From Oscillospiraceae bacterium (GTDB lineage: Bacteria; Bacillota; Clostridia; Oscillospirales; Acutalibacteraceae), in NCBI GenBank assembly GCA_910574935.1, contig CAJTCU010000002.1:340901-404900 (forward strand): DNA of 64,000 bases, read 5' to 3'. This document shows positions 1-64,000 of this stretch, in pieces. Every line of letters starts with the position of its first letter. The stretch's first letter is position 1. The notes beneath the pieces were generated by a model. It saw only the letters and a program-made list of their open reading frames with translations, was not told the DNA's origin and made no database searches. The position numbers and the translations under genes were made by a program.

Positions 1-950
1 GGACCGGTGGCTCCGTCCGCTCCCGTTGCGCCTGTGGCCCCGGTGGGACCGGTGGCTCCGTCCGCTCCCGTGGACCCTGCCGCTCCGGTAGGGCCGGTGG
101 GACCTGTCACTCCATCCGCTCCCGTTGCGCCTGTGGCCCCGGTGGGACCGGTGGCTCCGTCCGCTCCCGTGGACCCTGCCGCTCCGGTAGGGCCGGTGGG
201 ACCTGTCACTCCATCCGCTCCCGTTGCGCCTGTGGCCCCGGTAGGACCGGTGGCTCCGTCCGCTCCCGTGGACCCTGCCGCTCCGGTGGGGCCGGTGGGA
301 CCTGTCACGCCGTCTGCTCCCGTTGCGCCTGTGGCCCCGGTAGGACCGGTGGCTCCGTCCGCTCCCGTGGACCCTGCCGCTCCGGTGGGGCCGGTGGGAC
401 CTGTCACGCCGTCCGCTCCCGTTGCGCCTGTGGCCCCGGTAGGACCGGTGGCTCCGTCCGCTCCCGTGGACCCTGCCGCTCCGGTGGGGCCGGTGGGACC
501 AACCGCTCCGTCCGCTCCCGCAGCACCCGTGGCCCCGGTGGGGCCGGTGGGACCCGTCACTCCGTCCGCTCCCGTGGCCCCGGTGGGGCCGGTGGCTCCA
601 TTAACGCCAGGTGCTCCAGTGGGACCGGTATCCCCTCTAGGACCGGTTGGACCAGCCAGGCCATTGGCTCCGGTAGGGCCCATGGCCCCCGTGGGACCTG
701 TGTTTCCATTGGCTCCCGTAGGACCTGTAGGGCCAATACTGCCCGTGGCTCCGGTAGCGCCCGTGGCCCCAGTAGCACCTGCTGGGCCGGTAGCACCCGT
801 GGGGCCAGTAGGCCCGGTGGGACCTCCACAGGGAGGGCATGGCGGCGGACAACAGGGAGGCGGGCAACAAGGAGGAGGACAGGGCACAAGCTCCCCACAA
901 CCACACCGATCGCCAGAAGCAGAGGAGCCCGAGTAAATTTTCATTTCCAT
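1..950 (-). CDS. collagen-like (Gly-X-Y) repeat protein, BclA/exosporium type, 3' end outside window
   Basis: The minus strand reads as an uninterrupted Gly-X-Y triplet protein to the window edge, typical triplets being GPT, GAT, GAD and GAA. The start is ATG at 950, with GGAGG ten bases upstream; a second in-frame ATG lies at 944. The N-terminal ~40 residues are Cys/Pro-rich ([11 protein letters not shown]-like). The repeat block then starts and contains five near-identical 99-nt units (33 residues, 11 triplets). Thr-rich Gly-X-Y proteins of this kind coat spores and other surfaces in Clostridia and Bacillus; surface display here is inference. The C-terminal domain, which would separate BclA-like proteins from other collagen-like types, lies outside the window. 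A Pro/Val-rich reading frame on the opposite strand is a by-product of the repeat. Confidence 0.85.
20..514. repeat. 99-bp tandem repeats encoding Gly-X-Y triplets
   Basis: The same 11-base word begins at 20, 119, 218, 317 and 416, giving an exact 99-bp period with only a few synonymous differences between units. The array probably continues beyond the left edge. Such arrays expand and contract by slippage or recombination, so copy number may vary between isolates. Confidence 0.9.
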
Positions 951-1079
951 GTTGGGATAACCTCCAAAAATGGTATAGCCCCGGCTCTTTGCATAAACCA
1001 GGGCCTATCTTCAGTATATGCCTGTCCGGAAAAAAGGTGAAGCCTTTCTGGAAGAAACCACCCCGCCGCATAGCAAAAG

Positions 1080-1104
1080 GCCCCCGGAATTCCAGGGGTC
1101 TTTC
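1080..1104 (-). terminator. probable terminator after the metal ATPase gene
   Basis: On the minus strand CCCCTGG-AATT-CCGGGGG forms a seven-pair stem with a four-base loop, followed by CCTTTTG. It lies about 75 bases past the stop of the ATPase gene. Confidence 0.55.
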
Positions 1105-1173
1105 TGGGGATGGCGCACCGGGTACGGATAAATCCAAACCCTCTTCCTCCGACAAGGGCCCCCTCCTCCCTTC

Positions 1174-3192
1174 TCACAGCTTTTTGACAAACAGACAGCG
1201 GATGGCATTCAGCACCGCCAGAATCATCACACCCACGTCCGCGAAGATGGCCAGATACATATTGGCAATGCCCACAGCGCCCAAAATTAGACAGGCAAAT
1301 TTGACGCCCAGGGCCATGGTGATGTTCTGATAGACGATCCCCAGGCACTTTCGAGAAATCTTGATGGCCTTGGCAATCTTCATGGGATCGTCGTCCATAA
1401 GAACAAGGTCCGCCGCTTCAATGGCCGCATCGGAACCCATTGCCCCCATAGCCACGCCAATGTCGGCTCTGGACAGCACGGGAGCGTCGTTGATCCCGTC
1501 ACCCACAAAGGCCAGCTTTGCCTTGCCGGTTTTTATGTGCAGAAGCTCCTCCACCTTGGACACTTTATCTGCCGGGAGCAGTTCGCTGTAGACCTCGTCG
1601 ATGCCCAAGGAAGCGGCTACCTGATCGGCCACCTTCTTTGCATCGCCGGTAAGCATGACGGTCTTTTCCACGCCCGCCGCTTTCAGAGAGGAAATTGCGT
1701 CCTTGGAGTGGGGCTTCACAATGTCGGAGATCACGATATGTCCAGCATAGGCTCCATTGATGGCCATGTGAATGATGGTGCCGGTCTGATGGCAGTCGAT
1801 ATAGGGGATGCCCAGGTGCTTCATCAGCTTGTCGTTGCCGGCGGCTACCTCTACGCCATCTACTTTGGCAATAATGCCGTTGCCGCTGATCTCCTGAATA
1901 TCGCTGACACGGGTGCGGTCCGGCTCCTTGCCGTAGGCCCGCTGCAAGCTCTTGCTGATGGGGTGGGAGGACGCGCTCTCCGCCAGGGCCGCATACTCAA
2001 TGAGCTTTGCGTCCTCCAGTTTATTGTGGTGGATGCCGTTGACTTCAAAGACGCCCTGGGTCAGAGTGCCGGTTTTATCAAAGACCACCACCTTGGTTTG
2101 AGACAGGATCTCCAGATAGTTGGAGCCTTTAACCAGGACGCCCTCCTGGCTGGCCCCGCCGATCCCGGCGAAGAAGCTCAAAGGGATGCTGATGACCAGG
2201 GCGCAGGGGCAGCTGATGACCAGGAAGGTCAAGGCACGGTACACCCAGGTGCCCCAGTCGGCAGTCAGGCCCATGCCCAGCATACGAACGAGGGGCGGCA
2301 GGATAGCCAGCGCCAGGGCGCTGTAACAGACAGCGGGGGTGTAGATTTTCGCAAACTTGGAGATGAAGTCCTCAGATTTGGATTTGCGGGAGCTGGCGTT
2401 TTCCACCAGATCCAGGATTTTGGAAACCGTGGATTCTCCAAATTCCTTGGTAGTCTCTATTTTCAGCACGCCGGTCATGTTGATGCAGCCGCTGATAATC
2501 TCGTCCCCTACCTTGGCCTCGCGAGGCAAACTTTCGCCGGTGAGGGCGCTGGTATTCAGACTGGAGCTGCCCTCCACAATGATACCGTCAATGGGGACTT
2601 TCTCGCCGGGCTGCACCACGATCACGCTGCCGATGCCCACTTCATCGGGATCGACCTGTTCCAGCTTGCCGCCCTGTTCCACATTGGCATAGTCCGGGCG
2701 GATGTCCATCAGCTCGCTGATATTGCGGCGGCTCCGGCCCACGGCATAGCCCTGGAACCACTCGCCCACCTGATAGAACAGCATCACGGCGATGGCTTCC
2801 AGATAATCGCCGTTTTCATAAATAGCCAACGCCATCGCGCCCACTGTGGCCAACGCCATCAGGAAGTTTTCGTCAAACACCTGTTTGTTGAGGATGCCCT
2901 TGATGGCTTTCCGCAGAATGTCATAGCCAATGATGAAGTAATCCACCAAGTACAGGGCAAACCGCACCCAGCGGCCCGCAGACGGGAACAGGTAGCCGTC
3001 AAGTTGGGCAAACGCCTCCGCCGGGAGGAACTGAAGGCCCAGCAGCATGGCGGCGGCGGTCAGGATGCGCACCAGCATGGTTTTCTGCTTCTTCGTCATG
3101 CCGCTGTCCGCCTTTGTTCCCATGAAGAAGCGCAGGATCACGGCGGTCAGAATGACAACGGTAAGCAGTCCGTTGATAATAAGCTCTTGCAT
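1174..3192 (-). CDS. heavy-metal P1B-type ATPase (Zn/Cd/Pb efflux type)
   Basis: A 672-residue ATP-driven cation exporter of the inner membrane. Visible motifs in order: TGES (actuator, ~218-221), the membrane metal-binding SCPC (327-330), the phosphorylated DKTGT (Asp372), the nucleotide-domain SHP (409-411) typical of P1B pumps, and GDGINDAP near 560. The CPC motif with the late DVGVM membrane helix fits the Zn2+/Cd2+/Pb2+ group better than the copper group; exact metal is inference. Unlike many CadA proteins there is no N-terminal HMA domain; a separate small HMA-like gene lies just upstream. Start is ATG at 3192 behind GGGAG. It is co-oriented with the HMA gene and divergent from an ArsR repressor, so it is probably metal-inducible. 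Confidence 0.93.
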   Translation of the reverse strand: MQELIINGLLTVVILTAVILRFFMGTKADSGMTKKQKTMLVRILTAAAMLLGLQFLPAEAFAQLDGYLFPSAGRWVRFALYLVDYFIIGYDILRKAIKGILNKQVFDENFLMALATVGAMALAIYENGDYLEAIAVMLFYQVGEWFQGYAVGRSRRNISELMDIRPDYANVEQGGKLEQVDPDEVGIGSVIVVQPGEKVPIDGIIVEGSSSLNTSALTGESLPREAKVGDEIISGCINMTGVLKIETTKEFGESTVSKILDLVENASSRKSKSEDFISKFAKIYTPAVCYSALALAILPPLVRMLGMGLTADWGTWVYRALTFLVISCPCALVISIPLSFFAGIGGASQEGVLVKGSNYLEILSQTKVVVFDKTGTLTQGVFEVNGIHHNKLEDAKLIEYAALAESASSHPISKSLQRAYGKEPDRTRVSDIQEISGNGIIAKVDGVEVAAGNDKLMKHLGIPYIDCHQTGTIIHMAINGAYAGHIVISDIVKPHSKDAISSLKAAGVEKTVMLTGDAKKVADQVAASLGIDEVYSELLPADKVSKVEELLHIKTGKAKLAFVGDGINDAPVLSRADIGVAMGAMGSDAAIEAADLVLMDDDPMKIAKAIKISRKCLGIVYQNITMALGVKFACLILGAVGIANMYLAIFADVGVMILAVLNAIRCLFVKKL

Positions 3193-3248
3193 AGGAAAAA
3201 CTCCCTTTCACGATAGCTTAATGGTTTATTTATACGCTTTTGAAAAGA

Positions 3249-3281
3249 CCCCTCAAACTTACGGCCACACATTTTGAGGGG
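3249..3281 (-). terminator. intercistronic hairpin (partial terminator or attenuator)
   Basis: CCCCTCAAA (3249-3257) and TTTGAGGGG (3273-3281) are perfect nine-base arms between the HMA gene and the ATPase gene. On the minus strand the stem is followed by TCTTTTC. It could lower ATPase expression relative to the small carrier, or stabilise the mRNA end. Confidence 0.5.
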
Positions 3282-3291
3282 GGCGCTCCGC

Positions 3292-3510
3292 TTATAAGAA
3301 GATCTCGCAGTCCGGCTCCACCTTCTTGCAGGCGGACAGGATGTTCCCCATGACAGCCTTCGGCTCCTGGCCCTCGGCAAACTCCACGATCATCTTCTGG
3401 GTCATAAAGTTGACGGTGGCGGTTTGGACACCGGCGGTCTTGCGGGCGGCATCCTCCATCAGGTTGGCGCAGTTGGCACAGTCCACTTCGATCTTATAGG
3501 TTTTTTTCAT
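3292..3510 (-). CDS. small HMA-like metal carrier protein
   Basis: 72 residues with the ferredoxin-like heavy-metal-associated fold pattern and a CANC motif (Cys15-Cys18 region) after the first strand, as in CopZ/MerP-like carriers. The start MKKTYKIEVDC follows GGAGG by nine bases. It lies directly upstream of the metal ATPase, which lacks its own N-terminal HMA domain. The pair may therefore be a split form of the usual fused pump (inference). A second Cys pair is absent, though Cys61 and Cys68 near the C-terminus are extra. Confidence 0.85.
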   Translation of the reverse strand: MKKTYKIEVDCANCANLMEDAARKTAGVQTATVNFMTQKMIVEFAEGQEPKAVMGNILSACKKVEPDCEIFL

Positions 3511-3556
3511 AGCAGCGGTCCTCCAGAAAATTATTTAAGATTTGATAATTAAGTAC

Positions 3557-3585
3557 TTGTTTAACTATCATGACTGTAGTATAAT
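3557..3585 (+). promoter_or_regulatory. promoter of the ArsR-family gene, in the divergent metal-locus region
   Basis: TTGTTT (3557-3562), a 17-base spacer and a perfect TATAAT (3580-3585). The spacer holds an imperfect dyad centred on TCATGA (ACTA...TAGT), a plausible ArsR operator. The AT-rich stretch to the left probably holds the divergent promoter for the HMA/ATPase genes. Confidence 0.6.
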
Positions 3586-3690
3586 CCAGTCAGAGGCACA
3601 AGTCAATAGCCTCCAAGCATTCCTTGCTAAACGGGCGAAATGTATTTCCGTTTGGGCGAAACTTATGAACGGTAGAGAGGAGCATATACT

Positions 3691-4059
3691 TTGGACGAAA
3701 TCAAATTGCCCCATCATCATGGCGGCGGGGAGGACAACGCTTTATTACAGGAGCAGTTAGACCGTGTAGACTATTTTCAGACGGTTGCGGAGGTATTCAA
3801 GCAGCTTGACGATACCACCAGGATTCGTATTTTCTGGCTGCTGTGCCACCGCGAAGAATGTGTTCTCAACATCTCCACCATGATGAAGATGTCCAGTCCG
3901 GCGGTGTCCCACCATCTCAGGCCATTAAAAAACAGCGGCCTGATCGTCAGCCGCCGGGAGGGGAAAGAGGTCTACTACCGCGCGGCGGACACGGAGCAGT
4001 GCCGCCTGCTGCACCAGATGATTGAGCGGGTCATGGAAATTACCTGCCCGGAGATGTGA
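3691..4059 (+). CDS. ArsR/SmtB-family metal-responsive repressor
   Basis: 122 residues, winged helix-turn-helix. It begins at a TTG codon eight bases after GAGAGGAG. The recognition segment SSPAVSHHLRPLKNSGLI and wing GKEVYYRA (~66-95) are typical of the family. The N-terminus carries HHH at ~8-10 and a Cys lies in ECVLNI (alpha3 region), as in ArsR proteins that sense Zn/Cd/Pb. It is divergent from the HMA/ATPase pair and so is the likely repressor of that unit, releasing DNA when metal binds (inference). An AraC gene follows after 10 bases and may be co-transcribed. Confidence 0.88.
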   Translation: MDEIKLPHHHGGGEDNALLQEQLDRVDYFQTVAEVFKQLDDTTRIRIFWLLCHREECVLNISTMMKMSSPAVSHHLRPLKNSGLIVSRREGKEVYYRAADTEQCRLLHQMIERVMEITCPEM

Positions 4060-4069
4060 GGCGGATACG

Positions 4070-4954
4070 ATGGAACATGAATTTGAAAAACTACCTCTGG
4101 GCAGCAGCCAGGAGCGCGTCCCGCTCTTTGCCGGTGTTGAATTATCCTATACCGACATCGTTTCCGACTCCTTCTCCCACCGGCATAAGGCGCTGTCACA
4201 TATCATGCAGATCAATTATTGCAGGGCTGGGCAAATCGTGTGGAACATGAAGGATGGGGGCGGCATTTTTCTGAACCCCGGAGATTTTTCCCTGCATACG
4301 CTGGACATCTGCGCAGACTCTACGGTTCAGTTCCCCACCGGAAAATATCAGGGCCTCACGATCTCTGTTGACTTACAGGAGGTGTCTGCCCACCCGCCCG
4401 AACCGATTGCGGAGGCAAAAATTTTCCCTGGCCTGCCGCGGGACAAATTTTGTCCCAATCACGCGCCTGCGTTTCTGGCCGGGAATGAGGAGACGGAGCA
4501 TATCTTCGCGGCTTTTTACGGCCAGCCGGAGAAGCTGAGGCTTCCCTATCAGCGGGTGAAAGCCCTGGATCTGTTTTTGTACCTCGCCCGGATGGAGTTT
4601 GCGCCCCAAAACGGACTGGCGGAATATCCGCCGGAGCAGGTTGCAATTGCCCGGGAGATTCACAGCCATCTTCTCCGGCACATGGAGCGGCGGATCACCA
4701 TTGAGGAACTGTCCAAACAGTATTTAATCAATCCGACCTCATTGAAATCGGTGTTCAAGGCCGTCTACGGGGCATCCCTTGCGGCGCATATCAAAGAACA
4801 CCGTATGGAGCAGGCGGCGAAAATGCTGCGGGAGACGGATATGAGCATTGCCGCGATTGCACAGGCTGTCGGGTATGAGAGCCAAAGCAAATTTTCGACA
4901 GCTTTCAAAGCAAAGTTTACAGAGCTTCCCACAGAATACAGAAAGAAATGTTGA
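4070..4954 (+). CDS. AraC-family transcriptional regulator
   Basis: 294 residues. The first ~170 form a cupin-like effector half (MKDGGGIFLNPGDFSLH). The C-terminal ~100 residues are a double helix-turn-helix AraC domain: ITIEELSKQYLINPTSLKSVFKAVYG, then IAAIAQAVGYESQSKFSTAFKAKF. I place the start at ATG 4070 behind GTGAGG; the frame is open further upstream but overlaps the arsR end without a ribosome site. It lies 10 bases after arsR. AraC proteins next to metal exporters often sense small molecules or siderophores, but the ligand here is unknown. Confidence 0.85.
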   Translation: MEHEFEKLPLGSSQERVPLFAGVELSYTDIVSDSFSHRHKALSHIMQINYCRAGQIVWNMKDGGGIFLNPGDFSLHTLDICADSTVQFPTGKYQGLTISVDLQEVSAHPPEPIAEAKIFPGLPRDKFCPNHAPAFLAGNEETEHIFAAFYGQPEKLRLPYQRVKALDLFLYLARMEFAPQNGLAEYPPEQVAIAREIHSHLLRHMERRITIEELSKQYLINPTSLKSVFKAVYGASLAAHIKEHRMEQAAKMLRETDMSIAAIAQAVGYESQSKFSTAFKAKFTELPTEYRKKC

Positions 4955-5036
4955 GATGTTTTTACTCCATGCTGTATTCAGTGGTATGCCATGATGAAAT
5001 CAGATACATCCAGCGCAAACCGCCAGAGTTTTCACT

Positions 5037-5186
5037 TCAGACATATATTTTTTCGGTGCCGTAGTGGGCGGCGCTGATATCCAAAATCCGCTCGTATTCC
5101 TCCTGCGTGATGAGCTGCATTTTCAGTAGCAGGCAGAGCAGATTTGCACTGTAGACGAAGGCAGAATTGTTGATATCGTTATTCAC
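5037..5186 (-). CDS. small conserved mobile-element-associated protein (49 aa)
   Basis: Starts at GTG 5186, five bases after GGAGGGG; the protein begins MNNDINNSAFVYSANLL and ends near HYGTEKIYV. It resembles the small proteins often found beside recombinases in Clostridia integrative elements (recognition from memory, not searched). LLKMQLITQEEYERI looks like an amphipathic SHOCT-like helix pair. No function is known. It lies just before a truncated IS110, consistent with leftover mobile DNA. Confidence 0.6.
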   Translation of the reverse strand: MNNDINNSAFVYSANLLCLLLKMQLITQEEYERILDISAAHYGTEKIYV

Positions 5187-5269
5187 AGTAACCCCTCCTA
5201 CAATAATAAATAACGGCAAAAGGCGCGGCAGCCAGCCGTGCTTTTTGCTGTCTCAAAGCTGAAACTGTA

Positions 5270-5474
5270 GAATGAGAGAGAAAAAGGCCTGACAAACAAT
5301 CCCTTGGGCTGGCACGCCCGTTATGGAGTCTGTCAGCCGTCTCTTTCATTCGCAGTATTCGATTTGCGCAGGTAGAACCATCGAACTTGTACGGTGCGTT
5401 GGTGTCACACAGGAGATTGAACAAGCGGAGAGAAAATAGAGACGGGAGCCATATCAATCATACAGGAGGGACAG
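5270..5474 (+). other. non-coding left end of an IS110-family element (possible bridge-RNA region)
   Basis: About 200 bases before the IS110 recombinase have no gene. CTGACA...TGTCAG and nearby dyads could fold. IS110 elements such as IS621 encode a structured bridge RNA in their non-coding end. The position fits, but I cannot define loops or guide sequences with confidence. Confidence 0.4.
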
Positions 5475-6075
5475 ATGAACGCAGTAGGAATAGACATATC
5501 CAAAGATAAAAGCATGATGCCAGCGCTGCAGCCAATGGGTTATGTTGTTCTCAAGCCAAAGGAGTACCTGCATACCGGGACAGGCTTAGAGCATTTGGCA
5601 CAGGATATCCTTGCACTGGGGGAAGATACGCGGGTACTGATGGAGGCTACTGGACGGTATCATGAGCCGGTAGCGGCGGCTTTGCGCAAGTATGGTGTTT
5701 GGGTCAGCGTTATTAATCCACTGTTCATCAAGCAGAGTGGCGGTGGTTCGATCCGCAAGGTAAAAACCGACAAGGCAGACGCCATGAAAATAGCCAAGTA
5801 TGCCCTTGACAGCTGGGTGGATTTGCGGGAATATATACCTATGGAAAATACCCGTGAGCAACTGAAATTGTGTTCCCGTCAGTACAACCTCTACATGAAG
5901 AACGTAACAGCGCTGCAAAACAATCTCATTTCCCTCACAGACAAAGCCTTCCCGGGAGTGAATGAACTGTTTTCCAGCCCGGACCGGGCTGACGGGAGCC
6001 AGAAATGGATAGATTTCATGATGACCTTTTGGCATTGTGAGTGTATCAGTCTGGTGAGTGAAACAGCTTTCCTTT
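5475..6075 (+). pseudogene. IS110-family transposase, 3'-truncated
   Basis: The first ~195 codons match the RuvC-like DEDD half of IS110 transposases: GIDISKD, VLMEATGRYHEPVA, and VKTDKADAMKIAKYALD with the expected Asp/Glu residues. Similarity ends shortly after QKWIDFMMTFWHCECISLVSE. The frame then runs on to 6212 only as antisense of the neighbouring AraC gene, so the C-terminal Tnp20 half with the catalytic serine is missing (family length ~400 residues). The start ATG follows AGGAGGGACAG. The truncation point (~6060-6080) abuts the 3' end of the AraC gene, so a deletion joined the two. Not expected to be active. Confidence 0.85.
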
Positions 6076-6081
6076 ATTCAT

Positions 6082-6870
6082 TCACATATCTTCATCTATT
6101 CCAGGATCCCGTGCTTTCCCGGTCTGGCGGTCTATATACTCCCTGGGAGATACTCCTGTGGCGCGCCGGAATAACCGGGAGAAATAGCGCGGGTCATAAT
6201 AACCGCACATGAGGCTGATATTCGCTACAGACAATCCCAGATGGGCCTGCTGATCCATCAGCTGTTTTGCATAACTGACACGCAGCCCGGACAAGTATTC
6301 CCCGGGAGCCATGCCGGTCTCTTTATGGAACAGGCGGCGGACATAGTCGGGCGTGTAGCCGCTTTCGTCCAAGAGCTTTCCCAGGTTCAGTTCCGGGTCG
6401 GTAAAGGACTCTACCAGTCGGGCTTGCAGCTGCTCCACAATGGGATTCATCTGCTTTTTTGCCAGCCAGCTGTTTAATAGCTGCATGGCGGCGGCGTGCA
6501 GGGAGTTCACTGTGCCCTGATTCACAGTGGGATCCTGATGATGCAGGCGCACCATCAGCTGAAGCAGGGCTTCCAGGCTTTTGTCGCGGTCATCCTGAAG
6601 GATGACCGGCCCCTTTCCATTCTGAACCAGTGCGGCGATTGCAGAATTGGTGTGAAAATATAGATCCGCGAAACCCTCATCAGACTCCTTCCCATGCACG
6701 GTCCCGGGCGGTATGCACATGATCGTGCCCGGCGAAAAAGGATACCTTTCCCCGTTGATCTCTGCTGTCCCGCTTCCTGCCGTATTCAGCACGATCTCCC
6801 AGGCGGTATGGCTGTGCAGCTGGGCACGGGTCATGGTGCCGTGGGAAACGCCAATAGAGTATAGGGCCAT
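6082..6870 (-). CDS. AraC-family regulator with cupin sensor
   Basis: 262 residues from ATG 6870, which lies seven bases after AGGAGG; an upstream ATG in frame has no ribosome site. The N-terminal cupin (HSHTAWEIVLNTAG, FSPGTIMCIPPGTVHGKES) suggests a small ligand, often a sugar. The C-terminal double HTH reads LNLGKLLDESGYTPDYVRRLFHKETG and VANISLMCGYYDPRYFSRLFRRATG. It is divergent from the alcohol dehydrogenase gene at 7042 and is its likely regulator. The inducer cannot be read from the sequence. Confidence 0.88.
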   Translation of the reverse strand: MALYSIGVSHGTMTRAQLHSHTAWEIVLNTAGSGTAEINGERYPFSPGTIMCIPPGTVHGKESDEGFADLYFHTNSAIAALVQNGKGPVILQDDRDKSLEALLQLMVRLHHQDPTVNQGTVNSLHAAAMQLLNSWLAKKQMNPIVEQLQARLVESFTDPELNLGKLLDESGYTPDYVRRLFHKETGMAPGEYLSGLRVSYAKQLMDQQAHLGLSVANISLMCGYYDPRYFSRLFRRATGVSPREYIDRQTGKARDPGIDEDM

Positions 6871-6963
6871 ACATCTCCCTCCTTCTGTCCGCATCATAGC
6901 ACAAAAGGTCGGCTTTGTCCACCTTTTTAGCTGGTTTTGTTCTCACCGCTTCTGCCTGCCGCC

Positions 6964-6972
6964 TGTTATAAT
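6964..6972 (+). promoter_or_regulatory. extended -10 promoter of the alcohol dehydrogenase gene
   Basis: TGTTATAAT is an extended -10 element 70 bases before the ATG at 7042. No -35 is well placed (TTGTTC lies 24 bases up), as expected for an activator-dependent or extended -10 promoter next to an AraC gene. Confidence 0.5.
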
Positions 6973-7041
6973 GTGGGCAGAAAAGAAAAGCCGGGCATCC
7001 CCGGAGTTATAAAAATCCAATGGAAAAGGGAGCTGACCAGC

Positions 7042-8007
7042 ATGAAAAAAATCGTTACCATCGAACCTGGAAAGAGCCTTGTGAAAGAGGTCGCCGAGCC
7101 CGGTATGAACGACGATTCCGTCAAGATCAAGCTGAAATATTGCGGCGTGTGCTACTCAGAACACTACGACTGGAAGCATAAAGGCGGCAACTTTGGCCAC
7201 GAGCCGGTGGGTGTGATCGTAGAAGTGGGCAGGAATGTGGAGGGCTACGCCGTGGGCGACCGGGTATCCGGACTGTGGGGCAGCAGCCTGCCCGGCGCGG
7301 GCGGCATGGTGGAGTTCGCCGTGGCCAACCCCAAAACGGAAACCGTGGTGAAGCTGGCAGACAACGTGCAGGATACCGACGCCGCCCTGGAGCCCCTGGC
7401 CTGCCTGTACTCCGCCGTGAGCAAGGTGAAGTGCCCCATGCCCGGCACACGGGTATGCGTGGTGGGCTGCGGCTACATGGGCTGCGGGGCCATCAGCCTG
7501 TTGAAAGCCCGGGGCTGCTATGTGGCAGCGGTGGACATTCGGGAGAGCTCCCGGCAGGACGCTTTGAAGTATGGCGCGGACGAAGCCTGTTCCCCAGAGG
7601 AAGCCCTGGAAAAATTCCGCGACCATTTCCCAGTGGTGATGGAATGGGGAGAGACCAATGAATCTCTGGACGAGGCCATCAACCTGACGGCCTTCTGCGG
7701 CCAGCTCTGTGTGGGCGCGTACCATACCGGAGAAAAGCGCCTGGTGGATGTGCAGCAGCTGAACATCAAGGCCATTGAGATGCTCTCCACCCACCCCCGG
7801 CAGGCAGATCTTTCCGCCGCTGGCGCCCGCAACGCCGCTGAAATGCTTGCCAGCGGCGCGTGGAATTTCAAGGGCGTGCCCACCATGATCTATCCCATGA
7901 GCAAATTCGACCAGGCCCAGGCAGACCTGGAAACAAAGTACGGCCACCACATGAAGTCCATGATCGACATGGAGCAGCTGGACGGCGAGCCCTATTTGAT
8001 CGGGTGA
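7042..8007 (+). CDS. zinc-type alcohol/polyol dehydrogenase (MDR family), short form
   Basis: 321 residues. The catalytic zinc site starts at CGVCYSEH near residue 34 and GHEPVG follows. The structural-zinc four-Cys lobe of classic enzymes is absent and the segment is short. The Rossmann motif is present as VVGCGYMGCGAISLLKARG (GxGxxG-like, second Gly replaced by Cys-Gly). It probably oxidises a sugar alcohol or similar alcohol with NAD(P); the substrate is unknown. The start ATG follows AAGGGAG. It is transcribed divergently from a cupin-AraC regulator, which supports a catabolic, substrate-induced role. Confidence 0.78.
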   Translation: MKKIVTIEPGKSLVKEVAEPGMNDDSVKIKLKYCGVCYSEHYDWKHKGGNFGHEPVGVIVEVGRNVEGYAVGDRVSGLWGSSLPGAGGMVEFAVANPKTETVVKLADNVQDTDAALEPLACLYSAVSKVKCPMPGTRVCVVGCGYMGCGAISLLKARGCYVAAVDIRESSRQDALKYGADEACSPEEALEKFRDHFPVVMEWGETNESLDEAINLTAFCGQLCVGAYHTGEKRLVDVQQLNIKAIEMLSTHPRQADLSAAGARNAAEMLASGAWNFKGVPTMIYPMSKFDQAQADLETKYGHHMKSMIDMEQLDGEPYLIG

Positions 8008-8282
8008 CAGAGAGGAATTTCTGATGGAAAGATATGTGCTTGGCATTGTGCGGTGTTGCCATAATGCCAAATGAATTATGTCAAAACAAAAAACCTCAGT
8101 AGAGGCGGAAAAACGCACCCTTGCTAAGGTTTCCTGCTTTGGTACATTGCAATCATGGCATATATGTCTTTCCACACTTAACCACGACTACACATATTTC
8201 GGGACAGCCCCGATGAGTCAGATAGAGTCTATCCACTTTAGCACAGTATTTCAAAGATTCGCTTCAAAGTTATTGCCAGCTT
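8008..8282. other. intergenic stretch between two convergent genes
   Basis: 275 bases between the stop of the dehydrogenase and the stop of the SLH protein. I see no convincing gene and no strong terminator; the base composition falls toward AT. Confidence 0.5.
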
Positions 8283-11200
8283 TTATTTCTCTCCAAATTT
8301 TTGAGAAAAGCGCATAAACAGTGTAGCTGCTTCGCAACGCCTAGTCAACCCGTCGGGAGCCAATTTATTGCTGGTTATACCTTTAACCAGCCCTGTGGCA
8401 TTGGCCCAGCGCATAGGTGTGACAGCATAGCTACTCAGCTTACCTGCGTCAACATAAGCGGACAGATCGGCCTGTTGGCTAATGTCATAGCTCTTATACT
8501 CCGCATAGCGATACAAAATCGCCGCCATTTGCTCACGGGTAATCGGATCGTTCGGTCCAAATTTCCCGTTACCGTAGCCCTTGACTACTTTGTTTTCGGT
8601 TGCCCACTTTACAGCCTCGCAGAAATAATTCCCATCCTTCACATCTGTAAACTTACTGGCAGAATTGACTTTTGGTTCGTTTTCCATACGGTGAAGAATC
8701 GTAACAATCATGCCGCGGGTAATCTGAACATCAGGCCCAAATGTGGTGGCCGTAGTCCCCTTTATGAGTCCTTTCGTAAACACATATTGGACAGCCTCTT
8801 CATACCAGATCCCCTGCTCCACATCTGTGAATGGATGCTTTGGAGCAGGACTTGGACTGGTATCAGGGGTAGGTGTGGGCTCCGGCGTAGCGCTAGGCGT
8901 TGGGGTTGGAGTGGGAGTGGGAGAAGGAGCGGTAGCAGATACAAATTCGGCCTTCACGGTCACATTCCGGCTAGGCATTTTGAATATGTATTTGCCGTTC
9001 TTTTCAGTCAGCTCCACTGTCTTACCCTGGCTATCTGTAACTGCCAGCTTATCCAGCTTATACCCTTTCTCCGGATTCACTGTCAACGTTACAGTCCCGC
9101 CGGAGTAAATGCTGCTAGGACTAGCGGTTACTGTTCCATGCTCATGCTTTTCGGTCTTTACGCTGTAGTAAGTCGCAGAGGGATACCATGTACCACCATG
9201 AGAGGGATTGGAGGGCTTAGTTCCGGTTTCCTCATTATAGGCAATGGCGTAAGTAGAGAACTTCTTGGAACGGATGGTAAGCGTATCGCCATTCTGGGTG
9301 AAGAATTCTCCATCTCCATTGGCTTGGCCAGAAAGCTTTTCCACCTGGTTGTTATGGTAGCGGAAAACCTCAATGTTTTTCCATGCTGAGGATATTTTGA
9401 TCGTGATTTCAAGCAGTTCGGGAGATTCTTTCTGCTCCGCATCGTTCTTCTTTATGGTGAAGTCCATAAACTTTAGGCTCTTTCCTGCTGCCTTTTGCTT
9501 AATTTCAGAACCACCGGGAGCACTTTCGGTTTTCTGGGTTGCAGTGAACACTATTTCAGTCGCTCCGGACACACCGCTCAAGAAACTTTCTAGCCCACTG
9601 ACAATGGCACCCTGACTCTCAATATTCAAGAGGATGTCATGTTTCGGGTCAACGAGATCAATCACCGCCTGCTTCAAAGGCAGAGTAACCTTTTTGGTAG
9701 TTGTCCAAGTCTGGTTGTCCTTTTTGGCCTCGACTACCAGGTTGTAGTCACCGGTTGAGGCAGTGATGGTAACGGGAATCGTAGTGGTAGTACCATCGTT
9801 CGTTCCATCCACTTTAATCTGAGACTGATTAGGACGTTCTCCATTGATGTCCAGCAAATAAATATCTTCAATTACAGCACCTTGCGGAACCTTGATTGTT
9901 ACTTTTCCAACGCTGGCGGGCTCCCACTTCGCGGTAAGTTTTGTTGGCATGGTGTCGCCAACTGTGCCGTTTGGAGACACCTCAGTGCCCTCATCTGTGT
10001 ACCAGCCCAGGAAGTTGTACCCTGTGTACGTAGGAATGGGCAGCAGGTATGTTTCTCCCTTTTTCACCGCGACTGTGGTTTGAGTAACTGTGCCGCCATT
10101 GGGATTCAATGTAATGGTAATTGTTTCCGATGGATCCGTTGTTTCTTGTTCCCATTGGGCCGTAATTGTATAGTTATCGATCCCTGATTCCAATGCAGTA
10201 ATTGCGACCTTTAGCGCATTAATTACTCCCTGCGAATTTTCTGTTTGAGGGTCACCGCTTCCATCATGCTGCAATTTCCATCCCAGGAATTTGTACCCTT
10301 CTCGGGAAGGGTCCTTTATTTGAGCAAAATTTGCATCATTGTTGCTGGAAATAGTAAACGACGAAGTGGAAGAAGTACCATCGTTCAGGTCAATCGTAAC
10401 CTTGATTTGTGGTTTACTTGCATCAGTCCAATGGGCATAGAAAGTTTTATCTTCGGCAAGCTGATATTGTACCTTGGAAACGGGTTCCCCATTTTCTGCC
10501 GCAGTAAACCATCCCCCAAATGTATAGTTCTCTTTGGTCGGGTTGTTTGCAGGGAATTCCAAAGCAGCATAATATGTCTGCTTTGTTGTGGCGGAGGTTT
10601 GTCCATTTTCAAAAGTCCCGCCGTTAGCGTTCCAGGTAATGGTGTACTGCTTTGGAGTTTTGACTGCTCTAAAGGTGGTAGTGCCATTATCAATGGTCTG
10701 CTCCCCAAAAACTGTTTTACCGGAGGCATCGGTCCAGGATACATCGTAGCCGGTAATCGCATCCAGCGTGGATAATGTTATCTTCTTACCGGTGGTAATA
10801 GCCGTTTCTGTGCCACCACTAATTGCCGTTTTATCCAGGGTCACTTTATACTCTCGGGTGTAGGTGGCGTCGGCATTAGGAACCGCACTGCTGGAAGTTA
10901 CCTCAGTGCCATTTGCGGCCCATACTTCGCCCTCTGCCAAGGTGGTTTTGGGGAATTTTTGGGCCCAGGCAGTGGCATTGTAGCCATCTTTTTCTGTCTT
11001 GAGCAGGTAGAATGTCCAGTTGGTGTTTTGGCCGTCTACGTCTTGGAAAGTGACTGTGTTGACATCACTCTTTAAGCTAACGGAACCCGGTGTCAAGGTG
11101 ACATTTGCATCAAAAGTCCTGTCATTTGGGTACACAAATGCAATAGGGTTTTCTGATAACAGCCGCCATTCTTTCCAGACGCATTCTTTACCCTGATATG

Positions 11201-11435
11201 AGGCGGCATTCCCTGCAAAGGTTGCCACCGGATAACTCTTGAATTTCGCGTACGGAATACTTCCTGGCGCTATTTGTTGCTCCGTTCTTTCACCATCAGT
11301 GATCTGACTCACGGTATCAAACGTAATTTTGATATCGCCATTTGCGGCCATACCTTGTGGGAGCGGTATTACTGGCAAAACGAGCAAAATTGCCAGAAGT
11401 ACCGACAGCACTCTGATAATTCCTTTTGGTTTCAA
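8283..11435 (-). CDS. secreted surface protein: InlB-type B-repeats and three C-terminal SLH domains
   Basis: 1050 residues. The start is a TTG at 11435 because GGGAGGTAACAAA precedes it directly and it follows the stop of the lipoprotein gene by 13 bases. Signal peptide ~1-30 (KPKGIIRVLSVLLAILLVL...). Between ~270 and 560 lie three Listeria-Bacteroides B-repeats recognisable by WNANGG, GYNFLGWYT and TAKWE/YAHWT. A mixed beta region follows, then a Pro/Thr linker (PTPTPTPTPSATPEPTPTP). Three SLH domains close the protein (FTDVEQGIWYEEAVQY, FTDVKDGNYFCEAVKW, and a weaker third), attaching it non-covalently to cell-wall polymer. It is the last gene of a leftward three-gene surface operon. Role probably adhesion or envelope structure; ligand unknown. 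Confidence 0.88.
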   Translation of the reverse strand: MKPKGIIRVLSVLLAILLVLPVIPLPQGMAANGDIKITFDTVSQITDGERTEQQIAPGSIPYAKFKSYPVATFAGNAASYQGKECVWKEWRLLSENPIAFVYPNDRTFDANVTLTPGSVSLKSDVNTVTFQDVDGQNTNWTFYLLKTEKDGYNATAWAQKFPKTTLAEGEVWAANGTEVTSSSAVPNADATYTREYKVTLDKTAISGGTETAITTGKKITLSTLDAITGYDVSWTDASGKTVFGEQTIDNGTTTFRAVKTPKQYTITWNANGGTFENGQTSATTKQTYYAALEFPANNPTKENYTFGGWFTAAENGEPVSKVQYQLAEDKTFYAHWTDASKPQIKVTIDLNDGTSSTSSFTISSNNDANFAQIKDPSREGYKFLGWKLQHDGSGDPQTENSQGVINALKVAITALESGIDNYTITAQWEQETTDPSETITITLNPNGGTVTQTTVAVKKGETYLLPIPTYTGYNFLGWYTDEGTEVSPNGTVGDTMPTKLTAKWEPASVGKVTIKVPQGAVIEDIYLLDINGERPNQSQIKVDGTNDGTTTTIPVTITASTGDYNLVVEAKKDNQTWTTTKKVTLPLKQAVIDLVDPKHDILLNIESQGAIVSGLESFLSGVSGATEIVFTATQKTESAPGGSEIKQKAAGKSLKFMDFTIKKNDAEQKESPELLEITIKISSAWKNIEVFRYHNNQVEKLSGQANGDGEFFTQNGDTLTIRSKKFSTYAIAYNEETGTKPSNPSHGGTWYPSATYYSVKTEKHEHGTVTASPSSIYSGGTVTLTVNPEKGYKLDKLAVTDSQGKTVELTEKNGKYIFKMPSRNVTVKAEFVSATAPSPTPTPTPTPSATPEPTPTPDTSPSPAPKHPFTDVEQGIWYEEAVQYVFTKGLIKGTTATTFGPDVQITRGMIVTILHRMENEPKVNSASKFTDVKDGNYFCEAVKWATENKVVKGYGNGKFGPNDPITREQMAAILYRYAEYKSYDISQQADLSAYVDAGKLSSYAVTPMRWANATGLVKGITSNKLAPDGLTRRCEAATLFMRFSQKFGEK

Positions 11436-11448
11436 ATTTGTTACCTCC

Positions 11449-11964
11449 CTAATGTTCATGCTCGTGGCTAGGGCCATTCCAGGGTAATTCGGTTTTCTTT
11501 GGCATAGCCAAAGATTCTACGGCAACTACCTCCAGCGTAGCGAACTCCTCGCCGCCCAAATCGCTGAAATTGATAATGGCCGTCACTCGAACCCAGGCCC
11601 CCAGGGGCAACTCTTTCTCCAAATACTTCATAGGTAGCTCACATATGGTCTTTTCCCCATTGTTTACTAAGGTTCGGTAGAAATAGGGCGATTCCTCACC
11701 GTTCACATTCTCTACCGTGTAGAACCCTTCCATCTGATAAACCTGTCCGGTATAGTCCGCGCAATGGGCTATGATTTCCGGTACAATTTGGGGGAAATCC
11801 TCGTCAGAAACTACGTGTATGTCCTCCCCCATCTGAGATAAGATATCCTTTTCTTCGCTTGTAAGGGGAATGACCTCCGCAGCATTTTCCGTATGACATG
11901 CTGTGCATACCAGGAGGAGAAACAGTGCCGAGAAAAGCATTGCCACAAACCGTTTTCCGTTCAT
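11449..11964 (-). CDS. lipoprotein with OB-fold-like domain and His-rich tail
   Basis: 171 residues. The N-terminus is a lipoprotein signal with lipobox LVCTAC (Cys ~22). The body contains YTGQVYQMEGFYTV and LGAWVRVTAIINFSD, an arrangement seen in OB-fold envelope proteins (TIGR03943/DUF1980-like; uncertain). The last residues are HEHEH, which could bind metal. ATG 11964 follows GGAGG by four bases. Its stop lies 13 bases before the start of the SLH protein, so the two are coupled. No enzymatic residues are recognised. Confidence 0.7.
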   Translation of the reverse strand: MNGKRFVAMLFSALFLLLVCTACHTENAAEVIPLTSEEKDILSQMGEDIHVVSDEDFPQIVPEIIAHCADYTGQVYQMEGFYTVENVNGEESPYFYRTLVNNGEKTICELPMKYLEKELPLGAWVRVTAIINFSDLGGEEFATLEVVAVESLAMPKKTELPWNGPSHEHEH

Positions 11965-11975
11965 AGTACCTCCAA

Positions 11976-12029
11976 TACTACGCAGTTCGCCGACAGGACT
12001 TCCCGCCGGCGAACGCGATTTCCGTAGTA
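11976..12029 (-). promoter_or_regulatory. nested hairpin in the leader of the lipoprotein gene
   Basis: Two nested perfect dyads: TACTACG (11976-11982) with CGTAGTA (12023-12029), and GTTCGCCG (11985-11992) with CGGCGAAC (12007-12014). The hairpin ends three bases before the GGAGG of the lipoprotein gene and starts just after the giant-protein gene. No T-run follows on the minus strand, so it looks more like a processing or translation-control structure than a terminator. Confidence 0.6.
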
Positions 12030-12065
12030 TACGTGGTTACTGTTCGCCACGCAAATGGTCGATCT

Positions 12066-15000
12066 TTATGCAGCTTCCTGTTCTTCTGGAGAAAGCTCAG
12101 AGGGGCTTTCTTCCTCCTGCGGAATTTCCGGAACACTTTCATTGGTAGAAGGCGTTTCTAGTGTAGGAGTTTCCTCTATAGCAGGATCTTCCTGGGGAAG
12201 CTCTTCCACAGGGAAAGTTTCCTCAGGCAGCTCCTCAGCAGGAGAGGGCTGAAGTACAGGAACTCTGGACCGGGTTGTAACCTTTTCAATTTTCCCACAG
12301 ACGGAGCAGGTATGCTTGGTGACATAACCAATTACTTCCAGACCATCTTCATCCAATATTTCTTCTGTGTATTCAGCGCCCCAGGTATGATCTTCCGTCT
12401 TGGGGACAATTGTCGGAGCGGTAAGGGTTTCACTGCAGTCGGCGCACCTTAGCCCTTCTGTCAGCCCCGTGTCCTTGCAAGTGGGGGGAACGGCGGGGAT
12501 AACCTCTTTATTTGTGTGCTGGCACTCTTGGCCCGTAACAGTTTCAACAGCACCGCATACAGAGCAAGTCTTAGTTGTCGTGCCGTCCGCGCCAGTCACA
12601 GGGGCTCCCCAGGTGTGAGGAATGGTCTCTATGGGAACATACTTCATGTCAGCACCACAGAACTTGCAAACAGCTTTGCCAATACCCGTTTCTGAGCAGG
12701 TCGCAGGCTTCAACACTTTCGTGATCTGTGCAACGTGAGAATTTGCGTCAATCGGGATTTCGGCGCCACCTTCTGTGAAGGTCTGGCAATCGTTGCACCA
12801 GGTACCAGCCGTGTGGCCCACGGAATTGCAGGTAGCAGGGACGGCGTCCTTATGCGTGGTGTTCTGGTGTCCTGTGGCTGGCGACAACTCTCCCAGATCC
12901 TCTGTTTGTATCACTTCACCGCACACAGTGCACTTGGTAATCGACTTACCGCTTTCAGTGCAAGTGGGCTCCTGCATAGTGGGGGTGCCAGGTGTATGAC
13001 CTTTTGCCGTCACAGTCTCAGATTGTTTGTCACCACAGCGTGAGCAAACACTGACTTTTGTACCGTCCTCTGTACAGGTCGCCTCTGTGCTCTGTTCCGT
13101 ATCTACAACATAGTTATGACCCAGAGCAGAGTTAGGTACCTCAAACAAATCGACGCCTTCTTTGCCCTGTTTGCACACCTTGCAGATCTCGCCTGCTTTG
13201 GCATTCTCCGTGCAGGTTGCCTCTTGATAGGTTTCTTCAAAGTCATGCTCTGCCAGGGGCAGTTTAGTAACATCCGTTTCATCGCAGCGTGAGCACTTCA
13301 TGGTGCTGGTGCCAGCTACGGTGCAGGTGGATTCCACGACCTCAGGCTCATTGGTTTCAAAGTCATGGCCCAAAGCATCGATTTTTTGGCTGGTATCCTT
13401 TGCGCCACAAACGCTGCAAGTAACGCTCTGCACACCATCTTCTGTACAGGTAGCTTCCTTAGTGACCTCAGGCTCGCCCCACTTATGGGCAGCGGGAACT
13501 TCTTCGGTTTTTGTATGCTCCGAGTTATTCTGGCATGTAAAGGTCTTTATGCCTGCTTCAGTACAGGTGGGTTCGGTAGTAACCTCGCCTTCATTCCAAT
13601 CATGGGCGTCCTCGGCAATCGGGATTTCTGCGCCGCCGTTTACAAACTGATTGCATGCGGTGCAGAAAGTACCAGCGGCTGTGCCAGCGGTTGTGCAGGT
13701 GGCAGGTACTTCAGCCTTTTCCTCTGTGGTGCCTGCATGGTTTGTAGCGGGTTCAAGAGTGCTCAAGTCATCTTCGCTGACTGCTGCATTGCAGCGAGTG
13801 CACTTGACAACGGATTTTGCGCCCTCAGTACAAGTGGCGGGGACATACTCCGCTTCACCAGGTTCATGGCCGAGAGCGTCAGTATCCAGTACTTGAGTTT
13901 CCGTGCACCCTGTACGAGTACACTTCTGTGCCTTTTTGCCGCCCTCGATGCAGGTAGCAGCCTGGTTCTCGCTGGAATCCGTATCGTCCACCCAATTGTG
14001 TCCAAGAGCTGTGGAGCCAGCAACCGGCTTCATCTCCTCGGAGTAATCACAGTTTTTACACTGTTTGCCAGCCTTAGCCGGATTAATGCAGTCGGCCTCA
14101 GTGGTCACATCCTCCAAGTCGTGCTCCCCGGTCGCGGGCACTTCCTCGGTCTTTGTGCCAGCAGTGGAATCCGTGCAACCACCGGTACGCTCGCAGGTAA
14201 ATGTCTTCACGCCTGCCTCACCGCAGGTGGCTTGTTTGGTAATGGTTCCTTCGCCCCACACGTGGCCAGCCTCTACGGTCTTATACGTGGTAGCTGTACA
14301 TGCGGAGCACTGGTACTTGCCAATGCCGTTCTCAGTGCAGCTTGCTTTCTTAAGCTCAGTCAGAAGCTTTGTGTAAGTATGGTTATCATCGTCATGAACG
14401 ATTTCTGTCGTTATACGGCTAATTTCCGCATTACATACGGTGCAGTAAATTACCTCATCATAACTGCCGTTGACAGTATTTCCGTCTTCACCTACCGAAG
14501 GAGCAACTTCGTTCTCGCGAACGGCTGCGCCAGGAGTGTGAGATAACTTCTCAGTTTCTTCACACCCTTCCAGCACTTCGCCGCAGACAGAACATTTCTT
14601 GCCCGCAGAGGTGCCAGTAGCGGAACAGGTAGCAGGCACTTCTTCCACATTCACAGGAGTATGTTGTTTTTTCGGATCAGCCAAGTCTCCTGTGAACTCA
14701 ATCACCTGTGTCTCACCACAGCCCTCACGCTGACAAGTCTGCTTGACTCCAGCGGCTGATTGGCAAGAAGCTTCTACCAGTTCGTCGTCGCCCCAATCAT
14801 GACCCAACTTCTCAATCGTTGTGGCGGTCGTTTCTGTGAAGTCGCAGCCCTCACGAGTACACTTCTTTGTGCCGGAACCATCCTCTGTGCACGTGGGGGC
14901 TTGGTAATCGGGATCAGAGGTATCGATTTCCAACGCATGTCCCAAGGGGCTGCTTCCTTCAACCGTTGTAGTTGTGCCCTCGGCACCGCATACAGAGCAG

Positions 15001-17528
15001 ACCTCTCCAACTTTTTCTGGCTCTGTGCACGTTGCAGGAATCACCTCATCTTCGAAGGTGTGTTCTCCTGTGGCCTCAACTTCAACTTCCTTGTCCACCC
15101 CGCAGTTATTCGCGCAGACATATACATTCTTGCCTGCCGCGCCGCAGGTAGGAGCCTCACTCTTTGAGGCGTCAGGGGTATCGGAATAGTTATGCCCAAG
15201 GGCAGAGATGGTTTCGCTCTTTGTGTGTCCTTCCACATCAGCGGTGCAGAGGGTGCAGCTCCACACTTTTGAACCATCTGCTGTACAGGTCGCATCAGTT
15301 ATAGCAGGATTAACCCCATACTGGTGAGCCTCTGTATAAGGAGTGGTCTGATAGCTAAAATCCTTGTTGCAAATGGAGCACTTATATTTGGCAATGCCGT
15401 TGGTCTTGGTCGCACAGTTAGCTGTTTTCAAAGCGCTGCCAACCATTACCTTATCATGGGCGTTTTCATCAATAGCAATTTCTTGGGCTTCTCCTTGCTG
15501 CACCTTTTCTCCGCAGGTATTACATACTTTATATACCTTCTTAGAACCAGGGGCTTGGCAGGTGGCGGGTGTCTCGACTTCTTCCGTTGCCTCAACGCCA
15601 GTGAAGTCATGGTTTTTGGCCCCTACCTCTGTTGGCTCTAGAGTTACAGTCCCGCACACAGAGCATTTCTTGCCGCCTGTGGTACCGGTTTCTGTGCAGG
15701 TAGGCTCTTTTGCGGGGATGTCAACCAAAGTATGTTCTTTCTTGGCCTCACCAAGATCATCGGGGAAGGGTTCAAATTCGGTGTCGTCACAGCCATTACG
15801 TGTACAGGACTTCAGAACGCCCTCCGCATGTTCGCAGTTTGCGGCTTGATACACGCCATCGTTCCACGCGTGGCCAAGAGCGGTTGTTGTCTGTGTCTCT
15901 GTGTGGTCACAACGCGAGCATTTGAGCGTATCCGTACCGCCTGTGGTGCAGGTTGCAGCTTGGTAGTTTGCATTTGTGGTATCTACCTGCATGTCGTGAC
16001 CCAGAGCCTCTCCAAACTCGACCACCTCTTCACCAGGCTTTGCCTTTCCGCAGTCTTCACAGAACCAACCGGCCTTCTCCTTTTCAGTACATGTCGCTGG
16101 AGTGGTCGTCTCAATATAGCTGTGTTCGTCAGTAGCGGGAAGTTCGCCAGTCTTGGTTTCTCCGCAGCCGTTTAGGCACGAAAGGGTTTCCTGGCCAGCT
16201 GTGCCGCAGGTTGCGGCCTTTACCACTGTACCCGTTCCAGTCTCGCCCCACTTATGGCCTGTGGCGGAAATCATTTCCTCTTTAGTGTGTCCTTCCGTAC
16301 CCTCCACGCACTTGGAGCAGGTGTATACCTTAGAACCAGCCTCAGTACAGGTGGCGTCTGTCACAACCGGTTTGCCATATGTGTGCTGGGCTTCAAGGGT
16401 CTGATAACCTAAATCCTTGTGGCACAGTTCACACTCATACTTGGCAATGCCGGAGGTGGTGCAGGTGGCGGGTTTCAAAGGATTGCCCTTTGTCACTTTC
16501 TTGTGCGCGTTTTGGTCCGCACCACTCGCGTCCCCAACGACAGTCTCTACAAGAATTTCCTCCTCGCACCGGGTGCAGGTTTTATAGAGCTTGTATGACT
16601 CACCTGCTATACAGGTTGCGGCTTCAACATCCTTTTTTTGCCCCTCATCGTCAGCTGCATATTCGTGGCTAAGCGCTGGTGTGTCCGTGGGGGCTTCAAG
16701 AACTTTGTTGCAGACAGAACACTTTTTTCCTGCGCTTTTCCCACCTGCTGTGCAAGTGGCAGGTACTGCGGGAATCTCAACTTCTTTGTGGCCTTTTGCT
16801 GGGACAGCCAGCTCGCCCTCAAACGGGTTCACCTGTGTCGCATCACACTTTGTGCAATACTGCTTGATACCGGCAGCATTTTCGCAATCAGCCTCAACAA
16901 GATCGTTTGGATCTTCGCTGTCTTTCCAGTCATGGCCGTTCGCTCGTACTTCTTCATCCTTCGTGTAGTCGCACTTTGAACATTTCATGGTATTCAAACC
17001 ATCTTCGGTACAAGTAACTGCCTTGTAGCTGGGATTGGTGGTGTCTAGCACCAAAGAATGGCCCGTGGCGGTATCGGGTACTTCCTCCATATTACCCTTT
17101 GGCGCTCCACATACCGAGCACATTTCGCCAGCTTTGGCGTTCTCTGTGCACGTTGCATCAATATAGCCATCTTCCCAGGTGTGCTCACCTGTAGCAGGAA
17201 TTGCACTGGTCACAGTTTCCCCGCACTTTACGCACGTATAGCTCTCAGAGCCATCCTTGCCGCAGGTAGCCGGAGTGGTCGTGACTCCGGTCTCCGGCTT
17301 TGTGTGCGCTGCTGGAACAGAATCGTACTTACTGTGGGCACAGAGCGTGCAAACATACTTGCCAATGCCAGCCGCCGTACAGGTCGGCTGTTTCAGTGTG
17401 CTTTTCAGCTCATATGCATGTGTACAGGTTTCTGGGTCCATATCCTCGGCAGAGGCCGCCATTGGGAACATGGACAGAAGCATGAGACATGCCAAAACAG
17501 CTGAAATCAGTTTTCTACTGGTTTTCAT
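12066..17528 (-). CDS. giant secreted Cys-rich repeat protein (1820 aa)
   Basis: Start ATG 17528 is six bases after GGAGG; the signal peptide reads MKTSRKLISAVLACLMLLSMFPMAASA. Nearly all the rest is about forty ~42-residue repeats of the form ATCTExGxxxxxCxxCG...LGHxW, each with three conserved cysteines (one in TC, then CxxC) and usually a His in GH or EH. Units recur in a fixed order (IGKYxC, KVYTC, AKAGExC, TMKC, GIKQYC, AGKKC, YKLYKTC), giving a higher-order period of about eight units. The final ~75 residues are acidic and Pro-rich (PEETFPVEELPQE) with no LPXTG or SLH anchor. The Cys/His spacing suggests zinc-ribbon-like metal knuckles or disulfide beads; neither is proven. It heads an operon with a lipoprotein and an SLH protein. 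No named function is known to me. Confidence 0.85.
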   Translation of the reverse strand: MKTSRKLISAVLACLMLLSMFPMAASAEDMDPETCTHAYELKSTLKQPTCTAAGIGKYVCTLCAHSKYDSVPAAHTKPETGVTTTPATCGKDGSESYTCVKCGETVTSAIPATGEHTWEDGYIDATCTENAKAGEMCSVCGAPKGNMEEVPDTATGHSLVLDTTNPSYKAVTCTEDGLNTMKCSKCDYTKDEEVRANGHDWKDSEDPNDLVEADCENAAGIKQYCTKCDATQVNPFEGELAVPAKGHKEVEIPAVPATCTAGGKSAGKKCSVCNKVLEAPTDTPALSHEYAADDEGQKKDVEAATCIAGESYKLYKTCTRCEEEILVETVVGDASGADQNAHKKVTKGNPLKPATCTTSGIAKYECELCHKDLGYQTLEAQHTYGKPVVTDATCTEAGSKVYTCSKCVEGTEGHTKEEMISATGHKWGETGTGTVVKAATCGTAGQETLSCLNGCGETKTGELPATDEHSYIETTTPATCTEKEKAGWFCEDCGKAKPGEEVVEFGEALGHDMQVDTTNANYQAATCTTGGTDTLKCSRCDHTETQTTTALGHAWNDGVYQAANCEHAEGVLKSCTRNGCDDTEFEPFPDDLGEAKKEHTLVDIPAKEPTCTETGTTGGKKCSVCGTVTLEPTEVGAKNHDFTGVEATEEVETPATCQAPGSKKVYKVCNTCGEKVQQGEAQEIAIDENAHDKVMVGSALKTANCATKTNGIAKYKCSICNKDFSYQTTPYTEAHQYGVNPAITDATCTADGSKVWSCTLCTADVEGHTKSETISALGHNYSDTPDASKSEAPTCGAAGKNVYVCANNCGVDKEVEVEATGEHTFEDEVIPATCTEPEKVGEVCSVCGAEGTTTTVEGSSPLGHALEIDTSDPDYQAPTCTEDGSGTKKCTREGCDFTETTATTIEKLGHDWGDDELVEASCQSAAGVKQTCQREGCGETQVIEFTGDLADPKKQHTPVNVEEVPATCSATGTSAGKKCSVCGEVLEGCEETEKLSHTPGAAVRENEVAPSVGEDGNTVNGSYDEVIYCTVCNAEISRITTEIVHDDDNHTYTKLLTELKKASCTENGIGKYQCSACTATTYKTVEAGHVWGEGTITKQATCGEAGVKTFTCERTGGCTDSTAGTKTEEVPATGEHDLEDVTTEADCINPAKAGKQCKNCDYSEEMKPVAGSTALGHNWVDDTDSSENQAATCIEGGKKAQKCTRTGCTETQVLDTDALGHEPGEAEYVPATCTEGAKSVVKCTRCNAAVSEDDLSTLEPATNHAGTTEEKAEVPATCTTAGTAAGTFCTACNQFVNGGAEIPIAEDAHDWNEGEVTTEPTCTEAGIKTFTCQNNSEHTKTEEVPAAHKWGEPEVTKEATCTEDGVQSVTCSVCGAKDTSQKIDALGHDFETNEPEVVESTCTVAGTSTMKCSRCDETDVTKLPLAEHDFEETYQEATCTENAKAGEICKVCKQGKEGVDLFEVPNSALGHNYVVDTEQSTEATCTEDGTKVSVCSRCGDKQSETVTAKGHTPGTPTMQEPTCTESGKSITKCTVCGEVIQTEDLGELSPATGHQNTTHKDAVPATCNSVGHTAGTWCNDCQTFTEGGAEIPIDANSHVAQITKVLKPATCSETGIGKAVCKFCGADMKYVPIETIPHTWGAPVTGADGTTTKTCSVCGAVETVTGQECQHTNKEVIPAVPPTCKDTGLTEGLRCADCSETLTAPTIVPKTEDHTWGAEYTEEILDEDGLEVIGYVTKHTCSVCGKIEKVTTRSRVPVLQPSPAEELPEETFPVEELPQEDPAIEETPTLETPSTNESVPEIPQEEESPSELSPEEQEAA

Positions 17529-17985
17529 GATGGACCTCCATTTTTCTGTTTTTTCGCTGGGCAGCCTTATCACTCTTGTGAATGCCCACCGCAGCATAGT
17601 CCATAGCATACTAAGCGGTATGAGGACATATGCCGTGAACTTTCACCTCCTTTTTTTGTGGTAACCGGGTCCGTAAGGCGGTTCCTCGCATTACATTATA
17701 AATAGAGCCTGTTTAAGCTTGACGGAAGGAGACACCCACGGGGCCTGCTACCTCACTGGAGCTTTTGCTGAAAAGCATCTCTCGCCTGCCCTGAGGGTCC
17801 CAGATTGGCTCCCAAGCGGCAAAAGGCGTACATTTTGATACTGGGCGTATTTCGTGGTTTTGAGGAGATTTCTTATGTAGGAGATAGAACAAAAATCTAA
17901 TAATGGTATTGAAATCCAGGCGGATACGTGGTAAAATAACCGAGAGAGCAGAAACTATCAAAAAGCACACTTTTTGACAGCCTTT
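17529..17985. other. non-coding region between the giant-protein gene and the recombinase
   Basis: No convincing gene. A minus-strand TATAAT (complement of 17695-17700) and a strong AAAGGAGGTGA at 17643-17653 precede the giant gene; no well-placed start follows that ribosome site, so it may be a leader remnant. From about 17710 the sequence looks like an element end (GCCTGTTTAAGC...). Confidence 0.4.
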
Positions 17986-18621
<636 letters not shown>

Positions 18622-18773
18622 CTATATAATAAATGCGCCTATTGTACTAGATAACGGATGTTTTTGCCAATACAAACGGTGCCAAAACTTTTTACACTCT
18701 ATCACTATATTTGCATTTACTTTTGAGATTTTCTTCAGTATAACGTAGGAAATCCGTTAACGAGGTGTTAATC

Positions 18774-18977
18774 ATGGCAGCAAAAACAAAAGAAGAACGC
18801 ATTGAATGGATCGAGCGGAAGATCGCGAAAAAGAAAGCTGAAATCGAACGCTTAGAGGCTCAAAAGCAGAAATTGCTCCATCCCATCTCCATGCGGGCAG
18901 TGCTGACAAAGGCCAAGGAAGCGGGACTTTCTCCGGAGGAAGTGGCTGAAAAACTTTGCATCGACATGGATGAATAG
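18774..18977 (+). CDS. small coiled-coil protein of mobile-element type
   Basis: 67 residues from ATG 18774, six to nine bases after CGAGGTG; a GTG at 18765 overlaps the ribosome site. The first half is a charged coiled coil (ERIEWIERKIAKKKAEIERLEAQ). The second half reads AVLTKAKEAGLSPEEVAEKL, a possible small helix pair. Divergent from the recombinase. It resembles accessory proteins of integrative elements; function unknown. Confidence 0.6.
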   Translation: MAAKTKEERIEWIERKIAKKKAEIERLEAQKQKLLHPISMRAVLTKAKEAGLSPEEVAEKLCIDMDE

Positions 18978-19031
18978 TGGGCGCGTCCCAGCGGATATGC
19001 CCGAATGGCAGCCGCAAAATGACGCAGCTGT

Positions 19032-19532
19032 TTATTGGGCTTTACCATTGCAAATGCGGCATGAGCTGACTGAAAGGAACCGGATTCTTTGAGCGTACCG
19101 GCGATATGGTTTTCGCGCTGGAGAGGCGGAAGATCGGAAAGAAATTCCGGCAACGCTCGGTGATACGATATCGTGATAAATGAGCAAACCAGGGCTGGGG
19201 AATTGTGCTTCCCGGCCCTGGTTAAGGTCAATCCTATCCCCGCTGCCGATCAGCCCCGCCAACTGCTCTATACCGTACTCGCAGGTCAGAATATTGTTGT
19301 CCATGAGTACCAGCTTGTCCGTGTCTGGCCGAACCAGGTCCTGCCATGCCCGATAGGGCCGGATATTGCCCTCCTTCTTTGGCACGATGCACCACTTACA
19401 ACGGTTCGGACAGCCTCTGGTGAAATAGCCAATGGCATAGTTGCACTCAGGGTAGATGGAGTAGTCGGGAAACATTATGTCAATCTCCGGGGCCAGCTCA
19501 GTAAGAATTTCAGACTTCATTTCATTTTGCAT
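19032..19532 (-). pseudogene. radical-SAM-like protein fragment
   Basis: The frame contains YAIGYFTRGCPNRCKWC, with the CxxxCxxC cluster-binding motif of radical SAM enzymes, then PYRAWQDLVRPDTDKLVLMDNNILTCEYG and DLNQG. After DLNQG similarity to that family stops and the frame runs on with unrelated residues. The N-terminal ~80 residues normally present before the motif are also missing, although an ATG with GGAGGTCT exists at 19532 overlapping the end of an upstream fragment. I read it as a remnant joined by deletions. Family identity is from the motif only. Confidence 0.65.
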
Positions 19533-19737
19533 AGACCTCCATGGTAATTTTTTCGTGAGAACTGCCCAGAAAATCCTCTGTTGAAACGCGGTGCCATTGC
19601 CCCTGGTCCAGCTTGATCGGGAACTTCACGTCAGATGGATAGATGCGGTTCCAGCGGAACAAGACGATTAGCCCGGCTCATATCGCAAAGCCGTGTGGCC
19701 TCGCTTGTGGTAATTACCCGCTCATCCCACTGGCGCA

Positions 19738-20232
<495 letters not shown>

Positions 20233-20325
20233 TTATTTACCACAGCCCCCATGCCGGTAGGAGGCTACCATCTATTTTACCGCTTACCGACCGTCTTTTG
20301 GGAAATCGCAGTTGTCGGATGATGC

Positions 20326-20712
20326 TTATAAAGACAAATCCAGTTCCCTTTCTCTAAGCTGAAAGCGTATGGCTGTATAATCATACCCAACCCATTCCAG
20401 CGTTCGGCGCGTCATTAGCAGTAGATATTCTGTGCCGAAATGGCCCTCAAAATAGAGAGAATCACCAATTTGCATAGGGCTGTCCATTTCCGCAGGGTCG
20501 CTGCACAAAATGCCTCTCTTTCTTCCGCCGATCATGCTGGTATCACACAGGCGCAACAGATTTTCGTGACAGGCCAGGTCAGCGTTACAGTCCTGCAAAA
20601 TCATTTGCATGGCCTGCCGCCATGTTTTAACAGAACCTCTCTCCCATCCGCAAAGCGCATACGCTCTGGTTTCCTGCCTATAAAGAACGCTGTGCTCCCA
20701 TTTAATGAATAT
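20326..20712 (-). pseudogene. conserved mobile-element protein with a one-base frameshift
   Basis: One frame (20326-20610) encodes ~94 residues including MILQDCNADLACHENLLRLCDTS and DSLYFEGHFGTEYLLLMTRRTLEW. The upstream part, STAFFIGRKPERMRFADGREVLLK, lies in a neighbouring frame. One extra A in the run TTAAAACATGG near 20635 would join them as ...EVLLK-TWRQAMQMILQ. The 5' end also lacks a good start in frame. I read it as a decayed gene of an integrative element; family not recognised. Confidence 0.5.
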
Positions 20713-20747
20713 TCATGTACATCTCTCCTTTCTTTTCGGGCGTTCAA

Positions 20748-20812
20748 GCCCTTTCCCCTACCCCCGCCCGCAGCCGGGGACATGGGAAAGGGCTGTGGTT
20801 TCCCACAGCCCT
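20748..20812 (+). terminator. two overlapping strong hairpins
   Basis: GCCCTTTCCC (20748-20757) pairs with GGGAAAGGGC (20784-20793). AGGGCTGTGG (20789-20798) pairs with CCACAGCCCT (20803-20812) around TTTC. The arms overlap, so the two structures are mutually exclusive, an antiterminator-like layout, though a T-run is weak. Confidence 0.5.
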
Positions 20813-20824
20813 CTTGTTTATCGT

Positions 20825-21019
20825 TTAGATTTCCACCTCCCCCATCTGCCGCGTCCTGCCGGGAGCGCTCTGCCGTTTCAGGCCCTGAATTCTGTCCCTG
20901 ACAGATTCCCGACCCTGGGAAGCCTTGTCTAAATCAGGAATCTTCGTCCGCAGTCTGGCGGTCGTGCCGCTCAGGCGCTCAAAGGTGTTGGCAAGCCCCA
21001 GGAAACCCGATCGGATCAA
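20825..21019 (-). pseudogene. probable 3' fragment of a mobilization gene
   Basis: A ~64-codon open frame starting only at TTG. Its charged C-terminal style (ERLSGTTARLRTKIPDLDKA, RIQGLKRQSAPGRTRQ) resembles relaxase tails. There is no ribosome site, and the sequence changes character at ~21020. Low confidence. Confidence 0.3.
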
Positions 21020-21169
21020 GTGCAGAGCCGCGGCTATGGACAGGCCATTGGCGGGGAGCGGTCCGTAGACAAGGCTCCCTTGAATACACCTGCCAATACC
21101 ACGATCCTTTCCTCTGTAAGGCTCAATGGTGAGACCGTCTATACGATTTACAGCACTAAAAGAGGATGA

Positions 21170-21626
21170 GGAAAAGGGCCGTAGGGATGATCTTCCAAAA
21201 CGATAAGCACGGCGTGCTGTTTGAGAAAGAAATCAAGTACCACAAGGGCTGTTGACGTTGGCTTCGCCAAGTCGCCAAGATCAAGATTCAGAAATATTCC
21301 TGTTTCTGAATCATTCATTTTTTGAGGATTGCCGCGGCTCTTTTGAAGCATAAGGGCAACGCCCGTTGCTTTGATGGCTGACCCCAGGCTCCGGCACCAA
21401 GCTGAGAATCACATCGGTACCAATGAGGTCGACATCGCTGCCATGAAGCCCCGGCATTTGGACGCCATGTCCTATGTCTGCTTCGGGGTTGCCAAGGACA
21501 TCATCACCGGCAGCAGGACCGCCTCGGTCACAGAGCTGGCCGACGCCAGTATGCTGTCCCCTCGGTATTTCCTGGTGATCCAAACCACCATGCTGATCCG
21601 GGGCTACGGACTGAGCGCGGCCAAAT
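21170..21626 (+). repeat. ~455-bp repeat, copy 1 (degenerate mobile-element gene)
   Basis: Closely matches 52590-53036 in the same orientation, by eye over 80% identical. It encodes in frame (from ~21398) HQAENHIGTNEVDIAAMKPRHLDAMSYV and KDIITGSRTASVTELADASMLSPRYFLVIQT, a small protein common in Clostridia conjugative elements. The copy ends at ~21626, where a reversed relaxase fragment begins, and contains a double-hairpin insert at 21258-21312. Confidence 0.75.
21258..21312 (+). repeat. double-hairpin element, copy A
   Basis: TTGGC-TTC-GCCAA (21258-21270), linker GTCGCC, then GATTCAGAAA (21285-21294) pairing with TTTCTGAATC (21303-21312). Same plan as four other copies in the window. Confidence 0.7.
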
Positions 21627-21960
21627 CGGGCAGTTTCTTCACGCCGCCCTCTCGCAAGGCACGGCCCCCATCGTACAGTATCAGGGCGCTTTCATGCTCC
21701 TGCCGGAACCGGGCCTTGTCCACCGCCACGGGTCGGGTCTGCTTGTAGGTGCTGATGTTCTTTATCAGCACGGCCATTTCTCCCAAACGCCGCGCCGCCG
21801 TTTTCAGCGCGGCGGCGGCTTCCTCACTGGCGGCGCTGATCTCCGCTACCCGGCTTTCCAAATCAGGATAGGCGTCGATGCCATACTCTGTCAGGAAGTT
21901 CATGGTCTTTGCCGCCTGCTCTATTACGAGCATGATTTCAATTTTTATCAGATTGGCGGG
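21604..21960 (-). pseudogene. relaxase (MobA/MobL-like) internal/C-terminal fragment
   Basis: The frame encodes QAAKTMNFLTEYGIDAYPDLESRVAEISAASE, then LKTAARRLGEMAVLIKNISTYKQTRPV and FRQEHESALILYDGGRALREGGVKKLP. This is the helical region seen after the catalytic domain in relaxases of Firmicutes integrative elements. Catalytic Tyr and His residues are absent because the N-terminal part is missing; the first ~45 codons of the open frame do not look homologous. The right end of the fragment joins the ~455-bp repeat. Evidence that a mobilizable element once sat here. Confidence 0.65.
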
Positions 21961-22231
21961 ATGGAGCATTGCACCGCTTCTGCTGTCCAGAAGTCTGTTT
22001 CGGTTGCAAGGGAAAAGGTTAAGGCAGAAAAGAAATGAGAAAGTATATCCAAGCGTGACCGCTACCATCTGAAAAAGAAATCCGTTTTGTGTGGGATTGG
22101 CGGCATTACATACTCCTACTTTTTCTGTGGGAGTAAATCTATTTTAAGTCCGTACTTTCACCGGCAGAAATAAACAGGGAAAACGTCAGCGCGATTTCTC
22201 CGGCGATAGATGTAATGGAACGAACCATGCT

Positions 22232-22411
22232 TTAAGGCAACACCGCAGAATTCTAAGTACCGTATTGCGCAGTCAGATTTTTCGTGAGAGTGTACAGATT
22301 AAGCGCCGTCAATCTCACCATTGACCAGCGAAAGCTGTGCCCTATCACGGAAAATCTGCAAGCAAGACGGTGCTTAAGGCGCCAGCCGCGAATGGTGCGG
22401 GGTTGCCTTAA
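22232..22411. mobile_element. MITE-like element, TTAAGGCAA family, copy 1
   Basis: A 180-bp stretch bounded by TTAAGGCAACACCGCA and its near-complement ending TTGCCTTAA. The reverse complement of 37307-37485 matches along the full length. No coding capacity. Confidence 0.8.
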
Positions 22412-22613
22412 GTAATTTCAAGTTTTATGTCCATCCTAGGGGTTATGTGCCTCGCCTCCCGCTTCTTTTGCTTTTTTCATCCTCTTTTGACTTGTCCTGT
22501 ACAGCCGGGGTCAGCCGGCCATATGTGCCGCCCCGCAAGACAAGTCCACTTGAAAAAAGAGAGGAGCAGCCGTCTGGCGGCGGACTTTTTATCCTTTCCT
22601 TTCTTCTCACCCA

Positions 22614-22642
22614 TTGACACTTTCCCCCTCTTACAGTATAAT
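22614..22642 (+). promoter_or_regulatory. pyrBI promoter
   Basis: TTGACA (22614-22619), 17-base spacer, TATAAT (22637-22642): a consensus sigma-A promoter. Transcription should start near 22649, at or next to an ATG. Confidence 0.85.
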
Positions 22643-22657
22643 TTTATAATGAACACA

Positions 22658-22688
22658 GCCGTGGGTTATGTTGCCCGCGGCTTTTTTT
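22658..22688 (+). terminator. attenuator in the pyrBI leader
   Basis: GCCGTGGG (22658-22665) pairs with CCCGCGGC (22674-22681), one G-T pair, followed by seven T. It lies between the promoter and pyrB, so transcription must pass a terminator before the gene. An ATG at 22649 opens a frame (MNTAVGYVARGFFCKYF...) that crosses the hairpin, as in the coupled transcription-translation attenuation of enterobacterial pyrBI. No PyrR-type anti-terminator is evident. Confidence 0.75.
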
Positions 22689-22719
22689 GCAAATATTTTA
22701 GGAAAGGCGGCGCTGCTCT

Positions 22720-23673
22720 ATGCGGCATCTTATCGACCCTCTGGACCTTTCTCGGGAAGAAACCGGCCGGCTGCTTCAGCTGGCCCAACACATTATGGAT
22801 CACCCAAAGGACTATGCCCACCGCGGAGATGGAAAGATTTTGGCCACCCTGTTCTTTGAGCCCAGCACCCGCACCCGGCTAAGCTTTGAGTCCGCCATGC
22901 TGCGCCTGGGCGGGCAGGTGCTGGGCTTTGCCGGAGCCCAAAGCAGTTCTGCCGCCAAAGGCGAAAGCGTGGCAGATACCATCCGCATGATTTCCGGCTA
23001 CGCGGACCTTGCCGCCATGCGCCACTTTAAAGAGGGCGCGCCTTTTGTGGCAGCCAGATATTCCCGCATTCCTGTGGTAAACGCAGGAGACGGGGGCCAC
23101 CAGCACCCCACCCAGACCCTTACCGACCTGTTCACCATTCAGCGCTTTCGGGGCGGCCTGGGCGGCCTGACCATTGGCCTGTGCGGAGATCTGAAGTTTG
23201 GCCGCACGGTGCACTCTCTCATCAAGTCTCTGGTGCGCTACCAGGACGTGCGCTTTGTCTTTATCTCTCCCGAAGAGCTGCGGGTGCCGGGCTATATTTT
23301 AAAAGAGGTGGTGCAGCCTTCTGGCCGCCCTTGGCAAGAGGTACGCCGCATGGAAGAAGTTATGCCCCAGCTGGACGTGCTGTATATGACCCGGGTGCAG
23401 CGGGAGCGCTTCTTTAACGAAGAGGACTATGTGCGGCTAAAGGACTCGTACATCCTTACCCCCGAAAAGCTGCGGCTGGGCAAAAAGGACCTGGCGGTGA
23501 TGCACCCCCTGCCCCGGGTGAATGAGATTGACCAGCGGGTAGACAGCGACCCCCGGGCCCTGTACTTTGAGCAGGCCAGGGGCGGGGTTTTTGTGCGTAT
23601 GGCGCTGATTCTGGCGCTTTTGGGCCTAGAGCCGGAAATTTTGGAGAAAACCACAGGAGGCGCGGTATGCTGA
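22720..23673 (+). CDS. pyrB: aspartate carbamoyltransferase catalytic subunit
   Basis: 317 residues, normal length. Carbamoyl-phosphate site STRTR at 49-53, HPTQ at 129-132 and HPLPR at 262-266 are all present. It catalyses carbamoyl phosphate + L-aspartate to N-carbamoyl-aspartate, the first committed pyrimidine step, in the cytoplasm. The start [11 protein letters not shown] follows AAAGGCGG. pyrI overlaps its end by seven bases, so the two subunits are translationally coupled and should assemble as the allosteric dodecamer. The upstream attenuator predicts repression by pyrimidines. Confidence 0.97.
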
Positions 23674-24092
23674 ACATTGACAGTATCGAAAACGGCATTG
23701 TAATCGACCACATCACCGCCGGACGGGGCATGAAGGTCTACGAGCTGTTAGAACTGGACAGGCTGGATACCTGTGTGGCAATTATTAAAAACGCCCGCAG
23801 CAGTAAGTTCGGCCGCAAGGACATTATCAAAATCGAGGGCCTTACAGACGTGAACCTGGATGTATTGGGTTTTATCGACGACCATGCCACAGTATGCCTC
23901 ATCCGGGACGGGGCCCTGGCGGAGAAGAAGCAGCCCATGCTGCCCAAACGGCTGGTGAATATCATCCGGTGCAAAAACCCCCGGTGCATTACCAGTATAG
24001 AGGACGTGGACCAGGAGTTTTACCTGTGCGAGGGCCAGGACCATCGCTACCGCTGCCGGTATTGTGAGCAGCTGTTTACGGATAAAGACTAA
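23667..24092 (+). CDS. pyrI: aspartate carbamoyltransferase regulatory subunit
   Basis: 141 residues. The N-terminal nucleotide-binding part ([19 protein letters not shown]) binds allosteric nucleotides in known homologues. The C-terminal zinc site Cys102, Cys107, Cys130, Cys133 (CKNPRC, CRYC) holds the contact with PyrB. It overlaps pyrB by seven bases. PyrI is found in enterics, archaea and many Clostridia, but not in Bacillus. Confidence 0.96.
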
Positions 24093-24282
24093 GAACCTGT
24101 ATTCACTGCCGGAGGATGCTGGAAGGGCGGGGTTTTTCTCGCCAGACAAGGAGATTTTCCTCAGCAGTCCTGACGGATCGCAAAGAACCCCCATGCAGTA
24201 TGACCAGAAAAGATTAAACAGACCGCTTTCAACGGTTGTGACGTTTCCCCAGCCGCTACTCTTCTAGAAAGGAGCCTCATTC

Positions 24283-27200
24283 ATGGAATGGACCCCCAGC
24301 CAGCAGGATGCCATTGACTCGACCCAGGGCACCGTGCTGGTGGCCGCCGCCGCCGGTTCTGGCAAAACCGCCGTACTGGTCCAGCGGGCCATTGGCCGCC
24401 TCACCCACCCCCAAAACCCCACCCCGGCTAACAAGCTGCTGATTGTCACCTTTACCAAAGCCGCCGCCGCTGAAATGCGTGCCCGGCTAGAGCGCCGCCT
24501 AAGCAGCCTGCTGCGCCAGAACCCCACCGACCCCCTGCTGCGCCGCCAAAGCATTCTGGTCCACCAGGCCCATATTGGCACAGTGGACAGCTTCTGCGGG
24601 GCCATGGCCCGGGAGTTCTTTCAGTTGTTGAATATCTCCCCAGACTTCCGCATTCTCTCGGACAAGCGGGAGGCGGAGCTTACCGCCCAGGCCCTGGAAG
24701 AGGCTCTTACCGCGGCCTATGACCAGGGCCGCATTCAGGCATTGGCCGACGCCTTCACCGCAGAGCGGGACGACCGGCGCCTGGGCCACATGGCCCTTTC
24801 TCTGTACCACTTTATGCAGAGTCATCCCTTCCCAGAAAAATGGCTGGAAGAAAAGGTGCAGATGTACTTTGCCGGAGACAGCGGCCCCTGGGAGCGGGTG
24901 ATTTTGGAGCATGTAGCCAGGGCCGCGGCCCACTGTGCCTCTTTGCTGGAAAACGCCCTCTCCCAGGCAGGAGAGGATTCTCTGTATAACCAAGCTTTCT
25001 CTTCCGCCCTTTCTGCCGACCGGGCCGCCTGCCTGGGGCTGGCCCAAGCCGCCGGAACCGGGAATCGGGACGCCGCTTCTGCCCTATGGCGAGGCTTTGC
25101 CCCTAAGCGCCGGGGAATTCTGCGGGGTGTGGACAAGGAGGACCCCCTGCTGCTTCGGCTGGAGGCCTGCCGCAAGGAGGTGAAGCGGGTGATGGACAGC
25201 CTGGGCAAATGCCTGCCCCCTTGCTGGGAGGACGCGGGGGCCGAGCTGCAAGAGGCCGGGCCCTTATTAAGAAGTCTGGCGGACCTGACCCTGGATTTTG
25301 CCCGCCGCTATGCCAAGAAGAAACAGGACCGGAACTTTTTGGACTATAGCGACCTAGAGCACTGTGCCATCCGGCTGTTCTGCGGAGAGGACGGAGCCCC
25401 CACCCCCGCTGCCCGGGAGGTGGCCCGCCGCTTTGACGAGATTATGATTGACGAGTACCAGGACATCAACCAGGTCCAGGACTCCATTTTCCGGGCTGTA
25501 TCCCAAGATGAACGCAATCTTTTCATGGTAGGTGACGTAAAGCAGAGTATCTACGGCTTTCGCCAGGCCATGCCAGAGATTTTTCTGGGCTGCCGGGCCC
25601 GTTTTTCCAAGTTTGACCGGAAGCGGGCAAATTACCCCGGCTGCATTGTACTAGACCGGAATTTTCGCTCTCGCCCCCAGGTAACGGACACGGTGAACTA
25701 TGTGTTTTCCCTGCTTATGAGCAAGGAAGCCGGGGATCTGGACTATACTGGGGAAGAGCGCCTGGTGTGCGGCGCGGATTTTTCCCCCAAGGCGGGCTGT
25801 GAGACCGAACTGGCTTTTCTCTCTCGAGGAGACGCCCCGGCAGAGGTAGCAGAGGCCCAGTTCATCGCCCGACGAATTCGGGCGATGGTAGAGAGCGGCT
25901 TTACAGTCAGTGAAAATGGCGGCGAACGTCCGGCTCACTGGGGAGATTTCTGCGTTTTGCTGCGCAGCGCCAATAAACACGCCCACGCCTATGCCCAAGA
26001 ACTAAAGCGCCTGGGCGTGCCCGCCCGGGCCACCGTGAGCGGGGGCTTTTTCGCGGCGGCGGAGGTTCAGATGGTTCTCTCTCTGCTGCGGGTCATTGAC
26101 AACCCGAACCAGGACATTCCCCTGCTGGCCCTGCTAATGAGCCCCCTGTACGGTTTTTCCGCCGATGAGGTCGCCCGGCTGCGGGCAGGAAGCCGGGATG
26201 TGTCTGTGTTTGTCTCCCTAACCCGGGCAGGGGAAACAGACCCCCGCTGTGCCCAGGTTATGGCTGATATTCGCCGGCTGCGGCAGATTTCCGCCGCCAT
26301 GCCCGCAGACTCCCTTTTAACCTTGCTCTACGGCCGCACCGGCTGTCTAGAGCTGGTTCAGGCGATGGAGGACGGGCCGGGGAGGCTTCTTAACCTGCGG
26401 CTGCTGCACCGCTACGCCCAAGAGTACGAGGGCAGCGGCTACCACGGGCTTGCGGGCTTTGTGGGGTTTTTAGACCGGCTGATGGCCGGGGGCCAGGACC
26501 TGCAAGGAGCCGAAGTGCAGGCCGGGAGCCAGAACGCGGTGTCTATTATGAGTATTCATAAGTCCAAAGGCCTACAGTTTCCGGTGTGTATTGTGGCGGG
26601 CTGCGGCCGGAACTTTGCCGGAGACCAGACCGATGATGTGCTGCTGCACCCAGAGCTGGGCCTGGGGGTGAAGCTTCGGGACCCTGGGGGTACGGCCCGA
26701 TACACCACCACTGCCCGGGAGGCTATTGCCTTGGAGAGCGCCCGCTCCGCCGGGGCAGAGGAACTGCGGGTGCTGTATGTGGCCCTGACCCGGGCCCAGG
26801 AAAAGCTGATCCTGGTGTCCTCGGCCAAGGACATGACCAGCCCCCTGAACAAGGCGGCCCTAGAGGCTGTGGGCTCCCGGCCCTCGGCTTTTACGGTGCA
26901 GGGAGCCAAAAACGCCACCCACTGGCTGCTGGCCTGCGCCCTGCGCCACCCGGATGGTGGAGTTCTGCGCCAGGCTGCGGGCGGGGCGGACATTCCCCTG
27001 TGCCGGGAGGACTACACCCCCTGGAACATCACCCTGGAAGCCTACGCCCCAGAGGAGGTTCGGGTCCAAGACCCCGTCCTACAGGCCCAAGAGGAGGACC
27101 TGGCCCTGTACCAGGCCCTAAAGGACCAAGCGGCCTTTGTATATCCCCATGAGGAGAGCGTGGACGTGGCCGCAAAGGTGTCTGCCTCTAAGCTGGCGGC

Positions 27201-27816
27201 GGAGCAGGGGGGCAGCCGGGAGCTGAACCTCTCGCGCCCGGCCTGGCTGGGTCAGCAGGGCATGACCCCGGCCCAGCGAGGCATTGCCCTGCACGAGTTT
27301 ATGCAGTTTGCAGACTTCCACGCCGCTGCCGCTGCCCCTGCCGCCGAGCTGGCCCGGCTGGCCCGGGGGGCTTTTCTTAGTGAAGAACAGGCGGACGCTG
27401 TGGAGCTGCCCCGCGTGAGGGCCTTTTTCCAAAGTCCTCTGGGGCGGCGGGTGCTGGCCTCGCCCCAGGTGGTAAAGGAGCGGCGTTTTACCGCTGTGCT
27501 GCCCGCCCACATGGCCCAGCCCGGGCTTTCCCCAGGGGTAGAGCCCGTGGTTTTGCAGGGGGCGGTGGACTGCACCTTTTTGGAGGAGGGCAAGCTGCAC
27601 ATCATCGACTTTAAAACCGACCGGGTGGAGGACATGGAGGAACTTTGGCTGCGGTACCACACCCAGCTGCGTCTGTACGCCTATGCCATGGAGGAGGTTA
27701 CCGGCACCCCGGTGGGGGAGATGTTTCTGTACTCCACCTGGCTAAGCCAGGGCAGCGGCCGGCCCTATGAACGGGAACAGGAACAGCTGCGGCTGTTTGA
27801 TAGCGGAAGCATTTAG
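24283..27816 (+). CDS. addA: ATP-dependent helicase/nuclease subunit A
   Basis: 1177 residues, usual length. UvrD-type helicase: Walker A GSGKT at 25-29, IVTFTKAAAAEMRARL, Walker B MIDEYQDINQVQD near 390, and SIMSIHKSKGLQFPVC. C-terminal RecB-type nuclease: GIALHEFMQF and the catalytic HIIDFKTDRV, then YHTQLRLYAYAME. With AddB it would process double-strand breaks up to Chi sites; addB is not in this window, whereas it usually lies directly upstream of addA. ATG 24283 follows AGAAAGGAGCC. Stands alone between pyrI and a secreted-protein gene. Confidence 0.95.
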   Translation: MEWTPSQQDAIDSTQGTVLVAAAAGSGKTAVLVQRAIGRLTHPQNPTPANKLLIVTFTKAAAAEMRARLERRLSSLLRQNPTDPLLRRQSILVHQAHIGTVDSFCGAMAREFFQLLNISPDFRILSDKREAELTAQALEEALTAAYDQGRIQALADAFTAERDDRRLGHMALSLYHFMQSHPFPEKWLEEKVQMYFAGDSGPWERVILEHVARAAAHCASLLENALSQAGEDSLYNQAFSSALSADRAACLGLAQAAGTGNRDAASALWRGFAPKRRGILRGVDKEDPLLLRLEACRKEVKRVMDSLGKCLPPCWEDAGAELQEAGPLLRSLADLTLDFARRYAKKKQDRNFLDYSDLEHCAIRLFCGEDGAPTPAAREVARRFDEIMIDEYQDINQVQDSIFRAVSQDERNLFMVGDVKQSIYGFRQAMPEIFLGCRARFSKFDRKRANYPGCIVLDRNFRSRPQVTDTVNYVFSLLMSKEAGDLDYTGEERLVCGADFSPKAGCETELAFLSRGDAPAEVAEAQFIARRIRAMVESGFTVSENGGERPAHWGDFCVLLRSANKHAHAYAQELKRLGVPARATVSGGFFAAAEVQMVLSLLRVIDNPNQDIPLLALLMSPLYGFSADEVARLRAGSRDVSVFVSLTRAGETDPRCAQVMADIRRLRQISAAMPADSLLTLLYGRTGCLELVQAMEDGPGRLLNLRLLHRYAQEYEGSGYHGLAGFVGFLDRLMAGGQDLQGAEVQAGSQNAVSIMSIHKSKGLQFPVCIVAGCGRNFAGDQTDDVLLHPELGLGVKLRDPGGTARYTTTAREAIALESARSAGAEELRVLYVALTRAQEKLILVSSAKDMTSPLNKAALEAVGSRPSAFTVQGAKNATHWLLACALRHPDGGVLRQAAGGADIPLCREDYTPWNITLEAYAPEEVRVQDPVLQAQEEDLALYQALKDQAAFVYPHEESVDVAAKVSASKLAAEQGGSRELNLSRPAWLGQQGMTPAQRGIALHEFMQFADFHAAAAAPAAELARLARGAFLSEEQADAVELPRVRAFFQSPLGRRVLASPQVVKERRFTAVLPAHMAQPGLSPGVEPVVLQGAVDCTFLEEGKLHIIDFKTDRVEDMEELWLRYHTQLRLYAYAMEEVTGTPVGEMFLYSTWLSQGSGRPYEREQEQLRLFDSGSI

Positions 27817-27842
27817 ATTTTGGGCATTATTTTTAAAAAATA

Positions 27843-27870
27843 TTGACTTTTTGAAATTTTATGGTATAAT
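27843..27870 (+). promoter_or_regulatory. promoter of the secreted peptidase gene
   Basis: TTGACT (27843-27848), 16-base spacer, TATAAT (27865-27870), about 50 bases before the ATG at 27920. The region is markedly AT-rich compared with addA. Confidence 0.75.
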
Positions 27871-27919
27871 TGAAATGTAGTCTCAATAAAACGAAAGGTT
27901 GTGATAAGGTGTATGTATC

Positions 27920-29116
27920 ATGAAAAAATCATTTTCCATGATGCCGTTCGTCTTAGCTTTTGTTTTGACATTCTCGTCAACCGCCGTTGCCGTGAATCAG
28001 GACGCATATCTTCGTTCTGAAGCGACCGTGCAGGAACGGCTTGAAACCGTATTGCAAAACCAACTGGATGAAATGATCGCTACTGAATCGGCGGACATGG
28101 ACCCCTCCAGCCAAATTGAATCCATCAAAGTAGCGGCTGGCTTTAACGGGGACACCTATACGGTTACAGAAATATTCCCGACTGGGTATATGATTTTTTC
28201 TGATGCCGCAGGGGACTTTACAGAATACAGCATGTCTGCCCCATCGCCATACAAAGGCTATGAGGAAAACCTCTACTACGCGGGCCCCACCGAGTACTAT
28301 GTTGCCCAGGGAGAGAATTACGTTCATACCATTACCGGAGAAACTCTTTCTCAAACGGAGGACGGAGAGTCCTTACGGGAGTTTGCCGATGAATTATCGA
28401 ATTTCTATGCGGAAGAATCGGATGCCGCTATTTTGGATTTTATTCAAAATGGAGTGGACACGCCGTCTCTTCTTTCCACCAACGCCACCGTGAAAGAGCA
28501 GTACATTGTTGGGCAGTTTCAAATCAACAATATGAATACGAAAAGCGAAATGTCCTACTGTAGCCCCAGTGGAACCGGTGGTATTTGCGGGTACATTGCC
28601 TCGGCCATCACCTTAGCTTGGTACGATACCTATATTGACGCGGACATCATTGACAATGATACCTATTTTACAAAATCCAACGGCTATAATGTCTTTGCCG
28701 GAGACCCCAATGATTATACCCGTGCAGGCAATGGACACAAAGCCACTTTCAGCTATAATCTGTGGAAATACTGCTCTTCTAATCCTGACGGAAATGGCAG
28801 TGTTTGGCCCAATGATGTGGCATATGCTATTAACACCTATTTACATAACAATAGAAAAATCTCCAGACTTACCGCCTCCTATTCTCTTGTACCTACAAAT
28901 ACGGACATTATAAATATATTAAAGCGAAACCGGCCTGTTATTTTACTGGGGGCGATAAAAAAAGAAGGCGTAAGCGACAGTGAAAAGGTTCCCCATACGG
29001 TTGTAGTTTATGGATATAAAGAAAACCGCCTGATTGCACATATGGGCTGGGAAGGGTACGACAACGTATATATTTCTGGTTATTGGGCAGGAAAGGTTTC
29101 AATAGAACATTGGTGA
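27920..29116 (+). CDS. secreted papain-like (C39/C10-type) cysteine peptidase, putative
   Basis: 398 residues with a signal peptide (MKKSFSMMPFVLAFVLTFSSTAVAV). The N-terminal ~190 residues look like a propeptide. The likely nucleophile is Cys223 in GTGGICGYIASAITLAWYD and the likely base is His359 in KVPHTVVVYGY, followed by WEGYDNVYISGYW. The order Cys, His, then aromatic/Asn fits the C39_2/streptopain fold. Substrate unknown; action outside the cell is expected. Two small membrane-protein genes follow directly and may be co-transcribed. The gene is AT-richer than its neighbours. Confidence 0.65.
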   Translation: MKKSFSMMPFVLAFVLTFSSTAVAVNQDAYLRSEATVQERLETVLQNQLDEMIATESADMDPSSQIESIKVAAGFNGDTYTVTEIFPTGYMIFSDAAGDFTEYSMSAPSPYKGYEENLYYAGPTEYYVAQGENYVHTITGETLSQTEDGESLREFADELSNFYAEESDAAILDFIQNGVDTPSLLSTNATVKEQYIVGQFQINNMNTKSEMSYCSPSGTGGICGYIASAITLAWYDTYIDADIIDNDTYFTKSNGYNVFAGDPNDYTRAGNGHKATFSYNLWKYCSSNPDGNGSVWPNDVAYAINTYLHNNRKISRLTASYSLVPTNTDIINILKRNRPVILLGAIKKEGVSDSEKVPHTVVVYGYKENRLIAHMGWEGYDNVYISGYWAGKVSIEHW

Positions 29117-29120
29117 CGAG

Positions 29121-29570
29121 ATGAAAATAAAAGCTTTTTTTAAAAAGAATGGCCTTGCCCTTGCCTTTGCCCTTCTTTGTGCCTCTATTATCCTTATGGC
29201 CCTGCCCTTTGCAACGGGTACTTACACACGGGCCGGACCGGACGAACCCCGTATCACCCACTATTACTCCTACTACTACCATATGGGCCACTTGGTTTTC
29301 ATGAGCGGCCGCACATTTGCCGCCCTGTTCGCGCTCATCTCCCCTTTCTGGACTCTGTTTTCCGGGTTTTGGTGCTTCTCAAAAAAGAAAAAGCGACCGG
29401 TGCTCTGCTGTTTTCTGGGGGTCCTCTGCATTTTTCTCAACCTGGTGGACTGGGTCTATGCTGTGCTTGATTTGACCTTCCCCGTAGGTCTGATTGTCGC
29501 CGCCCTGCACCTGTTGGCTCTGGCCTTGCAGGTTTACGCCCTTGCCCAAAGAACACATAACAAAGTTTAG
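29121..29570 (+). CDS. small four-helix membrane protein (paralogue 1)
   Basis: 149 residues, four hydrophobic segments. It starts MKIKAFFKKNGLALAFALL and ends with LLALALQVYALAQ. It begins four bases after the peptidase stop. A paralogue with the same start and end follows at 29607. Function unknown. Confidence 0.7.
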   Translation: MKIKAFFKKNGLALAFALLCASIILMALPFATGTYTRAGPDEPRITHYYSYYYHMGHLVFMSGRTFAALFALISPFWTLFSGFWCFSKKKKRPVLCCFLGVLCIFLNLVDWVYAVLDLTFPVGLIVAALHLLALALQVYALAQRTHNKV

Positions 29571-29606
29571 GCTGGAATGGCCAACATCAGCTAAAGGTAG
29601 GATGAA

Positions 29607-30059
29607 ATGAAAATAAAAGCTTTTTTCAGAAAATATAGCCTATACGCTTCCTTTGGGCTGATTTGCGTTACGATTATCCTGATGTTTCTGCCCTTTTCCT
29701 CTGGCCTAAACATTTCTTACTGGCACCCAGAGGACGTGCCGGACACTCCGCCGCTCTATCACCCTTTGTCTTTTTATGATTGGGTCCGTCTGGCGGTATA
29801 TTTTCACTTTCCCCCCATCTTTGTCAGCATGGCCACCCCGCTATGGGCCCTGGTCACAGGATTTTGGGGCTTTCAAAAAAGAAACCGGCTGGCCTGGTTT
29901 GCCTGTGCTTTGGGCGGCGTCAGCATCCTGCTCAGCCTGGTGGACTGGCTGGTTTATAACGAGCTTTTCCCCGTGGGTTTTGTCATCGCCGCCCTGCACC
30001 TATTGGCCCTGGCCTTGCAGGTTTACGCCCTGGTTCAAGAGAAGATGGCGGCCCGCTAA
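29607..30059 (+). CDS. small four-helix membrane protein (paralogue 2)
   Basis: 150 residues. Shares MKIKAFFRK at the start and FVIAALHLLALALQVYALVQ at the end with the preceding protein, so the pair arose by tandem duplication. GTAGGATGA precedes the ATG. A strong terminator follows. Function unknown; possibly immunity-like or accessory to the peptidase (speculative). Confidence 0.7.
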   Translation: MKIKAFFRKYSLYASFGLICVTIILMFLPFSSGLNISYWHPEDVPDTPPLYHPLSFYDWVRLAVYFHFPPIFVSMATPLWALVTGFWGFQKRNRLAWFACALGGVSILLSLVDWLVYNELFPVGFVIAALHLLALALQVYALVQEKMAAR

Positions 30060-30082
30060 ATGGGCCCATATCATAAAATGAA

Positions 30083-30117
30083 GAGAGTCCTGCCACCCCT
30101 GGCAGGGCTCTCTTTTT
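30083..30117 (+). terminator. Rho-independent terminator
   Basis: GAGAGTCCTGCCA (30083-30095) pairs with TGGCAGGGCTCTC (30100-30112) around CCCC, then TTTTT. It separates the rightward membrane-protein genes from the leftward kinase gene. Confidence 0.9.
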
Positions 30118-30167
30118 GTTATCGTGAACCGTGGAAAAAGGGCGGAGCAGGCTTTTTTGCGGGTTTT

Positions 30168-31433
30168 TCATGAGCCTCCGGCTTTGGGCCCCCGCTTCCC
30201 TCGCTCCAGAGGCAGCTGGGCGATAAATCGGTTTTCGCCCCCGGAGGACTGCGCCCACAAGCGGCCCCTATGCTCTTCTACAATTCCCCGGGCAATGGCC
30301 AGCCCCAGGCCAAACCCGCCCGCGCTTCGGGCTGGGTCCGACCGGTAAAAGCGCTGGAACAGCCGGTCCAGTTCTTCCTGGGGGATGGGGTCTCCGGGGT
30401 TTTGCACCGTCAGCCGGGCCCAGCGCCCCAGGCCCTTTAGCTCCAGCCGGATCTTTGCCCCTGCCGGGGCGTAGCGTACCGCGTTGTCCAACAAAATGTC
30501 CGCCAGCCGGGCCAGGCCCTCCGGGTCGCCCCACACCCACAGGCCCTCTTCCACCTGGCATTCCAGGGTTCGGCCGCTTTCGTACACCACGGGTTCAAAA
30601 GAAAGGGCCCTCCCTGCCGCCAAAAAGGACAGGTCCACCCGCTGGGCCTGGGGGCGGGACCCGCCCGCGTCGGCACGGGCCAGGGTAAGCAGGGCCTGGG
30701 TCAGGCTCTTCATCCGCGCGCCCTCGGCCTGAATGTTTTCGGCCCAGCGCCGTCCGTCCCCTTCTGGGTGGCGCAGAATCATCTCCGTATTAGAGAGAAT
30801 CACCGTCAGCGGGGTTTTCAGCTCGTGAGAGGCGTCTGCCACAAACTGCTTTTGCTTTTCCCAGGCCGCCTCTACAGGCCCCACCGCCCACCGGGCCAGC
30901 AGAACTGCCGCCCCCAGCAGAACTACCAGGGCCGCGCCCCCCACGGGCAGAAAGCTTTTTAACAGCTGAGCCATGGCCGCCGACTCGGCGGAAGAGTCTG
31001 CAAAAGCCACCAGCATACCCCCAGGGGTCTGCCGCCTACCGTAGCGTAGCCGGTACTGGGGAAAGCTGCCCTGTTCTGCCGGGCCATCCGCCACGGATCG
31101 TGCCAGAGCCGCCAGCTCTTCCCGGCCGAACTCCTCCTCTAGAAAAAAGGGGTCGGTGCGCATCACTGCCTGGCCCCCTGGGCTTACCAGCACCGTAAAA
31201 CAAAGCACCCGCCCCTGGGGGGCAGGGGTAAACAGCCCAAAAGCCTGGGGCCTGGGGGGCTCTTCCCGGCGGGGCGTCTCTTCCTGCCATAGGGCCATTT
31301 CAATCATCTGCCAAGTCTGCTGCCGCATGCCTTGGCCGGTAGACAGGGCCAGCACCAGAAACACTGCCAGCAGAACCAGCAGGGAACCGCCCATGGTGAC
31401 CGCCACGAATTTACCGCGAAGCTTTTTAATCAT
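30168..31433 (-). CDS. sensor histidine kinase
   Basis: 421 residues. Two membrane helices (~10-31 and ~162-182) flank an extracytoplasmic sensor of ~130 residues. The phospho-acceptor is His203 in ASHELKTPL. N box LLDNAVRYAP, G boxes GGFGLGLAI and GGENRFIAQLPL follow. There is only a short HAMP-like link. It overlaps the response-regulator gene by eight bases and is transcribed after it. Signal unknown. Partner targets may be the VTC/DUF4956/CotH genes beyond the shared upstream region (inference). Confidence 0.93.
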   Translation of the reverse strand: MIKKLRGKFVAVTMGGSLLVLLAVFLVLALSTGQGMRQQTWQMIEMALWQEETPRREEPPRPQAFGLFTPAPQGRVLCFTVLVSPGGQAVMRTDPFFLEEEFGREELAALARSVADGPAEQGSFPQYRLRYGRRQTPGGMLVAFADSSAESAAMAQLLKSFLPVGGAALVVLLGAAVLLARWAVGPVEAAWEKQKQFVADASHELKTPLTVILSNTEMILRHPEGDGRRWAENIQAEGARMKSLTQALLTLARADAGGSRPQAQRVDLSFLAAGRALSFEPVVYESGRTLECQVEEGLWVWGDPEGLARLADILLDNAVRYAPAGAKIRLELKGLGRWARLTVQNPGDPIPQEELDRLFQRFYRSDPARSAGGFGLGLAIARGIVEEHRGRLWAQSSGGENRFIAQLPLERGKRGPKAGGS

Positions 31434-32130
31434 TCGGTCCTCCCCTGGCGGCGCCTTTGGCCCCGCCGCTTAGGTAATATCCCAGCCGCCGGGCCGAGGT
31501 AATACTTACCTGGCTTTGGATATGCCCCAGCTTTTTTCGCAGAAAGGATACGTACACCTCTACGTGATTGTCCTCCGCTTCCGAGTCGTACCCCCATACT
31601 TTTAGCAGCAGGGTCTCTTTGGGCACCACGGCCCCCGGGTTGCTAAGCAGAATACGCATCATCTCCAGCTCCTTCCCACTTAGCTTCACCCAGCGTTCGC
31701 CACAGCCCAGGGCACATGCAGAAAGGTCCAGGCACAGGTCCCCATACCCCAGCCGCTGGGGGGCCAGTTCTTCCCTGCGGCGCAGCAGGGCCCGCACACA
31801 GGCTAAAAACTCCTCTGGCTCAAAGGGCTTGGTCAGGTAATAGTCCGCGCCGCTGTCTAAGCCTTGAACCTTGTCCGCCGTCTCGCTTTTAGCGGTCAAC
31901 ATCAGTACCGGGGTGGAAAACCCTTCCTGACGCAGCTGGCGCACCACCTGGAAGCCATCCATTTTTGGCATCATCACGTCCAGGACAATTCCGTCGTAAA
32001 TGCCAGAAAGGGCGCAATCCAGGCCAGACTCTCCGTCATAAGCCAGGTCCACGGCGTACTTTTGGTAGGCGAGCAGGTCCTTTAGGGTGGCGGCCAGGCG
32101 GCGCTGGTCCTCTACCACAAGAATGCGCAT
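31426..32130 (-). CDS. OmpR-family response regulator
   Basis: 234 residues. Receiver domain with the acidic ED at 7-8, phosphorylated Asp51 in VLDVMMPKMDGF and Lys in LTAKSE. The C-terminal winged helix (LSGKELEMMRILLSNPGAVVPKETLLLKVWGYD) binds DNA. First gene of a two-gene operon with the kinase. The start MRILVVEDQRRLAATL follows AGGAGGC. Confidence 0.95.
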   Translation of the reverse strand: MRILVVEDQRRLAATLKDLLAYQKYAVDLAYDGESGLDCALSGIYDGIVLDVMMPKMDGFQVVRQLRQEGFSTPVLMLTAKSETADKVQGLDSGADYYLTKPFEPEEFLACVRALLRRREELAPQRLGYGDLCLDLSACALGCGERWVKLSGKELEMMRILLSNPGAVVPKETLLLKVWGYDSEAEDNHVEVYVSFLRKKLGHIQSQVSITSARRLGYYLSGGAKGAARGGPND

Positions 32131-32331
32131 AAAAAGCCTCCTATCAACCGATTTATACTATTATAAAACGCGAAACCAGCGCGGTCAAGAAGAGAAACGC
32201 ACAGCAAGCCGCAGCATGCGGCAGGTCCAGCGCAAGCGCAGGAGCATTTGCCGCGGCCGCCTCACTTGCCAGTAGTAGCCTCTGGCCGATCCAGCACGGC
32301 CAGGGATCGAAACGTGGGGCCCGTATTGGGT

Positions 32332-32495
32332 AGGGCTTGTTTGAAAAAACGAAAACGCGGCCTGATTGCCCAGAAGCGGCCATCGTCCGTGTCGAAAATC
32401 CGCGTAATACGCAAGTGCTACTTGCGGCTTTTTTCCTTGAATCTGACCACTTTTAGTCAAAAATCCGTCATTTCCTCTATTTTCAAATAAGCTCT
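32332..32495. mobile_element. MITE-like element, TAGGGCTTG family, copy 1
   Basis: 164 bp from AGGGCTTGTTTGAAAA to TTTTCAAATAAGCTCT, inverted ends, flanked by TA on both sides. The inner part matches the second copy at 32655. No coding capacity; in the region upstream of the response regulator. Confidence 0.75.
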
Positions 32496-32654
32496 AAAGC
32501 AAAAACAGGGGAGCAAGTAACGCCGGAAGCGCCCAGAGAACCGCGCCGGCTCGGCTAACGGTTATCACCTGGGTAGGGCGGGACTTTGCCCAGAGAGGAA
32601 GAGGGCAAAGCCGCCGTCCCGGCCCCGATGGAAACATTATCCCTCCTCCAGCTT

Positions 32655-32838
32655 AGGGCTTGTTTGAAAAATCGAAAACGTCGTCTTTTTTGCCAGAAGA
32701 GGCCACTTTCTACGTCGAAAATCCTCGTCAATCGCCAGAGTGACGTAGTTAGCGCAGCTAACTACAGCGGTTCTTCTCCTTGAAATTGTCCCCTTCTGGC
32801 CAAAAATTCGTCGTTTCCTCTATTTTCAAACAAGCCCT
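32655..32838. mobile_element. MITE-like element, TAGGGCTTG family, copy 2
   Basis: 184 bp with perfect 16-base terminal inverted repeats, AGGGCTTGTTTGAAAA and its complement, flanked by TA. TA flanks are typical of Tc1/mariner-type MITEs. Lies between the response regulator and the VTC gene, 100 bases from the latter. A lone similar end (TTAGGGCTTGTTTAAGG) lies at 36503. Confidence 0.8.
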
Positions 32839-32940
32839 AAAAGAACCTGAAATTTTTAAGGTTGCTTTAAGGCTAAGGGTGTAAACTACCCCTCGTAATC
32901 CCCGGGGGCCACGCCCCCAGATAGCCCAAAGGAGGAACCA

Positions 32941-33615
32941 ATGAATTACCGCCACGAGTATAAATTTCAGCTAAGCCCTGCCGATTATCTGCCCCTACAA
33001 GCCCGGCTGCGAGCTGTGCTGCCCCATGACCCCCATGCTGGTGAAAACGGCCAGTATAAAATCAGCAGCGTATATTTTGACAGCCCAGATAACCGTGCCC
33101 TACGGGAAAAGCTGGAAGGCCTGCACTGCCGGGAAAAGTTCCGGCTGCGGTGGTACGGCGGGAACACAGAACTGCTTCACCTGGAGAAAAAGGCCAAGCT
33201 GGGCCAGCTGGGCCGCAAAACCGTCTGCCCCCTCAGCCGGACCCAAGCCCTGGCCCTGCTGGCGGATGATCCCCGCTGGCGGCAGGGCCTTAAGGACCCA
33301 CTGGCCGCCGAGCTGGGAGCCAAAATGGCCTGGCAGCAGCTGCGGCCTACTGTTTTGGTGGAGTATGACCGAGAGGCTTTTCTCTTCCCGGCAGGGAATG
33401 TACGGGTTACCCTGGACCGAAATCTGCGCCGGGCCCCGGCCGGGCCAGAGGTCCTTTGGGGCGGCGGGCCCACTATTCCGGCAGGAGAGGGCGTACTGCT
33501 AGAGGTAAAGTACGACCAATTTCTGCCTGGGCTCATCCAAGACCTGGTGCGGCTGGAGGGGCGGCAAGCGCGGGCCTTTTCCAAGTATGCGGCGGCCCGG
33601 CTGATAGATTTTTAG
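32941..33615 (+). CDS. VTC-domain protein (polyphosphate polymerase-like)
   Basis: 224 residues, all VTC domain. Expected tunnel residues are visible: RHEYKF at 4-9, VYFDSP, KFRLRWYG, LHLEKKAK, VLVEYDREAF, VRVTLDRNL and LLEVKYD. In yeast this fold makes polyphosphate from ATP; bacterial stand-alone forms are less studied. ATG follows AAAGGAGGAACC. First of three genes (VTC, DUF4956, CotH) that commonly occur together in Firmicutes. Confidence 0.9.
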   Translation: MNYRHEYKFQLSPADYLPLQARLRAVLPHDPHAGENGQYKISSVYFDSPDNRALREKLEGLHCREKFRLRWYGGNTELLHLEKKAKLGQLGRKTVCPLSRTQALALLADDPRWRQGLKDPLAAELGAKMAWQQLRPTVLVEYDREAFLFPAGNVRVTLDRNLRRAPAGPEVLWGGGPTIPAGEGVLLEVKYDQFLPGLIQDLVRLEGRQARAFSKYAAARLIDF

Positions 33616-33801
33616 CCCCCGCCCAGGTGTGGTTTTTGAGATAATAACCGGCCTCCCGCGGCTTAGGAGCGCTGCCCGTAAGCGCCCCGCCATTTTGTAA
33701 ACGCAGACAAAACTTTTTCTCTTTCACCGCCGAGGACGCGCTGGCTTAATAACCGCGCACTCCCCTCATTGCAATCAAACTATAATTTAGGAGCTGATCT
33801 C

Positions 33802-34476
33802 ATGCTTAGTTTCAACGACATCTTCCAGTCCAACTTCTTAGATAACATTGCCAGCGTTACCCTGCTGGACATGGCCCTCTCCATCTTCTTTGCCTTTCTT
33901 TTAGGCCTGTTTATCTTCTTTGTGTATAAAAAGACCTATGCTGGGGTAATGTACTCCCACACCTTCGGGGTTGCTCTCATCGCCATGACCCTGATTACCA
34001 CTCTGGTTATTCTGGCCGTTACCAGCAACGTGGTGCTCTCTTTGGGCATGGTGGGCGCTCTGTCCATTGTCCGGTTCCGGGCCGCTATTAAGGAGCCCCT
34101 GGACATTGCCTTCCTGTTCTGGGCCATTGCCGCAGGCATTGTGCTGGCTGCCGGCATGATTCCCCTGGCGGTGTTCGGCAGTGTGGCAGTGGGCCTTATG
34201 CTGCTGGTGTTTGTCAACCGCACCTCTCCCCGCCAGCCCTATATCGCGGTGGTCAGCTGCCAAAACGCCCAGGCCGAGGAGAACGCCCTGGCCTTTCTTT
34301 CCGCCAACGCGGAAAAGTGCCGGGTGAAAAGCAAAACCGTTACCGCTGCCGGCATTGAGGCCAACTTCGAGCTGCGGCTGAAGGGGGCGGACGCGGGCTT
34401 TGTAAACGGCCTATGCCAGATTCCCGGGGTGGAAAGCGCCGTACTGGTCAGCTACAACGGCGAATACATGGGTTAG
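33802..34476 (+). CDS. DUF4956 membrane protein
   Basis: 224 residues from ATG 33802 behind TAGGAGCTGATCTC; an in-frame start 11 codons earlier has no ribosome site. Four or five membrane helices occupy the first ~140 residues, with the family-typical LGMVGALSIVRFRAAIKEPLDIAFLFWAIAAG. A soluble C-terminal ferredoxin-like domain follows. Usually encoded next to VTC and CotH proteins. Function unknown; a role in moving or sensing the VTC product is speculation. Confidence 0.88.
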   Translation: MLSFNDIFQSNFLDNIASVTLLDMALSIFFAFLLGLFIFFVYKKTYAGVMYSHTFGVALIAMTLITTLVILAVTSNVVLSLGMVGALSIVRFRAAIKEPLDIAFLFWAIAAGIVLAAGMIPLAVFGSVAVGLMLLVFVNRTSPRQPYIAVVSCQNAQAEENALAFLSANAEKCRVKSKTVTAAGIEANFELRLKGADAGFVNGLCQIPGVESAVLVSYNGEYMG

Positions 34477-34494
34477 AAGAAGGAGGGCGGCGCC

Positions 34495-36477
34495 ATGATT
34501 ATACACAAGAAGATCAATCGCCTTTGCGCCGCGGCCACGGCTGTCATGCTCCTTTTGGCCTGGCTGCTGTTTGCCAATGGGCCCTCGCTGCTGGGCGCGG
34601 CCACCAGCGCGCCCCCCTATGCCGCCAAGCTTTTCGACACCAGCCGGGTCCACACCCTGGACCTTGTGGCAAAAGAAAGCGACTGGCAAGACATGCTGGA
34701 CAACGCCCAGGCCGAGGAGTACATCTCCTGCACCGCGGTAATTGACGGGGAAAGCTATAAAAACGTGGGCATACGGCCCAAGGGGAACTCCTCTTTAACT
34801 ACGGTGGCGGAATCGGACAGCGACCGGTACAGCTTTAAGCTGGAGTTTGACCACTACGACCCCAACCAGAGCTACCATGGCCTGGATAAGCTGTGTCTAA
34901 ACAACTGCATCCAGGACAACACCTATATGAAGGACTACCTGTGCTACCGGATGATGGGCGACATGGGCGCGGACGCCCCCCTGACCAGCTATGTGTTCAT
35001 TACTGTGAATGGTCAGGACTGGGGGCTGTATATTGCCGCCGAGGGCATTGAAGAAGCCTTTGCCCTGCGCAGCTATGGCGCGGACTACGGCCAACTGTAT
35101 AAGCCGGACAGCATGGATATGGGCGGCGGGGGCCGGGGCGCGCAGCGCAACCAAAATGATCCTCCAGACGATACGGGCTTGACCCCCAACGCGCCTGCCG
35201 AAAACGGCGCCCCCGGCACATTTCCCGGGGAAAGCACGCCGGGGGCCACGGGGGAAAGCGCCTCAAATAATACGGAGCGGTCTGCGGCATCCTCCTCCGA
35301 ACGCGCCCCATTGGGCGAAAGCTTCCCTGGCGGGAACCAGTCCCAGGGCTTTGACAAGGACAATCTCCCCGGCATGGGGGGCTTTGGCGGATTTGGGGGC
35401 ATGGGCGGCAGCAGCGACGTACTGCTAAACTACACCACCGATGACCCTGAGGACTACCCCAACATTTTTGACAACCCAGTGTTTGATACTGTCACCCAGG
35501 CGGACCAGCAGCGGCTGATTGCCGCTTTAAAAAAGCTGGGCGAAGGGAACGCGGCGGACTCTGTGAACCGTGAAGAGGTGGCCAGCTATTTTGCCGTGCA
35601 CAATTTTGTGCTTAACGAGGACAGCTATACGGGCAGTATCATCCACAATTATTACCTGTACGAGGACCAGGGGCTGCTCTCTATGGTGGCCTGGGACTAT
35701 AACCTGGCCTTTGGGGGCATGGGCGGCGGCACGGCTACCGCCGCGGCCAACTCTCCCATTGATTCTCCAGTGAGCACCGGGGACATTTCCCAGCGGCCCA
35801 TGGTGGCCTGGCTGTTTGACAGCGAAGAGCACACCCAGCTATATCATCAGGCCATGGACCGGCTGATTGCAGAGTGGTTTGAAAGCGGCTATTTCCAGGA
35901 GCTGATGGACCAGACCGCGGCCCTTATTGGCCCCTACGTGCAGCGGGACCCCACGGCTTTTTGCAGCTATGAGGACTTCACCACAGCGGTGGAGACTCTA
36001 GAGAAATTCTGCCTGCTGCGAGCTCAAAGCATCCGGGGCCAGCTAGAGGGGGACATTCCTTCTACCAGCGAGGGTCAGGCAGCGGACAGCAGCGCCTTTG
36101 TGGACGCCTCCCACCTAAATCTCAGCGATATGGGCAGTCAGGGCGGATTTGGCGGGCCAGGAGGCCGGGAATTCCTCCAGGACGCGGACCAAAACGCGAA
36201 TGATCGCGAAGAGGCAGGCCAGGGCTTCGGCACTGAGGACCCCTCTGGCCAAGAAAACGGCGGTACTTCCCAATCCCCCTCCCAATGGGATCAGCAGGAG
36301 ATCCCCCAGGAGGGCCAGCGGCCGGAGGGCTTCCAGATGCCGGGGGGCTTTACCCCAGGGCAGAACCCCCAGCAGGGAGAAGCAGCCCAGGCAGGCGGAT
36401 GGGAGAAGTGGGCGCTTCTGGCGGGCTCGGCGGGTTTATTAGCAGCAGGGCTGGTATTTGCCAAGATATATCGTTAA
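34495..36477 (+). CDS. CotH-family (protein kinase-like) secreted/membrane protein
   Basis: 660 residues. N-terminal membrane anchor (~10-37), then the CotH fold: VGIRPKGNSSLTTV (~92-105), DRYSFKLEFDHYDPN, LCLNNCIQDNTYMKDYL, GLYIAAEGIEEAF and LLSMVAWDYNLAFGGMGG. These are the usual CotH nucleotide-binding segments. CotH in Bacillus phosphorylates spore-coat proteins. A low-complexity insert rich in Gly, Met, Asn and Pro splits the domain at ~205-305, and a second lies before a C-terminal membrane helix (~640-657). The gene follows DUF4956 by 18 bases and ends the triad. Confidence 0.9.
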   Translation: MIIHKKINRLCAAATAVMLLLAWLLFANGPSLLGAATSAPPYAAKLFDTSRVHTLDLVAKESDWQDMLDNAQAEEYISCTAVIDGESYKNVGIRPKGNSSLTTVAESDSDRYSFKLEFDHYDPNQSYHGLDKLCLNNCIQDNTYMKDYLCYRMMGDMGADAPLTSYVFITVNGQDWGLYIAAEGIEEAFALRSYGADYGQLYKPDSMDMGGGGRGAQRNQNDPPDDTGLTPNAPAENGAPGTFPGESTPGATGESASNNTERSAASSSERAPLGESFPGGNQSQGFDKDNLPGMGGFGGFGGMGGSSDVLLNYTTDDPEDYPNIFDNPVFDTVTQADQQRLIAALKKLGEGNAADSVNREEVASYFAVHNFVLNEDSYTGSIIHNYYLYEDQGLLSMVAWDYNLAFGGMGGGTATAAANSPIDSPVSTGDISQRPMVAWLFDSEEHTQLYHQAMDRLIAEWFESGYFQELMDQTAALIGPYVQRDPTAFCSYEDFTTAVETLEKFCLLRAQSIRGQLEGDIPSTSEGQAADSSAFVDASHLNLSDMGSQGGFGGPGGREFLQDADQNANDREEAGQGFGTEDPSGQENGGTSQSPSQWDQQEIPQEGQRPEGFQMPGGFTPGQNPQQGEAAQAGGWEKWALLAGSAGLLAAGLVFAKIYR

Positions 36478-36516
36478 CACAGCTTAAAAGAGGTAACCCC
36501 CTTTAGGGCTTGTTTA

Positions 36517-36691
36517 AGGAACCACTGAATAAATCCCGCCTAACGGCTTGGCACGCAACGCGCTTGCATATTTTCCGTCATAGGGCACAGCTTTTGCTTG
36601 CCAATCGCCAGATTCGCTGCGCTCAATCTTATGCACTCTGACGAAAAATCTGACTGCGCAATTTGCGCACCAGATTGAATCAGTGGTTCCT
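36517..36691. mobile_element. MITE-like element, AGGAACCACTGA ends
   Basis: 175 bp with perfect 12-base inverted ends AGGAACCACTGA/TCAGTGGTTCCT. Its reverse complement shares a core with the TTAAGGCAA family (TGCGCAGTCAGATTTTTCGT, AAGCTGTGCCCTAT, ACGGAAAAT). It is thus a relative with different ends. Confidence 0.75.
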
Positions 36692-36812
36692 AAAAATCGG
36701 GATTTCCCGATTTTCCAGTGCATTGATTATATCGTTAATAGGAGGTAGAACCCCATGTTAGGCCCCCCAAACCTGGTGGGTTTTAACGTGGGGTTCCGGC
36801 ACGAATAGCAGA

Positions 36813-36846
36813 AGGCCGAGCGCTTTTGAAAAGGAAGCGCCCGGCC
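36813..36846. terminator. GC-rich hairpin
   Basis: GGCCGAGCGCTT pairs with AAGCGCCCGGCC across TTGAAAAGG, one mismatch. A short T-rich stretch (TGTTTCTG) follows. It may terminate a lost gene. Confidence 0.45.
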
Positions 36847-37306
36847 TGTTTCTGTGCCTGGGAAAGGTTGGGAGCGCGGCCCTAAAACAAACGCCCTGAG
36901 AGAGCGGAGGGTTTTGAACCCTTTTGGTAAGGGCGGGTCAACGAGCAGCCAGACCGGATTTTGACCCATCTATCCCTTTGCAAATTCCCGCGCAAGGCGG
37001 CCGGCATGTACAAGATTGTTTGGCACAGCAGGGAATATTATCTATGGGAAAGGGAGAAAGGGATTCGGCGTTCTGGCGTTGACAGGGACTTCTGTTTCGC
37101 CCGCGTGGCGTGGACTATGAAAAAGCACAGCGGCTGCTGATTCAAAAAGCGGCGGACGTACTGGCGCCTGAAAAAACGCGGTGGAAAACCGGCGCGGTTT
37201 GATCCGTAGACAAGACGCTTTTCCCCATTCCATCAGACGGATGCAGCTCTACATTGCCGGGGTTGAATTATTCGGGCTTTTGTGCTAAAATATACTATAG
37301 TTTGAT
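36847..37306. other. gene-free stretch with decayed sequence
   Basis: No supported gene. Short frames exist but have no ribosome site or recognisable motif. The composition suggests an eroded gene bracketed by two MITE-like elements. Confidence 0.5.
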
Positions 37307-37485
37307 TTAAGGCAACACCGCACCATTCGCGGGTGGCGCCTTAAGCACCGTCTTGCTTGCAGATTTTCCGTGATAGCGCACAGCTTTCGCTTGTCAATGG
37401 TGAGATGGACGGCGCTCAATCTGTACACCTGAAGAAAAATCTGACTGCACAATACAGTACTTAGAATTCTGCGGTATTGCCTTAA
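37307..37485. mobile_element. MITE-like element, TTAAGGCAA family, copy 2 (inverted)
   Basis: 179 bp from TTAAGGCAACACCGCA to TTGCCTTAA. The reverse complement aligns end to end with 22232-22411 with few differences. It ends 41 bases before the start of the P-loop ATPase gene, whose ATG has been replaced by CTG. Confidence 0.82.
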
Positions 37486-37526
37486 AATAGGCTTTTGTCT
37501 CCCTTTAAGAAAGGCGGTGAAAGGTT

Positions 37527-38174
37527 CTGGCTGACATTACGATTCTCTGTGGCCACTATGGCTGCGGCAAAACCAACTTGGCCCTAAACCTGGCCCTGGA
37601 GGCGCCTGCCCCGGTGGTGCTGGCGGATATGGACATCGTAAACCCCTACTTCCGTTCCTCCGAATACCGGGGCCTGCTGGCCGGGCGGGGCGTGGAGCTA
37701 ATTGCCCCCGTGTTCGCGGGCACTACGCTGGATACTCCCACGCTGCCGCCCGAGCTGGGCTCCATCTTTGGGCCGCGAGCGGGCCGGGTGTTTATGGACG
37801 CGGGAGGAGACGACGCCGGAGCTACGGCCCTGGGGGGACTGAGCGGGCGGCTGATGGCTGCGGGATATGAGATGATCTATGTCATCAATCGGTACCGGGC
37901 GCTCTCCCAGACTCCGGAGGAGGCCGCCGCTCTGCTGGGGCAGATCGAGGCTGCCTGCCGCCTAAAGGCCACGGGGATTGTGAACAATTCCCACCTGGGA
38001 ACAGAAACCACCCTGGACGTGTTGAAGGGGGCCCTGCCCTTTGCCCAAGAGACCGCCCGGCTGTGCGGCCTACCGCTTTTGTACTCTACCGCGCCCGATT
38101 TCGCCCTGAAGGGCCAACCGCCGCCAGAGGGCTTTCGAAAAATTCAGCGCCTGGTGCGCTTTGCCTGGGAGTAA
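37527..38174 (+). CDS. P-loop ATPase of the 2-oxoacid oxidoreductase locus, CTG start
   Basis: 215 residues. No ATG, GTG or TTG lies between an in-frame TGA and the Walker A motif GHYGCGKTN (~9-17). CTG 37527 follows AAGGCGG by about ten bases and would give (M)ADITILCGHYGCGKTN, the expected N-terminus. Later segments ADMDIVNPYFRSSEYR and MIYVINRYRALSQTPEEAA match a MinD/ArsA-like P-loop fold. The gene precedes the ferredoxin and oxidoreductase subunits and is often linked to them in Clostridia (from memory). It may load or regulate the complex; function unproven. Confidence 0.75.
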   Translation: MADITILCGHYGCGKTNLALNLALEAPAPVVLADMDIVNPYFRSSEYRGLLAGRGVELIAPVFAGTTLDTPTLPPELGSIFGPRAGRVFMDAGGDDAGATALGGLSGRLMAAGYEMIYVINRYRALSQTPEEAAALLGQIEAACRLKATGIVNNSHLGTETTLDVLKGALPFAQETARLCGLPLLYSTAPDFALKGQPPPEGFRKIQRLVRFAWE

Positions 38175-38408
38175 TCGCGGCAGGCCCCGGAGAGCGCCTG
38201 TGAAAACGCGGTCCGGAGCCGAAGCGCTGGACACGCCAAACCCCAGCGCCTTTCCACAAAGCCGAGACAGCGGCCCACCAGCACTTAGTTCCCCAGGAGG
38301 CGCCCGTATCAGCCCATACTAAACGTTCCCGGGCAGTACTGGCCCGCCCAACCATATAAATAACCATATAAATATAAATATAGATAGTACCACAAAGGAG
38401 GACCCCCT

Positions 38409-38618
38409 ATGGCAAAAATCATCATAGACGAGGCCGTGTGCAAGGGCTGCGGCCTGTGCGCCAACGCCTGCCCGCTGCGTCTCATCGATCTGGACGGCGG
38501 CCGCCTGAACAGCAAAGGCTATCATCCGGCCCGCCTAGCCCGGCCGGAAAAATGCGTGGGCTGCGCGGCCTGTGCCACCATGTGCCCGGACACGGCGATC
38601 ACCGTGGAAAAAGACTGA
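38409..38618 (+). CDS. 2-oxoacid:ferredoxin oxidoreductase, 4Fe-4S ferredoxin-like (delta) subunit
   Basis: 69 residues with two CxxCxxCxxxC clusters: CKGCGLCANAC and CVGCAACATMC. Carries electrons out of the 2-oxoacid oxidoreductase. ATG follows AAAGGAGGACC. The alpha subunit starts 35 bases downstream. Confidence 0.92.
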   Translation: MAKIIIDEAVCKGCGLCANACPLRLIDLDGGRLNSKGYHPARLARPEKCVGCAACATMCPDTAITVEKD

Positions 38619-38653
38619 CCTACCATATCACTGCATAAAGGAGAGCCACGACA

Positions 38654-39709
38654 ATGAAAGTATTGATGAAAGGCAACGAGGCTTTGGCCGAGGCCGCTAT
38701 ACGGGCTGGGTGCCGCCACTTTTTTGGCTACCCCATTACCCCCCAAACCGAGCTGGCCGCCTATATGTCTAAACGTATGCCAAAGGTGAACGGCACCTAC
38801 CTGCAAGCCGAGTCCGAGGTGGCCGCTGTCAACATGGTGCTGGGTGCCGCCGCCGCTGGAGCCAGGGCCATGACCTCATCCTCCTCCCCAGGCATTAGTC
38901 TAAAGAGCGAGGGCATCTCGTACATGGCTGGGTCCGACCTGCCGGCCCTGATCATCAACGTCCAGCGGGGCGGCCCGGGCCTAGGAGGTATTCAGCCCTC
39001 CCAGGCGGACTACTGGCAGGCCACCAAGGCCACCGGCCACGGAGACTTCCAGATTTTGGTATTCGCCCCCTCCACCGTCCAGGAAATGGTGGACTTGGTC
39101 AGCGACGCCTTTGATGCTGCGGACCGCTGGCGGATGCCTGCCATGATCCTAGCGGACGGGATGCTGGGTCAGATGATGGAGCCCGTCTCCCTGCCCGAGG
39201 AGGGCCGCGCCCAGCTGGTAGATAAGCCCTGGGCCGCCTGCGGCCACGGGGACAGCCGTCCCCACAACGTGATAAACTCTCTATACCTGACCCCTGACAA
39301 GCTGGAAGAGCTGGTGATGACCCGCTACCACCGGTATCAGCTGGTGAAGGAGCAGGAGCAGCGGGCCGAGGAGTATCTGTGCGAGGACGCGGACCTGGTC
39401 ATCGTGGCCTACGGGGCCTCGGCCCGGGTGGCGCGCAGCGCGGTGAATAAGGCCCGGGAACAGGGGTATAAGGTGGGGCTCATCCGGCCCATCACCCTGT
39501 GGCCCTTCCCGGTACAGGCTTTGAAAAAAGCCGCCGCCACGGCCAAAAGCTTTCTGGTGGTGGAGATGAGTATGGGCCAGATGGTGGACGACGTAAGGCT
39601 GGCCATCGACTGCCAGGTTCCGGTGCACTTCTACGGCCGCACGGGGGGAATGATCCCCACCCCCAACCAGGTACTGGAGGATGTGGAACGGATTATGGAG
39701 CACGGTTAA
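38654..39709 (+). CDS. vorB: 2-oxoacid:ferredoxin oxidoreductase alpha subunit, VorB type
   Basis: 351 residues. Pyrimidine-binding domain of the TPP enzyme: GNEALAEAAIRAGCRHFFGYPITPQTE, then GISLKSEGISYMAGSDLPALIINVQRGGPGLG, then the C-terminal domain ending HFYGRTGGMIPTPNQVLE. Sequence style fits 3-methyl-2-oxobutanoate (branched 2-oxoacid) oxidoreductases, which make acyl-CoA, CO2 and reduced ferredoxin. 2-oxoglutarate or another 2-oxoacid cannot be excluded. A hydrolase fossil separates it from the beta subunit. Confidence 0.88.
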   Translation: MKVLMKGNEALAEAAIRAGCRHFFGYPITPQTELAAYMSKRMPKVNGTYLQAESEVAAVNMVLGAAAAGARAMTSSSSPGISLKSEGISYMAGSDLPALIINVQRGGPGLGGIQPSQADYWQATKATGHGDFQILVFAPSTVQEMVDLVSDAFDAADRWRMPAMILADGMLGQMMEPVSLPEEGRAQLVDKPWAACGHGDSRPHNVINSLYLTPDKLEELVMTRYHRYQLVKEQEQRAEEYLCEDADLVIVAYGASARVARSAVNKAREQGYKVGLIRPITLWPFPVQALKKAAATAKSFLVVEMSMGQMVDDVRLAIDCQVPVHFYGRTGGMIPTPNQVLEDVERIMEHG

Positions 39710-40037
39710 GATGCCGCCAGTAAAAAAGCCGCGGCTGAAGGTGGAGGGCTCTCCCCTGGACTGTGTGCGCTTTGGCGGTGGGAAAAAGCCCTTGGTAATG
39801 CTGCCGGGCCTCCAGCCCACAGGGCGTTGCAGAGGCCGCGCTGTCCCTGGCCTGGGCTTACCGGGCCAATGAAACCATAGAGCGTGTGGTTCACGGCTGG
39901 ATAGAGATGGCTGAAAAGCTGGGATGTGCCATCCGTTTATATGAACAGCTGGACCACGCCGCCTATGGCGAGGCCCCGGACTTTAACCGGCGGGTGATGG
40001 ATTTTTTGGGGGGGGAGCCGTTGATACCTTTTGCGTA
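39710..40037 (+). pseudogene. alpha/beta hydrolase remnant inside the oxidoreductase operon
   Basis: The start MPPVKKPRLKVEGSPLDCVRFGGGKKPLVMLPGL matches the beginning of an alpha/beta hydrolase (oxyanion strand MLPG). Sequence then jumps into other frames: EAALSLAWAYRANETIERV and IRLYEQLDHAAYGEAPDFNRRVMDFL, the family's C-terminal histidine region. The middle, with the nucleophile elbow GxSxG, is deleted and the frame is broken. It must have been inserted or formed within the operon and then decayed. Confidence 0.7.
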
Positions 40038-40197
40038 ATAGCTGGTCTCGTCCAGCGCCGGCCGGGCCGGCAGGCCAGACGACAAAGCTTTTGCTGTTCC
40101 GTTGCCGGAACCGCGCTCGTTTCGCGGCGCTGCTCTTCCAAATGACCAATGACGAACCCTAACCCTGTCTTTCAATTAGAAAGGAAGTGCTTTACAT

Positions 40198-40965
40198 ATG
40201 CCAATCGTATTTCAAAAGCCCCGTGCCCTGACGGACGCGCCCCTGCACTATTGCCCGGGCTGCACCCACGGCATTGTGCACCGGCTGGCCGCCCAGGCCA
40301 TTGACGAGCTGGGCGTGCAGGGCCGCACCGTGGGCGTGGCTTCGGTGGGCTGCTCTGTGATGTGCTATGACTACTTTGCCTGCGATATGGTCCAGGCTCC
40401 CCACGGACGGGCCCAGGCGGTGGCCACGGGCCTAAAGCGCGCCTGCCCAGAGAACGTGATTTTCACCTACCAGGGAGACGGCGACCTGGCGGCTATTGGC
40501 ACGGCGGAAACCGTACACGCCGCCACCCGGGGCGAAAACATTACAGTAATCTTTATCAACAACGCTATTTACGGCATGACCGGCGGACAGATGGCGCCCA
40601 CCTCTTTGCCCGGGCAGGTGACCCAGACCACTCCCTACGGTCGGGATACCGACACCGCCGGGTATCCGGTAAAGGTCTGCGAGCTGCTCTCTACCCTGGA
40701 CGGCGTAGCTTTTGCCCAGCGGGTGGCGGTAGACAACGTAAAAAATGTCAACGCGGCCCGTAAGGCGATTAAAAAAGCTTTCCAGTATCAGCTGGAGGGC
40801 AAGGGCTATTCCATTGTGGAAGTGCTCTCCACCTGCCCTACCAACTGGGGACTTTCTCCTGTAGAGGCCCTAAAGTGGCTGCAAGACAATATGATGCCCT
40901 ATTATCCCCTGGGAGTTTTCAAAGACGTGCCGGAAGGCGTGAAGAAAGGGGGCGCGGCACTGTGA
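40198..40965 (+). CDS. 2-oxoacid:ferredoxin oxidoreductase beta (TPP-binding) subunit
   Basis: 255 residues. N-terminal CPGCTHG and central Cys residues bind a cluster or cofactor. The TPP motif begins GDGDLAAIG and ends with NNAIYGMTGGQ. ATG 40198 follows AAAGGAAGTGC. It ends ATGA-like: the gamma gene starts at a GTG that overlaps its stop by four bases. Confidence 0.92.
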   Translation: MPIVFQKPRALTDAPLHYCPGCTHGIVHRLAAQAIDELGVQGRTVGVASVGCSVMCYDYFACDMVQAPHGRAQAVATGLKRACPENVIFTYQGDGDLAAIGTAETVHAATRGENITVIFINNAIYGMTGGQMAPTSLPGQVTQTTPYGRDTDTAGYPVKVCELLSTLDGVAFAQRVAVDNVKNVNAARKAIKKAFQYQLEGKGYSIVEVLSTCPTNWGLSPVEALKWLQDNMMPYYPLGVFKDVPEGVKKGGAAL

Positions 40966-41507
40966 AAGACCTGAACATGGTATTTGCGGGTTTTGGCGGG
41001 CAGGGCGTGCTGTTTGCCGGAAAAGTGGCAGCCTATGCGGGGCTGCTGGCAGGCAAGGAAATCTCTTGGCTGCCCTCTTACGGCCCGGAGATGCGGGGCG
41101 GCACTGCCAACTGTAGCGTGTGCGTCTCGGACCAGCCCATTGGCTCGCCCCTGGTCACCAACCCTAACGTGCTGGTGGCCATGAACCTGCCCTCTTTGGA
41201 TCGGTTCATCGATGGGGTGGAGCCCGGCGGCACCGTGCTGGTGGACAGCTCCCTAATCAACAAAAAGGTGGAGCGGACAGACCTGCGGGTGTTCTACGTG
41301 CCCGCCTCCGCCCTGGCGGAGGAAAAAGGGCTGAAGGGCCTGGGAAACATGATTCTGGTAGGCAAGCTGTTCCGGGAGGTGTGCGGGGCGGGTGATTATT
41401 GCTTCTGCACCCCAGAGCTGCTGGACCAGGCCCTGGAAAAATGCGTTCCGGCCCGAAAAGCCGGCATGCTGGAGCTGAACCGCCAGGCGCTAAGCTTGGA
41501 CGTGTAA
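40962..41507 (+). CDS. 2-oxoacid:ferredoxin oxidoreductase gamma subunit
   Basis: 181 residues from GTG 40962, overlapping the beta stop by four bases. Family motifs: FAGFGGQGVLFAGKVAAYAGLLAGK, WLPSYGPEMRGGTANCSV, NPNVLVAMNLPSLDRF. It completes the four-subunit enzyme (delta, alpha, beta, gamma). Confidence 0.93.
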   Translation: MKDLNMVFAGFGGQGVLFAGKVAAYAGLLAGKEISWLPSYGPEMRGGTANCSVCVSDQPIGSPLVTNPNVLVAMNLPSLDRFIDGVEPGGTVLVDSSLINKKVERTDLRVFYVPASALAEEKGLKGLGNMILVGKLFREVCGAGDYCFCTPELLDQALEKCVPARKAGMLELNRQALSLDV

Positions 41508-41551
41508 AGAAATTTAGACCCATCTATGTCCAAAGAAAGGAGGCACTCCTT

Positions 41552-42373
41552 TTGCAAAGCTACTCCATGATCTTTCTAGACATTGACGGCACTTTGCTAG
41601 ACAGCCGCTATCAGGTTTCCCCGGCCACCCGGGGGCTGCTCTCTTCTCTAACGGCCCAGGGCGTGCCTGTGGTGCTCTGCTCGGCCCGGCCCCCGGTGGG
41701 GATTCGGCTGGTAGAAGAGCAGGCCGGGGTCCATGGGCCCATGATTTGTTACAGCGGGGCACTCACCCTTTCCCCCCAGGGCCAGGTGGTGGACCAGGCC
41801 CCGCTGGACAGCCAAAGGGCCCTGGCCTTTCAGTTCTTTGTCCGGGCGGAGTTTCCCGGCGTGGCAGTGAACGCTTATCAGTATGAAAATTGGCTGGTGG
41901 AGCCAGACCAGCTGACTTTGCCTTGGGTGCTGGAAGAGGGCCGGGCGGTTCACAGCGCTCCCATTCCCCGGCCGATTGATCCCAGCGCTCCGGTGCACAA
42001 ACTGTTGTGCATTGGTCCGCCGAAGGACATTGCCGTTCTGCGAAAAAAGGCCGCCCAAGCTTTTGAGGAACTAAACCTGGTGCAATCCACCTCTACTTAC
42101 CTGGAGGTGCTGGCCCCCAGTGCCTCTAAAGAGCGGGCGGTTCGGGCCCTTCACACTGCTTATGGAGTTCCCCAAAAGGCCATCGTGGCCTGCGGCGACT
42201 ATGACGCAGACCTGGAAATGCTGCGTTACGCCGGGCTGGGGGTGGCCATGGGCAATGCCACAGAAGCCGTAAAGGCCGCGGCGGACCTTATCACCGAGAC
42301 CAACGACCGCCAGGGGGTGTACCTGGCCCTGAAAGACCTGGCCTTTGTTCCGCCGCCGGGGAGCGCGTCATGA
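41552..42373 (+). CDS. HAD-superfamily hydrolase, Cof subfamily
   Basis: 273 residues from TTG 41552, nine bases after AGGAGG; the frame upstream overlaps the previous gene and has no ribosome site. HAD motif I DIDGTLLDS (~9-17), motif II CSAR, and the C-terminal GDYDADLEMLRYAGLGVAMGNA (motifs III/IV; the first acid of the usual GDxxND is Asp, the second position is Ala-Asp). Phosphatase of sugar or cofactor phosphates in this family; substrate unknown. Overlaps the next gene by four bases. Confidence 0.88.
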   Translation: MQSYSMIFLDIDGTLLDSRYQVSPATRGLLSSLTAQGVPVVLCSARPPVGIRLVEEQAGVHGPMICYSGALTLSPQGQVVDQAPLDSQRALAFQFFVRAEFPGVAVNAYQYENWLVEPDQLTLPWVLEEGRAVHSAPIPRPIDPSAPVHKLLCIGPPKDIAVLRKKAAQAFEELNLVQSTSTYLEVLAPSASKERAVRALHTAYGVPQKAIVACGDYDADLEMLRYAGLGVAMGNATEAVKAAADLITETNDRQGVYLALKDLAFVPPPGSAS

Positions 42374-42789
42374 GCCGCCCTGCCCAAAAACAGCGCTTGG
42401 CCGCCTTTGCCCAAGAGGCCTTTGGCGTTTTGCCGGAATATTTATGGGCGGATTCTCCGGGGTGTTTTGTGCTGCGGCACCCCATCACCAAAAAGTGGTT
42501 TGCGGTTTTCATGGACGTTTCCGGCCGCCGTCTGGGCCTGGAAAGCGGCGAGATGGTCTCCATTGTCAATGTGAAGTGCGACCCTCTTTTAATCGGTTCT
42601 TTGCTCATGGAGGAAGGCTTTTTCCCCGCCTATCATATGAATAAATCTCTGTGGATCTCCATTTTATTAGATGAGAAAACGGGGGATAAACATATTGCCT
42701 CATTGCTGGAAATGAGCTATGAAGCGGTGTCTCTCAAAAGGAAGAAGCGGCGCGGGGCGCAAGAAAAGAGCGGGGAACTTAACCCATAA
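42370..42789 (+). CDS. MmcQ/YjbR family protein
   Basis: 139 residues. PEYLWADSPGCFVLRHPITKKWFAVFMDV and the ending SLWISILLDEKTGDKHIASLLEMSYEAV are typical. Members have a CyaY-like fold and bind DNA weakly in reported cases; the true role is unclear. Starts with an ATGA overlap to the HAD gene. The tail is Lys/Arg-rich. Confidence 0.85.
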   Translation: MSRPAQKQRLAAFAQEAFGVLPEYLWADSPGCFVLRHPITKKWFAVFMDVSGRRLGLESGEMVSIVNVKCDPLLIGSLLMEEGFFPAYHMNKSLWISILLDEKTGDKHIASLLEMSYEAVSLKRKKRRGAQEKSGELNP

Positions 42790-42816
42790 ACCCAGTAAAA
42801 AGGAGGCATGACGCCT

Positions 42817-44154
42817 TTGGGGGAAAGAGATTTTTCCGTAGGTTCTGTTAAGCGCCAGATTATTGCCCAGGCAGTTCCTCTTACCGTTGCCCAGGTGGTG
42901 CAGCTGCTCTATAATGTAGTGGACCGGGTGTACATCGGCCATCTAAAGGATATAGGAGACGTGGCCCTTACGGGCCTGGGGGTTACTTTTCCGGTCATTG
43001 TAATCATCGCGGCCTTTACCAGCCTTTTTGGCAATGGCGGCACCGCGCTGTTTTCCATTGCCCGGGGCAGGCGGGACCAGGAAGAGGCGGAAAATATTTT
43101 GGGCAATGCTTTTGCCCTGCTGGCCCTGTTTTCGGCAGTGCTTTTCGGGGGGTGTTTTTGTTTTCGCCGGCCGATTCTCCTTCTGTTTGGGGCCAGCGAT
43201 CTCTCGGTGGAATACGCGGACCAATACTTGCAAATCTATCTGTTTGGCACCTTGTTTTCTATGCTTTCCACTGGCTTAAACGGCTATATTAACGCTCAAG
43301 GATTCCCCAAAACCGGCATGCTGACCACCATTTTGGGAGCGGCTGTGAATATTCTTCTGGACCCCCTCTTCATCTTTGTTTTCGGCATGGGGGTGCGGGG
43401 CGCGGCCCTGGCCACTGTGATAAGCCAAGGTATTTCCGCTGCCTGGGTGCTGCGTTTTTTAACTGGAAAGAAAGCTGTGCTGCGTATTAAACTTAGCAAA
43501 ATCCGCATTCAAGCTCAGCGCACCCGGGCCATTATGGCCATCGGCCTGCCGGGCTTTGTTATGCAGGGCACCAACAGCCTGGTGCAGATTGTATGCAATG
43601 TGCAGCTGCAAGCCTACGGCGGCGACCTATACGTGGGCATTATGACCGTATTAAATTCTGTGCGGGAAATTCTTTCGCTGCCGGTAATGGGCATTACAAA
43701 CGGGGCCCAGCCTGTTTTGGGTTTTAACTATGGAGCCCAGAAAAACGGGCGGGTCAAAGAGGGCATCCGCTTTTCCGCTGTTCTCGGGTTTCTCTATACT
43801 TTATTTGCTTGGATTGTGGTCATGCTAATTCCCAAACAGCTGATGGGCGTGTTTTCCAATGATCAAAACATTGTGGAAACTGGCGCGGAAATGCTGAACA
43901 TCTACTTCTTCGGATTTGTATTTATGGCTTTTCAATTTGTGGGGCAAACTGCCTTTCAGTCTTTGGGCCGAGCCAGGTATGCGGTGTTTTTCTCTCTGTT
44001 CCGCAAGGCCATGATTGTAGTCCCCCTCACCCTTTTGTTGCCAGCGGTGGGGTTTGGGGTGCCGGGGGTTTTCCTGGCCGAACCCATCTCCAACGCTATT
44101 GGCGGTCTGGCCTGCTTCCTCACCATGTGGCGGGTAATTTACCGCAGACTATAG
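42817..44154 (+). CDS. MATE-family multidrug/cation efflux transporter
   Basis: 445 residues from TTG 42817, ten bases after GGAGG; an ATG at 42808 is only one base from the same site. Twelve membrane helices in two related halves (VDRVYIGHLKDIGDVALTGLGV; VQIVCNVQLQAYGGDLYVG). Usually Na+ or H+ driven export of organic cations. It follows the YjbR gene by 27 bases. Confidence 0.92.
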   Translation: MGERDFSVGSVKRQIIAQAVPLTVAQVVQLLYNVVDRVYIGHLKDIGDVALTGLGVTFPVIVIIAAFTSLFGNGGTALFSIARGRRDQEEAENILGNAFALLALFSAVLFGGCFCFRRPILLLFGASDLSVEYADQYLQIYLFGTLFSMLSTGLNGYINAQGFPKTGMLTTILGAAVNILLDPLFIFVFGMGVRGAALATVISQGISAAWVLRFLTGKKAVLRIKLSKIRIQAQRTRAIMAIGLPGFVMQGTNSLVQIVCNVQLQAYGGDLYVGIMTVLNSVREILSLPVMGITNGAQPVLGFNYGAQKNGRVKEGIRFSAVLGFLYTLFAWIVVMLIPKQLMGVFSNDQNIVETGAEMLNIYFFGFVFMAFQFVGQTAFQSLGRARYAVFFSLFRKAMIVVPLTLLLPAVGFGVPGVFLAEPISNAIGGLACFLTMWRVIYRRL

Positions 44155-44395
44155 GAAAAAATACTGTTCTCTCAACGAGGGTGGAACGCGCTTTTTGACC
44201 ATGTTAGGGGGCTCCCCGCCTACCAGCTGGGGCGCCATGTGCCGGTGGGAAAAAGCCGCGCTCTTTGTCCCACGCATGAATTGCTTCAGCAGCGCGAGCA
44301 AGCCATGCATCAGTTGTATCCCGCAGGATGCAGCAGCGGCAACAGGGAAAGCGCATTAGTTCATTGCATAAATATGGCTGTGGTTAATTCCTCAA
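44155..44395. other. gene-free stretch
   Basis: No supported gene or terminator between the MATE gene and the promoter at 44396. Short frames carry no motif. Confidence 0.5.
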
Positions 44396-44424
44396 TTGAC
44401 AAACCGGGGATTTTGCGCTATCAT
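44396..44424 (+). promoter_or_regulatory. promoter of a small membrane-protein gene
   Basis: TTGACA (44396-44401), 17-base spacer, TATCAT (44419-44424). About 75 bases before the ATG at 44499. Confidence 0.75.
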
Positions 44425-44498
44425 TATAGAGAAGGAAATCTGCGGTTTTTTTGGCTTTTGTCCCTGCCGCGAAAAATTGTGGAAACGAGGAATGTGAA

Positions 44499-44768
44499 AT
44501 GCCCCCGCAAAATGACGAAAATCTCCCCATGGATTTCGATTCTATAGACGCTCCGCCCGCTGTACCGGTTTTTGTGCCCCAGGGGCCGCCCCCTGGCCTG
44601 GGAGTGCTGCGCACTTTAATTTTGGCCCTCATGGTGGCCGTGGCTGTATTGGACCTGCTGCTTTTCGCGGGCGTTTACTTGGCCCTGGCCACGCCCCAGG
44701 CCCAGCTGCCCGCTGCTCTTAGTGGGCAAACTGCCTCTGCCCCCCAGGAGCCAGGCCCTCTGGCATAA
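44499..44768 (+). CDS. small single-span membrane protein
   Basis: 89 residues from ATG 44499, eight bases after CGAGGA. A Pro-rich N-terminus (DAPPAVPVFVPQGPPPGLG) precedes one membrane helix (~39-66), then a short tail. Its own promoter and terminator define a single-gene unit. No family recognised. Confidence 0.65.
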   Translation: MPPQNDENLPMDFDSIDAPPAVPVFVPQGPPPGLGVLRTLILALMVAVAVLDLLLFAGVYLALATPQAQLPAALSGQTASAPQEPGPLA

Positions 44769-44784
44769 AATTGTGCTGCATTTA

Positions 44785-44814
44785 CCCTGCCTCCTAAAAG
44801 GTGGCAGGGCTTTT
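44785..44814 (+). terminator. Rho-independent terminator
   Basis: CCCTGCCTCC (44785-44794) pairs with GGTGGCAGGG (44800-44809), one mismatch, followed by CTTTTAG. Confidence 0.8.
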
Positions 44815-45170
44815 AGTTTATGGAGCTGTACTCTGCCCTAGAACCCATGGAATATGTGTAGATAGCGGCAAGCCCCTGGTAACGAAACCACAATGGTTGT
44901 GGGGTCTTAGCTGGAGACCAGCGCCTTTTTCAAAGATAGAGACTCCTTTGGAGCTGATGCCAGCCAGCAGCCGGCGCGATTTTATCCGTCAGATTCTGCC
45001 GGCTGGCAAGGCAAGGGGCCGAAAATTGGCAAAACAACTTTTTGCGGTCAAGGGCCGCTTGGGATTTCTAAAGGAACCCCCCTGTGTTTTTAGGCGCTTT
45101 TCCCCATCTTAAGACTTGCAAATTTAGGGGAAACATGGTATGATTTATTTTGCTAAAGGAGTGAATTGAT
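44815..45170. other. gene-free stretch before hisH
   Basis: An open frame of ~100 codons at 44801-45112 has no ribosome site or motif and overlaps the terminator; I do not call it. GCCAGC/GCCGGC-type dyads lie near 44960-45010. The last 60 bases are AT-rich and probably hold the hisH promoter. Confidence 0.45.
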
Positions 45171-45788
45171 ATGATGGCAATTATTGACTACGGCGCGGGC
45201 AACCTGCAAAGTGTGGAAAAGGCTCTGGCGCATATTGGCTGCCCATGCACAGTGGTCTCTTCTGCCCAAGAGCTGCCAAAGGCCCAGGGGGCTGTGCTGC
45301 CCGGGGTGGGGGCCTTTGGCGAGGCCATGAGCGCCCTGCGGGCCCGGGGTTTGGACCAAGCCATAAAGGACTTTGCTGCCTCTGGCAGGCCCTTTTTGGG
45401 CATCTGCCTGGGGCTACAATTGTTGTTTCAGTCTAGTGAGGAGTCCCCCGGTGTGCAAGGACTGGGGTTGTTAAAGGGTCATGTGCTGCGGCTTCCGGCA
45501 GAGAGCGGGCTGAAAATTCCCCACATTGGCTGGAACTCGTTAGACATCCGCCGGCCGGGCTGGCTACTGGCCGGGCTAAGCCCAGAGCCCTACTTGTACT
45601 TTGTTCACTCCTACTACCTACAGGCCCAGGAGGACGTGGTGAGCGCCACCGCCAGCTATGGAGCGGAAATTCATGCCGCAGTGGAGCAGAACAACCTGGC
45701 GGCGTGCCAGTTTCATCCAGAAAAAAGCGGCAGCCAGGGCCTTTGCATTCTGAAAAACTTTGCCCAGCGGGTGAAAGATTATAATTAG
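45171..45788 (+). CDS. hisH: imidazole glycerol phosphate synthase, glutamine amidotransferase subunit
   Basis: 205 residues. Class I glutaminase: IIDYGAGNLQSVEKAL start, oxyanion strand PGVGAFGEAM, nucleophile Cys in GICLGLQLLF (~80), and the His/Glu of CQFHPEKSG near the end. Supplies NH3 to HisF in histidine synthesis. ATG 45171 follows AAAGGAGTG. hisF starts 13 bases later. No other his genes are in the window. Confidence 0.96.
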   Translation: MMAIIDYGAGNLQSVEKALAHIGCPCTVVSSAQELPKAQGAVLPGVGAFGEAMSALRARGLDQAIKDFAASGRPFLGICLGLQLLFQSSEESPGVQGLGLLKGHVLRLPAESGLKIPHIGWNSLDIRRPGWLLAGLSPEPYLYFVHSYYLQAQEDVVSATASYGAEIHAAVEQNNLAACQFHPEKSGSQGLCILKNFAQRVKDYN

Positions 45789-45801
45789 CAGGTGACAATT
45801 T

Positions 45802-46572
45802 ATGTACGCAAAACGGATTATTCCCTGCCTGGATATTAAAGAAGGCCGGGTGGTAAAAGGCACCAACTTTGTGGACCTGAAAGACGCTGGGGACCCAGTG
45901 GCGGCAGCGATAGCCTATGACCGTCAGGGCGCCGACGAGCTGGTGCTGCTGGATATTAACGCCTCTGCGGACAGCCGGGGCATTTTAACCCAGGTGGTAG
46001 AACGAGTTGCAGAAAGCATCTTTATTCCCTTTACTGTGGGGGGCGGCATCCGCCGGGTGGAAGATTTCACCGCCATTCTTCGGGCCGGGGCCGACAAGGT
46101 TTCGGTAAACTCGGCAGCCCTAAAAAACCCAGAGCTCATCCAGGCTGCGGCAGAAAAGTTTGGTAGCCAATGTGTGGTGGTGGCTATGGATGCCAAGCGC
46201 CGGCCTGGGGGTGGCTGGACCCTATACTTAAACGGCGGTCGGGTAGATACGGGCATAGATGCCCTACAGTGGGCCCAGCGGGTACAGCAGCTAGGAGCAG
46301 GAGAGATTTTGCTGACCAGCATGGACCAAGATGGTGTTCAGACCGGTTATGACCTAGAGCTAACTCGGGCGGTGTCCAGCGCGGTTTCCATCCCGGTAAT
46401 TGCCTCTGGAGGGGCGGGAGAAAAGGTGCATTTTTATGAAGCCTTCACCCAGGGCCGGGCCGATGCCGTACTGGCGGCCTCGTTGTTCCACTTTGGCCAG
46501 CTAAGCATTCCAGAGCTAAAGGACTACTTGTCCAAGAAAAACGTGCCGGTGCGGCCCGTGTGTTTGGCTTAA
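45802..46572 (+). CDS. hisF: imidazole glycerol phosphate synthase, cyclase subunit
   Basis: 256 residues, a complete TIM barrel. [16 protein letters not shown] with catalytic Asp11, FTVGGGIR, and the second catalytic Asp in [12 protein letters not shown] (~130). Forms AICAR and imidazole glycerol phosphate with HisH. Directly downstream of hisH. Confidence 0.97.
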
Positions 46573-46703
46573 AAGCGGGTGCTGGGAAAAGAAAGAGATT
46601 TTTTGAGAAAAAAGAATTTTTTTTAGAAAACCCCTTGACTTTTTCTGGATTTTTGGTATAATAATTAACGTTCCTAAGGGCATGGTTGCTGAGGGGAATG
46701 TAT

Positions 46704-46777
46704 AGCGGTATTGTGTAATGGTAGCACAGCAGACTCTGACTCTGTTTGTCTGGGTTCAAATCCTGGTACCGCTGCCA
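46704..46777 (+). tRNA. tRNA-Gln (anticodon CTG)
   Basis: Acceptor AGCGGTA pairs with TACCGCT; anticodon stem-loop GCAGA-CTCTGAC-TCTGT, anticodon CTG (codon CAG); T loop GGTTCAAATCC; CCA encoded. Confidence 0.9.
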
Positions 46778-46787
46778 AACCGGGCAA

Positions 46788-46826
46788 GGGCCTGGAGCCT
46801 ATAGAGCCCCAGGCCCTTCTTTTTTT
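46788..46826 (+). terminator. terminator after tRNA-Gln
   Basis: GGGCCTGG (46788-46795) pairs with CCAGGCCC (46809-46816), then TTCTTTTTTT. Confidence 0.85.
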
Positions 46827-46861
46827 ACAGTTGGTTAACTGGCAATGTTTGCCAGTTCCAT

Positions 46862-46938
<77 letters not shown>

Positions 46939-46942
46939 AGTG

Positions 46943-46999
46943 AATCACCTATTGCAATCTGAACCCCTATGGGTTGGACAGCAATAGGTGATTTCCATT
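46943..46999 (+). terminator. terminator after tRNA-Pro
   Basis: AATCACCTATTGC (46943-46955) and GCAATAGGTGATT (46981-46993) are perfect 13-base arms, followed by TCCATTTTTCC. Confidence 0.8.
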
Positions 47000-47127
47000 T
47001 TTCCAGACTTTCCGTATGAATTTTGGCCTGCACTTTATCACGTTAACTTAGACATGTATGTCCAAAAACTTTGAAATGGCAGCCCAAAAAGTTAAAATGT
47101 CTAACATTCGAACCCCAATGTCTATTT

Positions 47128-48279
47128 CTAGTCCACTCCTGCTCCCACGTGATCACTGAAAAAGTCAGCTTCCTTCTGTACAGGAGTCTTGTATTGATTC
47201 GTGGCGTGGGGTCGCTCCTCATTATAAAAAGTCATATACTTATCCACAGCCGTTCTGAATTCATTTTCAGAGCGGTATTTTGTTCTATACAGTTCTTCCC
47301 TCTTTAGGCTGGAAAAGAACGACTCCATCACAGAATTGTCATAAGGAACGCGGGCTCTTGAAAAGGATTGCGTAACCCCCAGAGATTTCAGGTAAGCGCA
47401 AAATGTCTTCGCCCGATAGTTCGTACCACGGTCAGTGTGAAATGTTAAAGGATTTGTAGGCTTTCGGTTTTCATACGCCGCGCGAAAAGTGCCCTTGACC
47501 AACTGGGTGCTATTAGATTTACCGATTCGGTAGGCAATCACTTTTCGGGCAAACAGGTCAATAACAGCACAAATATAGAACTTCTTATCATCGAAACGAA
47601 AGTAAGTAACATCGCTCACCCATACTTCGTCGGGACATGTAACATTAAACTGTTGATTCACGTGGTTGATAAGCTTACGCTGTTCCTTAACATAGGTGTT
47701 CTTCGCACCCTGACGAATACTGGTCAGGCCCATCTCCTGCATCAGTTCACGAACCATCTTAATTGAGATGGGATAGCCTTTGCTTTTCAGCGTTGCCGTG
47801 ATTTTTTCTGCACCGAATATCTGATGGCTATGGTCATATATCTCCCGGATAACCTTTTTGAGTTCATTTCGCCTCTCCGCATACCATGTATGCTCTCGCT
47901 TGCCGCGCAGAACGTGGTTGTAAAAAGTGCCTCTTGGCACATCTAAGGCCTCGCAGATCATGTGCACGCTATATGTATGCTGCTCATGCAGCTTTTCTAA
48001 TGCACCCAACTTCACTTTAAGAGGATCTCTGGGAGAACATTCGGAGGTTTTGAGAATTTCAATGATCCCCTCCAAACGCTTGACCTTATTCTCCAACAGG
48101 CGGAAGTTCTTTAGGGTAGGCTCCTTGCAATCATCCTCAGCGGTCTTTGCCGGTTTTAACCAGATATAAATTGTACTTCTGGGAATGCCGGTGTCTCCAA
48201 CAATATGGGAAACAGACTCACCCGATCTGTGGCGGGAAATTACCGCTTGTCTTTGCGACAGGTCATACTTACTTTTCAT
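47128..48279 (-). CDS. IS3-family transposase, single reading frame
   Basis: 383 residues. N-terminal HTH (SQRQAVISRHRSGESVSHIVGDTGIPRSTIYIW) and a leucine-rich coil correspond to OrfA. The rve catalytic domain holds Asp in VSDVTYFRF, Asp in FHTDRGTNYRA and Glu in NSVMESFFSSLKREE. OrfA and OrfB are fused in one frame, so no programmed frameshift is needed. Looks intact and active. ATG follows AGGAGCGATAAC. Confidence 0.93.
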   Translation of the reverse strand: MKSKYDLSQRQAVISRHRSGESVSHIVGDTGIPRSTIYIWLKPAKTAEDDCKEPTLKNFRLLENKVKRLEGIIEILKTSECSPRDPLKVKLGALEKLHEQHTYSVHMICEALDVPRGTFYNHVLRGKREHTWYAERRNELKKVIREIYDHSHQIFGAEKITATLKSKGYPISIKMVRELMQEMGLTSIRQGAKNTYVKEQRKLINHVNQQFNVTCPDEVWVSDVTYFRFDDKKFYICAVIDLFARKVIAYRIGKSNSTQLVKGTFRAAYENRKPTNPLTFHTDRGTNYRAKTFCAYLKSLGVTQSFSRARVPYDNSVMESFFSSLKREELYRTKYRSENEFRTAVDKYMTFYNEERPHATNQYKTPVQKEADFFSDHVGAGVD

Positions 48280-48343
48280 TGTTATCGCTCCTTATGCAAT
48301 TTGAGTATACCATACTTTCCTTTCACTAGGCATTGCATCCTGC

Positions 48344-48372
48344 TTGAAAAGTGTGTGGATTTTTGGTATAGT
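48344..48372 (+). promoter_or_regulatory. outward promoter at the IS3 right end
   Basis: TTGAAA (48344-48349), 17-base spacer, TATAGT (48367-48372). It lies across the terminal inverted repeat and points out of the IS into the YobI-like gene 44 bases away. Confidence 0.65.
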
Positions 48373-48415
48373 TAAGTTAGGCAGGAAAGCCAGCGTTTGC
48401 GAAAGGAATATGGTT

Positions 48416-51400
48416 ATGATAAAGTATATAAGAAATTTGCATAGGAGCGCAAATGCATTTTATGAAAAAAGGCTGAATTTGCACCAGCCAATTATCGGCT
48501 ATAGAGATTTATTGCCCGTAGACGATATACAAAATGGCGATGAATATTTGAATGCATTAAGCTGGGCCTTTAAGAATAAGCGAGTAAAGAATATTGCGCT
48601 GGCAGGGCCATATGGTGCAGGGAAGAGCAGTATCATAGAATCATTTCTCAAGAAGCATTGGCGGATAAGACGAAGGTCTCTCCGAATATCCATGGCAAGC
48701 TTTGAGATAAATTCGGAAATTTGTAATAGCACAGAACAGGATGACAAAAAGCACAAAACGCCCATCGAAAAGGAAGAAATCGAACATGGAATTTTGAAGC
48801 AGCTGTTTTATAAAGTAGGGTATGGGAAAATCCCTCAAAGCCGTTATAGAAAATTGCACAAAATAAGTGCTCTTTGGACATGGGTAAAACTGGTCTTTAT
48901 CACATTATTGGCAATTCCATTTGTTTATGCTTTCAAGACAGAGTTTCTCACGGAAATCAAAGAAAGTGTTGTATCGGCCGGAGAGAGTTTGAATCTGTCC
49001 GAGGTATGGGCAATAGGAATATTTATAATGTTGACAGCGGCTGTGCTCGGTATAATCTCCTACGCATACAAATCTCTGCTCTCGAGGTATACGATTCGGA
49101 AGGTTTCGCTTCCGTCAGATACAGTAGTTGAAGGCGGCGGCGAAGGGGATGAATCAGTTTTTAGCAAGTATCTGGACGAGATTTTCTATTTCTTTGAAGT
49201 GACAAGATATCAATACGTTTTCTTTGAAGACCTTGACCGCCTGGATGATCCTTCTATATTCGTGCATCTGAGAGAGCTGAATACACTGCTGAATAACTAT
49301 GATATAATTCATAGTAAGCTGGTGTTTGTATATGCCGTCAAGGATGATATTTTTAGCGATGAAGACAGGACAAAATTTTTTGATTTTATTATACCGGTGG
49401 TTCCTATCATTAACTCAACAAATTCAGGCGAGGTTTTCACGGCTATGCTGGAGAGAGCCCGGCAGTCCGGAACGGAGCATTGCATTTCTCAGGAGTTTAT
49501 TCTTGATGTGTCTCCGTACATCTCCGATATGAGAGTTCTGCAAAATATATATAACGAATTTCTCGTGTACAAGGGGACAATCAAAGCGGGGCAGGAATTG
49601 GAACTGGACGATGAGAAGATGATGGCTCTGATTGTTTTCAAGAATTTGTATCCGTCTGAGTTTGCAGACTTGCAGAAAGAGAAGGGGGTAGTCAAGCGGG
49701 CCTTTGAGGATAAACGAAGCTTTATTGCAACGAGGCAAAAGACTGCACAAGATGAGATAGATAGGCTATCGACTTTGATTGAAGAAGCAAAAGCAGACAC
49801 ACTCCATAGAACGAAAGAACTTAAGGCGGCCTTTCTTTGTGAGATAACGGGATGGAAAGGCACAGCTTATTGTATCAGATTAGACTATTCAACAGATGTT
49901 TATGCATCTGAAATATTTACAGGCGCATTTGATTTTCTATCACTTGCAAGAAAAGAAATATATGGTATACGCATGATGGATTTGAACGGTAATAACCGAA
50001 ATGCTTCATGTGACAACTTCTTAGAGCTTTGTCAAATTTATAGCAGGAGGGCTGAACGAATCGAGTTAGTTGAAGGGAAAGAAAAAAGAAAGCGAATAGA
50101 AGAAATAGCTCAACTCAAAAACCAACAGCAGAATATTAGGTACAAGACAATGAGAGAGTTGCTGACAGAATTCAAAGTGGATGCAGTATTATCTGAGAAC
50201 GTCATGAACAACAAGCTGCTATCGTTTATGCTGCGCCGTGGCTATCTGGATGAAGACTATGCGACCTATATCAACTATTTCAAGGGCACCAGCATAACAA
50301 AGAGCGATATGAATTTTATACTTGCTGTTAAGAATTTAGAAATGACTGAGTTTGAATATCCAATTTCAAAAACACCACAAGTCATTCAGCGGCTACAACC
50401 ATATGAGTTCCGGCAAAAATCAATATACAATTACGCCCTGCTGGAGGAATTATTGGGTACGGAAGGTGAATCAGAAAAGCGGGATTTATTTATTGAACAG
50501 CTTTCGGATGAAGATGAACGAAGCTGGGCATTTATTGATGGGTTTATAGACGTTACGAAAAACTTGGAGTTGTTCATCACTTTACTAGCAGAGGCTTGGC
50601 CCAGGATGTGGCTTTATATATCCAATCGCGCGACCCTTTCGTATGAAAGAAAGAGCCATTACTTGCTGGTGCTAGTTCGCTTTATTGATATCGACAGTCT
50701 TGTTGCAATGAATAGAGAGAGTTCATTATCTCACTTTATTGAGGAGAATGAGGATTCCCTACAGCGGCTTGCTTCGGTTGATGCAGACAAAGTCTACTCA
50801 GTAATTAACTGGCTTGACTTGAGATTTGACAACGCTATTATTGAGAAAGTTCCCAGAGAAGTTGTTGATGCAATCATCGAAGAAAGCCGGTATGGAATCA
50901 ATTTGACTATGTTGAAGCGAATCGTGAAATTCTTGAATCCTGACCTAGTGGCTGGAGTTGAGAACCGGCCTTACTCCACTCTTAATGAATTAGAGTGTGA
51001 CTCTATTCTGCAAAATGTTAGGAACCATATTCCTGAGTTTGTTAATGAAATAGTCGCGCAAGGTTCAATGGATGATTTGGAGGATGATGTTGCAGACTTG
51101 CTGGAGAGAACGATTGACAACGCTATGTTATATGATATTGTTCTGTCTCATGAAACTGTCTGTTTTGAGGATATCCTCTCTTGTTGCGGAAACTTAGTCT
51201 CAGACAAGAGAGACGCTGTGCAAATGCTATGGAGCGCACTTTTGAAAGAAGATAAAATATATCTTAGCTGGAAGAACATATACGAATACTGGGAGCAATT
51301 TAAGTTTGACAAAGTGCTTCTCGAATACATTGAAAACAATTCAGATAAGCTAAAAGGGCAGAGCACAGATTTTTTGGATGATGATTTTATCGGTGATTTT

Positions 51401-52105
51401 ATTGCCTCAGAAGTAGATGACAGAGCCTTTGGCGAACTCTTACCTGAATTGAGAATGCAAGATTTCAATGTACCTTTATCGTCACTTTCAGAACATCGAG
51501 TGTTAAAATTGATTTACCTCAAATTTATTCCATTCACTGTCCCACAATATGATGAAATGCAGGACTGCTGTCCAAACCTGTGCGAACCATTCATTTTATG
51601 GAATCAGCGCGCATTTAGAGAGCTTATAAACGACGTTTCGCTAACATCACAGCTCATTGAGAATCTTGTATTGAGTAAGGACAGCGAAAATGAGACTAAG
51701 ATAGAAATCATCAACACATATGGTGCAGAAAGCATGACTCAAAGAATTGCAGAATATTTATGCGCTGCACGATTCGATATCAGCCAAGAGATATTTGATG
51801 CAGCGTGGAATATGCTTGACATCCATAAGCAAGAGAAGCTAATGTTCATGTATTTGGCCATGCTTGATGATAAGAGTCTTGCATCATGTTTTTCTGATTT
51901 AGGGGGAGACTACGCAGATTTTGTAGACAGGATCAGTAGACATAAAGTGGAGCTTAAATGCTCAGACAATAACCGGAGATTGGTCCAAAGGCTGAAGGAG
52001 GTAGATTACATTACGAGTTATTCTGAAGGAAAGAGCGCTAAGAAAGGAAAGGATATTGACCAGGATTGTAAAGTTATTCAGTGTTGGATTAAGGCGGAGG
52101 AATGA
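48416..52105 (+). CDS. YobI-like P-loop NTPase with two membrane helices
   Basis: 1229 residues from ATG 48416, eight bases after GAAAGGA; an ATG at 48410 is too close to that site. Walker A GPYGAGKSS at 64-72; Walker B VFFEDLDRLDDPS at 268-280; two membrane helices at ~155-173 and ~197-217 lie between them, as in KAP-type NTPases. The rest (~450-1229) is helical and repeat-like with no enzyme motif seen. The layout resembles B. subtilis YobI, a family of unknown function. The gene is AT-rich, unlike its neighbours, stands alone, and borders an IS and decayed mobile DNA, so it was probably acquired. A defence role is plausible by analogy with other large membrane-linked NTPases, but not shown. 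Confidence 0.8.
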   Translation: MIKYIRNLHRSANAFYEKRLNLHQPIIGYRDLLPVDDIQNGDEYLNALSWAFKNKRVKNIALAGPYGAGKSSIIESFLKKHWRIRRRSLRISMASFEINSEICNSTEQDDKKHKTPIEKEEIEHGILKQLFYKVGYGKIPQSRYRKLHKISALWTWVKLVFITLLAIPFVYAFKTEFLTEIKESVVSAGESLNLSEVWAIGIFIMLTAAVLGIISYAYKSLLSRYTIRKVSLPSDTVVEGGGEGDESVFSKYLDEIFYFFEVTRYQYVFFEDLDRLDDPSIFVHLRELNTLLNNYDIIHSKLVFVYAVKDDIFSDEDRTKFFDFIIPVVPIINSTNSGEVFTAMLERARQSGTEHCISQEFILDVSPYISDMRVLQNIYNEFLVYKGTIKAGQELELDDEKMMALIVFKNLYPSEFADLQKEKGVVKRAFEDKRSFIATRQKTAQDEIDRLSTLIEEAKADTLHRTKELKAAFLCEITGWKGTAYCIRLDYSTDVYASEIFTGAFDFLSLARKEIYGIRMMDLNGNNRNASCDNFLELCQIYSRRAERIELVEGKEKRKRIEEIAQLKNQQQNIRYKTMRELLTEFKVDAVLSENVMNNKLLSFMLRRGYLDEDYATYINYFKGTSITKSDMNFILAVKNLEMTEFEYPISKTPQVIQRLQPYEFRQKSIYNYALLEELLGTEGESEKRDLFIEQLSDEDERSWAFIDGFIDVTKNLELFITLLAEAWPRMWLYISNRATLSYERKSHYLLVLVRFIDIDSLVAMNRESSLSHFIEENEDSLQRLASVDADKVYSVINWLDLRFDNAIIEKVPREVVDAIIEESRYGINLTMLKRIVKFLNPDLVAGVENRPYSTLNELECDSILQNVRNHIPEFVNEIVAQGSMDDLEDDVADLLERTIDNAMLYDIVLSHETVCFEDILSCCGNLVSDKRDAVQMLWSALLKEDKIYLSWKNIYEYWEQFKFDKVLLEYIENNSDKLKGQSTDFLDDDFIGDFIASEVDDRAFGELLPELRMQDFNVPLSSLSEHRVLKLIYLKFIPFTVPQYDEMQDCCPNLCEPFILWNQRAFRELINDVSLTSQLIENLVLSKDSENETKIEIINTYGAESMTQRIAEYLCAARFDISQEIFDAAWNMLDIHKQEKLMFMYLAMLDDKSLASCFSDLGGDYADFVDRISRHKVELKCSDNNRRLVQRLKEVDYITSYSEGKSAKKGKDIDQDCKVIQCWIKAEE

Positions 52106-52115
52106 GGGTGCAGGC

Positions 52116-52288
52116 ATCTGTTAAGGCAGAGTTCAAATGACGGATTTTCAAAAGCCCGTAAAACCGCATAAATACTGGCTTTTTGGGCCTCCAAACGGCC
52201 TGCGGCATCTTTTAAGTATGGTAAGGCCAGGTTTACACATCTTAACAGATGCCACCCCCAAAATTCCCCGGAATTCCGGGGGTTTTTT
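52116..52288 (+). ncRNA. repeated RNA-like element, copy 1, with terminator
   Basis: GGCATCTGTTAAG (52116-52128) and its complement at 52236-52249 bracket a core CCGCATAAATACTGGCTTTT...GCGGCATCTTTTAAGTATGG. A strong terminator follows: CCCCGG-AATT-CCGGGG plus six T (52266-52288). The core and the hairpin-at-the-end layout recur at 58549-58680. An RNA product is inferred; it could also be a palindromic repeat. Confidence 0.5.
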
Positions 52289-52457
52289 GCGTTCAAGAGG
52301 CCAAAAAGGGACCGCCGCGGCGTGACGTGTTTTGGGGGATGCCATCAGGGAAAACGAGAGTCAGTGCAGAAGAAAACAAAATATTTTTTGTGAAGGGCCA
52401 TGATGAAAATCGTGGTCCTTTTTCTTTTTCCAGAGAAAAATTTAGGAGGTGTGCAGG

Positions 52458-52622
52458 GTGCCAAAGTTTACAGAAAGCAAAACCGATCGGGCCTATGAAA
52501 GTTTCATGAAACAGATCCCAGGCTTCCAGCATGATCCGCCCGAGACTGAAACCAGCCGCAAGGACATGGAGCAGAACAAAAAGCAGAAAGAAGTTCATAA
52601 GGATGATCTTCCGCAACGATAA
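52458..52622 (+). CDS. small mobile-element protein (54 aa)
   Basis: Starts at GTG 52458, eight bases after AGGAGG; begins MPKFTESKTDRAYESFMKQIPG and ends KDDLPQR. Short, charged and soluble; known to me as a recurring small protein of Clostridia integrative elements, no function. It leads into the ~455-bp repeat, overlapping its first bases. Confidence 0.55.
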   Translation: MPKFTESKTDRAYESFMKQIPGFQHDPPETETSRKDMEQNKKQKEVHKDDLPQR

Positions 52623-53036
52623 CCACGGCGTACTGTTCGAGAAAGAAATCAGGTACCACAAGGGCTGTCGACGTTGGCTTCGCCAAGTCGCCAAGATTCA
52701 GAAACAGGAATGTTTCTGAATCTTTCATTTTTTGAGGATTGCCGCAGCCCTTTTTGGAGCATAAGGGCAACGCCCGTTGCTTTGACGGTCGACCCAGGCT
52801 CTGGCATCAGGCCGAGAATCACATCGGGACTAATGAAATCGACATCACTGCCATAAAGCCCAGGCGTTTGGACGCCATGGCCTACGTCTGCTTCACGGTG
52901 GCAAAGGACATCATCACAGGCAGCAGGACGGTATCTCTCACAGAACTGGCCGACACAAGTATGCTCTCCCCCCGGTACTTCCTGGTGATACAGACCGCCA
53001 TGCTGATCCGGGTCTACGGACTGAGTGCGGCCAACC
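52590..53036 (+). repeat. ~455-bp repeat, copy 2
   Basis: Matches 21170-21626 in the same orientation. Here the gene body is better preserved, and its stop at 53077 overlaps the DUF4314 start. Confidence 0.75.
52674..52724 (+). repeat. double-hairpin element, copy B
   Basis: TTGGC-TTC-GCCAA (52674-52686), linker GTCGCC, then AAGATTCAGAAACA (52693-52706), loop GGAA and TGTTTCTGAATCTT (52711-52724): a perfect 14-pair stem. Confidence 0.8.
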
Positions 53037-53077
53037 GGCTGCTATTTACAGAGGGGAGGAAACCGGATGAACTTTGA
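52739..53077 (+). pseudogene. conserved mobile-element protein, 5' part disrupted
   Basis: The frame includes WHQAENHIGTNEIDITAIKPRRLDAMAYVCF, DIITGSRTVSLTELADTSMLSPRYFLVIQT and MLIRVYGLSAANRLLFTEGRKPDEL. No ribosome site precedes it, and a double-hairpin insert and stops lie just upstream, separating it from MIFRNDNHGVLFEKEIRYHKG (52603-52719). Same gene as the copy near 21400. Function unknown. Confidence 0.6.
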
Positions 53078-53399
53078 CAGAAATAAGGTTGAGCTGGTCA
53101 GGCGGCAGTACCCGGTGGGGACGAGAATCCAACTGCACAGGCTGTGCAATGATGAGCGGGGGATGCCTTCAATATTGCCCTGCGGGCAAATTGCCGAGTT
53201 TCCCTCGACCGCGAGGCGGTCGCCTTTTGCTCCGCAAAAGTACCGGAAAACTCTTGTCCTGTGCGGGAGTGTGATTGGCGTCGATGACCAACCGGCCCTG
53301 CTCATGAAGTGGGACAATGGCAGAGGACTGAGCCTTATGCCGTTCGAGGACAGTTTCACGGTAATCCAGGAGCAGCAGCACGGCACTCTGGACGAGTAG
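53067..53399 (+). CDS. DUF4314 protein with an in-frame insert
   Basis: 110 residues from ATG 53067 after GAGGGGAGG. NFDRNKVELVRRQYPVGTRIQLHRL and VDDQPALLMKWDNGRGLSLMPFEDSF are the two halves of DUF4314. Between them ~30 extra residues (around AEFPSTARRSPFAPQKYRKT) are encoded by a double-hairpin element at 53175-53253 that keeps the frame. Usual members are ~70-80 residues. Role in conjugative elements unknown; whether the insert is tolerated is unknown. Confidence 0.7.
   Translation: MNFDRNKVELVRRQYPVGTRIQLHRLCNDERGMPSILPCGQIAEFPSTARRSPFAPQKYRKTLVLCGSVIGVDDQPALLMKWDNGRGLSLMPFEDSFTVIQEQQHGTLDE
53175..53253 (+). repeat. double-hairpin element, copy C
   Basis: TTGCCC-TGC-GGGCAA (53175-53189), linker ATTGCC, then outer stem GAGTTT (53196-53201) with AAACTC (53248-53253). 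The outer stem encloses GACCGC-GAG-GCGGTC and CTTTTGC-TCC-GCAAAAG, each a perfect hairpin with a three-base loop. Confidence 0.85.
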
Positions 53400-53735
53400 C
53401 TCTATGATAAGCTGTCGCAGGAGCAGGATACCTTTCGGAAAGAACTGCTGGCTCTCCCGCCCGAGGAAATCCTGGATAAGGCTTGGGAATATCTGGTGCG
53501 GGAGGATATCCTGCTCACGATGGAGTACAACGAGCTGGACGATGAACAGGCGAAGGCCCTGTTGGAACTGCCGGACGCCATGTCGGACCTGTACGATACG
53601 GTCAAGGGGAAAGACAGCCGCCAGCAGGAAACCATCTGGCGGGAGATCGAGGAAAGGGCCAATGTGCTGGCAGCGGGAACAACAGCCCCACAGAAAGCGG
53701 GATATGGAATGGTAACAGACAGGGCGGCGGGATAG
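53400..53735 (+). pseudogene. DUF3848 fragment without a start codon
   Basis: The frame continues from DUF4314 past one TAG (53397-53399): LYDKLSQEQDTFRKELLALPPEEILDKAWEYLVREDIL and NELDDEQAKALLELPDAMSDLY are DUF3848. No ATG, GTG or TTG with a ribosome site precedes it. Either the TAG is a nonsense mutation in a fused gene or the real start has been lost. Confidence 0.6.
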
Positions 53736-53793
53736 TCAATGCTTATCTCCGCCGTTTTGTTTTAGACTTTTATGAGAGCGATAAACTGGAATT

Positions 53794-54273
53794 TTAGGAA
53801 TTTACCCATACATCTATTTCGTCCTTCGTTGGGACTTCAAAGATAGACTCGAATTTATCAGCAAGTCCTTCATCAACATAATACGCATCAGATTCGTGAT
53901 TTAAAACATCCTGATTTCTTTTTTGAATTCTTCTGTTCCACTCAACCGAATCAACATCCAAATAATAGAATTCATAATCAATATGTCTTGATGTGTAATA
54001 CTCTTTCGCGTATTCACGTTCTTTCCTGGTCCAGAACCCCCAGTCTAAAACCACGTTAATTCCTGATTCTGCAATCTCAACAGATTTTGCATATTGGTAT
54101 GCCTTTATTCTTTCAACATAGTAATCATGTTTTTCTCCGGCATCCTGTCCAAACACCGACAACATTATTTCATCAATTGAAAGAATCACTGCTTTGTGTG
54201 TTGATCTGATTTTATTGGCATAAGTACTTTTTCCGCTGCAGAGCTTGCCACACATAATAAAAACCTTAGACAT
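53794..54273 (-). CDS. P-loop kinase, zeta-toxin/AAA_33-like
   Basis: 159 residues from ATG 54273, behind GGAGGGACTA; a start four codons earlier is less well placed. Walker A GKLCSGKST (~9-17), then SIDEIMLSVFG, VVLDWGFWTRKEREYAKEY and RRIQKRNQD, the layout of small-substrate kinases and zeta toxins. No antitoxin gene is adjacent. AT-rich, so likely acquired. Substrate unknown. Confidence 0.75.
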   Translation of the reverse strand: MSKVFIMCGKLCSGKSTYANKIRSTHKAVILSIDEIMLSVFGQDAGEKHDYYVERIKAYQYAKSVEIAESGINVVLDWGFWTRKEREYAKEYYTSRHIDYEFYYLDVDSVEWNRRIQKRNQDVLNHESDAYYVDEGLADKFESIFEVPTKDEIDVWVNS

Positions 54274-54372
54274 TAGTCCCTCCATAAATATCGATTTATC
54301 GGTTTGTACTGGGGGAAATTATACCATACCCAATTACGAAAAGCAATCCCCCGTTCTACGTCCGTTCCGCCT

Positions 54373-54455
54373 ATCCAGACGGTCAAGGGGCGAGTAGTAT
54401 TTTTTCGCAAAGAACGCGAAAAAATCTCCGCTCTTAACCCCTTGACCGTCTGGAT
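54373..54455. repeat. 83-bp near-palindrome with two nested stems
   Basis: ATCCAGACGGTCAAGGGG (54373-54390) and its perfect complement (54438-54455) form an 18-pair outer stem. TTTTTTCGC (54400-54408) and GCGAAAAAA (54416-54424) form an inner stem. TTTTT follows the right arm. Confidence 0.85.
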
Positions 54456-54458
54456 TTT

Positions 54459-54651
54459 TGCCGTTGCCATAGCGTTGCAAAGGCCCTGTGGCTGCTGTCC
54501 TACAATACTGCGACACCATCCGGGCGCTGTACAGTGTGCCGGGCATTTACATCGAGAAAATCGAGCGCATCAACAATCTGGCCCAGCGGTACGACCCGGG
54601 GACGGTCTATGAGGAGGTCTTTATTTCAAACTACGACCCCTTGCATTGCTA
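54459..54651 (+). pseudogene. 3' fragment of a mobile-element protein
   Basis: After a stop near 54468 the frame reads GPVAAVLQYCDTIRALYSVPG, IEKIERINNLAQRYDPGTVYEEVF and ISNYDPLHC then stops. Coding-like but with no start; it abuts the 83-bp palindrome. Family not recognised. Confidence 0.4.
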
Positions 54652-55389
54652 ATTTTCACTGAGCACCTTAACTGTATCCACAACACTCACCTGCCCTGCC
54701 TCCCGAAAGAACTGGCTGAGCAGATGGACATGCCCGGCGCCTATCAGCAGCAGTACCCGCTCGTCCGGCGCCTGAAACAATGCCGTGGTATTCTTCCAGA
54801 TGCGCAGGTTGCGGTAATACCAGTACTGGCCCACCCAGCCCGCACCTACTGGCCAAGTGCCATCGTCCAGCTTGGCGAATTCCAAGTATGTCTGATGGTC
54901 TGCCGCACAGTACTCTGGCCGGTTCATATAAATGAAGTGCTCCAGTAGGGTGGAAGCTTCCATGTGCTGCTGCTCCTGGTTAAACCTCTCCTCATTGTGG
55001 CGATTTAGTTCCTCAACATGCTCTGAAGGGTTATCCGCCATCCACTGGAAGACGCTGCCCACGCCAGGCACCGCCATGTTCCAATCCACGCAGTGCAGCC
55101 GGTCATGCCTCATATGCTCCGCCAGCCGGAACCCAAGCTGGTATACCTCACTGATGCCTAGTTCCTTTTCCCTGCGCAGATAAGCCTGGTATTCCTCCTG
55201 CAGCTGGCCACTGTATTCCTGGGCATCCTCCACTGCTATCTTAGTAGGCTTGAAATGTGCCAGGACTTCCACCAGCTTCAACACCTCCTGCTGACGCTGG
55301 CTTGAGAGGATGTCCGATTTGAGCTTGAACTGATCGCTGTTTCCGAAGCTTTTGAAATGAAATGTCCCCAATATCATAAGTTCCTGCAT
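54649..55389 (-). CDS. DUF5694 protein (TraB/GumN-like)
   Basis: 246 residues from ATG 55389, seven bases after GGAGG. MILGTFHFKS at the start, KIAVEDAQEY, HCVDWNMAVP and LLLIGAGHVHLLSQFFREAG at the end are the GTFHF/GAGH signature of DUF5694, a relative of TraB/GumN domains whose His/Glu residues suggest metal-dependent hydrolysis. Complete and probably expressed. Role unknown; it sits alone within decayed mobile DNA. Confidence 0.82.
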   Translation of the reverse strand: MQELMILGTFHFKSFGNSDQFKLKSDILSSQRQQEVLKLVEVLAHFKPTKIAVEDAQEYSGQLQEEYQAYLRREKELGISEVYQLGFRLAEHMRHDRLHCVDWNMAVPGVGSVFQWMADNPSEHVEELNRHNEERFNQEQQHMEASTLLEHFIYMNRPEYCAADHQTYLEFAKLDDGTWPVGAGWVGQYWYYRNLRIWKNTTALFQAPDERVLLLIGAGHVHLLSQFFREAGQVSVVDTVKVLSEN

Positions 55390-55647
55390 AGTTTGGCCTC
55401 CAATTATTTTTCGTTTATTATACAATATTTATTATAGAAAAGCAATAACAGGAGCTGCCATTGAGGACACCGTAAGGTAATTGTGATTTTTATTATCTGC
55501 TTGAACGTATCCTTTCCATAGTTATGCAGCCTTTCCCAAATGGCCGCCAGCGAGGGGCTGTTCAGCGGTACATCGGCCACCACCTTTGCGCCCAACGAGG
55601 CCATGACCCGAGGGATGTTTGTGGCCGTGCTGGGGAACAAGACCAAA

Positions 55648-55665
55648 TTTCACTCATGAGTGAAA
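55648..55665. repeat. 18-bp perfect palindrome
   Basis: TTTCACTCATGAGTGAAA, inside the interruption of the SLH gene. It may be a hairpin or a binding site; it is followed by CTTTTTTGA. Confidence 0.7.
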
Positions 55666-55705
55666 CTTTTTTGATTTAATACTCAAACCCCATAATAGAT
55701 GCTAA

Positions 55706-55756
55706 GAGTTTTACGAAGTAAAACTCGGCAACTTAACCGAACGAAAGTGAGGTTAA
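55706..55756 (-). repeat. double-hairpin element, copy D (reversed)
   Basis: GAGTTTTAC-GAA-GTAAAACTC (55706-55726), linker GGCAAC (complement GTTGCC), then TTAACC (55733-55738) with GGTTAA (55751-55756). Read on the minus strand it has the same order as the other copies. Confidence 0.8.
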
Positions 55757-56315
55757 TGTTGGCGGCAGCGGCGGAAAGCTGGACCCCAGCGGCACAGCCA
55801 CCAGGGCGCAGGTGGCGCAGATCTTCTACAGCAGCCGGGAACTGCTGGCGAACGGAAGTAGTGGGGACCCCCAGCCGCCTGCTCCCTCTCCCAGCCCGGA
55901 TGTAACGCCCAGCCCCTCGCCTTCTCCCAGCCCGGATGCGCCGAAGATTGAGATTACAGACGAGGTCAGGGATAAGCTCAAGCCCAATCAGGACCCGGAG
56001 AAGATTCTGGATTATGTGTTGAATGGGAAAAACGATGACCCCACTTTCTCCTATGATGGCACGACCGCTAAGTGGGACCCCACACTGCTGGATTCATCGG
56101 ATTGTGCTATCGTCCCAGCGGGGAGTTGGGAAACGGCAAAGGAAGAAGACGGATATTCCGTCTTACTCTACCACCCAGCAGATAAACCTGACAGCCAGAA
56201 AATGCAAGAAATAAAAGCGGCGCTCAACCTGACCCGCCCGGTTTCCCGGACTCCGATGAGGAAGAAGATCAGGAGTACGGCGGCATGGTAATGAATATGT
56301 AGGGGAGGGAGCATC

Positions 56316-57257
56316 ATTAGCGCAACGATCGCGGCGGCACTGAAAAAGATAGCGGTTTCACTCCTGCTGGACAAGCGGAATTGGGACAAGATCGTCTGCC
56401 TGATTCTGGCCTTTTTCGCAATCTTCATACTGCCCGGCGCGGCGGTAGCGTCCTTTTTCAGTCGGGACGATATCGACTTTGCAGCGCCTGGACTGACCGA
56501 AGAAATAATTCAAGACCTTACCCCGGAGGAAGTGGCGGAGCTGCAATTTGTGGAGGATACCGTCAAAGCCCTCCACTCCGCTATGACCGGCAGAACGCCT
56601 GAGCAGATCAAAGCCGCCGAGGTGCTGTACATACTGGCGCTTTCGGAGTATTCCAAAGAGCCTGGGTTTGTTGCAAAGCTGGTGGGGTGTTTCGCGGACG
56701 GTCAGACAGATGAGCAGCTTATTGCCGAGGTCAACGCTGTGTTCGGTACTGACCTTGACCCGGAGGACTTCTCGGCAATCATGAATTACGCCAATCATCA
56801 ACTGGTGGAGGTTGCCAAAGCCCAGCTGGGAAATGTGGGCGGCGAACCCTATTGGAGCTGGTACGGTTTTCCCAGCCGGGTAGAGTGTGTGCGCCCGACA
56901 TTGGACTTCGTCCAAGTCGCCGAGTTTGTCGGCGTTCGCTCCGCGAAGCCGCGCAAACTCTTTGATAGCCATTGTGATTTTTAATTCGCTGTCTGCGGAG
57001 ACTGGGTAGACTGGTTCAAAAACAAAGACCAATGGCTGGAGGGCAGCGCAACCCCGGACTCTGGCTGCATCATTTTCTTTGACTGGCCGGATGAGTACGG
57101 TGTCCAGGACGGCAGTTCCGACCATGTAGGCATCGTGGAAAAGGTCGAAGGAGGCCGGGTGTACACCATTGAGGGAAACTCCGGCGATGCCTGTGAGCGG
57201 AACAGTTACCCCATCGGCAACTACCAGATTTTGGGGTATGGAACGCCAATGTTGTAA
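56316..57257 (+). pseudogene. CHAP-type cell-wall hydrolase of a conjugative element, active site replaced
   Basis: One frame with a single TAA at 56982. N-terminal membrane helix (KIVCLILAFFAIFILPG), a helical region, then GGEPYWSWYGFPSRVE. The expected next segment with the catalytic Cys (WCACFVSW in relatives) is replaced by a double-hairpin element and a stop. The CHAP domain resumes in the same frame: FAVCGDWVDWF, IIFFDWPDEYG, DHVGIVEKVEGGRVYTIEGNSGD. The start appears as ATT after GGGAGGGAGCATC, so the ATG is also lost. Relatives cut peptidoglycan during conjugation. Confidence 0.75.
56901..56960 (+). repeat. double-hairpin element, copy E
   Basis: TTGGAC-TTC-GTCCAA (56901-56915), linker GTCGCC, then GAGTTTG (56922-56928) with CAAACTC (56954-56960), enclosing TTCGC-TCC-GCGAA. 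Confidence 0.85.
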
Positions 57258-57367
57258 AGGATTGGAAGTGATATAATGCCAGATGATAACAAAGCAAGTG
57301 GTACTACCTACTATCCCATCAGGACGTCGGGAGGCAGATGTACTAAAATAATAAGGAGGTTCACGTT

Positions 57368-57535
57368 ATGGAAAACACAAGAACAATGGCCATTCAGATG
57401 CCCGAGGAAACCTATCAGCGGCTGAAAGCCTACCTCAAGCGGCATCAGGTCAAGCAGAAGGATTTCGTCACCCGGCTGGTGGAGCGGGCGATGGAGAAGG
57501 AGGACGGCTCCGCGCCGGAGGGCGGCAATGAGTAG
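57368..57535 (+). CDS. small ribbon-helix-helix-like protein (55 aa)
   Basis: ATG 57368 lies eight bases after AAGGAGG. MAIQMPEETYQRLKAYLKRHQVKQKDFVTRLVERAME fits a ribbon-helix-helix regulator: one strand, then two helices. Common as the last small gene of conjugation modules. May control the Rpn-type gene that follows, or its former element. Confidence 0.7.
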   Translation: MENTRTMAIQMPEETYQRLKAYLKRHQVKQKDFVTRLVERAMEKEDGSAPEGGNE

Positions 57536-57545
57536 GCAAAAACAG

Positions 57546-57574
57546 TTGCTTTTTAGGCCGGATTCGGGTATAAT
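57546..57574 (+). promoter_or_regulatory. promoter of the PD-(D/E)XK gene
   Basis: TTGCTT (57546-57551), 17-base spacer, TATAAT (57569-57574), 25 bases before the GTG start. Confidence 0.7.
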
Positions 57575-57598
57575 ATTTGTAGAGAGAAGGTGGTTCCC

Positions 57599-58468
57599 GT
57601 GAGCGTCAGCATAGAAGATATCAACTTGTCCAATGACCTGGTCTTCTCAGAGGTCATGCGCCAGCCAGAGAATGTCAAGCCGTTTCTGGAGGCGGTGCTT
57701 GAGAAGAAGATTGCGGATATCACCTATATCGAGCGTCAGCAGGACATGAAGGACGGCATCAACCTACACGGTATCCGGCTGGATGTGGCTTTGGCCGACG
57801 CCGATGAAACTCGCTATGACATTGAGATGCAGACCGGCCACGCATATGATTTGGAGCGGCGTATCCGATTCTACCAGAGCAGCATTGACCGCAGGACGCT
57901 GGAACCTGCTGAGAGCTACCGGCAGCTCAAAGAAAGTTACATTATTTTCATCTGCACGGACGACTACTATGGCCGGGGACTGGCGCTTTATAAGCGCAAG
58001 AGCGTTATCGAGGGCGCTGAGGACCTGACGTACAAAGACGGCTCTCATGCCTACATTCTGAATGCCGCGTTTACGGTTAGGAACATGAGCGAACCGGCGC
58101 TGGAGTTTCTGCGGTATGTCAACGCGAGGTATCGAAAGCTGGCAATTGACATTTCAGGCTCGAAGTATTTATCGCAAATAGACCGGGCGGTGGAGGACAT
58201 AAAAGCCGACAAAGGAAAGGTGGAGAGATTTATGACCCTGGCGGCGAAGCTGAAAGATGTGCGGATCGACGCGCGTAGGGAAGGGTTTGAGGAAGGTATA
58301 AAAAAAGGTATAGAAAAAGGCCGCGTAGCTGGGCGGGCTGAAGGCGAGCGTAGTGCAATGGTTGGCCTGATCAAACGGATGCTGGAGCGGCATAAATCTC
58401 TGGAAGAAATTGCCGATATTTGTGCCCTGGATCTGGATGAAGTCAAAAAAATCGCGGAGGGTGAGTAG
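57599..58468 (+). CDS. PD-(D/E)XK nuclease-family transposase-like (Rpn family) protein
   Basis: 289 residues from GTG 57599, eight bases after AGAAGG; another GTG lies three codons up. NDLVFSEVMRQPENVKPFLEAVLEKKI, then the nuclease core GIRLDVALADADETRYDIEMQ (Asp, then Glu-X-Gln in place of E-X-K), HAYDLERRIRFYQSSID, and ESYIIFICTDDYYGRGLALYK. The Lys-rich EGIKKGIEKGRVAGRAEGER tail is family-typical. Rpn proteins nick DNA and promote recA-independent recombination; some act in phage defence. Own promoter. Confidence 0.88.
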   Translation: MSVSIEDINLSNDLVFSEVMRQPENVKPFLEAVLEKKIADITYIERQQDMKDGINLHGIRLDVALADADETRYDIEMQTGHAYDLERRIRFYQSSIDRRTLEPAESYRQLKESYIIFICTDDYYGRGLALYKRKSVIEGAEDLTYKDGSHAYILNAAFTVRNMSEPALEFLRYVNARYRKLAIDISGSKYLSQIDRAVEDIKADKGKVERFMTLAAKLKDVRIDARREGFEEGIKKGIEKGRVAGRAEGERSAMVGLIKRMLERHKSLEEIADICALDLDEVKKIAEGE

Positions 58469-58548
58469 GCGTCGACCCCTGCGAAACTGTTCCTCAAAAG
58501 TGGCATCTTTTTTGTAATAGTTGTTTTTACAGTTTCTCAATGGGACGT

Positions 58549-58680
58549 AAAGCCGCATAAATACTGGCTTTTTTGAGAATGAAAAGCCCGCAGGCATCTT
58601 TTTTGTATGGTCGTCCCAGGACATTGGCACATAGCCAAGTCTACAATCCCTAGAAACTGTACGGTTTCTGGGGATTTTGC
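58549..58680 (+). ncRNA. repeated RNA-like element, copy 2, with terminator
   Basis: Core GCCGCATAAATACTGGCTTT, then CCGCAGGCATCTTTTTTGTATGG, matches copy 1. Arms AATCCCTAGAAAC (58645-58657) and GTTTCTGGGGATT (58664-58676) form a 13-pair terminator-like hairpin followed by TTGC. Bases 58500-58535 carry another ACTGT/ACAGT dyad. Confidence 0.5.
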
Positions 58681-58756
58681 TTTTGCCCGGGCATATTCCC
58701 CGGGCGGCCTGTCTGGCCAAACAGCCCAGACGATTATACTTTGGAGGATGGATACC

Positions 58757-59347
58757 ATGAAAGTAATGCATACCATGAAGAAACCCCTTGCGGCCCTTTT
58801 AGCGGTACTGTTCACGCTGGCTTTTGCGGCGTGCGGCAGTGGCGGCAAGCCGGACTCCGGCTCTGAGGGGGAAATAGGCAGCGCTCTGGAGCTGCTCACC
58901 ACCGTGTGGGCCAGCTATGGAGAAGAGGAACGCTTTGCCGCTGCGGGTGGCGATATGTCCGAGGAAAACATGACCATGGACGGCCCCGGCAAGTTCAGCC
59001 TCAGCGATGCCGCCGCGTTGGATACCACATTGGGATTCCCTGAGGATGCTGTGGACAAAATTGACGAGGCGGCCTCCCTGATGCACATGATGAACGCCAA
59101 CACCTTTACCTGCGGCGTGTATCATGTCAAAAACGCCGGGGACCTGTCGGATGTTTCCACCGCCCTGAAGAACAACATCCTGCAACGGCAATGGATGTGC
59201 GGCTTCCCGGACCGGCTGGTGATCATGCAGGCCGGCGGCTATGTGGTGGCCTTCTTTGGCGAAGAGGGAATCACGGGCACCTTCCGGGAAAAACTGGCGG
59301 CCGCGTACCCCGCCGTGGAAACCGTGTGCGATGAGCCCGTGGCGTAA
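58757..59347 (+). CDS. lipoprotein, DUF4358-like
   Basis: 196 residues from ATG 58757, nine bases after TTGGAGG. Lipobox LAFAAC (Cys ~24). The body has SDAAALDTTLGFPEDAVDKIDEAASLMHMMNANTFTCGVYHVK and ends with TFREKLAAAYP, the DUF4358 style. First gene of an operon with MBOAT and DHHW proteins. Acts on the outer face of the membrane; function unknown, probably linked to surface polymer acylation. Confidence 0.75.
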   Translation: MKVMHTMKKPLAALLAVLFTLAFAACGSGGKPDSGSEGEIGSALELLTTVWASYGEEERFAAAGGDMSEENMTMDGPGKFSLSDAAALDTTLGFPEDAVDKIDEAASLMHMMNANTFTCGVYHVKNAGDLSDVSTALKNNILQRQWMCGFPDRLVIMQAGGYVVAFFGEEGITGTFREKLAAAYPAVETVCDEPVA

Positions 59348-59378
59348 CCGGCGGCAGGACAATGGTAAAGGCTAAGCA

Positions 59379-60779
59379 ATGTTATTTTCCAGCATAATCT
59401 TTCTGTTTTACTTTCTGCCCGTCGTGGTGGCCCTGTACTTTGCTGCGCCCCAGCGCTTGAAGAACAGCGTGCTGCTTGTGGCCAGCCTCTTTTTCTATGG
59501 CTGGGGCGAGCCCAGATACCTGGCCTTTATGCTCCTCTCCATCACCCAGGGGTATATTTTTGGGCTCTTGATCGAAAAACACCGGGAAAAAGGCCGCTCC
59601 AAAGCCCTCCTGGCGGTTTCTGTCCTCTTCAGCCTGCTATTGCTGGGGTACTGCAAGTACGCGGATTTCTTCATCAGCAATTTCAACCGGGTAACAGGGT
59701 TGTCCCTCCCGCTGCTTAAAATTGCGCTGCCGGTAGGCATCAGCTTTTATACCTTTCAAGTGATCAGCTACACGGTGGACGTATACCGGGGCATGGTGCC
59801 CGCACAGCGGAACTATGTGGACCTGGCGGTCTATATAGCGATGTTTCCCCAGCTGGTGGCAGGGCCTATTGTCCGGTACGCGGACATAGCCGGCCAGCTG
59901 CGGAGCAGAGCCCACAGCCTTAGCGGGGCCGCAAGGGGCGTCCGGCGGTTTACCATCGGTTTATCTAAAAAAGTACTGGTGGCCAACCAACTGGGGGCTC
60001 TGGTGTCCGCCTTTAAAGAATCTGCGGAACCCTCTGTCCTGTTCTACTGGCTGTACGCCGCCGCCTATATGCTGCATATTTATTTCGACTTCTCCGGCTA
60101 CAGCGATATGGCCATTGGCCTGGGGGATGTGTTTGGTTTCCGGTTCCCGGAAAACTTTAACTATCCCTATATTTCCCGCAGCATCACGGAATTCTGGCGA
60201 AGATGGCACATCTCGCTGGGGGCCTGGTTCCGGGACTATCTCTACATCCCTTTGGGCGGCAACCGGGTGGGCAAGCCCCGCCGGCTGTTCAATATAGCGG
60301 TGGTGTGGGCGGCAACCGGGCTTTGGCACGGCGCGGCGTGGAATTTTGCCCTTTGGGGCCTGCTGTTTGCGGCCCTGCTGACGCTGGAAAAGCTGTGGCT
60401 GGCCGGGTGGCTGAACCGGCACAGGGGTGTCAGCCACCTGTATGTGCTGTTTCTGGTCATGGTTAGTTTTGTGATCTTTGACGCGGAAAGCGTGGCGGCG
60501 GCGTTCTCCCATATCACCGCCATGTTCGGGGGCCGGGCCCTGCCGGCCCTTACAGTGGAAAGCGTCTATTACCTGAAAAGCTATCTGGTCATTTTGGCCC
60601 TGGCTCTGATAGGCGCGACCCCACTGCCCAAAAAGCTGGCGCTTTTGGCAGAGAAAGGCAGGTATACCCGCGCGGCCTGCCATATAGCAGAGCCGGTGGC
60701 CTGTCTGGCGCTGTTAACGGTGTGCACCGCCTATCTCATAGACGGTTCCTTTAATCCCTTCTTATATTTTAGATTTTAG
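59379..60779 (+). CDS. MBOAT-family O-acyltransferase (AlgI/DltB-like)
   Basis: 466 residues, about eleven membrane helices. Family motifs: LLFYGWGEPRY-like start, YTFQVISYTVDVYRG, LVAGPIVRYADI, YFDFSGYSDMAIGLGDVFGF, NYPYISRSITEFWRRWHISLGAWFRDYLYIPLGG, and the catalytic-His segment ATGLWHGAAWNFALWG. Passes acyl groups across the membrane onto an extracellular polymer with its DHHW partner. Polymer not identified. Starts 31 bases after the lipoprotein gene. Confidence 0.93.
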   Translation: MLFSSIIFLFYFLPVVVALYFAAPQRLKNSVLLVASLFFYGWGEPRYLAFMLLSITQGYIFGLLIEKHREKGRSKALLAVSVLFSLLLLGYCKYADFFISNFNRVTGLSLPLLKIALPVGISFYTFQVISYTVDVYRGMVPAQRNYVDLAVYIAMFPQLVAGPIVRYADIAGQLRSRAHSLSGAARGVRRFTIGLSKKVLVANQLGALVSAFKESAEPSVLFYWLYAAAYMLHIYFDFSGYSDMAIGLGDVFGFRFPENFNYPYISRSITEFWRRWHISLGAWFRDYLYIPLGGNRVGKPRRLFNIAVVWAATGLWHGAAWNFALWGLLFAALLTLEKLWLAGWLNRHRGVSHLYVLFLVMVSFVIFDAESVAAAFSHITAMFGGRALPALTVESVYYLKSYLVILALALIGATPLPKKLALLAEKGRYTRAACHIAEPVACLALLTVCTAYLIDGSFNPFLYFRF

Positions 60780-60789
60780 GAGCGATGGT

Positions 60790-61890
60790 ATGCCGGAAAA
60801 ATGGAAGGATATGGCTCTTGTGGCCCTCACCTGCCTCTTCTTATATGGCTTTTTGCTGTGGGCTGTCCTCAAGCCTGTGGACACCCAGTCGGCCAGTGAG
60901 CGCCGGCCTCTGGCAACCCCGCCGGCTGCCAGCTGGGACGCCGTAATTTCGGGGGCCTTTATGGCAGACTTTGAGGAATGCGCGCTGGATCAGTTCCCCC
61001 TGCGGGACAAGTTTCGCACGGTGAAGGCTCTCACCGCCCTGTACGCTTTCAGGCAGAAGGACAACAACGGGGTCTACCTACAGGACGGCTACATCTCCAA
61101 GCTGGATTACCCCCTTGACCTGCCGTCTGTAGACTACGCGGCGTCGCGGTTCCGGTATGTTTACAAGCAGTATCTGGCGGACAAAGACGTAGCGGTTTAC
61201 CTGTCCGTCATCCCGGACAAGAACTGTTATATGGCGGAGAAACACGGCGCTCCAGCCCTTGACCATGCCGATCTGGTGGCCGCCCTGCGGGCCCGTCTGG
61301 ATTTTGCCCAGTATATTGATCTCTTCCCCTTTTTAGAGTTATCGGACTATTACCGCACAGACAGCCATTGGCGGCAGGAAAATATAACCGATGCCGCCCA
61401 GTACCTTGCCCGTCAGATGGGGGCCGCCCTGTCAGGCGACTATCCCCGCCATCTGGCCAACACCCCCTTTTATGGGGTATACTATGGGCAAGCGGCCCTG
61501 CCCCTGCCAGGGGAGGAGCTGTACTACCTAAGCCACGCCGCCCTAGAGGACTGCCGGGTCTATGACTATGAAACAGGCACTGATATCCCCCTTTACGACC
61601 CAGGGCAGGCCGCGGGCCGCGACCCCTATGCCTTTTTTCTGGCGGGGCCCAAATCGCTGCTGAAGATTGAAAATCCTCACGCCGCCCCTGGGAAGGAGCT
61701 GGTCCTCTTCCGGGACTCCTTCGGAAGCAGCATAGCGCCCCTGTTGGCAGAGGGCTACGCCTCCATCACTCTGGTGGATATCCGCTATATATCCCCCTTG
61801 ATGCTGGACCAGTTTATCTCCTTTACCGATCAGGACGTGCTGTTCCTTTACAGCACGTCTGTCCTTAATAACAGCGAAACCATCAAGTGA
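60790..61890 (+). CDS. DHHW/AlgJ-like acetylation protein
   Basis: 366 residues. N-terminal membrane anchor (~8-28), then ASERRPLATPP and FEECALDQFPLRDKFR, and the SGNH-type catalytic set: DSHWRQ (~194-199, Asp/His) and LFRDSFGSSIAPLL (nucleophile Ser). Members are partners of AlgI-type MBOAT proteins in polysaccharide O-acetylation. Starts 10 bases after the MBOAT stop. Confidence 0.88.
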   Translation: MPEKWKDMALVALTCLFLYGFLLWAVLKPVDTQSASERRPLATPPAASWDAVISGAFMADFEECALDQFPLRDKFRTVKALTALYAFRQKDNNGVYLQDGYISKLDYPLDLPSVDYAASRFRYVYKQYLADKDVAVYLSVIPDKNCYMAEKHGAPALDHADLVAALRARLDFAQYIDLFPFLELSDYYRTDSHWRQENITDAAQYLARQMGAALSGDYPRHLANTPFYGVYYGQAALPLPGEELYYLSHAALEDCRVYDYETGTDIPLYDPGQAAGRDPYAFFLAGPKSLLKIENPHAAPGKELVLFRDSFGSSIAPLLAEGYASITLVDIRYISPLMLDQFISFTDQDVLFLYSTSVLNNSETIK

Positions 61891-61906
61891 CCAGGCAACC
61901 CAAAAA

Positions 61907-61939
61907 GGGTGCGGCATAGAAGATGCCGCGCCCTTTTTT
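61907..61939 (+). terminator. terminator of the acylation operon
   Basis: GGGTGCGGCAT (61907-61917) pairs with ATGCCGCGCCC (61923-61933), one wobble pair, followed by six T. Confidence 0.9.
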
Positions 61940-61948
61940 CATGGCCCC

Positions 61949-62158
61949 ATGCCGGGGCTGGGCTATGAGGAGGAATTGCGGGTCAAGAACGCCCGTCTGG
62001 TGGAGCTGGATATGGAGCTGAACATGGACAGCAGGGAGCAGTCCCGTCCAGAAGCGGCGATTGCCAAGCGCGAAAGGCCCTCGGTGCTGGAAGGGCTGAA
62101 ACGCCCGCTCCCGCCCCGCAGCATGGAAAAGAAACCCAAACAACAGGAGGCAAGATAA
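61949..62158 (+). pseudogene. C-terminal remnant of a conjugative-element helicase/methylase
   Basis: GLGYEEELRVKNARLVELDMELNMD and KRERPSVLEGLKRPLPP match, from memory, the end of the giant helicase-methylase proteins of Clostridia integrative elements. There is no ribosome site; it begins right after the operon terminator. Followed without a gap by DUF3848. Confidence 0.55.
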
Positions 62159-62161
62159 TAT

Positions 62162-63048
62162 AAACAGCAACGAAAGGAATACGACCCTTTATGAGAAGAT
62201 GGCCGCTGAACAGGATACCTTCCGGGATTGGCTGAAAAGCCAGTCTCCAGAGGAGGTCTTAAACCACGCCTATGAGTACACTGTCCGGGAGGACATTGTG
62301 ATGGCGATGGAGGTATTGGAGCTGACAGACGCCCAGGCCCAGGCGCTTTCTGGATTCCCCCTCCCCGCTGGCTGATGTGTACCGGCATTTTGAAAAACTG
62401 GAAACCAGCTATATGGATGTGATCCGGGACAGCATTGAGGAACGGGCCAATGAGATGTGCAAGAAAAAAGAGGAACAGAAAGCCGCCCCGGTCTATCCCC
62501 ACTCCGCCGCCTATGCGTCCGAACATGGGGAGATGGCGCAGTACCGCGCCTCCCTGCAAGCCAGTCTTGCCTGCAAAGAAGCCACCCGGCAGGCCATCAG
62601 CGCCCACTATGGGGATAACCGCCTGAATACCGAGGCCGCTGTCAAAGAGGTGCTGGAACAGTTCGGGCCGGAGCGTATGCAGTACATCCTTGCCAATACG
62701 GTGCTGAAAAAGGAGCATGACGGGCGCATCTCCCGCGATAACAAAGCCTGGGCGAAAACAATCCCCATGCCGGAGGATGGCGGCGCTCCCCGCCACAGCT
62801 ATGCCCTGGTGGTGGATAAGGTCAACCCCGGCCTGACCGACCTGTTTTTGAAACAGGCGCGGAAAGTCCTTCAAGCCCCGGAGAAAGGCTCCGTTCTGGA
62901 AAAACTCAAACAGGAGCCGCCGGAACGCAAACCTGCCGCCCCCCTATTCCATTACCATCAGACGGGGATACCGCAGGACCAGATTGAAAGCGGACGGGGG
63001 TTTCATCTACACCATAAAACCGGAACTGCATGGCGTCGGAAAGAGTAG
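62162..63048 (+). pseudogene. DUF3848-DUF3849 protein with a one-base frameshift and replaced C-terminus
   Basis: First part: YEKMAAEQDTFRDWLKSQSPEEVLNHAYEYTVREDIVMAMEVLELTDAQAQAL. One extra T in GCGCTTTCTGG near 62347 shifts the frame to a stop. In the other frame ADVYRHFEKLETSYMDVIRDSIEERANEMC continues, then DUF3849: YPHSAAYASEHGEMAQYRASLQASLACKEATRQAI, RISRDNKAWAKTIPMPEDG. The last ~15 residues come from an IS3 junction. Decayed remnant. Confidence 0.75.
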
Positions 63049-63627
63049 GGCACATTTCATCAGCCGGTGAACGTGGTCCCGGGAGCAGGGAATCGCGGGC
63101 TTTATCATATGGTAAAGCCCATCCAGGCCTAGGGCTGGGTATGCCTCGTGCAGTCTGACAAGCTTTCTAGCCAGATCCTGATTGCGTTGTTTCTGCCGGC
63201 TTATGCCGCGATTTTTCCACGCGTAATATTCTCCCCGAGAAACCTCCAAAATCCGGCATAACGCATCCACACAAAACTCCCGGGCATCCCTTTGGATAAA
63301 TCGGTATTTTTCTTCTATGGTTTTGAAAGTGCGCCTACAGATTTTTTAGGGTCTCTACCACCTCATCCTTCTCTGACACCTGCTTACAAAGCAAACGCAC
63401 TTCCGCCTCCAGCTCCCGGGCCCGTTTTGCTTCCCGGTTCTGCCGGTCCGCTTGGCCGGGGAACGGCTCTCCCGCCGCCTTTAGCCAATGATGCAGCGTG
63501 TCTATGCAAATTCCCAGTTCTGCTGCTACCTCCTTGCTGAGCCGCCCTTGCTCGATCACCAACCGGATGGCTCCTTCTTCGAATTTTTCATCGTATTTCG
63601 CGGTGCAATCCCTTTTTTGTTTCCCAT
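63049..63627 (-). pseudogene. truncated IS3-family element (orfA and 5' part of orfB)
   Basis: OrfA-like frame to 63335: TAKYDEKFEEGAIRLVIEQGRLSKEVAAELGICIDTLHHWLKAAGE and a coiled tail. Its first codons are out of frame with a nearby ATG (63627), perhaps through slippage in an A-run. OrfB begins FIQRDAREFCVDALCRILEVSRGEYYAWKNRG and breaks at DHVHRLM, so the DDE domain is gone. Not the same IS as the one at 47128. Confidence 0.7.
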
Positions 63628-63689
63628 CTTGTTTTTCTTCTTTTCTTTACCATTATACCGAATCCTTTTCTCTCTTTCAAGATGGGAGG

Positions 63690-64000
63690 GGGGACAGTAG
63701 CCTCCAACGACTGGTACAAAGAGGCTGTGGAATACGTTTATCAGAATGGCATCATGGTGGGGTACCGGCGGGCTGCATTTCTCCCCCAACGCGGATTTTG
63801 ACCGGGGGATGCTTGTCACAACCCTGTGGCGTCAGGCCGGAAGCCCCGGCATGGAGGATGAAAATTGGGGCTATCTCTATAAAGATATGAACAGGGACGC
63901 TTACTATGGGACAGACATTTAGAGGGAATTGCCTCTGGTGTGGGCGGCAATAGTTTCGCGCCAAATGCCCCACTTACCCGGCAGGACTTTGCTACCATGC
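63690..64000 (+). pseudogene. SLH-domain fragment, frameshifted, running off the right edge
   Basis: ASNDWYKEAVEYVYQNGIMVG is an SLH domain; one extra G shifts the frame to TGGLHFSPNADFDRGMLVTTLWRQAG, and KDMNRDAYYGTDI ends at a stop. A third frame shows EGIASGVGGNSFAPNAPLTRQDFATM, the next SLH domain with a deletion. At least two frame breaks, so not functional. Confidence 0.7.

Follow-up and report, generated by a model that had tools for sequence, protein, structure and literature searches.

The small double-hairpin units found in a 64,000-nucleotide stretch of Oscillospiraceae DNA (the window) are, with a probability of roughly 0.8, copies of a non-autonomous mobile DNA element. This element is ~50–100 nt long, resembles MITEs, REPs and Rickettsia palindromic elements (RPEs), has an unusual architecture and would have spread through one genus, apparently Acutalibacter. 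Five copies in the window, A–E, follow one common plan, in which a first hairpin (hairpin 1), bearing a single bulged base above the foot, is followed by an unpaired CC and a second stem. The motif AARTYGCCRAGWTY occurs at exactly five sites in the 64 kb, which are copies A–E, while 100 shuffles gave a mean of 0.02 sites and none reached five. A looser scan of the window, for hairpin 1 with GCC, returned copies A–E plus positions 33194 and 59867, both of which lack the rest of the plan.

The first-pass annotation of this DNA had located these five copies and their shared plan to within a few bases, but several details of the plan required revision. Hairpin 1 stands on a 4-bp foot stem with C.G or T.G at its base, above which a single purine on the 5′ arm bulges out (the foot-stem counts come from 28 rows hand-picked from larger hit lists, nine of which were dropped because the script took another hairpin or a bulge-less reading). 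As the first four bases of what had been described as a six-base linker close this foot, only CC is left unpaired. Copy B (52669–52726, plus strand) is composed of the foot CGAC/GTCG, a bulged G, TTGGC-TTC-GCCAA, CC and stem 2, AAGATTCAGAAA...TTTCTGAATCTT. Copy E (56896–56962, plus strand) has the same foot, a bulged A, TTGGAC-TTC-GTCCAA, CC and GAGTTT...AAACTC with an inner hairpin. Copy C (53170–53255, plus strand) contains the foot CAAT/ATTG, a bulged A, TTGCCC-TGC-GGGCAA, CC and a stem 2 that pairs 53196–53201 with 53248–53253. It represents a long form, whereby stem 2 encloses two extra hairpins (53206–53222 and 53224–53240, plus strand) to generate a three-way junction, and the single longer second stem of the earlier description does not apply to it. 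Copy D (55704–55761, minus strand) is made up of the foot CAAC/GTTG, a bulged A, TTAACC with a 12-nt loop, CC and GAGTTTTAC-TTC-GTAAAACTC, and is the exception to the three-base loop reported as usual for hairpin 1. Copy A (21253–21314, plus strand) and copy B show the same insertion in two paralogous genes, which agree, element included, at 379 of 441 aligned bases; stem 2 is inverted between the two (29 of 30 positions match in inverted orientation). Because A and B are one insertion in paralogous gene copies, the window holds four insertion sites and not five independent ones.

Copies B, C and D each have an empty allele, as do related copies elsewhere. Copy C lengthens a DUF4314 gene (53067–53399, plus strand) by a net 84 nt without a frameshift. 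The gene stays open through the element, and the site of copy C is unoccupied both in a paralogue carried by the same genome and in genome G047. The site of copy B is empty in a paralogue on contig C10 of the same genome. Copy D lies in the remnant of an SLH gene, where 113 bp stand in place of the 299 bp of gene that the C10 paralogue has. Copies A, B and D break their host genes, the reading frame around copy A ending at the element. Copy E, just upstream of a CHAP domain, keeps the frame, but a stop codon is present at 56982–56984. The piece of the A/B gene that was compared with Pfam gave no match. The earlier statement that all copies lie within mobile-element or SLH genes was revised accordingly. 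Outside the window, a phage-type primase harbors two in-frame copies, which add 18 codons relative to G009, G287 and G013 and 25 codons relative to G287; both are open and without a stop. The element therefore survives inside unrelated genes when its insertion is in frame, as seen in the DUF4314 gene and twice in the primase, and in-gene copies occur in both orientations. No target duplication was seen at the in-gene sites read, and the copies read, which have two separate palindromic domains, showed no terminal inverted repeat pairing both ends of the unit. The copies do share with MITEs that they are short, dispersed and non-autonomous and that filled sites have empty counterparts. The earlier suggestion of a miniature mobile element withstood the two tests proposed to refute it, given these empty alleles and further copies with both stems in other genomes.

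Those further copies came from searches with two models. Model R1, constructed from three copies with the loop of D shortened, scored copy B at 27.6 bits though B had been left out, and under strict filters it matched three of 250 genomes of the family. The junction model, R2, found matches in 21 of the 29 genus genomes, a single genome holding as many as 30 copies; genome G001 yielded none with R1 and 14 with R2. A class-wide search with strict filters matched 1/391 genomes, the window's own; as R1 and R2 miss copies under such filters, the range of the element is uncertain. With R2 run on the genus and, strictly filtered, across the class, its absence from other genera is tentative. Homologous junction sequence recurs at unrelated loci with unrelated flanks (14 rows and 15 source sequences, all hand-picked from larger hit lists). 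Matches to hairpin 1 alone in G033 (L189, L191, L192, L195, L196 and L199) were left out, as they may be unrelated. Early sequence patterns, which were too narrow, gave one match in the own genome and two in 30 genomes, both of the latter within the window; a junction pattern picked out three stretches in named genomes; and the short motif alone turned up in 23 of 40 genomes, for the most part about as often as expected by chance. Spread by viruses was rejected. A loose pattern returned at least 120 stretches in viral contigs; three stricter patterns had no match in these contigs, and a structure scan of 153 loci placed a hairpin before GCCGAGTTT in three viral loci (L116, L130 and L150), about the number expected by chance, with short stems and wobble pairs that depart from the TT...AA plan. 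Searching plasmids and phages with copy C by blastn produced only short, chance-like matches (three and two records).

The first-pass annotation had also proposed that pairing is preserved by compensating changes. This was upheld, as two-sided stem changes numbered 49 versus 9.8 in shuffled data and, in a second count, 48 versus 16.5. The compensation is almost entirely by Watson-Crick pairs: G.T accounts for 18 of 1454 standard pairs (1.2%), compared with 15 of 205 (7.3%) in ten tRNA genes, and does not exceed other mismatches in frequency (18 of 144 non-Watson-Crick cells). The scarcity of G.T points to folding at the DNA rather than the RNA level, a comparison to be read with the caveat that the pair counts derive from alignment A7, itself fitted to the model, and that the control comprises only ten genes. 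Such a Watson-Crick bias suggests a simple test for DNA- versus RNA-level structure in repeats. A conserved fold with compensating changes would also be expected of a structured RNA under selection, such as a 5′ leader, a processing site or a small RNA, with the copies acting as regulatory parts of host transcripts. Some copies do lie near rRNA and tRNA genes, and a related branch, described below, sits at transcript starts in sense orientation. Yet in addition to the rarity of G.T, the in-gene copies face both ways, close relatives lack copies (one of 16 ruvC and one of 15 yebC loci filled within 250 nt before the gene, all 31 checked with R2), and Rfam 15 at gathering thresholds gave nothing in window positions 52000–58000 and, in ten loci, only the rRNA and tRNA genes themselves. 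With no Rfam match at the element in these scans, a known RNA family was rejected, and an RNA function is considered quite improbable.

The related branch has the same junction and is located at promoter −10 boxes, as at ruvC and yebC, where the flanks are otherwise kept at the insertion. A TATAAT-like repeat marks both ends of this branch, in 21 of 69 copies versus a shuffled mean of 3.9. When the −35 region was inspected in eight such copies, five had at least 5/6 TTGACA letters at a distance of 16–17 bp, while L193, L210 and L279 had only 3/6. The orientation to the promoter was the same in every copy read, a pattern also compatible with an RNA function. A tentative and rather doubtful reading is that the element is the relic of a single-stranded DNA transposon, the promoter branch of which targeted the −10 region where open promoter complexes melt the DNA, restored a −10 box at both ends and piled up as tandem arrays of promoters and hairpins; a sister branch would have entered genes and rRNA operons. 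Recognition would then be by shape (bulged hairpin, three-way junction) and not by sequence. The natural pairs of filled and empty sites provide test cases for how a mobile element can enter a −10 box, or a functioning gene, and leave it intact.

Which enzyme would move the element bears on a neighboring explanation, that it is a REP-type relic mobilized by a Y1 (TnpA/RAYT-like) transposase. The bulged hairpins, heterogeneous stems and intragenic and tandem copies resemble REPs as portrayed in PMC3733652, and Y1 genes are found in G031, G009, G010 and G001. However, these are IS200-like genes with ends unrelated to the element, and Y1 (PF01797) is absent from five of the nine genomes tested (G000, G033, G006, G007 and G066), the first four of which carry 8, 12, 17 and 13 junction matches, respectively. 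No link to a transposase was made, and a Y1 origin appears unlikely; as a present driver, Y1 was rejected for the genomes that lack it, although these may once have had the gene. Local recombination or template-switch scars that are palindromic by chance, with no mobile element, would fit the presence of four copies within 4.3 kb of decaying region, the inversion of stem 2 between A and B and the replacement of a larger gene segment by copy D. Homologous junctions at unrelated loci in many genomes, the insertions at −10 boxes with flanks otherwise preserved and the empty sites all argue against this, and we regard such scars as very unlikely; what favors the recombination hot spot raised earlier is confined to the decay around copies A/B and D. 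Least credible of all is the translational-bypass insert also put forward at first, in which ribosomes would skip hairpins flanked by intact reading frame. With copies A, B and D the host gene is just broken, in A and B by disruption of the frame, and bypass is not needed for copy C or the two primase copies since these are in frame and without a stop.

A mobile DNA element thus remains our preferred reading. It may be mobilized by an enzyme supplied in trans, which would recognize the fold and would probably do so on single-stranded DNA. Perfect stems might persist either because the substrate is DNA in its folded state or because one arm serves as the template for repair of its partner. Seemingly recognized by shape and not sequence, the element would enlarge a class of bacterial mobile DNA about which little is known, here in gut Firmicutes. 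Its closest counterparts differ in architecture. Like RPEs, it consists of small palindromic inserts, found in frame in unrelated genes and also in RNA-gene regions, and RPEs lack a transposase of their own, according to PMC10969869 and PMC2229807. Compared by description, however, RPEs form one long stem-loop with terminal inverted repeats, whereas in the element a bulged hairpin is joined to either a second stem or a three-way junction, with arms that vary freely. REPs of the GTAG and CGTC super-families share with it palindromes, heterogeneous stems, clustering and an occasional location within genes, and CGTC REPs have no dedicated transposase according to PMC3733652. Those REPs are 20–40 bp with an unpaired tag; our unit has two structural domains, and comparison by eye with that text revealed no consistent GTAG/CGTC tag in the copies. 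The Correia/NEMIS, RUP and CIR MITEs, as covered in PMC2229807, are similar in being ~100 bp, non-autonomous and associated with promoter motifs (Correia) or gene-fused copies, and CIR RNAs are drawn there as two arms joined by a linker. Unlike these, the element showed no common terminal inverted repeat, and one of its branches resides at −10 boxes.

The five copies claimed by the first-pass annotation are all present in the window, where the core motif AARTYGCCRAGWTY matches exactly these (A to E) with 0.02 matches expected. The sense strands of the copies are more stable than shuffled versions (z of -2.9 to -4.4). Read 5′ to 3′, the shared plan is a 4-bp foot stem, one bulged purine on the 5′ side, a TT...AA stem, an unpaired CC and a second stem. 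Copies C, D and E have GAGTTT...AAACTC as the second stem, and copy B has AAGATTCAGAAA...TTTCTGAATCTT. Because the plan includes a foot stem, what had been described as a six-base linker is mostly the 3′ half of that stem. Copies A and B are a single insertion seen in a pair of paralogous genes, and stem 2 is inverted between them. Genome G033 also holds the B to E region of the window, with at most one difference per 3-kb piece compared.

The covariance-model search proposed at first pass revealed additional copies in other genomes. A model built from E, C and D (R1) matched 3 of 250 family genomes under strict filters at E ≤ 0.01; at E ≤ 5, matches were present in six of seven chosen genomes, G033 contributing 21 and G031 contributing 19; many of the matches were weak. 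Reading these matches revealed a long form, in which two hairpins inside stem 2, followed by TACC, create a three-way junction; copy C is an example. A second model, built on the junction of 14 copies (R2), matched 21 of the 29 genomes of the genus, which is apparently Acutalibacter, at E ≤ 0.01 (14 of 20 among good assemblies), with up to 30 copies per genome and 8 in the window's own. In a class-wide R2 search (E ≤ 0.001, strict filters) the only one of 391 genomes matched was the window's own. Outside the genus but within the family, one copy was found in G066, with a tRNA gene ~70 bp away.

Comparison of filled and empty sites, also suggested earlier, yielded, for the copies with the bulged hairpin 1 (class I), empty counterparts of C and B on C10, another contig of the same genome, which carries a paralogous region. 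The empty C site has GGGATGCC, then six bases and then CCTGTG; in the window 90 bases replace the six, a net gain of 84, or 28 codons with no stop, and this site is also empty in G047. The genes that carry A and B run into stops at the element. For copy E, for which the filled allele only was read, the gene frame is kept until a stop 20 bp past the element, with a CHAP domain beyond. At copy D the window holds 113 bp compared to 299 bp of an SLH gene on C10. A separate hairpin (GTTTCACTCATGAGTGAAA) adjoins copy D at window positions ~55648-55667, within the SLH gene remnant.

A phage-type primase of G031, identified by a CHC2 zinc finger and DUF927, holds two oppositely oriented copies within a single 970-codon open frame. 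The first site gains 18 codons relative to G009, G287 and G013, relatives without the element, while the second gains 25 relative to G287 and fewer relative to G009, whose linker is longer. Counting copy C, in-frame survival was observed at three sites. Two more copies lie in open frames of the prohead protease type, assigned by Pfam match (L204) and by similarity (L205), the filled frames being read alone. One copy lies in a 16S-23S spacer with a tRNA gene on each side (L206), and another precedes a 16S gene by 176 bp (L185). At three G033 loci (L191, L195 and L196), hairpin 1 is found without the rest, inside a longer common sequence upstream of unrelated genes; these repeats may be a separate family.

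Copies sharing the junction form a promoter branch (class II): they lie immediately behind a -10 box and have a second TATAAT-like box at their end, and a good -35 hexamer lies at 16-17 bp in five of eight class II copies checked. The ruvC promoter is filled in G033, while that of G017 (87% protein identity) reads TTGACT, 17 bases, TATAAT and then the sequence that follows the second TATAAT of G033. The yebC promoter is filled in G031, and in G018, G009 and G017 the same promoter region runs on without the element. By R2, 1 of 16 ruvC loci and 1 of 15 yebC loci have the element in the 250 nt that precede the start; at two other yebC loci a copy lies some 600-900 bp upstream. TATAAT boxes (at least five of six letters, within 45 nt) flank 21 of 69 distinct copies on both sides, compared to a shuffled mean of 3.9 and a maximum of 10 in 200, some of the 21 being neighbours in tandem arrays and so not independent. 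Arrays of ~100-nt units occur in several genomes. The junction element is tandemly arrayed with a period of ~100-115 nt at L286, L287, L288, L289 and L290, and at L286, L289 and L290 every unit closes with a separate -10-like box. At L188, L218 and L294, the junction is followed by an extra short hairpin, whose loop (GCCTGAA) is conserved while its arms vary among copies, and then by TGATTACATA.

That pairing is kept by compensating changes, as first proposed, was borne out: two-sided changes occupy 49 cells compared to 9.8 when shuffled (23 R1-fitted rows), and 48 compared to 16.5 (14 junction rows). Of 28 class I rows 19 were readable, and in 17 of these the foot stem has Watson-Crick pairs only, in seven different forms. 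Selection on RNA should allow G.U pairs. Dropping opposite-strand overlaps reduced 116 junction matches to 99, with 68 distinct rows; in these, aligned by a fit to their own model, G.T accounts for 18 of the 1454 standard pairs and for 18 of the 144 non-Watson-Crick cells, which is not above chance. By contrast, in a small tRNA control (ten genes from the loci analysed) G.T makes up 15 of the 205 pairs, and each of the 15 non-Watson-Crick cells is G.T. Maintenance of pairing by DNA folding, or by repair in which one arm serves to restore its partner, fits better than selection on RNA.

The sequence comparisons show the fold, its spread, insertion, survival in frame and placement at -10 boxes; mobility would involve a trans-acting enzyme working on the folded strand. 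In open promoter complexes the strands of the -10 region are apart and so, by conjecture, a single-strand element could enter at this melted region. Searches for Y1 transposases found none in five of nine genomes, and in four of these five the junction matches number 8 to 17; the transposases in the remaining searched genomes are IS200-like, with ends unrelated to the element.

The element has behaviour in common with RPEs (PMC10969869), REPs (PMC3733652) and bacterial MITEs (PMC2229807), as described in the available portions of these accounts, which contain no counterpart of the two-domain fold, the bulged foot or the -10 placement. Titles and abstracts, in a coverage excluding most subscription papers, gave no match among Acutalibacter repeats or promoter-box insertions, nor, at the same level, among in-frame palindromes, MITEs of this family or three-way-junction elements. 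Given the common behaviour and the architecture without a match in that literature, we view the element as a new form within a known class.

Elsewhere in the window, self-blastn revealed tandemly repeated sequence (period ~99 nt) at positions 1-725, and an 18-bp perfect inverted repeat with a 47-nt spacer, by eye unrelated to the element, lies at 54373-54455.
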